Origin: Acidocella aromatica
GTDB lineage: Bacteria > Pseudomonadota > Alphaproteobacteria > Acetobacterales > Acetobacteraceae
Reading direction: 5' to 3'
Length of the DNA stretch: 64,000 nucleotides
NCBI RefSeq assembly: GCF_014201825.1
Contig: NZ_JACHFJ010000003.1
Location: 124,001 to 188,000, forward strand
The notes under the pieces were generated by a model. The model was not told the DNA's origin. It saw only the letters and a list, made by a program, of their open reading frames with translations, and ran no database searches. Positions 1-64,000 of the stretch are shown here, in pieces; positions within the stretch are counted from its first letter, which is position 1; each line of letters starts with the position of its first letter. The position numbers and the translations under genes were made by a program.

Positions 1-197
1 GGGTTGGCGTGGCAATCCTGCCCGCCAACGGTGATGCCGGACCCGGCCAGGGCGGTGGCGAAACGGTCGATGAGGGTGAAGGGCGGGCAGATCAGCAGGC
101 GGGTATGCAGCGTGGCGGCGCGCACCGCCTGGGCATAGCCCGCGACATCGGCCAGCCGCCCGTTCATCTTCCAGTTGCCTGCAATCAGTTGCCGCAT
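1..197 (-). CDS. tpiA: Triosephosphate isomerase, N-terminal part (runs off the left edge)
   Basis: The reverse strand encodes a protein beginning MRQLIAGNWKMNGRL and reaching VGGQDCHAN at the window edge. GNWKMNG, with the catalytic Asn and Lys, and the GGQ(D/N) segment are hallmarks of triosephosphate isomerase, which interconverts dihydroxyacetone phosphate and glyceraldehyde 3-phosphate in the cytoplasm. Only about 65 of roughly 250 residues are present. The start at 197 is chosen because an AGGGAGA ribosome-binding sequence lies a few bases upstream. An ATG five bases further upstream is in another frame. The gene is divergent from the isomerase gene at 327. Confidence 0.9.
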   Translation of the reverse strand, partial: MRQLIAGNWKMNGRLADVAGYAQAVRAATLHTRLLICPPFTLIDRFATALAGSGITVGGQDCHAN

Positions 198-270
198 GTC
201 ATGGTCTCCCTGTTCAGCCCGTAATGTTATGGCGCGGTCCCGGCAGATCCGCGCTCGTTGCATCCGTTAT

Positions 271-299
271 TTGCCGAGTCCCAGGGGTCTAGCTATAGA
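271..299 (+). promoter_or_regulatory. Putative sigma-70 promoter for the ppiD-trpEGDC operon
   Basis: TTGCCG at 271-276 and TATAGA at 294-299 are 17 bases apart, close to the housekeeping consensus. They lie 27 bases before the ATG at 327. No other promoter-like pair was seen between here and trpC, so this one may serve the whole tryptophan run. This is prediction by eye only. Confidence 0.5.
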
Positions 300-326
300 G
301 GCGGCGGTTTTGGGTAAAGAGAGCCG

Positions 327-2207
327 ATGCTGGTCTGGGTCCGTAAAATTATGAGCAACTGGGTGGCGCGGGGGTTTTTCGGCCTTCTTGTCGTCCTCTT
401 CCTGCTTTGGGGCATCTCCAACGTGTTCACGCTGGCAGGCGGAAGTACCGCCGTGGCGCGTGTCGCGGGTAAGCCGGTGGATATCTCGGCGGTGCAGGCG
501 GCGTATCAGGCGCTGCTGACCCAGGCGGCGCAGAACGGCCAGCCCCAGCCGGATGCGGCCACGCGCCAGCAGATTGCCGAACAGGCCCTGGCCCAGGTGC
601 TGCGCAAGCAGGTGCTGGAGCAGGAGGCGGGGCGGCTGGGTATCGCGGTGCCGGATTCGGCCATCCGCCAGATGCTGGACCAGATCCCCGCCTTCCAGAC
701 CAACGGCGTGTTCGACAAGGCGAAATTCGCCCAGGTACTGCAACAGAATAATAGCTCGCCGGACCAGTTCATCGCCGATGTGCGCCATGATCTGAGCGAC
801 CGCCAGCTGCTCGGCCCGATCATGGCCGGGGTGACGGCGCCCGATGCGCTGCTCAAGCCGATCTTCTCCGCCATGGCGGAGCAGCGCTTCGCCAGCACGG
901 TGCAGATCCCCGTCGCCACGCAGCCGCTCCCGGCCTCCCCCGATGACGCCACGCTGCAACGCTTCTGGCGCAACCACCCGGACCAGTTCACCGCGCCCGA
1001 GTACCGCAAGGTCAAGCTGGTGATCCTCTCCCCGGCGCTGCTGGCGCCCAGTGAACAGGTGCCTCAGGCCGATGTGGATGCCGCCATGGCTCATGCCGCC
1101 GGCACCGCGCCGAGCGTGCCGGAGCGCAGCGTGCAGGTGCTCTCGGTGGGCGACCTCGCCAGCTCCTCGCGCATCGAGGCGGCGTGGAAGAAGGGCAAGA
1201 GCTGGAGCGAGATCCAGGCCATGGCCAAGAGCTTCGGCGCCAGCGCCATCGAGCTTTCCAGCGCCACCCAGACGCAGATCCCCAACGCCAACCTCGCCGC
1301 CGCGGTGTTCGCCGCCGAGCCGGGCAAGGTGGTCGGGCCGATCGCGGGCGATACCGGCATGTATGTGTTCAAGGTGACGCAGACCGGCCAGAGCGGGCCG
1401 GACCAGGCCGCCCTGCGCGCTCAGGTGATGCAGCAATTGCAGTTGCAGAAGGCGCAGGCGGATGTCGCCCAGGATGTGGACGGGTTGCAGGACGCGCTGG
1501 CCGGGCAAACGCCGCTTGACCAGCTTCCGGCTAATCTCGGCCTCACCGCCGCCGAGGGCACGCTGGACGCCAACGGCAACACGCCGGACGGCACGCCCGC
1601 CCCGGTGCCGGGCGGGGACGCCCTGAAGGCCGCCGTGATCAAGGCCGCCTTCGCGGCGCATCAGGGCGACCCGGCGCAGCTCACCAATGGGCCCGATGGC
1701 AGCTATTTCGCGCTGACGGTCGATCAGGTGATCCCCCCGGCGCTCGCCCCCTTCGCGCAGGTGCGCGGCAAGGTGCTGAGCGCTTGGCTGGCCGACCAGC
1801 AGACCCGCGAGGCCGAGCAGAAGGCCGCCGACCTGCTTTACGCCGTGCAGCAGGGCCAGAAGCTCGACGCCCTGGCCGCCGCCAAGCATTACAGCGTGAC
1901 CACCACCCCGGCCATTACCCGCAACGGCCCGCCGCCCGCCGGGATCGACACGCAGTTCGTCAATGTGATGTTCAGCCTCAAGCCAGGGCAGGCGACGATG
2001 GAGCAGACCGCCACGGGCTTCACCGTGGCCGTACTGAGCCAGGTGGTGGACCCGACGCCTGAGCAGGACCCCGCGGATTACGCCCAGCTCACGCAGGCGA
2101 TGACAAAGCTCTTGCAGGAGGATATCGGTGAGAGCTTCCTTGACGGGCTGCAGCGGCGCGACAAGGTGTCTGTGAACCAGAAGCTGCTCTCGCAGTTGTA
2201 TCAATAA
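327..2207 (+). CDS. ppiD: SurA/PpiD-type membrane-anchored peptidyl-prolyl cis-trans isomerase
   Basis: This 626-residue protein has a short basic N-terminus followed by one hydrophobic segment (about residues 17-37) with no cleavage site, so it looks anchored in the inner membrane with a large periplasmic body. The next part (about 40-200) resembles the SurA/PpiD N-terminal chaperone domain. Residues about 225-355 resemble a parvulin (PpiC-type) rotamase domain. PpiD-type proteins help newly exported proteins fold. The gene ends 13 bases before trpE and is likely cotranscribed with it, an arrangement I recall from related alphaproteobacteria. The family is well supported; the exact PpiD orthology is less certain because parvulin active-site residues are poorly conserved here. 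Confidence 0.82.
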   Translation: MLVWVRKIMSNWVARGFFGLLVVLFLLWGISNVFTLAGGSTAVARVAGKPVDISAVQAAYQALLTQAAQNGQPQPDAATRQQIAEQALAQVLRKQVLEQEAGRLGIAVPDSAIRQMLDQIPAFQTNGVFDKAKFAQVLQQNNSSPDQFIADVRHDLSDRQLLGPIMAGVTAPDALLKPIFSAMAEQRFASTVQIPVATQPLPASPDDATLQRFWRNHPDQFTAPEYRKVKLVILSPALLAPSEQVPQADVDAAMAHAAGTAPSVPERSVQVLSVGDLASSSRIEAAWKKGKSWSEIQAMAKSFGASAIELSSATQTQIPNANLAAAVFAAEPGKVVGPIAGDTGMYVFKVTQTGQSGPDQAALRAQVMQQLQLQKAQADVAQDVDGLQDALAGQTPLDQLPANLGLTAAEGTLDANGNTPDGTPAPVPGGDALKAAVIKAAFAAHQGDPAQLTNGPDGSYFALTVDQVIPPALAPFAQVRGKVLSAWLADQQTREAEQKAADLLYAVQQGQKLDALAAAKHYSVTTTPAITRNGPPPAGIDTQFVNVMFSLKPGQATMEQTATGFTVAVLSQVVDPTPEQDPADYAQLTQAMTKLLQEDIGESFLDGLQRRDKVSVNQKLLSQLYQ

Positions 2208-2220
2208 CGTTGGATAGAGA

Positions 2221-3726
2221 ATGAACGCCGTTTCGCCAGACCGTTTCGAGAGTTTTCGCGCCGCCTACGACCAGGGACGCGGCGCGCTGGTCTGGCGGCA
2301 CGGGATCGCCGACCTGCTCACCCCGGTAGCCGCCTTTCTCAAGGTGGCGCATGGCCAGCCTTATTCTTTCCTGCTGGAGAGCGTGGAAGGCGGCGCGGTG
2401 CGTGGGCGCTATTCCGTTATCGCCATGTCGCCAGACCTGATCTGGCGCTGCGAGCACGGCATCGCCTCGATCAACAGCGACGCCCAGACCAGCCCCGACG
2501 CCTTCACCCCCGTGGGCGAGGCGCCGCTGAAGAACCTGCGCGCACTGATCGCCCAGACGAAGCTGGACGTGCCCGAATGCCTGCCGCCCATGACCGGCGG
2601 GCTGCTGGGCTATCTGGGCTATGACATGGTGCGGCTAATGGAGGAGCTGCCGGCGCTTAAGCCGGATGTGCTGGAAATCCCCGACGCCGTGCTGGCCCGC
2701 CCTGGCGTGTTCATCATCTTCGACAGCGTGACCGACGAGATGACCATCGCCGCCCCGGTCTATCCGCGTGAGGGCGTTTCCGCCGCCGAGGCGTTCGCGA
2801 GCGCCGAAACCCGGCTGAACGACGTGGCGGTGGCGCTGGAGCGCCCGGTGCCGCAGCTCAAGGGCCGCCTGCTGGAGCCGTTGGAGCAGAGTTCCAACAT
2901 GGAGAAGGAGGAGTTCCTCGGCGTCGTGGAGACGGCGAAGAACTATATCCGCGCGGGCGACGCCTTCCAGATCGTCCCCTCCCAGCGCTTCGAGGCCAGC
3001 TTCTCCCTGCCGCCCTTCGCGCTGTACCGCTCGCTCCGCCGCGTCAACCCGGCGCCGTTCCTGTTCTTCCTGGATTTCGGCAATTTCTGCGCCGTTGGTT
3101 CCAGCCCGGAGATCCTGGTGCGGCTGCGCGACGGCAAGGTGACGATCCGCCCGCTGGCCGGCACCCGCCGCCGTGGCGTGGACGCCGCGGAAGACCACGC
3201 GCTGGAAGAGGAGCTGCTGGCCGACCCGAAGGAGCGGGCCGAGCATCTGATGCTGCTCGACCTTGGGCGCAACGATGTCGGCCGTGTCGCCGAGATCGGC
3301 TCCGTGCGCGTGGTGGAGAGCTTCGTCATCGAGCGGTTCTCGCATGTGATGCACATTTCCTCGACCGTCGAGGGCAAGCTGCGCCCCGATCTCGACGCGT
3401 TGGACGCGTTGATCGCGGGTTTCCCCGCTGGTACGCTCTCGGGCGCTCCGAAGGTGCGGGCGATGGAGATCATCGAGGAACTGGAACCTTCCCGCCGGGG
3501 GCTGTATGCTGGGTGCATCGGCTATTTCGCCGCCAACGGCACGATGGACACCTGCATCGGCCTGCGTACGGCGGTGCTGAAGGATGGCAAGATGTACGTG
3601 CAGGCCGGTGTCGGCGTGGTCGCCGACTCGGATGCCGAGGCCGAATATGCCGAATCCGTGCAAAAGGCGCGGGCGTTGTTCCGTGCCGCTGAGGACGCGG
3701 TGCGCTATGTCGCCGCGCCGGAGTAA
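2221..3726 (+). CDS. trpE: Anthranilate synthase component I
   Basis: This 501-residue protein uses chorismate and ammonia from TrpG to make anthranilate, the first committed step to tryptophan. The N-terminal LLES motif (in YSFLLES) is the conserved tryptophan feedback site. The chorismate-binding domain follows, with the AVGSSPEILV and RPLAGTRRRG blocks and the FPAGTLSGAPKVRAMEII signature of the family. Length is normal. The start is an ATG 13 bases after the isomerase stop, with a purine-rich GGATAGAGA just before it. The gene is followed by trpG after six bases, so the two subunits are probably translated in close succession. Feedback inhibition is inferred from the intact LLES motif; no leader peptide or attenuator was seen upstream. 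Confidence 0.96.
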   Translation: MNAVSPDRFESFRAAYDQGRGALVWRHGIADLLTPVAAFLKVAHGQPYSFLLESVEGGAVRGRYSVIAMSPDLIWRCEHGIASINSDAQTSPDAFTPVGEAPLKNLRALIAQTKLDVPECLPPMTGGLLGYLGYDMVRLMEELPALKPDVLEIPDAVLARPGVFIIFDSVTDEMTIAAPVYPREGVSAAEAFASAETRLNDVAVALERPVPQLKGRLLEPLEQSSNMEKEEFLGVVETAKNYIRAGDAFQIVPSQRFEASFSLPPFALYRSLRRVNPAPFLFFLDFGNFCAVGSSPEILVRLRDGKVTIRPLAGTRRRGVDAAEDHALEEELLADPKERAEHLMLLDLGRNDVGRVAEIGSVRVVESFVIERFSHVMHISSTVEGKLRPDLDALDALIAGFPAGTLSGAPKVRAMEIIEELEPSRRGLYAGCIGYFAANGTMDTCIGLRTAVLKDGKMYVQAGVGVVADSDAEAEYAESVQKARALFRAAEDAVRYVAAPE

Positions 3727-3732
3727 CAAGCC

Positions 3733-4326
3733 ATGATCCTGCTTATCGACAATTACGACAGCTTCACCTTCAACCTCGTACAGTTCTTCGGCGATCTCGG
3801 CGCGGACTGCCTGGTGAAGCGTAACGACGCGCTGACCGCCGAAGAGGCGCTGGCCCTGAACCCGGAGGCCATCGTGCTCTCCCCTGGCCCCTGCACGCCC
3901 AACGAGGCGGGCATCTGCCTGGACATGGTGAAGCTGGCCGCCGAGCGCCGCGTGCCGCTGTTCGGCGTGTGCCTGGGGCATCAATCCATCGGCCAGGCCT
4001 TTGGTGGCGAGGTGATCCGGGGTGCTGAGCCAGTGCATGGCAAGACCAGCCCGATCTTCCACGACAATACGGACATCTTCTCCGGCCTACCCAACCCCTT
4101 CACCGCCACGCGCTATCACTCGCTGATCGTGCGCCGCTCCACCATGCCGGACTGCCTGGTGGCCACGGCCTGGACCGAGGATGGCACCGTGATGGGCCTG
4201 CGCCACGCCACCCTGCCGATCTATGGCGTGCAGTTCCACCCGGAGAGCATCGCCACCTCTGGCGGGCACCAGATTCTGGGGAATTTCCTGCGCCTGGCGC
4301 GCGAGGCTCAGCCGGTCGCCGCATGA
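3733..4326 (+). CDS. trpG: Anthranilate synthase component II (glutamine amidotransferase)
   Basis: This 197-residue class I glutamine amidotransferase supplies ammonia to TrpE. The nucleophile Cys lies in [11 protein letters not shown], the partner His and Glu in HPESIAT, and the N-terminal [15 protein letters not shown] is typical of TrpG/PabA. A PabA role in folate synthesis is possible because some bacteria share this subunit, but its place between trpE and trpD makes the tryptophan role primary. The stop codon overlaps the trpD start as ATGA, so translation is probably coupled. Confidence 0.96.
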
Positions 4327-5336
4327 GCGTTTCGCTCAAACCTGTGCTGGCACGCCTCGGCAGGGGCGAGACGCTGAGCGTGGCCGAGGCCGAGGCGGCG
4401 TTCGGTATCATCATGGACGGGCAGGCGACTCCGGCGCAGATTGGTGGCTTGCTGATGGCCATGCGGGCAAGGGGCGAGACCGTGGCCGAGCTGACCGGCG
4501 CGGTGACGGCGATGCGCGCACGCATGACGCGGATCGAAGCGCCGGAAGGAGCCATCGATGTCTGCGGCACGGGGGGCGACGGTGCGGCCAGCCTGAACAT
4601 CTCCACCGCCGTCACCTTCGTGCTCGCGGGTTGCGGCGTGACGGTGGCCAAGCATGGCAACAAGGCGCTCTCCTCCCGCTCGGGTGCGGCGGATGCGCTC
4701 GTGGCCCTGGGCGTGAACATCGAAGCGCCGATCGAGCGGCTCTCCGCGATTATGCGTGAGGTCGGCTGCGTGTTCCTGTTCGCGCCGCGCCATCATCCGG
4801 CGCTGCGCCACGCCGCCCCGGTGCGGGTGGAGCTGGGCACGCGCACGCTGTTCAACCTCACCGGCCCGCTGGCCAACCCCGCCGGTGTGAAGCGTCAACT
4901 CGTGGGGGTGTACGATCCCGCCTGGGCCCGCCCCGTGGCGGAGACGCTGCGCGATTTGGGCAGCGAGTCGGCCTGGGTGGTGCATGGCGGCGGGTTGGAT
5001 GAGCTGATCCTCTCCACCGAGAACCATGTCGTCTCGCTGCATCACGGGGAGATCAAGGAATTCACCGTGACAGCGGCGGATGCCGGGCTGTCTCCCGTGC
5101 CGCTGGAGGCGCTGAAAGGCGGCGATGCGGCTGAGAATGCGGCGGCGCTACGGGCGGTGCTGCATGGCGCGCGCAACGGCTATCGCGACACCATATTATT
5201 TAATGCCGCCGCGGCGCTGATCGTGGCGGAACATGTGGAAACCCTGCCCGAGGGCGTGGCCCGGGCGGCGGCGGCAATCGACACCGGAGCCGCAGCCGAT
5301 GTGCTGGAGCGGCTCAAGATGGTGTCCGCACAATGA
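4323..5336 (+). CDS. trpD: Anthranilate phosphoribosyltransferase
   Basis: This 337-residue enzyme joins anthranilate to phosphoribosyl pyrophosphate. It carries the family signature CGTGGDG with the downstream [11 protein letters not shown] segment, and [15 protein letters not shown], which forms the phosphoribosyl pyrophosphate and anthranilate sites. The gene starts inside the last four bases of trpG, and its own last four bases overlap trpC (ATGA), so trpG, trpD and trpC form a translationally coupled set. Length and motifs are normal. trpF, trpA and trpB are not in this window. Confidence 0.96.
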
Positions 5337-6145
5337 GTGGAACTGTGGCTGACAAAGACATTCTGGCGCAAATCTGCGCCGATAAGCGTGAAGAAATCAT
5401 CGCCCGGCAGGCGGTTGCGCCGCTGGACGAGATCAAGCAGGCGGCGCGTGACGCCGACAAGCCGCGTGGCTTCGGCCGGGCGCTGATGGACGCGGTGGCC
5501 GCCGGGCATCCGGGGCTGATCGCCGAGATCAAGAAGGCTTCGCCCTCGGGCGGGCTGATCCGCCCGGATTTCGATCCGGCGATGCTGGCCCACGCCTATG
5601 CCGAAAACGGTGCGGCCTGCCTCTCAGTGCTCACCGACGAGAAATATTTCTCCGGCAGCACGGCTTATCTAAAGGCGGCGCGGGCGGCGGTGAAGTTGCC
5701 GGTGCTGCGCAAGGATTTCATGCTCGACCCCTGGCAGATCTACGAAAGCCGGGCGATGGGCGCGGATTGCATCCTACTGATCATGGCGGCCCTTGAGGAC
5801 GGTCAGGCGCGGGAGCTGGAGGAACTGGCCCGTGCCCTGGACATGGACGTGCTGGTGGAAGTGCACAACGAGGAAGAACTGGAGCGGGCGCTGTGCCTGC
5901 AGTCGCCGCTGCTCGGCATCAATAACCGCAACCTCAAGACCATGGTGACCTCGCTGGAAACCACTGAGACGCTCTCGCGCCTCTGCCCGCCGGACCGCTT
6001 CCTCATCTCGGAATCGGGCATTAAGACCAATGCGGACGTGGTGCGTTTGCAGCAGGCCGGGGTGCAGGGCTTCCTGGTCGGCGAGTCGCTGATGCGCCAG
6101 GACGATATAGGCGCTGCCGTGCGCTCGCTACTCGGGGTTGAATAA
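5333..6145 (+). CDS. trpC: Indole-3-glycerol phosphate synthase
   Basis: This 270-residue TIM-barrel enzyme closes the indole ring in tryptophan synthesis. Visible motifs are IKKASPSGG near the N-terminus, [21 protein letters not shown] with the catalytic Lys, GINNRNLKT, and LISESGI in the phosphate-binding region. It is a single-domain TrpC, not fused to TrpF as in enterobacteria. An ATGA overlap couples it to trpD. In many alphaproteobacteria moaC and moeA separate trpC from lexA. Here lexA follows after a 109-base regulatory gap. No clear terminator follows trpC. Confidence 0.96.
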
Positions 6146-6169
6146 CCAGAGCGCGGGCGATTGTAACGC

Positions 6170-6199
6170 TTGACGCGCAAACGAGAACCAAACTAGAAC
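6170..6199 (+). promoter_or_regulatory. lexA promoter with overlapping alphaproteobacterial SOS box
   Basis: GAAC at 6185-6188 and GAAC at 6196-6199 are separated by seven bases. On the opposite strand this reads GTTC-N7-GTTC, the established LexA operator of alphaproteobacteria. A promoter fits around it: TTGACG at 6170-6175 and TAGAAC at 6194-6199 with an 18-base spacer. The second operator half therefore lies on the -10 element, so bound LexA would block RNA polymerase. This is a clear case of probable autoregulation. Confidence 0.8.
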
Positions 6200-6254
6200 A
6201 TGGCGCAAGTTAGCGCTTTGTTCTTAAAGCGCCTTGGCCGGTTTGGAGAGCTGC

Positions 6255-6953
6255 ATGCTGACGACGAAGCAACATGAGCTGCTTGTGTTCATCGACAAGC
6301 ATCTGCGTGAGACCGGGTGCAGCCCGAGCTTCGAGGAAATGAAGGAAGCGCTGGATCTGCGCTCCAAATCCGGCATCCACCGGCTGATCACGGCGCTGGA
6401 GGAGCGAGGCTTTTTGCGTCGCCACAAGCACCGCGCCCGCGCGCTGGAGGTGGTGCGCCTCTCGGACGATCTGGCTCCGCCCGAGCGCAGCCTGCCGCGC
6501 TTCGCTCCCAACGTCATCCAGGGCAATTTCTCAGGCAAGCTGCCCGGCGTGCGCGCCGCCAGCGAGGTTGGGGCGGTCAGCCTGCCGCTTTATGGGCGTA
6601 TTGCCGCGGGCCTGCCGATCGAGGCGCTGCGCGACGAGGCTGAGCAGGTGGATGTGCCGCTGGCGCTGCTCGGCAATGGGGATCATTTCGCCTTGAAGGT
6701 CGATGGGGACTCGATGGTCGAGGCCGGGATTCTGGATGGCGATATCGTCGTCATCCGCAAGGGCGACACGGCCGAGAACGGCCAGATCATCGTCGCCCTG
6801 GTGGATGAGAACGAGGTGACGCTGAAACGCTTGCGCCGCCGGGGCAATTCCATCGCGCTGGAGCCGGCGAACGTCCGGTACGAAACCAAGATCTACCCGC
6901 CTGAGCGCGTGCGCGTGCAGGGTAAGCTGGTCGCCCTGCTGCGGCGGTATTGA
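6255..6953 (+). CDS. lexA: LexA repressor, SOS regulator
   Basis: From the ATG at 6255 this is a 232-residue repressor. An N-terminal winged-helix domain (about 1-70, starting [13 protein letters not shown]) binds SOS boxes, and a C-terminal S24 self-cleaving domain follows. The Ala118-Gly119 scissile bond lies in GRIAAG, the catalytic Ser153 in GDSMVEAG and Lys191 in EVTLKRL, so RecA-stimulated autocleavage should work. The frame stays open upstream to a TTG at 6234, but GGAGAG sits properly before 6255 and LexA family proteins begin at this Met. An SOS box lies upstream. No DNA-damage target gene follows it in an operon. Confidence 0.96.
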
Positions 6954-6966
6954 AAGTTTTTTTGGT

Positions 6967-6995
6967 GCCGCTTGTTGTGGAAAAGCAGCGTTTTT
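6967..6995 (+). terminator. lexA terminator, degenerate copy of a repeated terminator element
   Basis: GCCGCTT at 6967-6973 and AAGCAGC at 6983-6989 form an imperfect stem with one mismatch. GTTTTT (6990-6995) follows. The flank AGTTTTTTTGGTGCCGC matches the start of two better copies at about 46241 and 56701, each also just after the stop codon of a plus-strand gene. Confidence 0.6.
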
Positions 6996-7005
6996 GAAGA
7001 TGACG

Positions 7006-7040
7006 GCTCAGCGCGCTTGAAGCAGTGGCGCGCGCTGAGC
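7006..7040. repeat. Perfect 11-bp inverted repeat between convergent genes
   Basis: GCTCAGCGCGC (7006-7016) is mirrored exactly by GCGCGCTGAGC (7030-7040) with a 13-base loop. It sits between the end of lexA and the end of the helicase gene. It may help end helicase transcription on the minus strand, but no clean T-run follows on either strand, so it is not called a terminator. Confidence 0.55.
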
Positions 7041-7062
7041 AGCATCAAGACCTCTTTTAGCT

Positions 7063-8811
7063 TTAGCGCACGCCCTTCGTGGCCTTGTTCTTGCGCCGGC
7101 GCTGCTGTTCGTTCGGCGGGCCGGCGTTGTCGCGTGCGGGTTTGTTAAAGGGCTTGCCAGCGGGCTTTTGGCCTTGCGGACGCGGTGTTCTCGGCCCGCT
7201 TGGGCTCGGCGGGGTGGCGGGTTCGATCGGCAGATCCGACGGCCCGACCTGTGCCGCCGCCGCGTAGAACGACTCCGCCGCCGAGGCGAGAATCTCGAAC
7301 TTGGTCTCGCGGTCGAAGATGCGGATCGCACCGATTTCGGCCTTGGTGATGCCGCCGCGCTTGCACAACAGCGGGATCAGCCATTTCGGGTCGGCATTGT
7401 TCTGGCGCCCGGTGGGCAGGCGGAACCACACGCCATTGCCGCTTCCCGTCACCGCCCCGATGGGCTGCGACTTGGAGGGGCGGGCCGGACGGGATTGCTC
7501 CAGTGGCAGGATCGTCACATGCGCGGGCTCGGGCAGATGCGCCTGGGCCAGCCGGACGAACGCGGCGGCGATGGCCTCGGGGGAGAAGCGCTCAAGCAGG
7601 CCGGCGGCCGCGCTCTGCTGCTCTGGATCCGGGGTTTGGGTGAGCAGCGGGTGTTCGAGCAGGCGCTCGCCATCCAGCGCGCGGATCTGCTCCGGGGTGG
7701 GCGGGGTGTGCCAGGTGGCCTCGATATTGGCCGAGCCCAGCAGCATCTCGGCGCGGCGGCGCTTGACCGGCGAGACCAGCAGCACGCACACGCCCTTGCG
7801 CCCGGCGCGGCCGGTGCGGCCGGAGCGGTGCAGCAGGGTGGCCTTGTTGGTCGGCAGGTCGGCATGGATGACGAGGCCGAGATCCGGCAGATCCAGCCCG
7901 CGGGCCGCGACGTCGGTGGCGATGCAGACCTGGGCGCGGCCCTCGCGCAGCGCGTTCAGCGCCGTGTTTCGTTCGGCCTGGGACAGCTCGCCCGAGAGCG
8001 CCACGGCGTTGAAGCCGCGCGCCAGCAGGCTGGCGTGCAGGTGGCGCACATTGTCGCGCGTGGCGCAGAACACGATCGCCCGCGCTTCCTGCGCGCGCAG
8101 CAGGTTCACTAGCGCTGCCTCAATCTCGTGCCCGGGGGCGACGATGGCCCGGTATTCGATATCCGCGTGAGGCTCGGTGCGGGAGACCGTGTCGATGCGG
8201 AGCGCATTATGCTGGTAGGTGCGGGCGAGGGACGCAATCTCGCGCGAGATGGTGGCGGAGAAGAGCAGGGTGCGGCGGCTCTCGGGCGCGGCGGAGAGGA
8301 TGAAGTCCAGCTCATCCTTGAAACCGAGGTCGAGCATTTCGTCGGCCTCGTCCAGCACCACGGCCTCAAGCTCGGAGAGGTTGAGATTGCCACGGTCGAT
8401 ATGGTCTTGCAGCCGCCCCGGCGTGCCGACGACGATATGGCAACCCGCGGAGAGCTGCCGGGACTCGCGGCGCGGGTCCATGCCGCCGACGCAGGAGACG
8501 ATGCGCCCGCCCGCTTTTTCGTACAGCCAGGTGAGTTCGGCATGCACCTGCAAGGCCAGCTCGCGCGTGGGGGCGATAACCAGCACCAGCGGGTGCCGCG
8601 TGGCGGGCAGGGCCGGGTTGGCGCCGAGAATGGTGCTGGCCAGAGCCAAGCCAAAGGCCACGGTCTTGCCGGAGCCGGTCTGGGCGGAAACGAGGAGGTC
8701 GCGCCCCTCGGCCTCGGGCTGCAGCACGGCAAGCTGCACCGAAGTGGGGTTGGAATAGCCGCGCTCGGTGAGCGCTTCGGCCAGGGCCGGATTGTCAATG
8801 GGGAAAGCCAT
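7063..8811 (-). CDS. DEAD-box RNA helicase with DbpA-type RNA-binding domain
   Basis: From the ATG at 8811 this is a 582-residue ATP-dependent RNA helicase. Motifs in order are the Q motif region (about 15-30), AQTGSGKT Walker A (43-50), PTRELALQ, GTPGRLQDHI, DEAD (154-157), SAT, and HRSGRTGRAGRKG in the second RecA-like lobe. A DbpA/CsdA-type domain follows (GNGVWFRLPTGR through about 60 residues), then a Pro/Lys/Arg-rich tail. The family acts in ribosome assembly and RNA remodelling, and CsdA members act in the cold. The frame extends upstream to 8859, but the MAFPIDNPALAEAL start matches helicase N-termini. It is divergent from a cold-shock gene, which supports a cold-adaptation role without proving it. 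Confidence 0.92.
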   Translation of the reverse strand: MAFPIDNPALAEALTERGYSNPTSVQLAVLQPEAEGRDLLVSAQTGSGKTVAFGLALASTILGANPALPATRHPLVLVIAPTRELALQVHAELTWLYEKAGGRIVSCVGGMDPRRESRQLSAGCHIVVGTPGRLQDHIDRGNLNLSELEAVVLDEADEMLDLGFKDELDFILSAAPESRRTLLFSATISREIASLARTYQHNALRIDTVSRTEPHADIEYRAIVAPGHEIEAALVNLLRAQEARAIVFCATRDNVRHLHASLLARGFNAVALSGELSQAERNTALNALREGRAQVCIATDVAARGLDLPDLGLVIHADLPTNKATLLHRSGRTGRAGRKGVCVLLVSPVKRRRAEMLLGSANIEATWHTPPTPEQIRALDGERLLEHPLLTQTPDPEQQSAAAGLLERFSPEAIAAAFVRLAQAHLPEPAHVTILPLEQSRPARPSKSQPIGAVTGSGNGVWFRLPTGRQNNADPKWLIPLLCKRGGITKAEIGAIRIFDRETKFEILASAAESFYAAAAQVGPSDLPIEPATPPSPSGPRTPRPQGQKPAGKPFNKPARDNAGPPNEQQRRRKNKATKGVR

Positions 8812-8931
8812 AGCGGCTCTTACGGCGCGGCAACGCGCAGAGCAAGCGCGCCGAGCCATGCTATTTGCGAAGGGCTACGGAAAACCGCGGTATTTTATGC
8901 AGTGATGCGGGGTACCTGCTCCATTTCGGGA

Positions 8932-8991
8932 TTGAAGCCCTAGCCTTGCTGCCCTATGGTCGATGGCGTCCGGTCGAAAACACCGGACGCC
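8932..8991 (+). promoter_or_regulatory. Cold-shock gene promoter and 5'-terminal hairpin
   Basis: TTGAAG (8932-8937) and TATGGT (8955-8960) are 17 bases apart, a moderate sigma-70 match that predicts a start near 8966. Exactly there begins a perfect 10-bp stem: GGCGTCCGGT (8965-8974), loop CGAAAAC, ACCGGACGCC (8982-8991). The message would thus begin with a strong hairpin, followed by about 30 unpaired bases before the GTG at 9021. A role in mRNA stability or temperature response is inference. Confidence 0.5.
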
Positions 8992-9020
8992 CTGAAAGAT
9001 CACAGAGGACAGTTTTTATA

Positions 9021-9659
9021 GTGCGACCCCCGAAAAACGACCGCCAGCGGCAGAGCCGCCGTCGCGGTTTTGATGACGACAATTTCTTTGGCAACGCGCC
9101 CCTTCCCCCGCCGTCCTTTTCCGGGTTTGGGTCCACGTCCTCTGCCCCCGAGGCAAAGGCAACCGTGAAATGGTATAACCCCGAGAAGGGGTTTGGTTTC
9201 GTCGAGATGGCCGACGGCTCGGGCGACGTGTTCCTGCACGCCAACTCGCTGCAGAATGCCGGTTTCCAGGCCGTGACGCCGGGGTCCATCCTGCAGGTGC
9301 GGGTTGGCCAGGGGCAGAAGGGCCGTCAGGTCGACCAGGTGATCTCGGTGAAGGAAGGCGATGCTCCGCCGCCCCGTAGCGGTGGTTTCGGTGGCGGTTT
9401 CGACCGTCCGCGCACCCCGCGCCCGCCCCGCCAGCAGGCGAGCGGTCCGGCCGTGGAGATGGATGGTATCGTCAAGTGGTACAATGCCACCAAGGGCTTC
9501 GGCTTCATCAGCCCGCAGAGCGGCGGCAAGGATGTGTTCGTGCACGCCACCGCGCTGGAGGCCGCTGGCCTCTCTCCGCTGCAGGAAGGCCAGGCTGTGA
9601 AGATGAGCGTGGTTCAGGGTTCCAAGGGCCCGGAAGTTTCTGCCATTAGCCTCGACTGA
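9021..9659 (+). CDS. Double cold-shock-domain protein
   Basis: Starting at GTG 9021 this is a 212-residue protein with two cold-shock domains. The first spans about 45-112 (KGFGFV 56-61, VFLH 70-73) and the second about 146-212 (KGFGFI 158-163, VFVH 172-175). These RNP1 and RNP2 motifs bind single-stranded RNA or DNA, as in CspA-type RNA chaperones. The N-terminus is rich in Arg and Gln, then Asp/Phe (FDDDNFFG), and the linker is Gly/Pro/Arg-rich, both probably disordered. The frame extends upstream to 8865, but that part crosses the promoter and hairpin. GAGGA (9005-9009) is the likely ribosome site, with a longish 11-base gap. Confidence 0.88.
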
Positions 9660-9682
9660 TTGATCGGGCAGTAAGTAATAAG

Positions 9683-9709
9683 AGAAGCGGCCTTCGGGCC
9701 GCTTCTTTT
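9683..9709. terminator. UUCG-tetraloop terminator shared by convergent genes
   Basis: AGAAGCGGCC (9683-9692), loop TTCG, GGCCGCTTCT (9697-9706) is a perfect 10-bp stem with an extra-stable C(UUCG)G tetraloop. TTT continues to 9709. On the opposite strand the stem is preceded by the pncA stop codon and followed by a TCTTATTA stretch, so it could also end pncA transcripts. Confidence 0.85.
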
Positions 9710-10340
9710 ATGCCCCGAGCGCGGCGCTGCCGATCCGCCCGACCCCGGCGGCGGCCAGTTTCGCCCAGGCGGCGGCGAGCGAGCCGTTCAGGTCGATGGC
9801 GCGGCAGGCGTCCTCGATGATCGTGGCGCTGAAGCCGAAGGCGCGTGCGTCCTCTGCCGACCAGGCGACGCAGAAATCCGTGGCAAGGCCACATATATAA
9901 AGGTCGGTGATGCCGAGAGAGCGCAGATACCCGTCCAGCCCGGTCCTGCTGGTGCGGTCGGCCTCCAGAAAGGCGGAGTAGCTGTCTACCAGCCGGTTGC
10001 CGCCCTTGCGCAGGATCATCCTTGCGTGCGGGATGTCCAGTTCCGGGTGCAGCGCCGCACCTTGCGTGCCCTGCACGCAATGGCTTGGCCAGAGCACCTG
10101 TGGGCCGTAGGGGAGGTCGAGGCTCTCGAAGGGTTGTCTGCCCGGATGGCTGGCGGCGAAGGAGATGTGGTCCGCCGGGTGCCAGTCCTGCGTGAGCACC
10201 ACGGTCTCGAATTGTTTAGCGAGCCTGTTGACCCTTGGCACGACAGCTTCGCCCTCTGGCACGGCGAGCGCGCCGCCGGCGCAGAAATCGTTCTGGACGT
10301 CGATCACAAGCAAGGCTGTATGGGGCTGCATGCTTGGCAT
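9708..10340 (-). CDS. pncA: Nicotinamidase (nicotinamide deamidase)
   Basis: This 210-residue isochorismatase-fold hydrolase converts nicotinamide to nicotinate in the NAD salvage pathway. The full active site is visible: Asp14 in VIDVQNDF, Lys112 in ILRKGGNR and nucleophile Cys157 in GLATDFCVAW, with metal ligands Asp52, His54 and His58 in DWHPADH. PZA-type amidase activity is expected from the family. Two starts are possible, at 10340 and 10331. Neither has a clear ribosome site, and a perfect TATAAT on the minus strand overlaps the first. The stop codon lies at the edge of a terminator. The gene diverges from the rplK block, where secE-nusG would often be found. Confidence 0.93.
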   Translation of the reverse strand: MPSMQPHTALLVIDVQNDFCAGGALAVPEGEAVVPRVNRLAKQFETVVLTQDWHPADHISFAASHPGRQPFESLDLPYGPQVLWPSHCVQGTQGAALHPELDIPHARMILRKGGNRLVDSYSAFLEADRTSRTGLDGYLRSLGITDLYICGLATDFCVAWSAEDARAFGFSATIIEDACRAIDLNGSLAAAWAKLAAAGVGRIGSAALGA

Positions 10341-10490
10341 TATAGATTATTTAGCGTGCGGGGATATAGACAGGTGAGGGGGGATGGAGTAAGGCTCCGC
10401 CCCTTACCGGAACGTGGGAGGCTTGGCGGGGGTCCGCGAGGCCGGATGTACCACGGTCCATTGGCGTGTGCCAAAGGATAGGAGCCAGAG

Positions 10491-10925
10491 ATGGCAAAGA
10501 AGGTTGTAGGCTATATCAAGCTGCAGATTCCTGCAGGCAAGGCGAATCCGTCGCCGCCGGTTGGTCCGGCGCTCGGTCAGCGCGGTCTGAACATCATGCA
10601 GTTCGTCAAGGAATTCAACGCGGCGACGCAGCAGATGGAACCGGGCATGCCGATTCCGGTGGTGATCACCGCGTTTGCCGACCGTACTTTCTCCTTCGTC
10701 ATGAAGACCCCGCCGAACACCTACTTCCTGAAGAAGGCGGCGAAGATCGACAAGGGCACGACGACCCCGGGCAAGGGCGCTGCCGTCGGCAAGGTGACGA
10801 TCGAGCAGCTCCGCGAGATCGCCAAGGTCAAGATGAAAGACATGAACGCCAATGACGAGGATGCTGCCGTGCGCATGCTCACTGGCTCCGCCCGTTCCAT
10901 GGGCGTGACTGTGGTGGAGGGCTAA
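10491..10925 (+). CDS. rplK: 50S ribosomal protein L11
   Basis: This 144-residue protein begins [20 protein letters not shown] and carries the conserved [12 protein letters not shown] loop, which supports the GTPase-associated centre of the large subunit together with 23S rRNA. Length is normal, and GGAG lies before the ATG. It opens the ribosomal block and is followed by rplA after four bases. L1 usually represses this pair by binding the leader. The 150 bases upstream contain small hairpins (for example GTAAGG/CCTTAC at about 10389-10407), but no clear L1 site or promoter was recognised. secE and nusG, its usual upstream neighbours, are absent. Confidence 0.97.
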
Positions 10926-10929
10926 TACA

Positions 10930-11619
10930 ATGGCACATGACAAGCGTATTGCCGCCGCCCGCGCCGCTGTTGACCGCGCGAAGCTGTACCCGCTGACCGA
11001 GGCCGTGACCCTGGCCAAGTCCAACGCCAAGGCGAAGTTCGATGAGACCATCGAGATCTCGCTGAACCTGGGTATCGACCCGCGTCACGCCGACCAGATG
11101 GTCCGTGGCCTGATCTCCTTGCCGAATGGCACCGGCAAGGTGCTGCGCGTGGGCGTGTTCGCCCGCGGCGCGAAGGCTGAGGAAGCCCTGGCCGCCGGCG
11201 CCGACGTGGTTGGCGCCGATGATCTGGCCGAGAAGGTGCAGGCTGGCGACATCCAGTTCGACCGCTGCATCGCCACCCCGGACATGATGGGGCTGGTGGG
11301 TAAGCTTGGTAAGATCCTGGGCCCGCGCGGCCTGATGCCGAACCCGAAGCTCGGCACCGTGACCATGGACGTCAAGGGCGCCGTGACCGCCGCCAAGTCC
11401 GGCCAGGTTGAGTTCCGCGCCGAGAAGGCTGGTATCATCCATGCTGGTATCGGCAAGGCGAGCTTCGCCGACGACAAGCTGGTCGAGAACGCCAAGGCGC
11501 TGATCGACGCTGTGCAGAAGGCCAAGCCGACCGGCGCCAAGGGCACCTACCTCAAGAAGGTGGCGCTGTCCTCCACGATGGGCGCTGGCATCCATGTGGA
11601 TGTCACCACCGTCGCCTAA
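10930..11619 (+). CDS. rplA: 50S ribosomal protein L1
   Basis: This 229-residue protein begins [16 protein letters not shown] and carries the L1 signature around [16 protein letters not shown]1 forms the mobile stalk that guides deacylated tRNA out of the E site, and it often represses its own rplKA message. It follows rplK by four bases. Downstream lies a 265-base structured spacer before rplJ, so rplKA and rplJL may form separate regulatory units, as in E. coli. Confidence 0.97.
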
Positions 11620-11636
11620 GTTTTTCTGAGAGATAC

Positions 11637-11884
11637 GTGGCGGCTCCGGCCGCCACGGGCAGGGGCGTGAAAACGCCCCGACCTGTCCGAGACCGTATGC
11701 ACCGCTAGGTTTGATGGGGTTCGCCCCGCATTCGGTAGAGAGGTGCCAAGGACTTGCGTAACGGCAAGGCTTTGGTGGTTCCAAGTAAGGACAGGCGAGA
11801 GATGTCCGGGGTGGTCCCGGCATCTTGGGTAACCTGGCGGTTCGTGGGGCTTGCCCCGCTTATCGCCGCAAGTTGGAGACGGAT
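11637..11884 (+). promoter_or_regulatory. Structured rplJ leader, probable L10(L12) autoregulatory RNA
   Basis: This spacer before rplJ holds several hairpins. GTGGCGGC/GCCGCCAC (11637-11656) has a TCCG loop. GGGGCGT/ACGCCCC (11662-11679) has a GAAA tetraloop, flanked by CAGG and CCTG that could pair further out. More pairings occur near 11795-11830 and 11840-11870. In many bacteria the L10 leader binds the L10-L12 complex and represses rplJL. The position fits, but I cannot confirm the covariance-model structure. No start or stop signals suggest a coding gene here. Confidence 0.55.
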
Positions 11885-12409
11885 GTGGATCGCATAGAGA
11901 AGCGTGAATTCGTCGCTGAGCTGTCTTCGGTGTTCGCCGAGACTTCGATGGTCGTTGTGACCCGCAATGCGGGTATGACGGTTGCCGAGGTCACCGCGCT
12001 GCGCCGCAAGATGCGCGAGGCTGGCGTTAGCTTCAAGGTTGCGAAGAATCGTCTGGCCCTGCTTGCGCTCGATGGGACCCGGTTCGATGGCATTGGCCCG
12101 CTCCTGAAGGGGCCCACCGCACTCGCTTGGTCGCAAGACCCGGTGGCGGTGGCGAAGGTTGCTGTCGACTTCGCCAAGACCAATGACAAGTTTGTGCTGC
12201 TCGGTGGCTCCCTCGGGAGCCAGGTGCTCAACGCTGATGGCGTGAAGGCATTGTCCGAGCTGCCGTCGCTCGATGCGCTGCGCGCCAAGATCCTGGGGCT
12301 TCTCAATGCCCCGGCGACCAAGGTTGCGGGTGTGCTCCAGGCGCCGGCTGGCCAGCTTGCCCGGGTCTTCGCGGCGTATGCCGACTCCCAGAAGAGCGAA
12401 GCGGCCTGA
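11885..12409 (+). CDS. rplJ: 50S ribosomal protein L10
   Basis: From GTG 11885 this is a 174-residue protein with residues DRIEKREFVAEL next, the usual alphaproteobacterial L10 N-terminus. L10 is the base of the L7/L12 stalk. The last helix (AGQLARVFAAYADSQ) holds the L12-dimer sites. GGAG at about 11874 lies seven bases upstream. The frame remains open to 11825, but that extra part is leader RNA and does not resemble L10. The gene is separated from rplL by 99 bases containing a small GGCAAG/CTTGCC hairpin (12442-12469). Confidence 0.94.
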   Translation: MDRIEKREFVAELSSVFAETSMVVVTRNAGMTVAEVTALRRKMREAGVSFKVAKNRLALLALDGTRFDGIGPLLKGPTALAWSQDPVAVAKVAVDFAKTNDKFVLLGGSLGSQVLNADGVKALSELPSLDALRAKILGLLNAPATKVAGVLQAPAGQLARVFAAYADSQKSEAA

Positions 12410-12508
12410 TAACGCTTCAAACTCTTGTGGCTTGAAAAAATGGCAAGGTGGCGTGGTGCCGCTCTTGCCTTGAACCAACCAAAGTCTACTTATACGAAAG
12501 ATTGAAAC

Positions 12509-12889
<381 letters not shown>

Positions 12890-12940
12890 CCCTCTTTCCC
12901 GCCGGGGTATTTTGAGCTCCGGCGTGCAGATGGCCTAAAG

Positions 12941-12982
12941 GGCAGGCGATCACCTGTGGGGGATCGCCTGCCGCCTGTTTTT
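12941..12982 (+). terminator. Attenuator-type terminator between rplL and rpoB
   Basis: GGCAGGCGATC (12941-12951) pairs perfectly with GATCGCCTGCC (12962-12972) across a 10-base loop, and TTTTT follows at 12978-12982 after a five-base gap. The gap makes it weaker than a textbook terminator. E. coli has a partial terminator at the same operon position, where it lowers RNA polymerase subunit output relative to ribosomal protein. The same role is inferred here. Confidence 0.6.
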
Positions 12983-13020
12983 GTGAAGACTGAGCTGGAT
13001 TTATTTACAAGGGTGATGCG

Positions 13021-21427
<8,407 letters not shown>

Positions 21428-21454
21428 GAGTCTCCGCTATTTATAACGAGTCGG

Positions 21455-21481
21455 AACGGCGCCCCTTGTGGGCGCCGTTTT
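21455..21481 (+). terminator. rpoC terminator
   Basis: AACGGCGCCC (21455-21464), loop CTTGT, GGGCGCCGTT (21470-21479) is a perfect 10-bp stem. The T-run TTTT (21478-21481) is short and overlaps the stem. It separates rpoBC from the rpsL operon. Confidence 0.8.
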
Positions 21482-21786
21482 GATTCCGGGGGCGAGCCAT
21501 GAGGAATCCATCAATCTGCAATTTTACCCTGGCAAAACCTGCGGAAACGCTTGACTTGAATGCTGGTGGGTCCTAAGGAGAGCGCTCTCGCGGTTCCAGA
21601 GTTCTCTGGCGTGGGTCGTCTATACAATCTGGCGCGTGCGGCGCCGTGTGGGAACATCCCATACCTAGGCCGCGTGCTAGAGCGGGACATTCCGTAAGGC
21701 AGGAATCTGCGGTACGGGGGTCCTTTTGTGATGACCAGACGTCAAGGCGAAGGCGCCACCGGGATACACACGAAGCAGGATGAGAT
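21482..21786 (+). promoter_or_regulatory. Non-coding region with putative rpsL (str) operon promoter
   Basis: This is the longest gene-free stretch, 359 bases in all from rpoC to rpsL. The best promoter candidate is TTGACT (21551-21556), 17 bases, TAAGGA (21574-21579): a good -35 with a weak -10. A second possible -10, TATACAAT, lies at about 21621-21628 but lacks a clear -35. The candidate start would give a leader of about 200 bases, in which S7-type autoregulation could act. No S7 site was recognised. No coding signal was seen. Confidence 0.4.
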
Positions 21787-22158
21787 ATGCCGACCATTAA
21801 TCAGTTGATCGCCAAAGGCCGCGAGCCGGCGCCGAAGCGTAATAAGGTGCCTGCCCTTGAGGGCTGCCCCCAAAAGCGCGGCGTTTGCACGCGCGTCTAC
21901 ACGACCACACCGAAGAAGCCGAACTCGGCGCTTCGTAAGGTCGCCAAGGTGCGTCTGACCAATGGCTTCGAAGTTGTGAGCTACATCCCTGGTGAAGGCC
22001 ATAACCTGCAGGAGCACTCTGTGGTGCTGATCCGTGGCGGGCGCGTGAAAGACCTTCCCGGCGTGCGTTACCATATTCTGCGCGGCGTGCTCGATACGCA
22101 GGGCCTGCCGAAGCGCCGTAAGCGCCGCTCGCTCTACGGCGCGAAGCGTCCGAAGTAA
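21787..22158 (+). CDS. rpsL: 30S ribosomal protein S12
   Basis: This 123-residue protein begins [14 protein letters not shown] and carries [18 protein letters not shown] and [29 protein letters not shown]12 lies at the decoding centre and affects accuracy. The Lys in TPKKPNS and the Lys in GRVKDLPG match the streptomycin-sensitive form. It is first in the str operon, 12 bases before rpsG. GAAGCAGGATGAGAT before the ATG includes the likely ribosome site. Confidence 0.98.
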
Positions 22159-22170
22159 GGAGAGATTGAG

Positions 22171-22647
22171 ATGAGCCGTCGCCGTCGCGCGATTAAGCGT
22201 GAAGTTCTGCCGGACGCCAAGTTCGGTGATGTCGTGATCAGCCGTTTCATGAATGTGCTGATGCATGACGGCAAAAAATCTGTGGCCGAGAGCATTGTCT
22301 ACGGTGCGCTGGACGTGCTGAAGAAGCGCGGCGGGGCGAATGCCGACCCGGTTCGCTTGTTCCACGAGGCGCTGGACAACGTGAAGCCGGCCATTGAGGT
22401 TCGCTCTCGCCGCGTTGGCGGTGCGACCTACCAGGTTCCCGTTGAAGTTCGCGCTGAGCGCCGTCAGGCGCTGGCGATTCGCTGGATCATCGACTCCGCG
22501 CGCAAGCGTGGGGAGCACACGATGGAAGAGCGTCTGTCGAACGAGCTGCAGGATGCGGTGAATAACCGTGGTTCTGCCGTTAAGAAGCGCGAAGACACTC
22601 ACCGTATGGCCGAAGCCAACAAGGCTTTCAGCCACTACCGGTGGTAA
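22171..22647 (+). CDS. rpsG: 30S ribosomal protein S7
   Basis: This 158-residue protein begins [20 protein letters not shown] and carries [13 protein letters not shown] and [18 protein letters not shown]7 nucleates assembly of the 30S head and contacts E-site tRNA. AAGGAGAG gives a strong ribosome site. In most bacteria fusA follows rpsG, but here tuf follows directly after 45 bases, with no remnant of EF-G in the gap. Confidence 0.98.
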
Positions 22648-22692
22648 TCGGACTGAACGTTACTGTTTTTAGCCTGCACACGGAGCAGTTAA

Positions 22693-23880
<1,188 letters not shown>

Positions 23881-23919
23881 GCCTACCGGCCCCCGTATCT
23901 ACAGAAGAGCTTGAGTAAG

Positions 23920-24228
23920 ATGGACAATCAGAACATCCGTATCCGCCTGAAGGCGTATGACCACCGCGTGCTGGACAACAGCACGAAGGACATCGTCAAC
24001 ACGGCGAAGCGCACGGGCGCTCAGGTGCGGGGGCCGATTCCTTTGCCGACCCATATCGAGCGGTTCACCGTGAACCGTTCCCCGCACGTTGATAAGAAGA
24101 GCCGCGAGCAGTTCGAAATCCGGACGCATCGGCGCTTGCTGGATATCGTTGACCCGACCCCGCAGACCGTGGACGCGCTGATGAAGCTCGACCTGGCCGC
24201 CGGCGTCGAAGTCGAAATTAAGATCTAA
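23920..24228 (+). CDS. rpsJ: 30S ribosomal protein S10
   Basis: From ATG 23920 this is a 102-residue protein, [19 protein letters not shown] onward, with [25 protein letters not shown]10 is part of the 30S head, and as NusE it joins NusB in antitermination of rRNA operons. A TTG three codons earlier (23911) is also in frame, but the ATG gives the usual family length. It opens the S10 gene order. Confidence 0.96.
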
Positions 24229-24248
24229 GCTTAGGTGGTATTGGTATT

Positions 24249-24923
24249 ATGCGTACCGGTGTGATCGCAAAAAAGCTGGGGATGACCCGGCTGTTCAAGG
24301 AAGACGGCACGCATGTGCCGGTCACGGTGCTGCATCTCGACGAGGTGCGGGTTGTGGCGGCGCGGACGGTTGAGACCGACGGCTACTCCGCCGTGCAGCT
24401 CGGCATTGGCAAGGCCAAGCCGAAGAATGTGAGCAAGGCGCAGAAGGGCCACTTCGCCAAGGGCAAGGTAGAGCCGGCGCAGAAGCTGGTGGAATTCCGC
24501 GTGGCCGATGATGCCGTGCTGGAAGCTGGCGCTGCGATCTCCGCTTCGCACTTCGCTATCGGCCAGTTCGTCGATGTTGCCGGTATCACCAAGGGTAAGG
24601 GCTTCGCCGGTGGTATGAAGCGCTGGAACTTCCGTGGTTTGGAAGCCTCCCACGGCGTGTCCATCAGCCATCGTAGCCTGGGTTCCACCGGTAATCGTCA
24701 GGATCCCGGCAAGACCTTCAAGAACAAGAAGATGGCCGGTCATCTCGGCCAGGAGCGCGTGACCACCCTCAACCTCGAAGTAGCGGGTGTGGACGCGGAA
24801 CGTAATCTGGTCCTCGTGCATGGCGCGGTCCCCGGTTCCAAGGGTGGCTACGTGCTGATGCGCGATGCGATCAAGAAGGCGCGGCCGGCGGATGCCGCCT
24901 ACCCCGCGGCGCTGAAGGGCTAA
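24249..24923 (+). CDS. rplC: 50S ribosomal protein L3
   Basis: This 224-residue protein begins [16 protein letters not shown] and has the family signature [12 protein letters not shown] with [22 protein letters not shown]3 is an early assembly protein near the peptidyl transferase centre. It starts 20 bases after rpsJ and ends four bases before rplD. Confidence 0.97.
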
Positions 24924-24927
24924 GTCG

Positions 24928-25542
24928 ATGAAGCTGGATGTTGTTGATTTTGACGCGAAGGCCGTTGGCAGCGCTGAGCTGCCGGACGATATCTTCGCCG
25001 CTGAGCCCCGCACGGACATTATCGCCCGCGTGATCCATTGGCAGCTGGCCAAGCGCCGTGCCGGCACCCACAAGGTGAAGGGCATGGGCGAGGTTTCGGG
25101 CACCACCCGTAAGCCGTACAAGCAGAAGGGCACGGGTAACGCCCGTCAGGGCTCTCTGCGTGCACCGCAGTTCCGTACCGGTGGCGTGGTGCATGGTCCC
25201 GTTGTGCGCGACCATGGCTACTCGCTGAACAAGAAGGTGCGCCGTCTGGGCCTCGTCTCCGCACTGTCGCAGAAGGCGGCCGAGGGCAAGCTGGTGGTTC
25301 TGGATGCCGTTGGCGGCATCGAGAAGACCAAGGACGTGGCGTCCCGCGTGAAGAACTTTGGCTGGAGCTCGGCGCTGATCGTCGATGCCGCCGTGGAGGA
25401 GAAGTTCCTCCGCGCCAGCCGTAACGTGCACGGCCTCGATGTGCTGCCGGTCGTCGGCGCGAATGTCTATGACATTGTGCGTCACGACGTGCTGGTCATC
25501 ACCAAGGCCGGCATCGAGGGGCTGAAGGAGCGCCTGGCATGA
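24928..25542 (+). CDS. rplD: 50S ribosomal protein L4
   Basis: This 204-residue protein has the extended loop [15 protein letters not shown], which lines the peptide exit tunnel, and a C-terminal globular part. L4 of E. coli represses the S10 operon; no equivalent leader can be recognised here. Its last four bases overlap the rplW start (ATGA), so the two are coupled. Confidence 0.97.
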
Positions 25543-25850
25543 GCACCGTGAAAATTTCCCCGGAGCGTATCTACGAAGTCGTGCGCGCTCCGCATATCAC
25601 CGAGAAGGCGACTCTTCTCTCCGAGAAGAACCAGTTCGTGTTCAAGGTGGCGAGCGACGCGACGAAGCCTGAAATCAAGGCTGCGATCGAAGCTCTGTTC
25701 AAGGTTAAAGTTACCGGTGTGAATACGCTGGTCACGAAGGGCAAAACCAAGCGGTTCAAGGGCCGCCCGGGCATTCGCTCCGACGTGAAGAAGGCGTTCG
25801 TGACGCTCGCCGAGGGCGAGAGCATCGATTTCACCACCGGTCTGGTGTGA
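25539..25850 (+). CDS. rplW: 50S ribosomal protein L23
   Basis: This 103-residue protein has [21 protein letters not shown] and [21 protein letters not shown]23 lies beside the tunnel exit and docks trigger factor and signal recognition particle. It overlaps the end of rplD by four bases, and rplB follows after ten bases. Confidence 0.97.
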
Positions 25851-25860
25851 GGCGCGGATT

Positions 25861-26694
25861 ATGGCATTGAAACATTTTAATCCGGTCACGGCGAGCCTTC
25901 GCGGCACCGTCCTGATCGACCGCAGCGAGCTCTGGAAGGGCAAGCCCGTTAAGGGGCTGACCGAGGGCAAGAGCTCGACCGGTGGCCGTAACAACCACGG
26001 CCGTATCACCAGCCGCTTCCGCGGCGGCGGACACAAGCAGTCCTACCGTCTGGTGGACTTCAAGCGCCGCAAGTTCGATGTGCCGGCGACGGTCGAACGT
26101 CTGGAATATGACCCGAACCGCACCGCCTTTATCGCGCTGATCAAGTACGCCGATGGCGAGCTGGCCTACATCCTGGCCCCGCAGCGTCTGAAGGCCGGGG
26201 ATCCGGTCATCTCCGGTGCCCGCGTTGACATCAAGCCCGGTAACGCGATGCCGCTGTCCGCCATTCCGGTGGGCACGATCATCCACAATATCGAGCTGAA
26301 GGCTGGCGCCGGCGGCAAGCTGGCCCGTTCGGCCGGCACCTTCGCCCAGCTGGTCGGCAAGGATCAGGGGTATGCCCAGATCAAGCTGATGTCCGGTGAG
26401 CTGCGCATGGTGCGCGGCGAGTGCATGGCCACCATCGGCGCGGTCTCCAACTCCGACCACCAGAATGAGCAGATCGGCAAGGCTGGTCGCTCTCGCTGGC
26501 TGGGCCGCAAGCCGCATAACCGCGGTGTGGTTATGAACCCGGTCGATCACCCGCATGGTGGTGGTGAAGGCCGTACCTCCGGTGGCCGTCATCCGGTTAC
26601 GCCGTGGGGCAAGCCGACCAAGGGTTACAAGACGCGCAGCAACAAGCGCACGGATAATCTCATCATCCGCCGTGCGAAAGGCGGGAAGGGCTAA
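25861..26694 (+). CDS. rplB: 50S ribosomal protein L2
   Basis: This 277-residue protein carries [20 protein letters not shown] near the N-terminus and [18 protein letters not shown] near the C-terminus, with the conserved His of that loop near the peptidyl transferase centre. The length is typical. It is followed by rpsS after three bases. Confidence 0.98.
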
Positions 26695-26697
26695 TCG

Positions 26698-26976
26698 ATG
26701 TCACGTTCTGTTTGGAAAGGTCCGTTTGTGGACGGATACCTCCTTGGCAAGGCGGAGGCGTCTCGCGCCTCCGGCCGTAACGAGATCATCAAGATCTGGT
26801 CGCGCCGCTCCACGATCCTGCCGCAGTTTGTCGGCCTGACCTTCGGTGTCTACAACGGCAAGAAATTTCTGCCGGTGCAGGTGAACGAGAACATGGTCGG
26901 CCACAAGTTTGGTGAATTCTCGCCGACGCGCACCTTCCCGGGGCACGCGGCCGACAAGAAAGCGAAGCGGGGCTAA
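26698..26976 (+). CDS. rpsS: 30S ribosomal protein S19
   Basis: This 92-residue protein begins [16 protein letters not shown] and contains [27 protein letters not shown], the S19 signature. It binds in the 30S head near S13. Only three bases separate it from rplB and one base from rplV, so translation is probably coupled. Confidence 0.98.
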
Positions 26977-26977
26977 G

Positions 26978-27421
26978 ATGAGCAAACCGAAAGCCGAGCG
27001 CGGCCTGGCCGACAATCAGGCGGAGGCCATTGCGCGCAACATTCGTGTTAGCCCGCGCAAGCTGAACCTGGTTGCGGGCTCCATCCGCAACCTCCCGGCC
27101 AGCCGTGCGCTGGCCGACCTGACCTTCTCCAAGCGTCGCGTCGCGAAGCAGGTGAAGAAGGCTCTGGAGAGCGCGATCGCCAATGCCGAGAACAACCACC
27201 AGCTGGACGTGGACAAGCTCTATGTGAAGCTGGCTGAGGTTGGCCGTGGCATCGTGATGCGCCGTTTCCATGCCCGTGGCCGTGGCCGTTCCGCGACCGT
27301 GGAGAAGTGGTTCAGCCATCTGAAGATCGTTGTTGAGGAACGCGAGCAGGCCGAGAAGCCGATGCGCGATGCTCGTCCGGGCTTTGGTAAGTCCGCGAAG
27401 TCTGCCGGGGAGGCTGCGTAA
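26978..27421 (+). CDS. rplV: 50S ribosomal protein L22
   Basis: From ATG 26978 this is a 147-residue protein with [17 protein letters not shown] and the loop segment [17 protein letters not shown], which reaches into the exit tunnel. About 20 extra residues follow the conserved end ([16 protein letters not shown]), a tail seen in some alphaproteobacterial L22 proteins. The reading frame is open upstream inside rpsS, but the ATG after the rpsS stop is the natural start. Confidence 0.96.
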
Positions 27422-27422
27422 C

Positions 27423-28100
27423 ATGGGTCACAAGATTAATCCGATCGGCCTGCGCCTCGGCATCACCCGCACTTGGGACAGCCGCTGGTACGCCGACAAG
27501 GACTACGCTAAACTGCTGCATGACGACATCAAGCTGCGCAACCACCTGCGCGGCAAGCTGCAGCAGGCGGGCGTGTCCCGCGTGGTCATTGAGCGTCCGG
27601 CCAAGAAGCCGCGCGTGACCATCTATGCTGCTCGCCCGGGTGTGGTGATCGGCAAGAAGGGGCAGGATATCGACAGCCTGCGCAAGGAGCTGTCCTCGAT
27701 GGCGAAGGCCGATGTGGCCCTCAATATCATGGAAATCCGCAAGCCGGAGATCGACGCCACGCTGGTGGCCGAGAACATCTCCCAGCAGCTGGAGCGCCGC
27801 GTGGCTTTCCGCCGTGCGATGAAGCGCGCTGTGCAGTCCGCGATGCGTCTGGGTGCCCAAGGCATCAAGATTACCTGCTCCGGCCGTCTCGGCGGCGCCG
27901 AGATCGCCCGCGTTGAGTGGTACCGCGAAGGCCGTGTGCCCCTGCACACGCTGCGCGCCGATATCGATTACGGCGTTGCCACCGCGAAGACCACCTACGG
28001 CACCTGCGGCGTGAAGGTTTGGATTTTCAAGGGCGAGATTCTGGTTCAGGACCCGTTCGCGCAGGATAAGCGCGCGGCCGAACAGGCTCCGCAGCGCTAA
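27423..28100 (+). CDS. rpsC: 30S ribosomal protein S3
   Basis: From ATG 27423 this is a 225-residue protein, [16 protein letters not shown] onward. A KH domain includes [15 protein letters not shown], and the C-terminal domain carries [22 protein letters not shown]3 helps form the mRNA entry channel. It begins one base after the rplV stop. The upstream in-frame part from 27330 lies inside rplV and is not S3-like. Confidence 0.97.
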
Positions 28101-28114
28101 GGAATTTTTAAGCC

Positions 28115-28531
28115 ATGATGTCTCCAAAGCGTACCAAGTTCCGCAAGGCGCATAAGGGCCGCATCCACGGCAACGCCAAAGGCAACACGCAGCTGAATTT
28201 CGGCGCGTTCGGCCTGAAGGCGCTGGAGCCGGAGCGTATTACCGCCCGCCAGATCGAGTCTGCCCGCCGCGCCATCACCCGCTGCATGAAGCGTGCCGGC
28301 CGCGTGTGGATCCGCATCTTCCCGGACCTGCCCGTCTCCACCAAGCCCGCCGAAGTGCGTATGGGCTCCGGTAAGGGCAGCCCGGAATTCTGGGTGGCCC
28401 GCGTGCAGCCCGGCCGTATTATGTTCGAGATCGACGGCGTCGCCGAGCCGCTGGCCCGCGAGGCGCTGGCTCTGGGTGCCGCCAAGCTGCCGATCCGCAC
28501 CAAGTTCGTCACCCGTATCGGGGAGGCTTAA
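28115..28531 (+). CDS. rplP: 50S ribosomal protein L16
   Basis: This 138-residue protein, [19 protein letters not shown], has the L16 signature [22 protein letters not shown] and [18 protein letters not shown]16 contacts tRNA in the A and P sites. Two adjacent Met codons are possible starts (28115, 28118). AAGGA about 11 bases upstream slightly favours the first. Confidence 0.97.
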
Positions 28532-28534
28532 GAG

Positions 28535-28741
28535 ATGACCGCTGCTAGTGACATCCGGGTGAAGACCCCGGACGAGCTGAAGAGCCTGCTGCTGGATCTG
28601 CGCAAGGAGCAGTTCAACCTGCGTTTCCAGCGCGCCACCGGCCAGCAGGAAAACACCAGCCGCGTGCGCGCGGTGCGTCGCGAGATCGCGCGGGTGAAGA
28701 CGATTCTGGCTGAGCGCGCGCGTTCGGCTGTGAAGGGTTAA
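28535..28741 (+). CDS. rpmC: 50S ribosomal protein L29
   Basis: This 68-residue helical protein has [22 protein letters not shown] and [17 protein letters not shown]29 sits by the tunnel exit next to L23. It begins three bases after rplP, with AGAG as a weak ribosome site, and probably depends on coupled translation. Confidence 0.96.
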
Positions 28742-28750
28742 GAGGGTACC

Positions 28751-29014
28751 ATGCCGAAACGTGTTCTGACCGGGCGTGTCGTGAGCGATAAGATGGACAA
28801 GACGATCACCGTGCTTGTCGAGCGTCGCATCATGCATCCGCTGTACAAGAAGTTCATTCGCCGCTCCAAGAAGTACGCGGCGCATGACGAGGGCAATGTG
28901 TGCGTCGAAGGTGATGTGGTTCGCATTGAAGAATGCGCGCCGATCAGCAAGCGCAAGACCTGGGTTGTGACGGAGCGCAACGGCGCCGCCATCACCGACC
29001 AGCAGGCCGGCTGA
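28751..29014 (+). CDS. rpsQ: 30S ribosomal protein S17
   Basis: This 87-residue protein begins [21 protein letters not shown] and carries [18 protein letters not shown], the S17 signature. It is an early-binding protein of the 30S body with an OB fold. It lies between rpmC and rplN in the usual order. Confidence 0.97.
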
Positions 29015-29026
29015 GGGGGCTGAACC

Positions 29027-29395
29027 ATGATTATCGTAGAATCCAACCTCGATGTTGCTGACAACTCCGGCGCCCGCCGCGTGCAGTGCATCAAGGTGCT
29101 CGGCGGCTCCAAGCGTAAGACCGCTTCGGTTGGCGATGTCATCGTCGTCTCCGTGAAGGATGCCATCCCCCGTGGCAAGGTGAAGAAGGGTGACGTGCAC
29201 CAGGCGGTTGTCGTGCGCACGGCCTTCCCGGTTCGCCGCGCCGATGGCAGCGCCATTCGCTTCGACCGCAACGCCGCCGTGCTTATCAACAAGCAGATGG
29301 AGCCGATCGGCACCCGTATCTTTGGGCCCGTGGTGCGTGAGCTGCGTGCGAAGAAGTTCATGAAGATCATCAGCCTGGCGCCGGAGGTGCTGTAA
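29027..29395 (+). CDS. rplN: 50S ribosomal protein L14
   Basis: This 122-residue protein begins [20 protein letters not shown] and has the signature [21 protein letters not shown]14 forms an intersubunit bridge and is the docking point of the silencing factor RsfS. Length is invariant in the family. It ends one base before rplX. Confidence 0.98.
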
Positions 29396-29396
29396 C

Positions 29397-29717
29397 ATGG
29401 CCGCGCGTATTAAAAAGGGCGACAAGGTGCTGGTTATTTCCGGCGCCGCCAAGGGCTCCCGCGGCGAAGTGCTGCGCGTGATCCCGTCCGAGAACCGTGC
29501 CGTTGTGCAGGGCGTTGCTGTGGCTAAGCACCACACCAAGGCGACCCGCATGGGCGAGCAGGGTGGCATCATCGAGCGTGAGGCCGCCGTGGACCTGTCT
29601 AATCTGGCGCTGATCGACCCCGCCACGGACAAGCCGACCAAGGTTGGCTTCCGCGTGCTGGACGATGGCCGCAAAGTGCGTGTCGCCCGCAAGAGCGGCA
29701 CCGCTATTGAAGGCTGA
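29397..29717 (+). CDS. rplX: 50S ribosomal protein L24
   Basis: This 106-residue protein has an N-terminal KOW motif ([20 protein letters not shown]) that binds 23S rRNA early in assembly, and [21 protein letters not shown] towards the end. It begins one base after rplN, so it is likely translated by coupling. Confidence 0.97.
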
Positions 29718-29727
29718 GGAGGCCAAT

Positions 29728-30288
29728 ATGAGCGAAGTGAAAGAGCTGCCCCGCCTTCAGAAATACTACCGTGAGGTGGTGCGTGAGCAGCTGCAGAAGG
29801 AGTTCGGCTACTCGAACCCGTTCGAGGTGCCGTCCCTGCAGAAGATCGTGATCAACATGGGCGTTGGCGAAGCCGCCGCTGACCAGAAGAAGCTGGAAGC
29901 CGCGCTGGCCGAGCTGACGCTGATCTCCGGTCAGAAGCCTGTGAAGACGCTGGCGAAAAAGGCGATTGCTGGCTTCAAGATCCGTGCTGGCCTGCCGATC
30001 GGGTGCAAGGTGACCCTGCGCCGCGACCGCATGTACGAATTTCTTGATCGTCTTGTGACGATTGCGCTGCCTCGCGTGCGTGACTTCCGTGGAATGCCTG
30101 CTAATAAGGGCTTCGACGGACGCGGAAACTACGCCATGGGCCTCAAGGAACAGATCATTTTCCCTGAGATCGTCTATGACAAGGTCGATGCGATCCGTGG
30201 CATGGACATCATCTTCGTCACCAGCGCGAAGACCGATGCCGAGGCCAAGGCGTTGCTGAAGGGTTTCAACTTGCCGTTCCAGAAGTGA
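29728..30288 (+). CDS. rplE: 50S ribosomal protein L5
   Basis: From ATG 29728 this is a 186-residue protein with [13 protein letters not shown] and [19 protein letters not shown], and the C-terminal [19 protein letters not shown]5 binds 5S rRNA and contacts P-site tRNA. GAGGAGG seven or so bases before the ATG is a strong ribosome site. The open frame from 29644 overlaps rplX and is not L5. A 69-base spacer follows before rpsN. Confidence 0.97.
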
Positions 30289-30357
30289 GCGGCATCGCGA
30301 AAATTTTTGTTGGAAAACGGCTGGTAGAGACTGGCAGGTTCCGGAGGGTATCAGAAG

Positions 30358-30663
30358 ATGGCTAAGACATCGCAGGTCAACCGAAACGGCAAGCGTGAGC
30401 GCATGGCCGCCCGTGATCAGGCGAAACGTGCAACGCTGAAGGCGACGATCATGGATCGTTCGCTGCCGGTGGAAGACCGCTTTGAGGCGAGCCTCAAGCT
30501 CGCGCAGCTGCCGCGCAACGGCGCGAAGGTTCGCGTGCGCCTGCGTTGCGAGCTCACGGGTCGCGCCCGTGGCAATTATCGTAAGTTTAAGCTTTGCCGT
30601 GTCGCCTTCCGCGATCTGGCGAGCACCGGGCAGATCCCCGGTGTCACCAAGGCCAGCTGGTAA
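30358..30663 (+). CDS. rpsN: 30S ribosomal protein S14, zinc-independent long form
   Basis: This 101-residue protein ends with the S14 signature [22 protein letters not shown]. It lacks the four-cysteine zinc site of the short S14 form, so it is the C-minus type that does not need zinc. GGAGGG lies upstream. The 69-base gap after rplE is larger than elsewhere in the spc group, but no hairpin terminator was seen in it. Confidence 0.97.
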
Positions 30664-30681
30664 GGAAAGGGCGGTTTAAAA

Positions 30682-31080
30682 ATGTCGATGTCCGATCCTT
30701 TGGGCGATATGCTCACCCGTATTCGTAACGCGCAGCACGCTCGTCTGACGTCTTGCGTTGCGCCTGCTTCCAACCTGCGCGCCAACGTGCTGGACGTCCT
30801 GAAGCGCGAAGGCTTCATCCGCGGTTTCGCCCGCGAGGAAGTGCGCCCCGGCATTGCTCAGCTCCGCATTGAGCTGAAGTACAATGACGGTCAGCCGGTG
30901 ATCAAGGAGATCAGCCGCGTGTCCCGTCCGGGCCGCCGCGTTTACTCCAAGATCAAGGAGCTGCCGCGCGTCTATAATGGTCTGGGTGTTTCCATCCTCT
31001 CCACGCCGCGCGGCGTGATGAGCGATGTCGAGGCCCGCGCTGCCAATGTCGGCGGCGAAGTTCTCTGCCGCGTCTTCTAA
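30682..31080 (+). CDS. rpsH: 30S ribosomal protein S8
   Basis: This 132-residue protein has [16 protein letters not shown] near the start and the C-terminal signature [17 protein letters not shown]8 organises the 30S central domain and in E. coli represses the spc operon. Starts at 30682 and 30688 are both possible, and the second would remove two residues. AAGGAAAG lies upstream of both. Confidence 0.97.
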
Positions 31081-31094
31081 GGGAGGGAGCAGAT

Positions 31095-31628
31095 ATGTCG
31101 CGCGTAGGCAAATATCCCGTCGAGATCCCCGCTGGCGTCACCGTTGCGCTGGCCGACAACGTGATCACGGCGAAGGGCAAGCTGGGCGAGCTGAAACTCG
31201 CCCTCACGGATCTGGTCGAGGCCAAGATCGAAGGCAACAAGGTCTCGGTTGAGCCGAAGACCAAGGCTGCCCAGGCCCGTATGATGTGGGGCACCACCCG
31301 TGCCAACATCGCCAACATGGTGAAGGGTGTGTCGCAGGGCTACTCGAAGACGCTGGAGATCACCGGTACCGGTTACCGCGCTGCGGTGCAGGGGGCCAAT
31401 CTGGTGGTCAACCTCGGATTCTCCCACGATGTGGTGTACCCGATCCCGGCCGGGATCAAGGTGACCTGTGAGAAGCCGACCTCGATCAAGGTCGAGGGTG
31501 TGGACAAGCGTCAGGTTGGTCAGGTCTGCGCCGAGCTGCGCAGCCACCGTCCGCCCGAGCCGTATAAGGGCAAGGGTGTTAAGTTCGAAGGCGAGGCGAT
31601 CCGCCGGAAAGAGGGTAAGAAGAAATAA
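31095..31628 (+). CDS. rplF: 50S ribosomal protein L6
   Basis: This 177-residue protein begins [15 protein letters not shown] and ends with the family signature [17 protein letters not shown]6 stabilises the factor-binding region next to the sarcin-ricin loop. GGGAGG is a good ribosome site. Its stop TAA shares one base with the rplR start (TAATG). Confidence 0.97.
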
Positions 31629-31990
31629 TGTCGAGCAATCTGGAATTGCAGGCGCGCCGCCGGGCCCGTCTCCGCTATCAGCTCCGGCAGAAGTCGGGCG
31701 GGCGTCCGCGCTTGTCCGTGTTCCGCTCTGGCAAGCACATCTACGCCCAGATCATCGACGACGCCCAGGGCTGCACCCTGGCCGCCGCTTCGACCCTGGA
31801 CAAAGATCTGAAGGCTGCGCTGCGCACCGGCGCCGACAAGGATGCCGCCACCGCCGTGGGCAAGCTGATCGCCGAGCGCTCCAAGGCTGCTGGCGTTGTC
31901 TCCGTGGTATTCGACCGCGGTTCTTATCTGTATCATGGCCGGGTGAAAGCCCTGGCAGAGGCGGCCCGCGAGGGCGGCCTCGACTTCTAA
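31628..31990 (+). CDS. rplR: 50S ribosomal protein L18
   Basis: This 120-residue protein has [18 protein letters not shown] and ends [21 protein letters not shown]18 binds 5S rRNA with L5. It overlaps rplF by one base, so reinitiation is likely. Confidence 0.97.
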
Positions 31991-32002
31991 GAGGGTTTGC
32001 AC

Positions 32003-32593
32003 ATGGCACGTGAAGCACGCGAAGGCGGCAGCGGCGGCAGGAATCGCGAACGCGAGCGCGAGCGCGAGGCTGGTGACGAGTTCGTCGACAAGCTGGTGAC
32101 GATCAACCGCGTCGCCAAGGTCGTGAAGGGTGGTCGCCGGTTTGCGTTTGCCGCTCTGGTCGTCGTTGGCGACCAGAAGGGCCGCGTTGGCTACGGCGCT
32201 GGCAAGGCCCGTGAGGTTCCCGAGGCGATCCGCAAGGCGACCGAGCGCGCGAAGAAGACCATGATTCGCGTTCCGATGAAGGAAGGCCGCACGCTGCACC
32301 ACGACGTGCGCGGCATCTTCGGCGCGGGTGATGTCGTCATCCGTTCGGCTCCGGCCGGTACCGGTATCATCGCCGGTGGCCCGCTGCGCGCCGTGTTCGA
32401 GACCCTGGGCATTGGCGACGTGGTTGCCAAGTCCCTGGGTAGCCGTAACCCGCACAACATGGTGAAGGCGACCTTCGCCGCGCTGGCCAACGTGACCAGC
32501 CCGCGCCAGGTGGCTAGCCGCCGTGGCAAGAAGGTGGCGGATCTGTATGGCCCGGCCCACAAGGAAGCGGCCGTGGAGGTGAGCGATGTCTGA
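32003..32593 (+). CDS. rpsE: 30S ribosomal protein S5
   Basis: From ATG 32003 this is a 196-residue protein. The S5 signature begins [21 protein letters not shown], followed by [15 protein letters not shown]5 affects accuracy and the mRNA channel helicase activity. The N-terminal tail has an Arg-Glu repeat (NRERERERE), encoded by near-identical CGCGAG units at about 32044-32068, likely disordered. GAGGG (31991-31995) fits the ATG. A TTG two codons earlier is less likely. The end overlaps rpmD by eight bases. Confidence 0.97.
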
Positions 32594-32774
32594 TAAGAAG
32601 ATTCGGATCACGCAGGTCGCGTCTGGCAACGGGCGCAAGCCTGGCCAGCAGGCGACCCTGATCGGTCTTGGTCTGAACAAGATCAGCAAGACCATCGAGG
32701 TCACCGCTACGCCGGAAGTGCTGGGCATGGTCAACAAGGTCAAGCACCTGCTGAAGGTCGAGGAGCTGGCGTAA
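32586..32774 (+). CDS. rpmD: 50S ribosomal protein L30
   Basis: This 62-residue protein has [20 protein letters not shown] and a C-terminal [13 protein letters not shown], typical of L30. The start lies inside the last codons of rpsE in another frame, an eight-base overlap that suggests coupled translation. Confidence 0.96.
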
Positions 32775-32799
32775 GCCGCTCCGTGCAAGGATATTCGTC

Positions 32800-33285
32800 A
32801 TGAAACTCAATGAAATTCGCGACAATCCCGGCGCCCGGCTGAAGTCCAAGCGCCTTGGCCGCGGCATCGGCTCCGGCAAGGGCAAGACCTCCGGTAAGGG
32901 TGTGAAGGGTCAGAAGGCTCGTGAGGGCGTGTCCCTGAACGGCTTCGAGGGTGGTCAGCTCCCGATCTACCGTCGTCTGCCGAAGCGTGGCTTCACCAAC
33001 ATCAACCGCAAAGAGTACGCGCCGCTGAACCTCGGCACGCTCGAAGCGGCGATCGAGTCCGGCAAGCTGGATGCGTCTCAGCCGATCACCGAGGCCGTTC
33101 TGGCCGAGGCCGGCGTGGTCCGCCTGAACAAGGTGGAAGGCGTGCGCCTGCTCGCCCGCGGCACCATCAGCAAGGCTGTGACCATCGAAGTCTCCGGCGC
33201 TTCCGCTGCGGCTGTTGCCGCGGTTGAGCAGGCCGGTGGCAAGGTGACCACCCTGGTTGCCAAGGCTGACGCCGAAGCCGCCTAA
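32800..33285 (+). CDS. rplO: 50S ribosomal protein L15
   Basis: This 161-residue protein has the Gly/Lys-rich N-terminal extension [19 protein letters not shown], which threads into 23S rRNA, and a globular C-terminal domain ending in an Ala-rich stretch. The next gene, secY, lies 112 bases away behind a strong terminator. rplO is therefore the last ribosomal gene before a break in the operon. Confidence 0.97.
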
Positions 33286-33327
33286 GCCTCTTGCCTCTGC
33301 CGGAGAAAATCCGGCAAATAGCGCTGT

Positions 33328-33375
33328 AAAACGGCGCTTGCCTGTAGCGCTAAGCACTGGCAAGCGCCGTTTTTT
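33328..33375 (+). terminator. Strong intrinsic terminator between rplO and secY
   Basis: AAAACGGCGCTTGCC (33328-33342) pairs perfectly with GGCAAGCGCCGTTTT (33359-33373) over 15 bp, with a 16-base loop and T-run to 33375. A smaller hairpin GCCGGA/TCCGGC lies just upstream at about 33299-33315. It stands between genes that are normally cotranscribed, so secY and adk may depend on readthrough or on an unrecognised promoter. Confidence 0.85.
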
Positions 33376-33397
33376 ATTGGATGATAAGGATAGATTA

Positions 33398-34735
33398 ATG
33401 GCATCCGCCGCTGAACAGATGGCCGCGAACCTCAATTTGGGCGCATTCGGCAAGGCCACGGAGCTGCGCAAGCGCATCTGGTTTACTCTGGGCGCGCTGA
33501 TTGTGTTCCGTTTGGGTACATATATTCCGGTTCCCGGCGTGGACGCGACCGTGATGGCGCATCTGATGACGCAGAACGGTGGCGGCATCCTTGGCATGTT
33601 CAACATGTTCACGGGCGGCGCGCTTGGCCGCATGACCATCTTCGCCCTCAACATCCTGCCCTATATCAGCGCCAGCATCATCATTCAGCTGATGTCCACG
33701 ACCATCCCGGCGCTGGAGGCGATGAAGAAAGAGGGCGACTCGGGCCGTCAGCGCATCACCCAGTACACGCGCTATCTCACCGTCATCATTGCCACGGCGC
33801 AGGCCTACGGCATCGCGGTCAGCCTGGAGCGAGTGAAGAGCGCGCTTGGGCCCGCCGTGATCGACCCCGGCCTGTTCTTCGAGTTCACCGCGGTGGTCAC
33901 ACTGGTTGGCGGCACCGTGTTCGTGATGTGGCTTGGCGAGCAGATCACTTCGCGCGGCATTGGCACCGGCTCCAGTCTCATCATCTTCGCCGGTATCGTC
34001 GCCAACATGCCGGTCGCCATCGCCAATATCCTGGAGCTGGGCTCCACCGGTGCGCTGTCCACCATCTTTATCATCACGTTCTTCGTCGCGGCGCTGTTGG
34101 TCATCGGCTTCATCGTGTTCATGGAGCGCGCGCAGCGCCGGATTCTCATCCAGCATCCCAAGCGCCAGATCGGCCAGCGCATCTATGGCGGCGAGAGCAA
34201 CTACATGCCGCTCAAGGTGAACGCCTCGGGCGTGATGCCGCCGATCTTCGCCAGCTCCCTGCTGGTCATCCCTGCCACCTTCGTCGGCTTCTCGGCGGGC
34301 GGCCCCGGTTGGCTGCAGGCCCTGGCGCACCAGCTTTCCCGCGGTCAGCCGCTGTATATGCTTCTGTTTGCCGCGCTGATCATGACTTTCTCTTTCGTCT
34401 GGGCTGCGATCGCCTTCAACCCTGAAGAAACGGCCGAGAACCTGAAGAAGAACGGCGCCTTCATCCCCGGCATCCGCCCGGGCAGCAATACGGCGAAGTA
34501 TTTCGACACCGTGCTTACCCGCCTCACCGCCATCGGCGCGGTATATCTCGTGCTGGTCTGCCTGCTGCCGGACTTCGCCATGAGCAATTACAGTCTGCCG
34601 TTCTATTTTGGTGGCACGTCTCTGCTGATCATGGTCTCGGTAACCATGGATACGGTGACGCAGGTCCAGTCGCATCTGCTGGCGCATCAGTACGAAGGGC
34701 TGATCCGCAAGGGGCGCGGTAAAAACCGCAAGTAA
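33398..34735 (+). CDS. secY: Protein translocase channel subunit SecY
   Basis: From ATG 33398 this is a 445-residue inner-membrane protein with about ten hydrophobic segments, the core of the Sec channel. Recognisable regions are RIWFTLGALIVFRLGTYIPVPGVD (first membrane helix), the plug-side GGILGMFNMFTGG, and the C-terminal HQYEGLIRKGR. AAGGA (33386-33390) lies seven bases upstream. The frame stays open to 33257 but that part crosses the terminator and is not SecY. Its partner secE is not in this window. Confidence 0.97.
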   Translation: MASAAEQMAANLNLGAFGKATELRKRIWFTLGALIVFRLGTYIPVPGVDATVMAHLMTQNGGGILGMFNMFTGGALGRMTIFALNILPYISASIIIQLMSTTIPALEAMKKEGDSGRQRITQYTRYLTVIIATAQAYGIAVSLERVKSALGPAVIDPGLFFEFTAVVTLVGGTVFVMWLGEQITSRGIGTGSSLIIFAGIVANMPVAIANILELGSTGALSTIFIITFFVAALLVIGFIVFMERAQRRILIQHPKRQIGQRIYGGESNYMPLKVNASGVMPPIFASSLLVIPATFVGFSAGGPGWLQALAHQLSRGQPLYMLLFAALIMTFSFVWAAIAFNPEETAENLKKNGAFIPGIRPGSNTAKYFDTVLTRLTAIGAVYLVLVCLLPDFAMSNYSLPFYFGGTSLLIMVSVTMDTVTQVQSHLLAHQYEGLIRKGRGKNRK

Positions 34736-34755
34736 ATACAAGGAGGAGCAACAAC

Positions 34756-35427
34756 GTGGAACTGATCCTTTTAGGCCCGCCCGGCGCTGGCAAAGGCACG
34801 CAATCCAAGCTGCTGGAGGAGCGCTACGGCATCGCCCAGATCTCCACTGGCGATATGCTGCGCGCCGAGGTGAAGGCGGGCAGCCCGATCGGGCTGGAGG
34901 CCAAGGCCGTGATGGATGCCGGCAAGCTGGTGTCGGACGACATCCTGATCCGCATGATCGGCGAGCGCATCAAGCGCGAGGATTGCGCCAACGGCTTCAT
35001 CCTGGATGGCTTCCCCCGCACCGTGCCGCAGGCCGAAGCGCTGGATAAGCTGCTGCACGAGGCGGCGGTGGATCTGGACGCGGTGATCGAGCTCCGAGTC
35101 GACGAGGCCGCCCTGGTCGAGCGCATTTCCGGCCGCTTCACCTGCGCCAAATGCGGCGAGGGCTACCACGACACGTTCAAGCAGCCGAAAGCGGCTGGCG
35201 TGTGCGACAAATGCGGCGGCACCGAGTTCATCCGCCGCCCGGACGACAAGGCCGAGACCGTGCATGCGCGCCTGGAGGCCTATAACGCCCAGACGGCCCC
35301 GATTCTGCCCTACTACAAGGCCAAGGGGCGGTTGTTCAGCGTGGACGGCATGGCCGAGATGGATGAGGTTGAGCGCCAGATCGAGGCGGTTTTGCGCCAG
35401 GTTGGCGTATCCGCCGCGAAGGCCTGA
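34756..35427 (+). CDS. adk: Adenylate kinase, zinc-binding long form
   Basis: From GTG 34756 this is a 223-residue enzyme that converts ATP plus AMP to two ADP. The P-loop is GPPGAGKGTQ (residues 7-16), DGFPRT contributes to the AMP site, and the LID domain holds four cysteines (CAKC then CDKC), indicating a structural zinc. The start is GTG with AGGAGG about ten bases upstream. It follows secY by 20 bases in the usual order. Confidence 0.97.
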   Translation: MELILLGPPGAGKGTQSKLLEERYGIAQISTGDMLRAEVKAGSPIGLEAKAVMDAGKLVSDDILIRMIGERIKREDCANGFILDGFPRTVPQAEALDKLLHEAAVDLDAVIELRVDEAALVERISGRFTCAKCGEGYHDTFKQPKAAGVCDKCGGTEFIRRPDDKAETVHARLEAYNAQTAPILPYYKAKGRLFSVDGMAEMDEVERQIEAVLRQVGVSAAKA

Positions 35428-35470
35428 CATCAACTCTTGACAAGCCTCACGAAAAATTGATCAGTCGTTG

Positions 35471-35532
35471 TTGACTCTAAGTTCGCGGGCGCTATAACCC
35501 GCTTTCTGCGGCGCTCCCGGGTGGGGCGCCGC
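35471..35532 (+). promoter_or_regulatory. Strong promoter and leader hairpin of the rpsM-rpsK-rpoA-rplQ operon
   Basis: TTGACT (35471-35476) and TATAAC (35493-35498), 16 bases apart, form one of the best sigma-70 matches in the window. Another TTGACA at 35437 lacks a good -10. The predicted start near 35505 is followed at once by GCGGCGC/GCGCCGC (35508-35514 with 35526-35532). The alpha operon can therefore be transcribed apart from the S10-spc genes. S4, the alpha-operon repressor in E. coli, is not encoded here. Confidence 0.7.
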
Positions 35533-35560
35533 TACTTGTTATGACCTCAGGAGAGACCAC

Positions 35561-35938
35561 GTGGCGCGTATTGCCGGCGTAAACATTCCCACGAACAAGC
35601 GTGTTGTGATCAGCCTTCGCTACATCTACGGCATCGGCCCGGCGAAGGCTCAGGAGATTTGCACGGCACTGGCCATCCCTGACGAGCGCCGGGTTAACCA
35701 GCTCTCCGACGAAGAGATCCAGCGCCTGCGCGAGATCATCGACCGCGACTTCCGCGTTGAGGGCGACCTCCGCCGCGAAGTGGCGATGAACATCAAGCGC
35801 CTTATGGACCTGGGCTGCTACCGCGGCCTGCGTCACCGTAAGGGGCTGCCGGTCCGCGGTCAGCGCACCCACACCAACGCCCGCACCCGCAAGGGCAAGG
35901 CTGTTGCCATCGCCGGCAAGAAGAAAGCCACCCGCTAA
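35561..35938 (+). CDS. rpsM: 30S ribosomal protein S13
   Basis: From GTG 35561 this is a 125-residue protein, [15 protein letters not shown] onward, with [11 protein letters not shown] and the C-terminal [22 protein letters not shown]13 contacts P-site tRNA and forms a bridge to the 50S subunit. AGGAGAG lies just before the GTG. No ATG start fits the conserved N-terminus. Confidence 0.97.
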
Positions 35939-35974
35939 TTTTCCGCGCATAGCGTCAGAAACAGGAATACCGAT

Positions 35975-36367
35975 ATGGCGAAGCCCGCCTCTTCTCGTCC
36001 CCGCAAGAAAGAACGCAAGAACATCATCGCCGGTGTTGCGCACGTTCTCGCCAGCTTCAACAACACGATGGTCAACATCACGGACGCGCAGGGCAACACC
36101 ATTGCCTGGTCGACCGCTGGTAGCCAGGGCTTCAAGGGTAGCCGCAAGTCCACCCCGTATGCCGCTCAGGTTGCCGCCGAAGACGCTGGCCGCAAGGCCC
36201 GCGAGCACGGCATGGAGACCCTCGAGATCGAGGTGAGCGGTCCTGGTTCGGGACGTGAGAGCGCGCTGCGCGCCCTGCAGGCCGTGGGCTTCCAGATTTC
36301 CGCGATTCGCGACCTGACGCCGATCCCGCATAATGGCTGCCGGCCGCGCAAGCGCCGCCGCGTCTAA
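35975..36367 (+). CDS. rpsK: 30S ribosomal protein S11
   Basis: This 130-residue protein has [20 protein letters not shown], the S11 signature [15 protein letters not shown], and the end [19 protein letters not shown]11 forms part of the mRNA exit channel platform. It lies 36 bases after rpsM and 67 before rpoA. Confidence 0.98.
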
Positions 36368-36434
36368 TCTGGGTTCGGTTTTTCTTTAGGCCGGGGTGGA
36401 GTCTTATCCCCCGCCCAGGCCGGAGGGGTGAAAG

Positions 36435-37469
36435 TTGAAAGACTCTACTTTGTCTCTGCAACGCAATTGGCAGTTGCTGATTAAGCCGGAGCAGCTCGAC
36501 GTCGAATTTGGTGCCGATGCTTCCCGCGTCGCCACCATCGTCGCCGAGCCGCTGGAGCGGGGCTTCGGCCTCACGCTCGGCAACGCGCTGCGCCGTATCC
36601 TGCTCTCCTCGCTGCAGGGCGCCGCCGTCACGGCAGTCCGTATCGATGGCGTGCTGCATGAGTTCTCCACCCTCGCCGGCGTGCGCGAGGACGTGACCGA
36701 CATCGTGCTCAACATCAAGCAGCTCGCTGTGCGCATGCATGGCGAGGGGCCGAAGCGTATGGTGCTGACCGCGACCGGCCCGGGCGAGGTCAAGGCCGGG
36801 CAGATCCAGGCTGGCCACGATATCGAGATCATGAACCCTGAACTCGTGCTCTGCACGCTGGACGAGGGCGCGACGCTCGGTATGGAATTCACCGTCGGCT
36901 CCGGCCGCGGGTACGAGGCGGCTTCCGCCAACCGTCCCGAGGACGCGCCGATCGGCCTGATCCCGGTCGATGCCATCTACTCCCCGGTGCGCCGCGTGTC
37001 CTACAAGGTCGAGAAGACCCGCGTGGGCCAGGTGACGGATTATGACAAGCTCATCCTGGAAGTGGAAACCAACGGCGCGGTGACGCCGGAGGACGCCGTG
37101 GCCCTGGCCGCGCGCATCCTGCAGGACCAGCTCAGCATGTTCGTGAACTTCGAGGAGCCGCAGCGCGCCCGCCCCGAAGAGCCGCGCATCGAGCTGCCCT
37201 TCAACCCGAACCTGCTGCGCAAGGTGGACGAGCTGGAGCTCTCCGTGCGTTCCGCCAACTGCCTGAAGAACGACAATATCGTGTATATTGGCGACCTCGT
37301 GCAGAAGAGCGAGCAGGAAATGCTGCGCACGCCGAATTTCGGCCGCAAATCTTTGAACGAAATCAAGGAAGTGCTGACTGTCATGGGGCTCTCCCTTGGC
37401 ATGACGGTGCCGGATTGGCCGCCCGAGAATATCGAGGAACTGGCCAAGCGCTCGGACCAGCCTTTCTAA
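36435..37469 (+). CDS. rpoA: DNA-directed RNA polymerase alpha subunit
   Basis: This 344-residue subunit has an N-terminal dimerisation domain ([23 protein letters not shown]) and a C-terminal DNA-binding domain ([21 protein letters not shown]). The C-terminal domain contacts promoter UP elements and activators. The start is TTG 36435, eight bases after GGAGG (36422-36426). A GTG at 36428 is out of frame. No in-frame ATG lies near the conserved RNWQLLIKP, so TTG is the best choice. A TTG start is unusual for such a gene. Confidence 0.95.
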
Positions 37470-37492
37470 AGTATTAACAGGAACACTTCATC

Positions 37493-37918
37493 ATGCGTCA
37501 CGGTCTCAGCGGTCGTAAACTCGGCGTCACCTCCTCTCATCGCGCTGCCATGTTCCGCAACATGGCGGTCGCACTCATCAAGCATGAGCAGATCACCACC
37601 ACCCTGCCGAAAGCCAAGGAGCTTCGCCCGGTCGTGGAGAAGCTGATCACGCTCGGCAAGCGCGGTGGGCTGCATGCCCAGCGTCAGGCTTTCGATCAGC
37701 TCCGCGATGAGACGATCGTCGCCAAGCTGTTCTCCACTGTGGCCGAGCGCTACAAGACCCGCGCCGGTGGCTACACCCGCGTGCTGAAGGCCGGCATGCG
37801 TTATGGCGATGCCGCCGACATGGCCGTGATCGAGCTGGTGGAGCGCGACGTTTCCGCCAAGGGCCAGGACTCCGGCCCGAAGCCGGTAGTGGCCGCCGAG
37901 GCTGAAGGCGAAGAGTAA
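37493..37918 (+). CDS. rplQ: 50S ribosomal protein L17
   Basis: This 141-residue protein begins [20 protein letters not shown] and has [16 protein letters not shown]17 lies near the exit tunnel. It ends the ribosomal block and is followed by a near-perfect terminator. The C-terminal tail (about 120-141) is acidic and variable. Confidence 0.97.
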
Positions 37919-37941
37919 GTCTTCGCCTTAACTGGTAAAGC

Positions 37942-37975
37942 AAAAGGGCAAACCCGCCGGGGTTTGCCCTTTTTT
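37942..37975. terminator. Bidirectional terminator ending the ribosomal block
   Basis: AAAAGGGCAAACCC (37942-37955), loop GCCG, GGGTTTGCCCTTTT (37960-37973) form a 14-bp stem with T-run to 37975. The A-run on the left makes it work for the minus strand as well, where the small gene ending at 37977 stops. Confidence 0.92.
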
Positions 37976-37976
37976 A

Positions 37977-38183
37977 TTAGCTGAGCGGCTCGTGTGCCTT
38001 GTCGAGCAGCCGGGCGAAGAAGCCCTTCTTCTTCGGCGGCTTGGGGGCGGCTTGCTTGGCTTCTTCCTCGGCCTTTTTGGCCTTGCTCTTCATCCAGTCT
38101 TCCAGCGACAACCCAGCCTTGGCCGCACGCTGCTGTTCATAAGCGAGCTGTCCCTTGCTCAGCGTCTTCGTGTAGTCAGTCAT
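37977..38183 (-). CDS. Small charged hypothetical protein
   Basis: From ATG 38183 this is a 68-residue protein, MTDYTKTLSKGQLAYEQQRA onward. The middle is rich in Lys, Glu and Ala (about 35-55), and the C-terminus is basic with FFARLLDKAHEPL. No known domain was recognised, and no signal peptide or membrane segment is visible. GGAG six bases before the ATG, good codon use and a shared terminator support a real gene. The frame is open far upstream over the permease gene, but that part is a shadow. Function unknown; the composition suggests nucleic-acid or ribosome contact, which is only a guess. Confidence 0.7.
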   Translation of the reverse strand: MTDYTKTLSKGQLAYEQQRAAKAGLSLEDWMKSKAKKAEEEAKQAAPKPPKKKGFFARLLDKAHEPLS

Positions 38184-38230
38184 ATTGGTCTCCAGTCGTC
38201 GTCCTTGCGTCGCAGAGTCCGGGGCAGATT

Positions 38231-38995
38231 TCAAGCGCCGTCGCGTCGGCGCAGCAGGGCGGCTTCCAACCAGCCGAGTGCGGCGTAGATGACGATGCCC
38301 GACAGCCCCAGCAGCACCAGTGCCGCGAACATGCGCGGGATCTCCAGCCGGTAGCTGGCCTCGATGATACGGTATGCCAGCCCCGAGGCGAAACCGCCTG
38401 ATCCCGCCACGAATTCCGCCACCACCGCCCCCACCAGCGCCAAGGTGCCGGAAACGCGCAACCCGGTGAGGAAGCTGGGCAAGGCGGCGGGCAGGCTGAG
38501 CAGAGTGAGCGTCTGCCACCGAGTCGCGCCGTTCAGCCGGAACAAGTCGCGCAGTTCTGGCGGCGTGCTGGCCAGCCCGGCGGCGGTGTTGGAGAGAATC
38601 GGGAAGAACGCCATGATTACGGCGCAGACCACCAGCGCCAGAAACGGCTGGTTGACCCAGATGATGATGAACGGCGCGATGGCGACGATGGGCGTGACCT
38701 GCAAAATCACGGCCCAGGGCTGGATGGCCGCGCGGAACAGCGGGCTGGCCGCCATGGCCACGGCCAGCGCCACGCCGATGGCCGTGGCCGCGACCAGCGC
38801 CACGAAGGTCACGCTTAACGTGGACAGCAATGCCTGGTTCAGCACTTGGTGGCCGTCCAGGTAAGCCTGCACGATGGCGATCGGTCCCGGCAGGACGTAA
38901 GAGGGCACATCCAGCGCCCAGACCAGCCCTTGCCACGCCCCAAGGGCGATCAGCCCGAACACGTAGGGAGCGAGGCGTTCGACGCTCTTACTCAT
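38231..38995 (-). CDS. ABC importer permease, NMT1/THI5-type system
   Basis: This 254-residue protein has about six hydrophobic segments and the family loop (about residues 155-185, PPELRDLFRLNGATRWQTL) that contacts the ATPase, typical of the SsuC/TauC/ThiX permease family. It is last in a three-gene minus operon and overlaps the ATPase gene by eight bases. The substrate is judged from the binding protein: a small organic molecule such as a pyrimidine, nitrate- or sulfonate-like compound. It cannot be decided from sequence. Confidence 0.88.
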   Translation of the reverse strand: MSKSVERLAPYVFGLIALGAWQGLVWALDVPSYVLPGPIAIVQAYLDGHQVLNQALLSTLSVTFVALVAATAIGVALAVAMAASPLFRAAIQPWAVILQVTPIVAIAPFIIIWVNQPFLALVVCAVIMAFFPILSNTAAGLASTPPELRDLFRLNGATRWQTLTLLSLPAALPSFLTGLRVSGTLALVGAVVAEFVAGSGGFASGLAYRIIEASYRLEIPRMFAALVLLGLSGIVIYAALGWLEAALLRRRDGA

Positions 38996-39728
38996 GCCCG
39001 GGCATCACGCGTTGGAAGGTTTCGGTGATCTCGGCGACGAGCTGCGTGTAGGCGGCGCTGGTGCGGCGGTGCGCCCCCTCGGGGAGGTTGGGGCGCAGCT
39101 CCGCCGCGATTCGCCCTGGCCGTGGCGAGAGCACCAGAATGCGGCTGGCCAGATAAGCGGCCTCGTAGATGGAATGGGTAACGAACACAATGGTCTTGCC
39201 GCTGCGCCGCCATAGCGCGTGCAGATCGTCTTGCAGCCTGTGGCGGGTGAATTCATCCAGTGCCGCGAAGGGCTCGTCCATCAGCAGCAGCATCGGGTCG
39301 GAGACCAAAGCCCGGGCGATGGACACGCGCATCCTCATCCCGCCCGAAAGCCCGCGCGGCTTGGCCTTGGTGAACTCCGCCAGACCCACCTGCGCCAGGG
39401 CGGCGGCAACCAGCGGCGCGGCTTCGGCATGCTTGTGCCCGCGCAGGCGCAGCGGCAGGTACACGTTCTCCTCGGCGCTGGCCCAGGGCAGTAGCGTCGC
39501 GTCTTGGAACACGAAGCCGATATCGCCGGGACCGGGGCGATGTTCCCACCCGATCTCTCCGGCACTTGGTTCCTCCAGCCCCGCCAGCAGTCGCAGCAGC
39601 GTGGATTTGCCGCACCCGGATGGCCCCAGCAGCGCCACGAACTCGCCGGGCGCGATCTCGGCGGTGATACCGTCTAGCGCGATGGTGGCGTTCGGGTAGG
39701 TCTTGGCGACCGAACGGAGGGAAAACAT
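38988..39728 (-). CDS. ABC importer ATP-binding protein, NMT1/THI5-type system
   Basis: This 246-residue ATPase has Walker A GPSGCGKS (35-42), the Q-loop FVFQDATLLPWASA, signature LSGGMRMRVSIARAL, Walker B LLLMDEPFAALDE, and the switch His in VTHSIYEA. These are the marks of the SsuB/TauB/ThiZ class. It drives uptake through the permease encoded downstream. Its start overlaps the binding-protein stop by one base (TAATG). Confidence 0.92.
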   Translation of the reverse strand: MFSLRSVAKTYPNATIALDGITAEIAPGEFVALLGPSGCGKSTLLRLLAGLEEPSAGEIGWEHRPGPGDIGFVFQDATLLPWASAEENVYLPLRLRGHKHAEAAPLVAAALAQVGLAEFTKAKPRGLSGGMRMRVSIARALVSDPMLLLMDEPFAALDEFTRHRLQDDLHALWRRSGKTIVFVTHSIYEAAYLASRILVLSPRPGRIAAELRPNLPEGAHRRTSAAYTQLVAEITETFQRVMPGHE

Positions 39729-40717
39729 TATTTCTGCACGCCAAACCCATGATCGACGAATTGCAGCGTGTAGCCCGCCTTGTAGTCCATGGATTTGTCG
39801 TACAGCCCGGCCTCGGCCATCTGGTTGAAGAAGCTGGCCCAGCGCGCATCGGTCATGGCGTAGATGCCAAGCCGCTTGGTGTCGCCCGAATCGACGATGC
39901 CGCGCGCCTTGAGCTGTTCATAGCCGAATCGCATCAGCCCGTCGGTCATGTCCGGGTTGGCGGCTTTTATGGCGGCAAAAGCAGGGGCTGGGTTGCTGTA
40001 GAGGAATGAATACCAGCCTTCGGTGGAAGCCTCGATGAAGCGTTTCACCAGATCCGGGTTGCCATCCACCAGCTTTCGGCTGGTGGCGATCAGGCTGGCA
40101 TAGCCGTCGAACCCGGCATCGGGCAGGGCCAGCACCACGGGCCATTGCCCGGTCTGCTGATGCACCAGATAGGGCTCGGAGGTGACGTAAGCCTCCTGCA
40201 CGTCCTGCGGATTGGTGAAGAACGGGGTGAGCGAGAAGCCGTAAGGGCGGAGCTGATCGTCGCTATAGCCGTATTTGGCCTTGAGAAAGATCCACCAGCT
40301 GGCCCGCGTATCGGTGCTTACCGCGATGGGCATGCCCTTGAGGCTGGCAAAACTGTCATTGCCCTGGCCGGGATGCGCGATCAGCGCGTCCGGGTCCTTC
40401 TGGAACCCCGCGGCGACGGCGACAAAGGGGATGTTCTCCTGCGCGAAGTTGAGGGCGAGGAAGGCGTTGGAGGTGATGTCGAAGGTCAGCCGCCCGGCGA
40501 TGAGCAACTGCGCGTTGTTCACCTGCGGTCCGCCCTGGACGATGTGCACATCCAGCCCGTATTTCTGATAGATGCCCGTGGCCAGCGCTTGATAGTAGCC
40601 GCCATATTCGGGCTCGGCCACCCAATCCAGCCCGAAGCTCACCGTATCGGCGGCGTGTGCGGTGGGGGCGAGGAGGGCGGCAAGGGCGGCGCCAAGCCAG
40701 CGGACCGGTCGGAACAT
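39728..40717 (-). CDS. Periplasmic substrate-binding protein, NMT1/THI5 family
   Basis: This 329-residue protein has a clear signal peptide ending near AHA (residues about 1-22). The NMT1/THI5-like start FGLDWVAEPEYGGYYQALA follows. Such proteins bind pyrimidine precursors, riboflavin, nitrate or sulfonates, among others. No thiamine or flavin riboswitch was recognised in the leader (40718-40822), so the ligand stays open. It is the first gene of the operon. A reducing-end motif or metal site was not seen. The divergent gene is a DUF1491 protein. Confidence 0.85.
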   Translation of the reverse strand: MFRPVRWLGAALAALLAPTAHAADTVSFGLDWVAEPEYGGYYQALATGIYQKYGLDVHIVQGGPQVNNAQLLIAGRLTFDITSNAFLALNFAQENIPFVAVAAGFQKDPDALIAHPGQGNDSFASLKGMPIAVSTDTRASWWIFLKAKYGYSDDQLRPYGFSLTPFFTNPQDVQEAYVTSEPYLVHQQTGQWPVVLALPDAGFDGYASLIATSRKLVDGNPDLVKRFIEASTEGWYSFLYSNPAPAFAAIKAANPDMTDGLMRFGYEQLKARGIVDSGDTKRLGIYAMTDARWASFFNQMAEAGLYDKSMDYKAGYTLQFVDHGFGVQK

Positions 40718-40822
40718 TGCGGAGTCTCCCTACAGACTTGAGCAAACGAGTGGTTGCACGCAGAGTGGACCGGACCGCGCAAGACCTGCGCGGGTATCCG
40801 TGAACGTATTGTAGGGATTAGC

Positions 40823-41158
40823 ATGGGTGAGCCGAGGATCAAGGCGGGAATTTGGGTCTCGGCGGCGCTCCGGCTGGGGATGGTGGACGGCAAGCCGGGC
40901 CTCGTGGTGCGCAAGGGCGATCCCGATGCCGGAGGTGTGCTGGTGGTGCTGCACGGGCGCACGGGCAACATCGTATTAACCCAGTTCCGCGACATGAATG
41001 GCGAACTGGCCTGGATGCGCGGCACTGGCCCCGAGCCGGTGAGCGAGGACGCCACCGACGCCTATGTGAAGAAGCAGGTTTCCTACGACCCCGACCTCTG
41101 GGTGATCGAGTTCGACGCCCCGGATTATCTGCCGCCGTTCGAGGGCAAATTAATCTAG
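40823..41158 (+). CDS. DUF1491 family protein
   Basis: From ATG 40823 this is a 111-residue protein with RIKAGIWVSAALRLG near the start, LVVRKGDPDAGGVLVVL in the middle and VIEFDAPDYLPPFEGKL at the end. These match my recollection of DUF1491, a short alphaproteobacterial family of unknown function. AGGGA lies five bases upstream. The frame continues upstream to 40754, but without a ribosome site. Its stop lies nine bases inside the convergent gene's 3' end. No function is proposed. Confidence 0.82.
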   Translation: MGEPRIKAGIWVSAALRLGMVDGKPGLVVRKGDPDAGGVLVVLHGRTGNIVLTQFRDMNGELAWMRGTGPEPVSEDATDAYVKKQVSYDPDLWVIEFDAPDYLPPFEGKLI

Positions 41159-41761
41159 GGTCCGCCGCATCGCCGCCGCCAGCGCCGGGCTCTCGGCTTC
41201 GGCACCCGCGATCACCCCCTCCCGGTCGGCCAGGGACTTGTTCTGGCTGAGCTTGGCCACGCCCTGCAATTTGGTGATGTGCAGCACCACGCCGACAATG
41301 CCCTTGAGATGCCCGGCGATGTAGTCAGGCGGGGCGTCGCTTACCGTCCAGGGGGTGGCGCGGGGAGACTCGAAGCGATCGGTGAGCCGGGAGACGATCT
41401 CCAGCAGCGCGGCCTGGTCCTCGACGATCTCCAGCCGCCCGGTGGCATGCACCGCCTGATAGTTCCAGGTCGGCACCACCTTTCCGGTCTCCGCCTTGGT
41501 TGGGTACCAGCTCGGGCTTACATAGCCATCCACCGCCGTGAAAATGGCCAGCGACTCGGCATGCGGATCAAATTCCCGCCAATGCTGGTTGGCCCGCGCC
41601 ATATGCCCCACCAGCTTGTCGGTGCCGTCCAATGAGAGCGGCAGATGCGTTGCCGCCAGCCCGGTGGCGGTGGGGGAGACCAGCACCGGCAGAGAGGCCG
41701 TGCGCATGATGGCGTGCAGCTCCTCGGGGCGGGTTTCGGCGAAGGCGGGCGGCACGTACAT
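41150..41761 (-). CDS. PaiB-like FMN-binding protein, possible negative regulator
   Basis: This 203-residue protein begins MYVPPAFAE and carries HLPLSL, GHMARANQHWRE, YVSPSWYPTK and VPTWNYQAVHATG. These are conserved in the PaiB/FMN-binding split-barrel family, named from a Bacillus protease-production regulator. FMN binding is expected. The regulatory role is only by family name. The 3' end overlaps the DUF1491 gene by nine bases in a convergent layout. The transaminase gene lies 12 bases upstream on the same strand. Confidence 0.88.
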   Translation of the reverse strand: MYVPPAFAETRPEELHAIMRTASLPVLVSPTATGLAATHLPLSLDGTDKLVGHMARANQHWREFDPHAESLAIFTAVDGYVSPSWYPTKAETGKVVPTWNYQAVHATGRLEIVEDQAALLEIVSRLTDRFESPRATPWTVSDAPPDYIAGHLKGIVGVVLHITKLQGVAKLSQNKSLADREGVIAGAEAESPALAAAMRRTLD

Positions 41762-41773
41762 TTTGCTCTCCTG

Positions 41774-42622
41774 TTACGTCAGGCGGCGTAAATAGAGTTC
41801 GAACAGCGCCGTGGCGGTGGCGCCGGGCCCGCCATTGCCGATGGGCTTGCCATCCAACCGCACCACGGGTTTCACGAAGGACGTGGCGCTGGTGAGGACA
41901 ATCTCCCGCGCCGCGCACAACTCGTCCAGCGAGACTTCCCGCTCCTCGAACTCGATCCCCTGGTGCTGAAGTGCCTCGACCAGCGCCGCGCGGGTGCAGC
42001 CGGGCAGGATATGCCGGTCCAGGTTACGGGTGAGCAGCGTGCCCTCGCGCGTGACAATCCAGACCGTACTCGCAGCACCCTCGGTCACATTGCCGTTGGT
42101 GTCGTACAGAATCGCCTCATACGCCCCGGCGCGCTTGGCCTCGGTGCGGGCCAGCACGTTGGGGAGCAGATTGGTGGATTTGATGTCGCAGCGTCCCCAG
42201 CGCTCATCCGGCAGGGTGATGGCCTCGGCCGTCCAGTCCGCGATGTCGGCCGGTGGCTCCGGCTTGCGCCTTGCCGTGATGACGAGGCTCGGGCGCGGGG
42301 CAGGCGAGGGGATGGGATGGTCCCGCCGGGCGACACCGCGCGTGACCTGCATATAGACGAGCCCGGTCTCGATCCGGTTGCGCCGCAGCACCTCGCCAAT
42401 GACGATCCGCAGCGCGGCGGCGGACATCGGGCGGGGTAGTTCGATCTCGCCCAGGCTGCGCGCCAGCCGTTGCAGGTGCAGCGCCTCGTCCACCAGCCGG
42501 CCGCGATACACGTACAGCACCTCATAGATGCCATCGCCGAACTGGTAGCCGCGATCCTCCACATTCACGCTGGCCTGATGCAGCGGCAGATACCGGCCGT
42601 TCACATAGGCGATGGCGGGCAT
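41774..42622 (-). CDS. dat: D-amino-acid transaminase (class IV aminotransferase)
   Basis: From ATG 42622 this is a 282-residue fold-type IV PLP enzyme. DRGYQFGDGIYEVLYVYRG at the N-terminus and Lys148 in CDIKSTNLLPNV, the PLP Schiff base, closely match D-alanine transaminases. EAILYDTNGNVTEGAASTVW adds the phosphate pocket. D-alanine or D-glutamate made here could feed peptidoglycan. A branched-chain role is less likely because of the RGY and DIKSTN segments. An upstream in-frame extension to 42724 lies within the next gene. It is 16 bases from the Wzt-like gene and could be cotranscribed. Confidence 0.87.
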   Translation of the reverse strand: MPAIAYVNGRYLPLHQASVNVEDRGYQFGDGIYEVLYVYRGRLVDEALHLQRLARSLGEIELPRPMSAAALRIVIGEVLRRNRIETGLVYMQVTRGVARRDHPIPSPAPRPSLVITARRKPEPPADIADWTAEAITLPDERWGRCDIKSTNLLPNVLARTEAKRAGAYEAILYDTNGNVTEGAASTVWIVTREGTLLTRNLDRHILPGCTRAALVEALQHQGIEFEEREVSLDELCAAREIVLTSATSFVKPVVRLDGKPIGNGGPGATATALFELYLRRLT

Positions 42623-42638
42623 GTGGCGTGTCCTTTCC

Positions 42639-43421
42639 TCAGGCGGTTTTCCCAGCGGTTTCCATGGCGTGGGTAAACTGGTCCGCCGGCAGATAGGCGG
42701 CGAGCACCTCCTCCGGCGTGCCATCGGCCTTTACCGTGCCGCCATCCAGCCAGATGAGCCGGTTGCACCATTGCAGCAGGATATCGGGCCGGTGCGAGGA
42801 CAGCACCAGGATTTCCGCGCCGCGCACCATGGTCTCCAGCCGCTGGCGGGCCTTGTCGAGAAAGCTGGCATCGCCCGCCAGGAGCCATTCATCCATCAGC
42901 AGGATTTGCGCCCGGATGGCCGTGGCCATGGCAAACCCAAGCCGCACCACCATGCCGGAGCTGTAGGTGCGCACCGGCAGGGCCAAAAACTGGTCGAGCC
43001 CGGCAAAGGCGGCGACATCCTCTTGCAGTTCGCGGATCCGCGCTTCGGAATAGCCGTTGAAGAGGGCGCGCAGGCGGATGTTCTCATTGCCGGTGAGGTC
43101 CGGGTTCATGCCCTGGCCGGGGTCGAGCAGGGCGGTCACCGCGCCCTCGATGGTGATGCTCCCGCCCACCGGCTCGTAAATGCCCGCCATTGTCCGCAGC
43201 AGCGTGGTCTTGCCAGCGCCGTTGGAGCCGATGAAGCCCAGCCGGTCGCCCGTGTTGAGCGTGAAGGAGACACCGCGCAGCGCCTCCACGGTCAGGCGGT
43301 GGCGGCTGTCCTCGCCCAGCCGGCCCGAGGCGGCGGCGAGCACGGTCTTCTTCAGGCTGCGGCTCTCCGCGTGGTAGAGCGGAAAGGACACCGAGACATC
43401 GTTAACGATCAGCTGGGTCAT
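42639..43421 (-). CDS. Polysaccharide ABC exporter ATPase (Wzt/KpsT type)
   Basis: This 260-residue ATPase has Walker A GSNGAGKTT (66-74), the YSSGMVVRLGFA signature in which SSGM replaces LSGGQ as in capsule and O-antigen exporters, Walker B LLMDEWLLAGD, and a switch His in SSHRPD. Membranes of this class export lipid-linked polysaccharide. The C-terminal carbohydrate-binding domain of long Wzt proteins is absent, so it is the short KpsT-like form, which does not read the chain end. The permease gene lies three bases upstream. Confidence 0.9.
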   Translation of the reverse strand: MTQLIVNDVSVSFPLYHAESRSLKKTVLAAASGRLGEDSRHRLTVEALRGVSFTLNTGDRLGFIGSNGAGKTTLLRTMAGIYEPVGGSITIEGAVTALLDPGQGMNPDLTGNENIRLRALFNGYSEARIRELQEDVAAFAGLDQFLALPVRTYSSGMVVRLGFAMATAIRAQILLMDEWLLAGDASFLDKARQRLETMVRGAEILVLSSHRPDILLQWCNRLIWLDGGTVKADGTPEEVLAAYLPADQFTHAMETAGKTA

Positions 43422-43424
43422 GGC

Positions 43425-44363
43425 TTACAACCAATAGGGCAGGCGCGGCCGCGCGCGCGTGAAGACAAGGCCCGTGACCAGGAAGAGGCCCAGCGAATAG
43501 ATCACGGCCAGATGCCATGCGCCAGGATTGAGCGGCTGGCCGAGCAGCGGGCCGCGGATGATCTCCAGCAGCGCGTAGAACGGGTTGAGTTCGACGAACG
43601 CCTTGGCCAGTCCCCGATGCGCCAGCATCGCCGGGTTCCACATGATGGGCGTGACGTAGAAGGCGATCTGCATGATGCTGGCGATGATGGGCGGAATGTC
43701 CCGGAATCGCGCGCCGAACAGCCCCAGCAGCAGGCTCGCGGCAAAGCCGTCGGCCAGCCAGAGCAGGAAGCCGGGCAGCAGGGTAAAGCTATCCAGCCCT
43801 GGCCTGGTGCCGAACAGCGCGAACACCACCGCGATGACGACGACATTATGCCCCAGCACCAGCATGTTGCGCATCACCACCCGTGCGGCATGCACGGAAT
43901 GGGGCATGCGCATGGAGCGGATCATGGCATCGGCCTGGGTGAAGCAGGTGGTGGCATCCGAGGCGACGGTGCTGATGAAGGTCCACAGCACCAGCGAGAT
44001 GGTGAGGAACGGCAGGTAATCCCCGACATCCTGGTGGAACAGCCGCGCATAGAGCACGCCGATGGCCCCGACCATGATGGCGGTGGAGAGGGTTAGCCAA
44101 AGCGGCCCGAGCAGGGAGCCGCGATAGCGCAGGCGGATGTCGAACAGGCTGAGCGTCCACACCAGCGGCCAGAGCCGGGCGGTATCCGCAATGTCGGCCA
44201 GGGCCAGGCGCAGGCGTTCGCGCCAGCTATGCGAGGCGGCGATGACGAGCCGCTTTGCCGGCGGCGCGTCCGGTGGCGGCGAGCCGGGTCCGGCCGTATC
44301 CTGGCCAGGCGCAATCATGTGCATAGGCTGGCGATAGCGGAACGGTGGGGCGGCATCAACCAT
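43425..44363 (-). CDS. Polysaccharide ABC exporter permease (Wzm/KpsM type)
   Basis: This 312-residue protein has a Pro-rich cytoplasmic N-terminus (about 1-55) and about six membrane segments. LFDIRLRYRGSLLGPLWLTLSTAIMVG opens the first, and ITPIMWNPAML-type and ELNPFYALLEIIRGPLLG blocks match ABC-2 polysaccharide permeases. With the downstream ATPase it should export a lipid-linked glycan. GAGG six bases before the ATG supports the start. Glycosyltransferases for the chain are not next to it; two lie near 49-51 kb. Confidence 0.9.
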   Translation of the reverse strand: MVDAAPPFRYRQPMHMIAPGQDTAGPGSPPPDAPPAKRLVIAASHSWRERLRLALADIADTARLWPLVWTLSLFDIRLRYRGSLLGPLWLTLSTAIMVGAIGVLYARLFHQDVGDYLPFLTISLVLWTFISTVASDATTCFTQADAMIRSMRMPHSVHAARVVMRNMLVLGHNVVVIAVVFALFGTRPGLDSFTLLPGFLLWLADGFAASLLLGLFGARFRDIPPIIASIMQIAFYVTPIMWNPAMLAHRGLAKAFVELNPFYALLEIIRGPLLGQPLNPGAWHLAVIYSLGLFLVTGLVFTRARPRLPYWL

Positions 44364-44378
44364 GCGCCGCCTCGGGGC

Positions 44379-44747
44379 TCAGATCGGGTTGATGGAGACG
44401 CCGTCCGGCGTCTTGGTGACAGTCACCCTCTGCCCGGCGGAGAGCGGCGGGTCCACGGCCTCGGGCACGGATTTCACCGAGCCGTCCTGCATCCTGATCA
44501 CCACTTCCGTGCCTGGCCCGGCATTGGCGGGCATCGGCTGGCCGAGGATGGACATGATGCGGCCAAGCGAGGCTTGGGATTGCCCTGGCTCGGCATGGCG
44601 CACGGCGGCCACGGTGCCTGTGGGCAGGCTGGGCGCCGCGCCGGTGCTGGCTTGCGGGGAAGAGGGCGCGCAGGCGCTCAATCCGCCAAACACCAGCAGC
44701 ATGGCCGGAGCGGAGCGCAGCAGGGAGGTTTTGCAAGAACGCCGCAT
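44379..44747 (-). CDS. Small lipoprotein
   Basis: This 122-residue protein has a signal sequence ending in the lipobox LSAC near residue 26, so it should be lipidated and anchored. The mature part is Ser/Ala/Pro-rich, and its end (VVIRMQDGSVKSVPEAVDPPLSAGQRVTVTKT) resembles the C-terminal domain of SlyB/YcfJ-type outer-membrane lipoproteins, without the glycine zipper. It lies 15 bases upstream of the Wzm gene on the same strand, so it may join that operon. Function unknown. Confidence 0.75.
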   Translation of the reverse strand: MRRSCKTSLLRSAPAMLLVFGGLSACAPSSPQASTGAAPSLPTGTVAAVRHAEPGQSQASLGRIMSILGQPMPANAGPGTEVVIRMQDGSVKSVPEAVDPPLSAGQRVTVTKTPDGVSINPI

Positions 44748-44910
44748 GGCTGCAGAGCTAACACGATTGTGCTTTCGCCGGTAGCGCCGTGGCTCAAGAT
44801 TTTATTGCCGAAACTTGTGTGGTGGTCTAATGGCTTACAGTGCCTTGTTTAAGCCGTCATTGAACATGATGCTGCAAAAATATGGCGTGAATTGCTGGAG
44901 GCTTCTGATC

Positions 44911-46230
44911 GTGGTCAATGGCTCTAAAGTGCGGCCGGGGCGTTTGCGTGGCTCTCGTGCCGGCTTCAAGGTCAAGCTGTCGCTGGGCTGCGCGGGGTTC
45001 GCCGTACTCACCGCCTGCGCTGGCGGCCCGCGTACCGCCGAGAACTCCAATTATTACCTTTCCCATGCCCAGCACGACTACAATCCGCCCGGCCCGCCGA
45101 GCGATCCATGGGGGCCCTATATCCAGGAGGCCTCGGCGCGGTTTGACGTGCCGGCGATGTGGATCCGCCAGGTGATGCGCGTGGAATCCGGCGGGCATGA
45201 GTATATTGGCGGCCAGCTTGTGGTCTCCGCCGCGGGGGCCATGGGGCTGATGCAGCTTGAGCCCGAAACTTATCAGGAGATGGCCTCGCAGTACGGGCTG
45301 GGGAATGACCCGTTCAACCCGTACGACAACATCATGGCGGGCACGGCCTATATCCACGCCATGTATCAGGTCTATGGCTCGCCTGGCTTTCTGGCCGCGT
45401 ATAACGCCGGGCCGGGGCGGCTGAACTCCTACATGAACTACAGCCGGCCCCTGCCGGACGAGACCAAGAATTACGTGGCGATGATCGCGCCGCGCATCCA
45501 GGGCTATTACCCGGCGCATCGCTCCGTGGCCGACCAGCTGGCCTTGAACACCGAGCCGATGAGCCAGGCGCCCGGCCTGCTGCCGCCGGGCTTCGTGCCG
45601 AATGCCTCTTACGGGCTGCCCGCCAATACGGGTGACAATACGGGGGCGCAGGTGCAGGTGGCGTCCATCGCTCCTGTGCAGACGCCTTCCGTTACCCAGG
45701 CGGTGCAGAGTTCGGAGATTGCCCCCGTGGCGCAGAACACTGCCGTCGCCGAAGTGCAGGAAGCGCCGGTGCCGCCTCCGCCCCCGCCGCCTTCACGTCC
45801 GGCCGTGCCGGCGTATCAGAGCTCGCTCTCGGCTTCGGCCTTGGCGATGTCCCTGCCGCCTCCGCCGCCCTCACCGGCGCGGACGCAGCCGCAGCCCCGT
45901 TTCGCGCTGGTGCCGTCCGCCATGGCCGATACCCCGTCGCGCACCATGCAGGCTTCCGCGATGCCGCCTTCGGGCAGCCGCCATTGGGCCATCCAGGTCG
46001 GTGCTTATTCCAACGCGTCCAACGCCCGCGCGGCGCTCGGTATGGCGGAACTCTCCGCTGTGTCGCAGCTGGTGAATGGGCAGGCGATGGTGCAGTCCAT
46101 CCACAGGGATGGCAAGACCACCTATCGCGCGCGCATCGTGGGGCTGCCGCATGAGGACGCGGTGAACGCCTGCAACCGCCTCTCTGGCGGGCCGACCGGA
46201 TGCGTGATCATCTCGCCGGACGAGTCGTAA
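44911..46230 (+). CDS. Lytic transglycosylase lipoprotein with C-terminal SPOR domain
   Basis: From GTG 44911 this is a 439-residue protein with a signal sequence and probable lipobox LTAC near residue 30. The SLT (goose-lysozyme-like) catalytic domain includes RVESGGHEYIGG with its catalytic Glu, and AAGAMGLMQLEPETY and AAYNAGPGRL. A long Pro/Ala-rich linker follows, then a SPOR domain (about 365-439, IQVGAYSNASNARAAL) that binds denuded glycan. It should cut peptidoglycan at division or remodelling sites. TGGAGG (44895-44901) lies nine bases before GTG 44911. The frame opens earlier at 44815 and 44830, without a ribosome site. TTGCCG/TAATGG at 44805-44833 is a possible promoter. Confidence 0.85.
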   Translation: MVNGSKVRPGRLRGSRAGFKVKLSLGCAGFAVLTACAGGPRTAENSNYYLSHAQHDYNPPGPPSDPWGPYIQEASARFDVPAMWIRQVMRVESGGHEYIGGQLVVSAAGAMGLMQLEPETYQEMASQYGLGNDPFNPYDNIMAGTAYIHAMYQVYGSPGFLAAYNAGPGRLNSYMNYSRPLPDETKNYVAMIAPRIQGYYPAHRSVADQLALNTEPMSQAPGLLPPGFVPNASYGLPANTGDNTGAQVQVASIAPVQTPSVTQAVQSSEIAPVAQNTAVAEVQEAPVPPPPPPPSRPAVPAYQSSLSASALAMSLPPPPPSPARTQPQPRFALVPSAMADTPSRTMQASAMPPSGSRHWAIQVGAYSNASNARAALGMAELSAVSQLVNGQAMVQSIHRDGKTTYRARIVGLPHEDAVNACNRLSGGPTGCVIISPDES

Positions 46231-46240
46231 AGTTTTAAAA

Positions 46241-46277
46241 GTTTTTGGGGTGCCGCCCTTTTTTCAAAAAGGGCGGC
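46241..46277. terminator. Terminator, copy 2 of the repeated intergenic element
   Basis: GTTTTTGGGGT precedes a perfect stem: GCCGCCCTTTTT (46252-46263), loop TC, AAAAAGGGCGGC (46266-46277). The A and T runs make it function for both strands, ending the transglycosylase gene and the convergent aroKB gene. It matches copies at about 6955 and 56701. Confidence 0.82.
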
Positions 46278-46281
46278 GTTG

Positions 46282-47925
46282 TTACGCTGCCCCGTTGGCG
46301 AGCAGCGTGTTGCGGACGGCGTCTTCCTCCACCTGATTGCTGGTGAAGGCCTGACCGATGCCGCGCATGAGGATGAAGGTAAGCTTGCCCTCGCGCATCT
46401 TCTTGTCCTGCTTCATATGCGCCAGCAATGCCTCGGCGTTCAGCCCGGCGATGCGCGGGTTGAGCCCGGCGCGGGCGATGTGCGCGGCGACCCGGCCAGT
46501 ATCCTCCTGCGGGCAGAGGCCCATCCGGGCGGAAAGATCGGTGGCCAGCACCAGCCCGGTGGCCACGGCCTCGCCATGCAGCAGCGTGCCGTCGAAATGG
46601 CATTCCGCCTCCAGCGCATGGGCGAAGGTGTGGCCCAGGTTCAGCAGCGCGCGGCCATTGTTCGGCTTGGTCTCGCGCTCATCATCGCCCACTACCCGCG
46701 CCTTGAAGCGCACGGCATGCTCGATGGCCTGGGAGAGCAGCGCGTCATCCCCGCCGACGATGCCCTCGGCATTCGCCTCGCACCATTCGTAGAAGGGGGC
46801 GTCGGCGATCATCCCGGCCTTCACGATTTCGGCATAGCCCGCGCGCAGCTCGCGCACCGGCAGGGTCTTCAGCGCTCCGGTATCGGCCAGCACCAGCAAC
46901 GGCTGGTGGAACGCGCCGGCCAGGTTCTTGCCCTGCGGCGTGTTGATGCCCGTCTTGCCGCCGACGCTGGAATCCACCTGGGAGAGCAGGGTGGTGGGGA
47001 TCTGAATGAAGGGCAGCCCGCGCAGCGTGGCGGCGGCGGTAAAGCCTGCGAGGTCGCCCACCACGCCACCGCCAAGGGCGATGATGGTGGTGTGGCGGTC
47101 CACCTTCTGCTCCAGCAGCGAGGTCACGAGGCGCTGCCAGGTCTCGAAGCTCTTCGACTCCTCGCCCGGCGCCACGGTGAGCGTGGCGTGCTTGATGCCG
47201 ACCTCGGTGAGCGCCGCCTGCAATGTGGGCAGATGCAGGGCGGCCACGTTGCTGTCGGTAATGATGACGCAGCGCGGCTGCGGCAGCACGGGGGCGATAT
47301 GCGCGCCCGCGCGCTTGATCAGGTCCGGGCCGATCAGCACGTCGTAGCTGCGCTCGGAGAGCTGCACATGCACGCGCCGCGGCGGGGTGTAGGCGTTGAT
47401 CGCGGCAATCACGTTATCGGTCGTCACTTGCGGGGGAACCTCCGAACCGTCGATGATGATGTCAGCCAGGGCGTAGGTCGGGCTGCGCAGCTCCGAAAGC
47501 CGGGCCAGGATTTCCGCAGGGTCCCCGGCGTTGAGCAGCGGACGGTGCGTGCGCCCCATCACGCGGGAATGTAGCACCGGCAGCGGGCAGCGCAGCCAGA
47601 TGGAGATGGCGCGTTCGCGGACTAGCGCGCGGGTCTCCGGGTCCATGAAGGCACCGCCACCCGGGGCGAGTACGATGCGCTCCCCGGAGAGCAGACGCTC
47701 GATCACCCGCTTTTCCCCGGCGCGGAAATGCGCTTCGCCATGGGTTTGGAAGATTTCCGCGATGCTCATGCCCGCGGCGCGTTCGATCTCGTGGTCGGCA
47801 TCGTAAAACGGCAGGCCGAGTTGGGCGGCGAGGCGCTTGCCGATGGCGGTTTTGCCGGCCCCCATGAGGCCGACCAGAACGATGCTGCGCTCCTGCACGG
47901 GCAGGTCGTGATGGTTGAAAGACAT
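46282..47925 (-). CDS. aroKB: Bifunctional shikimate kinase / 3-dehydroquinate synthase
   Basis: A single frame of 547 residues joins two shikimate-pathway enzymes. Residues 1 to about 178 are shikimate kinase: Walker A GLMGAGKT (19-26), [18 protein letters not shown] and LAPGGGAFM. Residues about 185-547 are 3-dehydroquinate synthase: [42 protein letters not shown] with the zinc ligands. There is no stop or slip site between them. In most bacteria aroK and aroB are adjacent but separate. The fusion couples steps two and five of the pathway. It starts 28 bases from divergent xerD. Confidence 0.94.
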
Positions 47926-47953
47926 TGCCGGGAACGCTTATCACATTGAGCGC

Positions 47954-48847
47954 ATGACGATAGATGGCCAGGCAGAGGCGTTTCTGGAAATGCTGGCCGC
48001 AGAGCGGGGGGCGGCGGCCAACACGCTCGCCGCCTATGCGGCGGACCTGGATGATTTTCTTGGCTTTTTGCGCACGCGCGGGGTGAGCGCCTGGGCGGCG
48101 GATGCCAGCCATGTGGCGGCCTATGTGCGCCAGCTATACGAGTTGGGGTTGGCCGCGCGCACCCAAGCGCGCAAGCTTTCCACCCTGCGGCAGTTCTTCC
48201 TGTTCCTGCTGCGCGAGGGGCGGCGGAGCGATAACCCGATGGCCGAGTTTGCCTCCCCGCGTTTGCCAAAGGCGCTGCCGAAATATCTGAGCGAGGCGGA
48301 GGTGATGGCTTTGTTCGGCGCGGCGCGGGAGCTTTCCGGCCTGAAGGGGCTGAAGGCGGTGGCGGGGCTGGAGATCCTCTACGCCACAGGCCTGCGCGTT
48401 TCGGAACTGCTGGCCCTGAAGGGCGAGGCGCTCTCCACCGATGCGCAGATGCTGTTGATTAAAGGCAAGGGCGGACGTGAGCGCATGGTGCCACTCTCGG
48501 CGCCCGCGAAGGATGCGGCGGCGGCACTGCGTGAGGTGATGGAGCAGAAGAAGCCCGTGCCGCGCTATCTGTTCAGTGGGCGCGACCCGCGCGAGCCGAT
48601 GACCCGCCAGGGCTTCGCGCTGCTGCTGAAACAGGTCGCGGTGCAGGCGGGGGTGGACCCGGAACGCCTCTCGCCGCATGTGCTGCGGCATTCCTTCGCC
48701 TCGCATTTGTTGGCGCATGGGGCGGATTTGCGAAGTTTGCAGAAGCTCCTTGGTCATGCGGACATCTCCACCACCGAGATTTACACCCATGTCCTGGCCG
48801 AGCGGCTACAGAAGCTGGTGAATACGCTGCATCCCCTAGCTGAATAG
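47954..48847 (+). CDS. xerD: Tyrosine recombinase XerD, chromosome dimer resolution
   Basis: From ATG 47954 this is a 297-residue tyrosine recombinase. The N-terminal SAM-like domain starts FLEMLAAERGAAANTLAAYAADL. The catalytic residues are Arg148 (ATGLRVSE), Lys172 (KGKGGRER), His242 and Arg245 (HVLRHSF), His268 (LLGHADIS) and Tyr277. XerC/XerD act at dif under FtsK control. It could be an integrase, but length, motifs and neighbours fit XerD. The frame opens earlier at 47915, across the aroKB start. Its last 12 bases overlap the convergent glycosyltransferase gene. Confidence 0.93.
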   Translation: MTIDGQAEAFLEMLAAERGAAANTLAAYAADLDDFLGFLRTRGVSAWAADASHVAAYVRQLYELGLAARTQARKLSTLRQFFLFLLREGRRSDNPMAEFASPRLPKALPKYLSEAEVMALFGAARELSGLKGLKAVAGLEILYATGLRVSELLALKGEALSTDAQMLLIKGKGGRERMVPLSAPAKDAAAALREVMEQKKPVPRYLFSGRDPREPMTRQGFALLLKQVAVQAGVDPERLSPHVLRHSFASHLLAHGADLRSLQKLLGHADISTTEIYTHVLAERLQKLVNTLHPLAE

Positions 48848-49804
48848 GCTAACCACTTGGCGCACCAGCCCGCCGCGATGGCGCGTCTCATTGCGGCTGA
48901 TATAGCGGCGCATTGACTCGGGCATCCGGCGCGGCTCGGGAATGTTTGCTTCAAAAGCCTGTGCCACCCCCCGCCAGACTTGCGGCGCGCAGCCATGCCG
49001 CCGCCCGTGCAGCCAATACACCCCGATGCGTGGCACCAGCCCCAGCCGGGAAGCCCCCCATTTGCGCGCGATGATCAGCCGGTTACGGACGAACCAGGCC
49101 ATGCGCTCGCCGCTCCACTGTACCCGCGCCTCGGCGGATGATTTGTGCAGCACGGTCAAGGTGCCATCGTAGGCAATGCGCCAGCCCAGAGCGATGGCGG
49201 CGAGGCAGAAATCATATTCCTCCCAGGTGAAGAACAGGCTGGAATCATACCCCCCGGCGGCGCTCCAAGCGGCGCGGCGGATGGCGTGCCCGGCCCCGAC
49301 GAAGGTGGAGGCGTCGAACCGCTCCCTGAAGCGCGGCAGCAGGGATTTGGGGTAGCCCCAGGCGCCTGGATCGGGGCCCGTGCCGTCGGCGGTGAGGATG
49401 GCGAAGCCCAGAGCGCCGAGATCGGGGCTGCGGCGGAAGCGCTTCAGCGCGTTGGCCACCACCCAGTCGTCGCGGAAGGTGGCGTCGTTATCCAGCGCCA
49501 CGATGACGCTCCCATGGCCGAGTTTGGCCGCGAGATTGCGCCCGCCCGCCACGCCGAGATTTTTGCCCGCGCTGTGGAGAGCGAAGCGCGGATGGGTACC
49601 GAAGGCGCGGGCGATGGCGGCGATGGTCTCGGGTTCCGAGCCCTGGTCCAGCACGGTGACGTGGAAGTCTCCGCCGCGCTGGGCCAAGGCGGAGCCGATG
49701 GCCTCTAGCGTATCCTCCAGCCGGTTGAGGCAGAGGATGATGATATCCGCGTCGTACCCGCCCAAGGGTGGGGGGAAGCCGGCGCGGCGCTTCTCAGTAG
49801 GCAT
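48836..49804 (-). CDS. Family 2 glycosyltransferase
   Basis: This 322-residue cytoplasmic enzyme has the GT-A start DADIIILCLNRLEDTLEAI, GKNLGVAGGRNLAA, the DxD-like ALDNDATFRDD, FVGAGHAIRRAAW, and EEYDFCLAAIALGWRIAYD with the probable catalytic acidic pair. It should add a sugar to a growing surface polysaccharide. The start overlaps the sugar-phosphate transferase stop by 11 bases on the same strand, so the two are coupled. No membrane segment is evident. The donor and acceptor are unknown. Confidence 0.87.
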   Translation of the reverse strand: MPTEKRRAGFPPPLGGYDADIIILCLNRLEDTLEAIGSALAQRGGDFHVTVLDQGSEPETIAAIARAFGTHPRFALHSAGKNLGVAGGRNLAAKLGHGSVIVALDNDATFRDDWVVANALKRFRRSPDLGALGFAILTADGTGPDPGAWGYPKSLLPRFRERFDASTFVGAGHAIRRAAWSAAGGYDSSLFFTWEEYDFCLAAIALGWRIAYDGTLTVLHKSSAEARVQWSGERMAWFVRNRLIIARKWGASRLGLVPRIGVYWLHGRRHGCAPQVWRGVAQAFEANIPEPRRMPESMRRYISRNETRHRGGLVRQVVSLFS

Positions 49805-51242
49805 TCTTCTGCGAGAGCACGGCGGGGAGCGTGCGCAACAGGATGGAGAGATCCAACCCCAGCGACCAGTTCTGGATATATTCGAGGTCGCTGGCCAGCC
49901 GCTGCTCCAGCGCCGCGATGGCCGGGGTGGCCCCGCGCTGACCGCGGATCTGCGCCAGCCCGGTCATTCCCGGCTTTACCCGGTGGCGCAGCCGGTACAG
50001 GCGCAACGCGGTTTCGAAGCTCAAGCCCTCCACCTGCGTCTCCGGCGCGTGCGGGCGCGGGCCAACGAGCGACATATCGCCGCGAAGGACGTTGATAAGT
50101 TGGGGGAGTTCGTCGAGCGAAAGGCGCCGCAGGATGCGCCCCGCCGGGGTAATGCGCGCATCACCCGTCTGGGCCTGGACGAAGGGGCGTTCCGGCGCAT
50201 GTGTCATGGTGCGGAACTTGAGTAGGGAAAAGCGCCGCCCATGCGCGCCGATGCGCGTCTGGCGGAACAGGACCGGCCCCGGGCTGCTCAGGCGCACCGC
50301 CATGGCCAGGGCCAGCAGCAGCGGGGCGACGAGGGCGAGCAGGGTCGTGCCGCCCAGCAGGTCCAGCAGGCGCTTGGCCGGGTTGGCGGAGGTGATCAGC
50401 TCCTCGGTGGCGATGGGCATGAGCTTGCACGCGCCGGAGCGGGATTTCAGCACGTCGGGCAGATTGGATGCGAGGTCGAAGGCCATCCAGATCTGCGCCG
50501 GGAAAGCGAGCAGTTCGGCCAGCAACTCCTGGTGCAGCGCGGCGCTGAAGCTCTCCAGCGCGGGGTGGTGGATGAACACCACGTCCTTAATGTCCCGCTC
50601 ATGGATGAGTTGCAGCAGGGCCTGGGGATCCGGCAGTTCCGGCCAGCGGTGCCAGTTGCCCGGCTCGTGCAGCCGCGAGAGGTGCAGCACCCCGGCGACG
50701 TTGCGGGATATCCGCTTCTCGGCCAGGGCGCGGGGCAGGTCGCGCGGGCAATGGTCGTAGCAGATGACGAGCGTGCCGCGCCCGGCCTGGGCTGGGTCAT
50801 CTGCCTCCGTGTGGATGGCGAGCAAAGAGCGCCCGCCCGCCAGCAGCAGCGGGGTGATGCCGAGGTCGGCCGCCGTCCAGGCGCGAGTGAGGATATGCGG
50901 ATCCCCAAGCAGCAGCGCCAAGGCGAGCATGGCGAGGCTGGTGGCGAGGAAGCTGTTGGCGGCGATGCTGGCGGGTTGCCGGGCCCACTTCCTGTAACCG
51001 CCATGCGAGGCGGTGAGCAGCACTGTGAGCAGGGCTAACAGTGCGTAAAACCACAGGTTGCGGAACAAGTCTTCGCTCTCCCGCATGAGCAGGCTGCCTG
51101 TCAGCGGCAGTGCCAGCATACAGAGAAGATCGGAAATAACCAGCAATTGCTGGCGGGTGAGCAGCGTGCGGGGGCAAAGAGAGGCCGTTTCAGCGCGGGT
51201 TTGCCCTTGTATCAGGGCCGCCGAGGCGTGAAGCTCCGCCAT
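49794..51242 (-). CDS. Membrane sugar-phosphate transferase initiating exopolysaccharide
   Basis: This 482-residue protein has about four or five N-terminal membrane segments (from residue about 30 to 150), a soluble middle domain, and a C-terminal bacterial sugar transferase domain (about 285-482). The latter shows KRLLDLLGGTTLLAL, SSPGPVLFRQTRIG, FKFRTM-like LLKFRTM, LRRLSLDELPQLINVLRGDMSLVGPRP. Members (WcaJ, ExoY, GumD) move a sugar-1-phosphate onto undecaprenyl phosphate, the first step in exopolysaccharide repeat building. Coupled to the glycosyltransferase gene by an overlap. Confidence 0.9.
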   Translation of the reverse strand: MAELHASAALIQGQTRAETASLCPRTLLTRQQLLVISDLLCMLALPLTGSLLMRESEDLFRNLWFYALLALLTVLLTASHGGYRKWARQPASIAANSFLATSLAMLALALLLGDPHILTRAWTAADLGITPLLLAGGRSLLAIHTEADDPAQAGRGTLVICYDHCPRDLPRALAEKRISRNVAGVLHLSRLHEPGNWHRWPELPDPQALLQLIHERDIKDVVFIHHPALESFSAALHQELLAELLAFPAQIWMAFDLASNLPDVLKSRSGACKLMPIATEELITSANPAKRLLDLLGGTTLLALVAPLLLALAMAVRLSSPGPVLFRQTRIGAHGRRFSLLKFRTMTHAPERPFVQAQTGDARITPAGRILRRLSLDELPQLINVLRGDMSLVGPRPHAPETQVEGLSFETALRLYRLRHRVKPGMTGLAQIRGQRGATPAIAALEQRLASDLEYIQNWSLGLDLSILLRTLPAVLSQKNAY

Positions 51243-51297
51243 ACGAGACGCTCTCTAAGGTTGTCGTGTAGTTAACGTGTTGTTACTTTGGGTTGTA

Positions 51298-51744
51298 TTA
51301 ACGAAACACGAAACGCTTGGAAAGCACATAATTAAAGATTAGCCCCGCTAACGTACCGGCGATGATGGCAATCACAGGTTGTTGATTGGCGAGGGGGAAA
51401 TGGGCCACCAGGGCGAAGAACACGCCGCGATTGAAAACAAATCCCACGGCATTGGCGGCGATGAAGCGCGCCCATTGGATATGGGCGGCATCATGCTCGT
51501 GGTGGCGGAAGGTCCAGAGCCGGTTGGCGGCCCAATTGACCGTGGCGGCGACGAGAAAGCCGCACGTGCCCGCGATGTAGAGATTGGTATGGCCGCGCAG
51601 CAGGTAGACGGTGCCGGTATCCCAGCAGAAGCCGAAGCCGCCGACGATGCCAAAGCGGATGAAGCTTTCCGGCAGCCCCAGCCGTGCCAGCAGCACGACC
51701 AGGGCATCGAGCCAGTTCAGCAGAAGCGGCTGGTTAGCCTGCAA
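51298..51744 (-). CDS. GtrA-family membrane protein
   Basis: This 148-residue protein has about four membrane segments with [27 protein letters not shown] and [10 protein letters not shown], the GtrA/DPMS family marks. Such proteins help move lipid-linked sugars across the membrane. The best start is TTG 51744, inside the last codons of purA, preceded by AGGA; the overlap with purA is 11 bases. A GTG some 15 codons later is a weaker alternative. It is likely the last gene of the hisZ-purA-gtrA operon. Confidence 0.82.
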
Positions 51745-53023
51745 AGGGGTCCTGCATCAGGATGGTGTCGTCGCGCTCCGGGCTGGTGGAGAGCAGGGTG
51801 ACCGGGGCTTCAACCAGCTCCTCGATGCGCTTGACGTATTTAATCGCCGCCGCCGGAAGCTCGGCCCAGGAGCGGGCGCCACGGGTGGAGGTGCTCCAGC
51901 CTTCCAGCGTCTCGTAGATCGGCTCCGCCGCCGCCTGGGCCGCCATGCCGGCGGGCAGGTGCTTATAAGCCTTGCCGTTGATGGTGTAGCCAACGCCGAT
52001 CTTCAGCTCCGTGAAGCCGTCCAGCACGTCCAGCTTGGTCAGGGCCAGACCCTGGATGCCGCCGACCTTCACGGCTTGGCGGACCAGTGCGGCGTCGAAC
52101 CAGCCGCAGCGGCGCTTGCGTCCGGTCACGGTGCCGAATTCATGCCCGCGCTCGCCCAGTTGCTGGCCGGTCTCATCGTGCAGCTCGGTGGGGAAGGGGC
52201 CGGAGCCGACGCGGGTGCAATACGCCTTGGCGATGCCGAGCACGCGGCCCGCCGCGTCCGGCCCCATGCCGCTGCCGGACCCGGCGGTGCTGGCCACGGT
52301 GTTGGAGGAGGTGACGAACGGGTAGGTGCCGTGATCGACATCCAGCATCACGGCCTGCGCGCCCTCGAACAAAATGCGCTGGCCGAGCTGCTTGGCCTCG
52401 GCGAGGCGCTCCCACACCGGCTCGGCGAAGGGCAGCAGCTTGGGCGCCAGTTCCAGCAGGCTGGCCAGCACGTCTTCCTTCTTGAAGGTCGGCGCGCCGA
52501 GGCCGGCGAGCAGGGTGTTGTGGTGCAGCAGCAGCTCGTCGAGCTTGGCGGCCAGGGTCTCGGGTTCCGCGAGGTCGCAGACGCGGATGGCGCGGCGGGC
52601 CACCTTGTCCTCATAAGCTGGGCCAATGCCGCGCCCGGTGGTGCCGATCTTGCGCTCGCCACGGGCGGCTTCGCGCGCGGCGTCCAGCGCGGCGTGCAGC
52701 GGCAGGATCAGCGGGGCGTTGTCGGCGATGCGCAGGGTCTCGGGCGTGACTTTCAAGCCCTGGGCGGAGACGCGCTCGATCTCGGTCAGCAGGGCGAACG
52801 GATCGATGACCACGCCATTGCCGATGACGCCCAGCTTGCCGCGCACGAGGCCGGAGGGCAGCAGGGAGAGCTTGTAGGTCTGATTGCCCACGACCAGGGT
52901 ATGCCCGGCATTATGCCCGCCCTGGAAACGGACTACGACATCCGCGCGGCTGGCCAGCCAATCCACAACCTTGCCCTTGCCCTCGTCGCCCCATTGCGCG
53001 CCGATGATGGTTACGTTCGTCAT
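51734..53023 (-). CDS. purA: Adenylosuccinate synthetase
   Basis: This 429-residue enzyme joins IMP and aspartate using GTP on the way to AMP. It begins [21 protein letters not shown], the family signature with the P-loop-like GDEGKGK, and has [11 protein letters not shown], the substrate loop [20 protein letters not shown], and the GTP-site TKLDVLDGF. Normal length. It follows hisZ by 12 bases, so the two are probably one operon. The GtrA gene overlaps its end. Confidence 0.97.
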
Positions 53024-53035
53024 AATCCTGGTTCC

Positions 53036-54175
53036 TTAAGCGAGCGGGACGATCTGGCCGTCCGAGAAGACATGGCTGCAACCCAGACGGCGCGCCTCGG
53101 CGCGCGGGTCCGGGTGCGGGGCCAGGCCGTTGATGGTGGCGAAATGTTTTGCGCGCGCGGCGGCTGCGTCCTGGGCCTTGGTGCCGAAAGGCACGTACAG
53201 GCGCGGGCGCAGCTTGGGCTGGGGCGCGAGGCGGGTGATGGTGTCCGGGTACAGCGTGATGCCGGTGGCGGGTTCGTTATCGCACAGATAGCGCCCGCCC
53301 CGCCCCAGCTCGGCCTGCTCGCCAGCGGCGAACACGGTCATGCAGATGCCGGTATGGTATTGATAGCCGCGGAATTCCACCGGATCGATGGTGAGCTGCA
53401 GCTCGGGCCGGGCGGCGCGCAGCACGTCCACGGTCTCGGCGAGGCGGGCGATCTGCGCCTTGGCGGGGGCGGGCAGGTCCATGGCCAGCAGCAAGGGGAT
53501 GGCGCGCTCGACCAAGCCGCTGGCCTCCAACAGTGCCAGCAGCACCGGGGCGGCGGCTCCGCCATGCTCGGCGACACCGGCGCTGTCCTTACGGTCCAGC
53601 GCGCGGGAGAGGGCGGCGGGCTGCACCGGGCCGAGCTTGGCATCGACCAGATCCGGTACTAGGCGGGGCACGGTGAGGTCCACACTGAGCTGGGTCAGGC
53701 CTACGGCCTCCAGCGCCTCGATGGCGGTGAGGATGATCTCGGCATCCGCTGTGGCGGCGTCCAGCCCGATCAACTCGATGCCCGCCTGGGCGATCTGCCG
53801 CTCAGGCTCCAGATCTGTGCCGCGCACGCGCAGGCATTGCCCGGCATAGGCGAGGCGCAGCGGGCGGGGCGAGGCGGAGAGGCGGGTGGCGGCGAGGCGG
53901 GCGATCTGCGGTGTGGTGTCCGCGCGCAGGCCCATCATGCGCTGGCTCTCCGGGTCCATCAGCCGGAAGGTCTGCTCCGCCGTGGCGGCGCCCGAGCCCG
54001 CGAACAGGCTGTCCTCGAACTCCAGCAGCGGCGGCTTTACCCGCTCGTACCCGTGGGCGGCGAAGCAATCCATGATCGCCTCGACGGAGCGGGCTTCCAG
54101 CTCCGCCTCGGGGGGCAGGATGTCGCGCAGGCCGACAGGCAGAAGGGCAGGGTGGGTAAGCGCAGTATCGTTCAT
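53036..54175 (-). CDS. hisZ: ATP phosphoribosyltransferase regulatory subunit
   Basis: From ATG 54175 this is a 379-residue protein that resembles histidyl-tRNA synthetase catalytic domains: LPVGLRDILPPEA, EQTFRLMDPESQRMMGLRADTTPQIAR, and GRGGRYLC. It has no anticodon-binding domain and lacks motifs needed for aminoacylation, so it is HisZ, the partner of the short HisG in the first step of histidine synthesis. Together with purA it is a common gene pair. An open frame to 54364 crosses the divergent region and is rejected. hisG itself is not here. Confidence 0.92.
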   Translation of the reverse strand: MNDTALTHPALLPVGLRDILPPEAELEARSVEAIMDCFAAHGYERVKPPLLEFEDSLFAGSGAATAEQTFRLMDPESQRMMGLRADTTPQIARLAATRLSASPRPLRLAYAGQCLRVRGTDLEPERQIAQAGIELIGLDAATADAEIILTAIEALEAVGLTQLSVDLTVPRLVPDLVDAKLGPVQPAALSRALDRKDSAGVAEHGGAAAPVLLALLEASGLVERAIPLLLAMDLPAPAKAQIARLAETVDVLRAARPELQLTIDPVEFRGYQYHTGICMTVFAAGEQAELGRGGRYLCDNEPATGITLYPDTITRLAPQPKLRPRLYVPFGTKAQDAAAARAKHFATINGLAPHPDPRAEARRLGCSHVFSDGQIVPLA

Positions 54176-54290
54176 CGGGAACCGTTGTGGTGGCGTGGCG
54201 CTATAGCATCGCCATGCGGCAGGTCCAATTGTCTGGGGCGGATTAGTAAAGTAAACCGGCCTCGATACAACCACGGCGAGCAAAAATTGC

Positions 54291-55703
54291 GTGCTTTTCA
54301 ATAGCAGGCTGTTCATTCTGGTGTTTTTGCCGGTGGCGCTGGGTGGGTTTCTGGCCGCCGCCAAGCTGGGGCGCCGGGCGGCGATGCTCTGGCTGCTGGC
54401 GGTGAGCTTGGTCTTCTACGCGTGGTGGAAGCCGCCCTTTCTGCTTTTGCTGCTGGTCTCCATCGGGGCGAATTCCGGCTTTGGGCGGATGATCCCGCGC
54501 GGGCGGTTTTGGCTGGTGGCGGGGCTGGGGTTCAATCTCGGCCTGCTGGGGCTGTTTAAATATGCCGTGCTGTTTGGGGCCACGGGCATTTTCCTGCCGC
54601 TGGGAATCAGCTTCTTCACCTTTCAGCAGGTGATGTATCTGGTGGACGTGGCGCGTGGCGAACTGGGGGAGGTGGGGTTCCTCGATTATGCCTGCTTCAT
54701 CGCCTTCTTCCCGCATCTCATCTCGGGGCCGATCGTGCGGCCCGGCCATATCCTCCCGCAATTCGCGGCGTTGCGGCCCTGGGAGGGGCTGCGCGAGCGG
54801 CTGGTGCTTGGGACGGAAATCTTCCTGCTGGGGCTGGGCAAGAAGCTGGTGCTGGCGGATGGGCTGGCGCGCTTCGCCGAGCCGGGCTTCGCGGCGGCGG
54901 CGCGGCATGATCCGTTGAGCCTGATCGAGGCCTGGGTGGCGCTACTGGCCTATGGGCTGCAAATCTATTTCGACTTCTCCGGCTATTCGGACATGGCGAT
55001 CGGCCTCGCGCGGATGTTCGGCATCAAGTTCCCGGTGAATTTCAACAGCCCGTACAAGGCACGGAACATCAGCGATTTCTGGCGGCGCTGGAACATCACG
55101 CTGAGCGGGTTTCTGCGCGACTACCTCTACATCCCGCTCGGCGGCAACCGGCAGGGCGAGGGCAAGCGCATCCGCAACCTGATGATCACCATGCTGCTCG
55201 GCGGGCTGTGGCACGGGGCGGCGTGGCGGTTCGTGCTGTGGGGTGGGCTGCATGGGGTGTATCTGGTGCTGCATGGCTGGGTGGAGCGGCTGGGCTGGCG
55301 GGTTCCGGCAAGGCTGGGCTGGGGGCTGACGCTGCTTTGCGTGCTGCTGGCCTGGGTGCCGTTCCGCGCCGAAGGGTTTGGCGCTGCGATGCTCTTTTAT
55401 AAGGCGCTGTTCGGCGGCAATGGCGTCGCGCTCCCGCAGATTTTTGCCCAGGCCGTGCCCTGGCTCGCGGCGTATGTGCGTGTGGTGCCGGTGTTGCCGT
55501 ATCTGGGCGATGCCCGCACCCTCAGCCTGCCGCAGGGTGTGTTGTTCCTGGCACTGGGGTGGTGGATTGCGCTGGCACTGCCGAATACGCAGGAGATGAC
55601 GCGCAATCGCCGCCATATGGCGTTGTTGGGGAGTTTTGCGTTCAGCGTGCAAGCGCTGTTCTTTGCCCCGGCTGCCGTGCCGTTTCTGTATTTCCAGTTC
55701 TGA
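54291..55703 (+). CDS. MBOAT O-acyltransferase, AlgI/DltB type
   Basis: From GTG 54291 this is a 470-residue inner-membrane protein with about ten hydrophobic segments. VFYAWWKPPFLLLLL, PLGISFFTFQQVMYLVDVARGE, PHLISGPIVRP, YGLQIYFDFSGYSDMAIG, ARNISDFWRRWNITLSGFLRDYLYIPLGG and LLGGLWHGAAW are AlgI signature blocks. His308, in LWHGAAW, and His321 are the expected active-site histidines. The family passes acyl groups, usually acetyl, across the membrane to polysaccharides. It overlaps the next gene (TGATG). The ribosome site is weak. Confidence 0.92.
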   Translation: MLFNSRLFILVFLPVALGGFLAAAKLGRRAAMLWLLAVSLVFYAWWKPPFLLLLLVSIGANSGFGRMIPRGRFWLVAGLGFNLGLLGLFKYAVLFGATGIFLPLGISFFTFQQVMYLVDVARGELGEVGFLDYACFIAFFPHLISGPIVRPGHILPQFAALRPWEGLRERLVLGTEIFLLGLGKKLVLADGLARFAEPGFAAAARHDPLSLIEAWVALLAYGLQIYFDFSGYSDMAIGLARMFGIKFPVNFNSPYKARNISDFWRRWNITLSGFLRDYLYIPLGGNRQGEGKRIRNLMITMLLGGLWHGAAWRFVLWGGLHGVYLVLHGWVERLGWRVPARLGWGLTLLCVLLAWVPFRAEGFGAAMLFYKALFGGNGVALPQIFAQAVPWLAAYVRVVPVLPYLGDARTLSLPQGVLFLALGWWIALALPNTQEMTRNRRHMALLGSFAFSVQALFFAPAAVPFLYFQF

Positions 55704-56695
55704 TGCACCGGTTGCTGCTGACTTGTCTGGCCTCGGTGGCGTTGTATGCGGCAGTGTTCGCCGGGGTGGCGGACAGGCCATTATCTTTGGGCGTGCTGCG
55801 GCTGGAGTTGCTGGATAAAACCGCCGCACTGGCCGCCATGCCTTTGCCGCGCCTGGTGATTCTAGCAGGCTCCAACGGGCCGTATTCGCATTCCTGCGCG
55901 GTGCTGGGGACGATGTTGGATATGCCGTGCGAGAATGCGGGCATCGCCGTGGGCATTGGGCTGGACGATGTATTCGCCCGCTACGCGCCGCTGCTGCGTC
56001 CTGGCGATGTTGTGTATATGCCGATGGAACTGGCGCAATACACGATGAGTGCTGGGGAATATCGCGCAGCGGTGGATGGCGCATTCCTGCTCCGGCATGA
56101 TCGGGATGTGCTGCGCGAGATGCCGCGAGAACGGGCGCTGGGTGCGGTTTTCTGCTGCCAATTGGATGATCTTCTGGAATCCGCCGCGGAGATGCCGCTG
56201 GCGCATCTGCATGCGCTGGACGCACAGGCGCTGCTGGCGCGAGAGTATAATGAACAAGGTGATAGAGTTGATAACGATTTGGCGTTGCGGGACGCAGCGC
56301 TGATTGGCGCTGCGCCGCGCGTGTTGCCGACATCGCCGGAAATCACTGCGGGGTATGGCAGCAGGCTGATTTCCGGTTTTGTCGCGGTGCAGGGGCGGCG
56401 GGGCGTGGTGGTGATTGGCGGGTTGCCGGCGGATGACCGGCAACAGGCGCTGCCGCCGGATGTGCTGGCGGCAATCCGGGCTGTGTATGTGCAAAATGGC
56501 GGGGCGTTTCTGGCGTTGCCGAATGAAAGCCATTACCCGGCGGCGGATTTTTTCAACAGCGAGGACCATCTGGCCAAGCCTTGCCAGTACGCGCATTCCA
56601 TCGCGCTGGCGCCGCTGCTGGGGGCGGCGTTGCATCGCCCCGTGCAGCCGCCATCGCCTGAGGTTAAGGCGATGGCGGAGGCGTGTCCGCAGTAA
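55703..56695 (+). CDS. SGNH-like exported partner of the MBOAT protein, unfamiliar
   Basis: From ATG 55703 this is a 330-residue protein with an N-terminal hydrophobic signal anchor (about 3-20), so most of it faces the periplasm. LVILAGSNGPYSHS (Ser57 of GSN) looks like the nucleophile block of SGNH/DltD-type acyl-handling proteins. FNSEDHLAKPCQYAHS at about 284-299 resembles the C-terminal Asp-His block, but the usual Asp position appears to be Asn285. Cysteines occur as C65/C76 and C151/C152. Its start overlaps the MBOAT stop, so the two work together. Probable role: receiving the acyl group and moving it to a glycan. Substrate unknown. Confidence 0.65.
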   Translation: MHRLLLTCLASVALYAAVFAGVADRPLSLGVLRLELLDKTAALAAMPLPRLVILAGSNGPYSHSCAVLGTMLDMPCENAGIAVGIGLDDVFARYAPLLRPGDVVYMPMELAQYTMSAGEYRAAVDGAFLLRHDRDVLREMPRERALGAVFCCQLDDLLESAAEMPLAHLHALDAQALLAREYNEQGDRVDNDLALRDAALIGAAPRVLPTSPEITAGYGSRLISGFVAVQGRRGVVVIGGLPADDRQQALPPDVLAAIRAVYVQNGGAFLALPNESHYPAADFFNSEDHLAKPCQYAHSIALAPLLGAALHRPVQPPSPEVKAMAEACPQ

Positions 56696-56700
56696 AAGAA

Positions 56701-56730
56701 GTTTTTGGTACCGCTTTTTTCAAAAAGCGG
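56701..56730. terminator. Terminator, copy 3 of the repeated intergenic element
   Basis: GTTTTTGGTA precedes CCGCTTTTT (56711-56719), loop TC, AAAAAGCGG (56722-56730), a perfect 9-bp stem with A/T arms. It follows the stop of the acyl-handling gene and precedes the cobT stop, so it can end transcription on both strands. Confidence 0.8.
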
Positions 56731-56733
56731 CGT

Positions 56734-58617
56734 TTACCCGATCTGCGGCGCGCCTAGAGCGGTGGCGCGGTGCCAGGCGGCGCTGTCATCCTCGTCGAAC
56801 AGTTCGGCCAGCTTGCGCATCATCGTGCCGCCCAGTTCCTCGGCGTCCACTATGGTCACGGCGCGGCGGTAATAGCGCGTCACGTCGTGCCCGATGCCGA
56901 TGGCGATCAGCTCCACCAGCCCCCGGCTTTCGATGTCGCGGATCACGTCGCGCAGATGTCGCTCCAGATAATTCCCGGCATTCACCGAGAGGGTGGAATC
57001 GTCCACGGGGGCGCCGTCCGAGATGACCATGAGGATGCGGCGGTATTCCGGGCGGCCGAGCAGGCGCTTATAGGCCCAGAGCAGGGCCTCGCCGTCGATA
57101 TTCTCCTTCAGCAGCCCCTCGCGCAGCATCAGGCCGAGATTCTTGCGCGCGCGGCGCATCGGCATGTCGGCGGCCTTGTAGATGATGTGCCGCAGATCAT
57201 TCAGCCGCCCGGGCTGGGGCGGCTTGCCTGCCTGCACCCATTGCTCGCGGCTCTGCCCGCCCTTCCAGGCGCGGGTGGTGAAGCCCAAAATCTCCACCTT
57301 CACGCCGCAGCGCTCCAGCGTGCGGGCGAGGATGTCTCCACACATGGCGGCGACGGTGATGGGGCGGCCGCGCATGGAGCCGGAATTGTCGATGAGCAGG
57401 GTCACGACCGTATCCCGGAACTCGGTTTCCAGCTCGCGTTTATAGGTCAGCGCCAGCAGCGGATCGACGACGATGCGCGAGAGCCGGGCGGCGTCCAGCA
57501 TGCCTTCTTCCAGGTCGAACTCCCAGGCGCGGGTCTGCTGGGCGAGCAGGCGGCGCTGCAGCCGGTTGGCGAGCTTGGCCACCAGCGCGTGCAGATGCTG
57601 GAGCTGCTGGTCAAGCTGTTGGCGCAGGCGGGTCAGCTCGTCCGGGTCGCACAGATCCTCGGCGGCCACCTCTTCGTCGAAGGCGGTGGTGTAGGCGCGG
57701 TAGGCGCTGACATCGCCGGTATCGGCGGGCGGGCGGCGGGTTTGCGGGCCGGAAGGGGCATCTCCCGCATCGGCGGACATATCCTCGGGCTCGCCTTCCT
57801 CTTCCTGGAAGTCGTCACCGGAATCGCCCTCGGCCATCTCGGGCTGGGCGGCCAGAAGCGGGGCCTCCTGCTCCTGGCGCTGGCCCTCGCTCTCCTGGCT
57901 GTTGTTCTGCTGCGAGCTTTGCTCGCCGGACTCCTGGCTCTGCTCCTCGCTCTCGTCATTGCCCGGGCCGGGCTCGGCCTCGGCGAGGTCCACCGCCGCC
58001 AGTAGCTTGCGCGCGGCGCTGATGTAATGGGTCTGGTCGCCCTGGGCGGAGGCCATCTCGTTCAGCGCGTTCTCGGCGTCCTGGCTCAGCGTGTTGTGCC
58101 AGAGATCGAGCGCATGCCGCGCCGAATCGGGCACCGAGGCCGGATCCATACGCTCGCGCGCCAGCAGGGCGACGGCCTCGGCCAAAGGCAGCTGGTCGCG
58201 GGTGGTCATCTTGTCCAGCCCGTGGGCGATGCACTCATCGTCCAGCTTGTGGCGCAGATTGGCCGCCACGCCCGCCATGTGCCGCGCGCCGTAGATTTCC
58301 ACGCGCGCCTGTTCCAGTGCGTCGAACGCGGCACGGGCGTCGTGCGCCACGGGGGCGCGGGCGTTGTGCAGTGAATCGTCGTGGTGGCGCAGGCGCAGCG
58401 CCATGGAATCGGCGGCGGCGCGGAGCTTGGCCATCTCGGCCGCGGGCAGCGCGCGCGAGGGCGAGGGCAGGCGCGCCCGCTTGTTGTTGCTGGCCAGCCC
58501 CGCCGGGCCGGGCTGGTAGGCGACCTCAAGCTCCTGCGCATGCGCCATGGCGCGCAGCGTGTTTGCGGTCGCCCGCTTGAACTCCTCGGCCTTGCCCTGA
58601 TCCTGCTTGCCGTTCAT
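56734..58617 (-). CDS. cobT: Cobaltochelatase subunit CobT
   Basis: This 627-residue subunit of the aerobic cobalt chelatase works with CobS and CobN to insert cobalt into hydrogenobyrinic acid diamide. An N-terminal region precedes an acidic, Gln/Glu-rich middle (about 225-290), probably flexible. The C-terminal von Willebrand A domain carries the MIDAS motif DNSGSMRG. In some alphaproteobacteria CobST-like AAA proteins also serve other metal insertions. It follows cobS after six bases. CobN is not in the window. Confidence 0.93.
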
Positions 58618-58623
58618 GTCGCG

Positions 58624-59634
58624 TCAGGCCGGCTGGCGCAGGCCGGTCGGGATCTCCTCGTTGAAGCAGCGCTGGTAGTACTCGGCCACCGTCTGGCGCT
58701 CGGCTTCGTCGCATTTGTTGAGGAAGGACAGGCGGAAGGCGAAGCCGACATCGCCGAAGATGCGCGTGTTCTCGGCCCAGGTGATGACCGTGCGCGGGGA
58801 CATGACGGTGGAGATATCGCCCGCGATGAAGCCGGCGCGGGTGAGGTCCGCCAGCGCCACCATGCGCTCGACCTGCTGCTTCTTCTCGGCGTTGTCGGCG
58901 GCGATGCCCATCTTCGCCATCACGATCGCCACCTCTTGCGGGTGCGGCAGGTAGTTAAGCGTGGCGACGATGTTCCAGCGGTCCATCTGGCCTTGGTTGA
59001 TCTGCTGCGTGCCGTGATAGAGGCCCGTGGTGTCGCCCAGGCCGACCGTGTTGGCGGTGGCGAACAGGCGGAAGGAGGGGTGCGGGCGGATCACGCGGTT
59101 CTGGTCGAGCAGGGTCAGCTTGCCCTCGACCTCCAGCACGCGCTGGATCACGAACATCACGTCCGGGCGGCCGGCGTCGTATTCGTCGAACACCAAGGCG
59201 CAGGCATGTTGCAGCGCCCAGGGGAGGATGCCCTCGCGGAACTCGGTGATCTGCTTGCCGTCCTTCAGCACGATCGCGTCCTTGCCGATAAGGTCGATGC
59301 GGCTGATGTGGCTGTCGAGGTTGACGCGGATGCAGGGCCAGTTGAGGCGGGCGGCCACCTGCTCGATATGCGTGGATTTGCCGGTGCCGTGATAGCCCTG
59401 AATCATCACGCGGCGGTTGAAGGCGAAGCCGGCGAGGATGGCGAGCGTGGTCTCGCGGTCGAACTTATAGGTGGGATCGGCCTCGGGCACATGCTCGGTG
59501 CGCAGCGAGAAGGCCGGGACCTCGAGATCGGAGTCGATGCCAAACACCTCGCGGACCTTCACCTTGATGTCGGGCAGGTTGATCGCCGAGGTGGAGGGGG
59601 TGCGGGAGTCAGACGTCGCGGCGATGTCGTTCAT
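58624..59634 (-). CDS. cobS: Cobaltochelatase AAA+ ATPase subunit CobS
   Basis: This 336-residue AAA+ ATPase has Walker [10 protein letters not shown] (80-88), Walker [14 protein letters not shown], and sensor-1 ATANTVG. It forms a ring with CobT that uses ATP to drive cobalt insertion by CobN. The N-terminal part ([20 protein letters not shown]) is the CobS-specific extension. It lies 52 bases after the J-protein gene and six before cobT, probably one transcript. Confidence 0.95.
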
Positions 59635-59686
59635 GTATTCGGTCCTTCAAGGCTGCATTGATTTTGCCATCTTACGCGGCGGGCGG

Positions 59687-60247
59687 CTAGGCCAACCTGC
59701 CGCGCAGCGTGGCATAGGCCAGATTGATGGTCTTCAGCCGCTCCTCGGCGCCCTTGTCGCCGTGGTTGGCGTCGGGGTGGTGCTTCTTGGCCAGGGCTTT
59801 GTAGGTGGCTTTCACCGTCTCCATCGAAACCGGCCAGACCAGCGCGAACACCTCCAGCGCCTCGCGCAGTTCGGGCGGCGCGCTGGAGCGTGGGGCGGGG
59901 TTGGGGCGTTCGGTGCCGAAGGCGAAGGCGTGCAGCTCGGCCTCGACCGCCTCTTGCAGGCGGGCGGCGTTGCCGTTCTGGCCCAGCGGCCAGCTCGGGC
60001 GCTGCCAGGATGCGTCGGCGCGCATTTCGGCTTCGATCTCGCCTTCGGACATGCCCTTATAATAGTCCCAGGAGGCGTTGTAGGCGCGTACGTGCTCCAG
60101 GCAGAACCAATGGAACTCGCGCAGATTGGTGCGGGATTTGGGAGCGCGGAATTCGCCGTCCAGCAGGCAGCCGGGGCTGTTGCAGCCCTGGCCTGGGGCC
60201 GCCGGATCGGGCGCGAAGGCGCGCGGCTTGCGGTTCGTCGAAATCAT
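59687..60247 (-). CDS. J-domain protein with zinc-finger-like N-terminus
   Basis: From ATG 60247 this is a 186-residue protein. A C-terminal J domain (about 125-186) carries the HPD motif in AKKHHPDANHGD, which stimulates Hsp70 ATPase. The N-terminal part holds CNSPGC (Cys22, Cys27) and FCLEH (Cys49, His52), a plausible four-ligand zinc site joined by FRAPKSRTNLREFHW. It is not classic DnaJ: the Gly/Phe and cysteine-rich repeats are absent. It is adjacent to cobS and divergent from bolA, a layout I recall from other alphaproteobacteria. The open frame to 60331 upstream lacks support. Client unknown; cofactor or chelatase assembly is possible. Confidence 0.87.
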   Translation of the reverse strand: MISTNRKPRAFAPDPAAPGQGCNSPGCLLDGEFRAPKSRTNLREFHWFCLEHVRAYNASWDYYKGMSEGEIEAEMRADASWQRPSWPLGQNGNAARLQEAVEAELHAFAFGTERPNPAPRSSAPPELREALEVFALVWPVSMETVKATYKALAKKHHPDANHGDKGAEERLKTINLAYATLRGRLA

Positions 60248-60321
60248 GGCCTTAATGTGCGCCCTCGCGCGCGATTGGCAACATGCGATGCGCGCAAGGA
60301 TGCGATGAAAGGATGCGGATG

Positions 60322-60600
60322 ATGAGCACACGGGCCCAGAGAATCGAGCAGGCGCTGCGGGCGGCGTTCTTGCCCACGGTGCTGGAGGTGGAGGATGAGA
60401 GCCGCCGCCATGCCCGCCATGCCGACAAATTCGACCTGCCCGCCGGGGAGACGCATTACGCCGTGACCATGGTGGCGGAATCCCTGCGCCCGCTCTCGCG
60501 GCTGGAGCGCTCGCGCGCGGTGCATGAGGCGCTGGCGGCAGAGTTCAAATCCGGGCTGCATGCGCTCTCGCTCAAGTTGAGCGCGCCGGAAACACCGTGA
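60322..60600 (+). CDS. BolA-family protein
   Basis: From ATG 60322 this is a 92-residue protein with ALRAAFLPTVLEVEDESRRHA and the conserved HYAVTMVAESLRPLSRLERSRAVHEALA block. The family binds monothiol glutaredoxins and iron-sulfur clusters, or acts in stress and DNA regulation. In-frame ATGs at 60313 and 60319 are also possible; AAAGG spacing best suits 60319 or 60322. It is divergent from the J-protein gene by 74 bases. Its stop overlaps the next gene (GTGA). Confidence 0.88.
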   Translation: MSTRAQRIEQALRAAFLPTVLEVEDESRRHARHADKFDLPAGETHYAVTMVAESLRPLSRLERSRAVHEALAAEFKSGLHALSLKLSAPETP

Positions 60601-61412
60601 CCGGGCCTGTCCGCCTAGGCGATCTCACCGCCCCCGCCTTTGCCGCCGCCCTGGGGCGCGATCCGGTGATCCTGCTGCCGCTGGGCAGCCATGAGGACCA
60701 CGGTCCGCACCAGCCTATGGGTGATTACGTGCTGGCCGATATCATCGCCGAGCGCATCGCGCGGCGGGCGCATGAGCTGGGCGCGCCAGCCTATGTGGCG
60801 CCGAGCCTGCCCTATGGCGTGGCGGATTACTTTGGTTCCAGCCCCGGCGGGCTGGCGCTCTCGGCGGAGAGCTTCCGGGCGGTGCTGGAGGATCTGCTGC
60901 GCGGGCTGTTGCGGCATGGGCTGACGCGCATCGTCATCCTCAACGCCCATGGCGGGAATGTGCCGGTGATCCACCAGGTGACGCTGGCGCTGCGGCGCGA
61001 GACGGGGCTGGTGATCCCCTCTTTCTATCTGTGGAAGGTGGCGCGGCAGATTATGGAGCAACGCCTGGCGGGTGAGGGCGCGGCGCGGTTTGGCCATGGG
61101 GCGGAACCGCTGCTCTCGCTGAATCTGGCACTGCGCGGGGCGTGCGTGCGCGCCGAGGCCGGGTCTTCGCTGGCACCTGGTCGCGTGTTCGGCCTGCCGG
61201 TTACCGGGTTTGGCACGGTCAGCTTCCAGGGGCTGGCGGTCGAGGTGCCGGTGGAGTTCGACGCTGTGCCGCGCGAGGCGATTGCCGCCGCCTGGGAGCA
61301 GGGCGGCGCCGCCTTGGGCGAGGATGTGGCGGCGGCGCTGGTAGAGGCGGGGGCGAGGTTCGCCGGGCTGGTCTATTCTAGCCCCGGCACAGGGACAGGA
61401 ACTGCTGGCTAG
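60597..61412 (+). CDS. Creatininase-family amidohydrolase
   Basis: From GTG 60597 this is a 271-residue metal-dependent hydrolase. Ligand motifs are GSHEDHGPH (Glu33, His35), Asp43, NAHGGN and the Glu in HGAEPL, the creatininase pattern. Members hydrolyse creatinine, riboflavin intermediates (ArfB) or mycofactocin peptides (MftE), so substrate is open. No creatine genes are nearby. Its start overlaps the bolA stop by four bases. The C-terminus is low-complexity (GTGTGTAG), encoded inside a 35-base convergent overlap with the ATP12 gene. Confidence 0.82.
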   Translation: MTGPVRLGDLTAPAFAAALGRDPVILLPLGSHEDHGPHQPMGDYVLADIIAERIARRAHELGAPAYVAPSLPYGVADYFGSSPGGLALSAESFRAVLEDLLRGLLRHGLTRIVILNAHGGNVPVIHQVTLALRRETGLVIPSFYLWKVARQIMEQRLAGEGAARFGHGAEPLLSLNLALRGACVRAEAGSSLAPGRVFGLPVTGFGTVSFQGLAVEVPVEFDAVPREAIAAAWEQGGAALGEDVAAALVEAGARFAGLVYSSPGTGTGTAG

Positions 61413-62073
61413 AGGCGATATCGGCGGTGACATGACGCCGCCGGGCGATGGCCTCCTTGTCCTGCCCCCAATTCGCTTCCTGCCATAGCTCGTCGGTAAA
61501 GGCGGTGTCGGCGGCGGTCTGGGCGTCCAGCGCGCCTTCCGCCACGGCGAGGCCAAGCACCAGACTGCCCAAGGCGGGGACGAGCACGCCCAGCGCCGCC
61601 AAACCGTATTCGGTATAGGCGTCGAGCGCGGTGGCAAAGCGCGCGGCGGTGTCCTCGGGTTGGTTGATGGGCAGCACCCCGGCGGTGATGAGCAGTTCCG
61701 CGCCGTACCGCTCGCGCGCCCAGTCCAGCCATTTATCCCATTGCGCGTTTTCGTGCGCCACCAGCGGGGCAGGGCCTTCGGCGCGGTAGCAGAGCAGGTC
61801 GTTCAGCCCATAGGCGGCGAGCTGGCGGATGATCTCGGCCCGGTGCGGGCGCACGCGGTCCTGTGCTGTGCTGGTGAGCTGGGTGAGGGGCAGGTCGTCG
61901 GGCGAGAACTCTTGCGGAGCGGCGCCCCATTCGGCGGCGATGCCCTCGGCCAGCGCGGCATAAGGCACGGAGAGGCCGCGCCCACCAGGGAGTTTCAGGG
62001 GCTTGGCGTCGAGCAGAACGGTGAAATGTTCGCCATCGGCGATGGCGGTCGTGGTGGTCCAGAAGCGTTTCAT
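61378..62073 (-). CDS. ATP12-family F1-ATPase assembly chaperone
   Basis: This 231-residue protein begins MKRFWTTTTA and has VLLDAKPLKLPGG, PLTQLTSTAQDRV, NDLLCYRAEGPAPLVA and QWDKWLDWARERYG. These match the ATP12 family, which helps assemble the alpha and beta subunits of F1-ATPase in mitochondria and is shared with alphaproteobacteria. No ATP synthase genes are in the window. Its start overlaps the upstream AsmA-like gene's stop by one base (TAATG). The 3' end overlaps the creatininase gene by 35 bases. Confidence 0.9.
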   Translation of the reverse strand: MKRFWTTTTAIADGEHFTVLLDAKPLKLPGGRGLSVPYAALAEGIAAEWGAAPQEFSPDDLPLTQLTSTAQDRVRPHRAEIIRQLAAYGLNDLLCYRAEGPAPLVAHENAQWDKWLDWARERYGAELLITAGVLPINQPEDTAARFATALDAYTEYGLAALGVLVPALGSLVLGLAVAEGALDAQTAADTAFTDELWQEANWGQDKEAIARRRHVTADIASSQQFLSLCRG

Positions 62074-64000
62074 TATTGGCCAAGCAGAGCGTTGAGGTTG
62101 GCGGGAGAGCCGGGCTGGGGGGCTGCGGCCCGGATGGGGGCGGGGAAGCTGCCCAGCGGCGGCGCGGCGGGGCCGGATTGACCGAGCCGGGCGAGGTTGA
62201 GCGCGCCGGGGCAGAGATCCCCGCCCGGCGCTGGGGTGGCGGGTGCGGCGGTGAGCGTGGGCTGGGTAAAGCTGCCGCCGAGCACGACCGCGCTGGTGGC
62301 GTTCTGCCCGCGCGGTTGAGGTTGCAGTGTCACGGCCAGGGTCTGCTTGCCGAAATCCACGGTGCCGGAGCCGCGTAGCGTCAGGCGGGGGGTATCCAGC
62401 GCCAGGGCGCTGAGCGTGCCGGTGCCGTTGGCGGCATCCAGCCGCAAGGCGGCGCAGCGCACAGGCACGGGGCCGGGGGAGATGAGCTGCGGCTCGGTCA
62501 GTCCGGCGGTTTTCAGCACATCGCTGAGCAAGCTGCTCAGCACGCCGCCATCGACGATGCCATTCACCGCCGCCACCCCAAGGCTGCCGTTTAGCCCGGC
62601 GGCGATGGTTTGCACGTCATCGCCCGTGCTGGCGGCCTTGAGCTGAAGCTGCGCCGTGCCCTGGGCGGTATCCGGCAGGCCGAAAGCGCGCAGCAGCGGC
62701 GAGAGGGCAAGCGCCGGGGCGGTGAGTTGCAGGGTCTCGGCGGCAGTGGGCTTCGATGTGTCGATACCGGCGCTGGCGGACACCTCCCCGCCCGGCAATT
62801 CGCCGGTGAACGGATTGAGGCTGAGCACGCCATTCGAGACAGTGGCGTGACCCTGCAAGGCGGTGAAGTTCAGCTTGTGCCAGACCAGGGAGTCGGCGGC
62901 GAGCTGGATATCGGCATTGCCCAGATGCAGCCATGCCAGCGGCAGCGCCCAACTCGGCGCGGCGGTGGGCAGCGGCGGCGTTGGCAGCGGCAGGGCGGCG
63001 TCCAGCGCGTCGAGGTCCAGGTTGCTGAATTTCAGCGCGAGTTGGAGATCGGGGTGAGCGCCAAGGAACAGGCTGGCATCGCCGCCGAACTGGGCATGGT
63101 CCGTGCTCACGGCCAAGCTGTCCACTCCCACGGCGTTGCGCAGCCCCTGTCCGCCGGGGTCGATCAGCGTGGTCTGCACGGTGATGTTCTTCCAAGCGGG
63201 CAGGGCCGTGCCCGCGGCGGTGGAGAGCGCTGAGAGGTCCGGAATGGAGGCGTTGATGGCCAGAGCCACGCCGGAGAGCGTGCTTGGCGTGGCGATGGCC
63301 CCGGTGATGGCGGCCTTGGCGGCGCCGAGCTGGAGCGAAAGCCCGACCGGCAGGCTTGCCGTGGTGGCGGTACCCGCGGGCAGGAGGGAAGGGGCAAACA
63401 GCGTATCCGGCGCGCCGATGGCGCCCTTGACGCTAAATGGGTCCTGACCGAGCTGGCCGGTGGCTTGCAGCGTCAGCGGCTGGTCGAGCGAGGCCATCTC
63501 CACATCCAGCCCTTGCAGTTTCAGCCCAGGGCGCAGGGCGGAGAGGTCCGACGCTCCGGCGGTGAGGGAGAGATTGTTAACGGCGGGGATGGGGCCGGGG
63601 CGGTCGGAAAGCTCGGCGCCGAGATGCAGCTGGCGCATGGCGGGCAGGGCGCCAAGGGCCGAGAGATCCGGGACGTCCACGCTCAAGGTCAAGTCATAGC
63701 CTGAGCCGGTGCGCGGGTGCTCGATGGCGCCGGCAAGATGCGCTGTGGCTCCCGCGCCGGTGAGGCTGAGGTCCACCGGCCAGGGGCCGGCCCCGGCGTT
63801 GGAAAGCCGCGCGATGGGCCCGACCACCCCGGAAAGCTGCGCCTCCTGCATGCCGATTTTGGCGCCGCCCGAAAGATGCAGCGGGGCGGTGAGCGAAGCC
63901 GCGGTGCCGGTGACGCGCGGCAGGCCGAACCCATAGACCTGCCCGCTGGCCGGGATGAGGGTGACATGGCCATTGCGGATTTCCACAGCCTCCAGGGCGA
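62073..64000 (-). CDS. AsmA-family protein, C-terminal part (runs off the right edge)
   Basis: At least 642 residues are open on the minus strand to the window edge; the start lies beyond. A GTG at 63986 within VEIRNGHVTLIPASG is an internal codon, since the frame stays open upstream. The region is Leu/Ala/Gly-rich with repeating beta patterns (VDVPDLSALG, FSNLDLDALDAAL) and the typical AsmA C-terminal domain near LNGSLGVAAVNGIVDGGVL. AsmA-like proteins bridge inner and outer membranes and affect lipid transport. The end is Pro-rich. Only the last part is visible, so length and membrane anchor cannot be judged. Confidence 0.87.
   Translation of the reverse strand, partial: ALEAVEIRNGHVTLIPASGQVYGFGLPRVTGTAASLTAPLHLSGGAKIGMQEAQLSGVVGPIARLSNAGAGPWPVDLSLTGAGATAHLAGAIEHPRTGSGYDLTLSVDVPDLSALGALPAMRQLHLGAELSDRPGPIPAVNNLSLTAGASDLSALRPGLKLQGLDVEMASLDQPLTLQATGQLGQDPFSVKGAIGAPDTLFAPSLLPAGTATTASLPVGLSLQLGAAKAAITGAIATPSTLSGVALAINASIPDLSALSTAAGTALPAWKNITVQTTLIDPGGQGLRNAVGVDSLAVSTDHAQFGGDASLFLGAHPDLQLALKFSNLDLDALDAALPLPTPPLPTAAPSWALPLAWLHLGNADIQLAADSLVWHKLNFTALQGHATVSNGVLSLNPFTGELPGGEVSASAGIDTSKPTAAETLQLTAPALALSPLLRAFGLPDTAQGTAQLQLKAASTGDDVQTIAAGLNGSLGVAAVNGIVDGGVLSSLLSDVLKTAGLTEPQLISPGPVPVRCAALRLDAANGTGTLSALALDTPRLTLRGSGTVDFGKQTLAVTLQPQPRGQNATSAVVLGGSFTQPTLTAAPATPAPGGDLCPGALNLARLGQSGPAAPPLGSFPAPIRAAAPQPGSPANLNALLGQ

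Follow-up and report, generated by a model that had tools for sequence, protein, structure and literature searches.

Paired MBOAT and SGNH-like genes in Acidocella aromatica as a probable acyl relay to the cell envelope

A 64,000-nucleotide stretch of the Acidocella aromatica genome (contig NZ_JACHFJ010000003.1, positions 124,001 to 188,000; hereafter the window) carries an MBOAT acyltransferase gene directly followed by a gene for an SGNH-like protein of unfamiliar sequence. The locus raises the question of whether the two proteins form a working unit, by which route an acyl group would pass between them, and which acceptor would receive it. We consider it probable (roughly 0.8) that the pair is an MBOAT-SGNH acyltransferase of the DltB(X)-DltD/PatA-PatB kind, in which an acyl group would travel from acyl-CoA through acyl-Tyr and acyl-Ser to an envelope polymer. 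The most likely account combines a known relay mechanism with an uncatalogued SGNH family as the partner. A literature search found nothing on an MBOAT and SGNH-like pair in the Acetobacteraceae.

Layout and inheritance of the gene pair

The MBOAT gene (54291..55703, plus strand; 470 aa, GTG start) and the gene for the predicted membrane-anchored periplasmic SGNH-like partner (55703..56695, plus strand; 330 aa, ATG start) share a single base. The coupling takes the form of a TGATG stop/start overlap at 55701..55705, in which TGA occupies 55701-55703 and ATG occupies 55703-55705. We compared 69 loci collected by partner family, 64 of which have an MBOAT gene with an intact 3′ end. The MBOAT gene lies directly 5′ of the partner gene in almost all cases, and the junction in most relatives is either the identical one-base overlap, which is often repeated, or a short gap. 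The nearest named relative of the source is Acidocella sp. KAb 2-4, and the adjacency recurs in dozens of species. This recurrence, together with the invariance of partner residues Ser57 and His289 (64/64 homologues), shows that the pairing is not due to chance.

The two genes are also gained and lost together. Among 38 sampled Acidocella genomes, both genes were found in 14 and neither in 21, while two had the partner only and one the MBOAT only (Fisher p 1.7e-7); all three single-gene cases are fragments. The partner and MBOAT trees are in broad agreement. The preliminary description of this DNA had taken the overlapping genes to be a functional unit of an MBOAT and an SGNH-like protein, a reading now backed by the sequence, the conserved adjacency and the co-inheritance.

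Several individual loci depart from the usual layout. Genome G025 retains only decayed remnants, namely a stretch with weak resemblance to the beginning of the MBOAT and, about 90 bases away, residues 32-98 of the partner; since remnants of both genes lie in one place, this genome probably lost them together. In Acidocella RAIPG19 (L035/L059), a transposase gene is found upstream of the partner gene at the expected place of the MBOAT gene, and an MBOAT of the pair type is found at another contig end. In bog_899 (L061/L038), the partner gene has no adjoining MBOAT gene, and an intact MBOAT with 63-65% identity is encoded elsewhere in the genome (G004:C17).

The MBOAT protein and its C-terminal tail

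The first protein scores 117 bits with Pfam PF03062 (cut-off 27; E 1.4e-33), and this match, together with His308 in an LWHG motif, places it in the MBOAT superfamily. The codon of this conserved and predicted catalytic histidine lies at 55212..55214 (plus strand), and the role of the residue has been described (PMC12148441). By phmmer, the protein resembles the DltB structures 6bug and 8jem at about 1e-30, and its 175.7 bits against the DltB family model fall far under the 375-bit cut-off of that model. It is the only MBOAT of the source genome.

The MBOAT ends in the hexapeptide FLYFQF (55683..55700, plus strand), an instance of the FXYXXF motif that terminates bacterial MBOATs of this kind (PMC12148441), with Tyr467 as the predicted acyl carrier. 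The pattern F[LI]YF[QR]F forms the C-terminus in all 64 intact relatives. In the PatA-PatB system, the tyrosine of PatA is auto-acetylated from acetyl-CoA and PatB then acetylates a glycan using the acetyl-Tyr hexapeptide, and DltX supplies an equivalent acyl-shuttle part for DltB-DltD (PMC12148441). Two features of an MBOAT-SGNH relay are thus present here, the hexapeptide on the MBOAT itself and a cognate SGNH-like partner encoded alongside. The preliminary description, which did not name this decisive tail, had suggested a divergent type of acyl relay. A relay is indeed likely, but it is not of a new type, since the FXYXXF ending of the MBOAT is an established acyl shuttle.

By analogy with these systems, the MBOAT would use His308 to accept an acyl group at the cytoplasmic face of the membrane and load it onto Tyr467 of its own tail; acetyl, donated by acetyl-CoA, is the most likely candidate. 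The tail would then present acyl-Tyr to the membrane-anchored partner in the periplasm, where the acyl group would pass to Ser57, activated by His289. The partner would finally hand the acyl group to a hydroxyl on some polymer of the cell envelope, probably a glycan, and the pair as a whole would thereby carry it across the inner membrane.

The arrangement resembles the PatA-PatB system of Gram-negative peptidoglycan O-acetylation, in which the MBOAT likewise bears its own C-terminal FXYXXF tail and works with a membrane-anchored periplasmic SGNH partner whose Ser precedes His in the chain; unlike that system, no peptidoglycan genes are linked to the pair. With the DltB-DltX-DltD system of teichoic acid D-alanylation it shares a related MBOAT domain and the same shuttle motif. 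The motif is carried by the separate DltX in that system, whereas here it is fused to the MBOAT, and the operon of the pair contains no DltA, DltC or DltX.

A linked model was obtained for the homologous pair of Acidisoma silvae, not for the window pair, as an artificial read-through with TAG read as Gln; because the two Acidisoma silvae genes are in one frame, read-through joins both proteins by about 33 residues. The resulting chain of 844 aa has a pTM of 0.90 and a linker pLDDT below 50. Had the two domains no defined placement relative to each other, pTM should have come out clearly lower, so this value is consistent with a complex of the Acidisoma silvae MBOAT and its partner. The best structural match of the MBOAT half is DltB (TMt 0.70).

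The partner protein and its active-site residues

Neither single-sequence nor profile searches with the partner found a credible match in Pfam, in NCBIfam or among PDB sequences, and a scan of 63 of its homologues likewise gave no match to a Pfam, NCBIfam or PDB family. The sole PDB profile match was the designed protein 2l82 (E 0.025), which was dismissed. On these searches, the partner appears to be a member of a conserved family that has no name in the databases searched. The preliminary description had found it unlike AlgJ, AlgX, PatB and DltD, and at the level of sequence families the profile searches agree, extending the statement to PatB1. None of the 63 partner members examined matches the DltD profile (PF04914), and DltD was found neither in a search of 130 proteobacterial genomes nor in the source genome. 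PatB shows no sequence match to the partner, and PatB chains were not matched by the partner profile. The partner does not match PF16822 (AlgX/AlgJ) or PF14286 (DHHW/PatB1), and a profile comparison with AlgX aligned the block V half only, at a probability of 5.7%.

Structure prediction and a fold search, which the preliminary description had proposed for the 330-residue protein, placed it nearest to SGNH enzymes. The AF2 model has a pLDDT of 94.1 and a pTM of 0.91. A helix at residues 2-22 (55706..55768, plus strand; hydropathy 1.65-2.25) reads as a membrane anchor. In Foldseek, the model matched rhamnogalacturonan acetylesterase, LAE5, PAF acetylhydrolase and DltD with probabilities of 0.90-1.00, at E-values of only 2e-3 to 0.1 and a query TM of about 0.4. 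A confident model and high match probabilities, with modest E-values and TM scores, thus point to an SGNH fold, and DltD is the best-matching SGNH fold that is partnered by an MBOAT. PatB has beta-hairpin wings, whereas DSSP shows none in the partner model.

The GSN block and the late D/N-x3-H block recognized in the preliminary description are found at residues 56-58 and at Asn285 and His289, near the end of the protein. The predicted block I nucleophile Ser57 (AGSN; 55871..55873, plus strand) and the block V histidine His289 (56567..56569, plus strand) are unvaried in all 64 Acetobacteraceae homologues and are retained in the distant relatives. Because Ser57 precedes His289, as in canonical SGNH enzymes, the partner is not of the AlgJ/AlgX/PatB1 type, which is circularly permuted with respect to those enzymes (PMC9487903). 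The alginate O-acetylation system AlgI-AlgJ/AlgX and the PatA1-PatB1 system of the DHHW family, which acts on a secondary cell wall polysaccharide, do share the MBOAT-SGNH pairing, and by analogy the former would suggest glycan acetylation. In AlgJ/AlgX, however, DTH precedes the GTSY serine, as was checked on AlgX homologues, and DHHW/PatB1 proteins combine a TDHHW motif with circular permutation (PMC9487903), neither of which is found in the partner.

Two of the usual SGNH positions differ. Where the block III Asn would be expected, and is retained in PatB, the partner has Glu109 (56027..56029, plus strand), invariant in 64/64 homologues and in all distant relatives; the correspondence was inferred from sequence order and from the secondary structure and strand-loop layout of the model. 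In block V, where PatB has DxxH, Asn285 (56555..56557, plus strand) stands four residues before His289. The preliminary description had taken the acidic residue to be changed to Asn. This is so in the window, but the change is lineage-specific, and most homologues have Asp at this position (Asp 48, Asn 15, Gly 1). The partner tree requires four changes to account for Asn285, at least three of which are forced by well-supported branches, so that Asn here is a tolerated and repeated substitution and not a defining change.

Since the window partner has Asn285 where Asp is usual and Glu109 where SGNH enzymes usually have the block III Asn, its catalytic activity is a matter of inference. These two residues would also suit a catalytically weak or dead SGNH-like protein that serves as a scaffold or acceptor-binding subunit, with acyl transfer carried out by the MBOAT itself or by way of a further protein. 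We regard this as very unlikely, given that Ser57 and His289 are invariant even in distant relatives, that Asp is kept in 48/64 homologues with at least three Asp/Asn switches on the tree, as suits a tolerated change, and that the partner is lost along with the sole MBOAT of the genome. Some SGNH enzymes of the CE2 family are, moreover, thought to work by a Ser-His dyad (PMC9487903). As a tentative proposal, the partner could represent an uncatalogued MBOAT-partnered SGNH acyltransferase family in which Ser57, Glu109 and His289 are invariant while Asn can take the place of the acidic residue, perhaps operating by a Ser-His dyad and modifying an envelope polymer of acidophilic Acetobacteraceae.

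The distant relatives, mostly from other proteobacterial families, are 16-21% identical to the window partner and keep Ser57, Glu109 and His289. Each has an MBOAT gene directly upstream, with a readable FXYXXF end in 7/8. Cys65 and Cys76 are invariant in the 64 Acetobacteraceae homologues and are not kept in the distant relatives; a disulfide beside the nucleophile helix is possible. The partner genes of three Acetobacteraceae loci (L141, L143 and L144, from G248, G290 and G192) each contain one in-frame stop.

Genomic neighbourhood and the acceptor

We analyzed the neighbourhood of the pair in the 56 loci with enough upstream sequence. In 39 of these the pair adjoins a divergent hisZ, with purA, an association that extends over Acidocella, Acidiphilium and Rhodopila. 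No gene for an acceptor is linked to the pair. The exopolysaccharide genes pointed out in the preliminary description are present in the window at 48836-51744 on the minus strand, a few kilobases from the pair, and comprise genes of exopolysaccharide type for a family 2 glycosyltransferase, an undecaprenyl-phosphate sugar phosphotransferase and a GtrA-like protein. The implied link with the pair found no support, since it is hisZ-purA that lies beside the pair in 39/56 loci, and the exopolysaccharide genes are therefore not its conserved partners.

A role of the pair as a tailoring unit dedicated to these exopolysaccharide genes is quite unlikely. Their distance of 2.5-5 kb and the glycosyl-phosphate transferase close to the pair in nine other loci would fit such a role. 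In the neighbourhood comparison, however, genes of this type near the pair are confined to Acidocella-type loci, and across the three genera the pair and hisZ-purA occur without them; in the window, they lie on the opposite strand with hisZ and purA in between.

The position beside hisZ, outside a glycan cluster and among neighbours that imply no acceptor, could also be reconciled with an acceptor other than a glycan, for instance a lipid head group, a hopanoid or an envelope protein. We consider this unlikely, as the characterised MBOAT-SGNH pairs modify envelope polymers (PMC12148441) and the distant relatives L046 and L156 sit in polysaccharide clusters. For the wider family, the latter context favours a polysaccharide as acceptor, without naming the acceptor of the window pair.

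MBOAT-SGNH pairs are a general route to envelope-polymer acylation. The partner side of such pairs appears to hold at least one further conserved family with an unusual active-site signature, for which the Pfam and NCBIfam copies searched have no model. For these acidophiles, the pair is a lone MBOAT system that is easy to delete and whose acceptor could be found chemically, and the switching between Asp and Asn provides a natural test of the need for the acidic triad residue in acyl transfer. Elsewhere in the window, the region 42639-44363 (minus strand) encodes an ABC-2 type transporter permease and an ATPase which, by their translations, resemble a Wzm/Wzt-type polysaccharide exporter.
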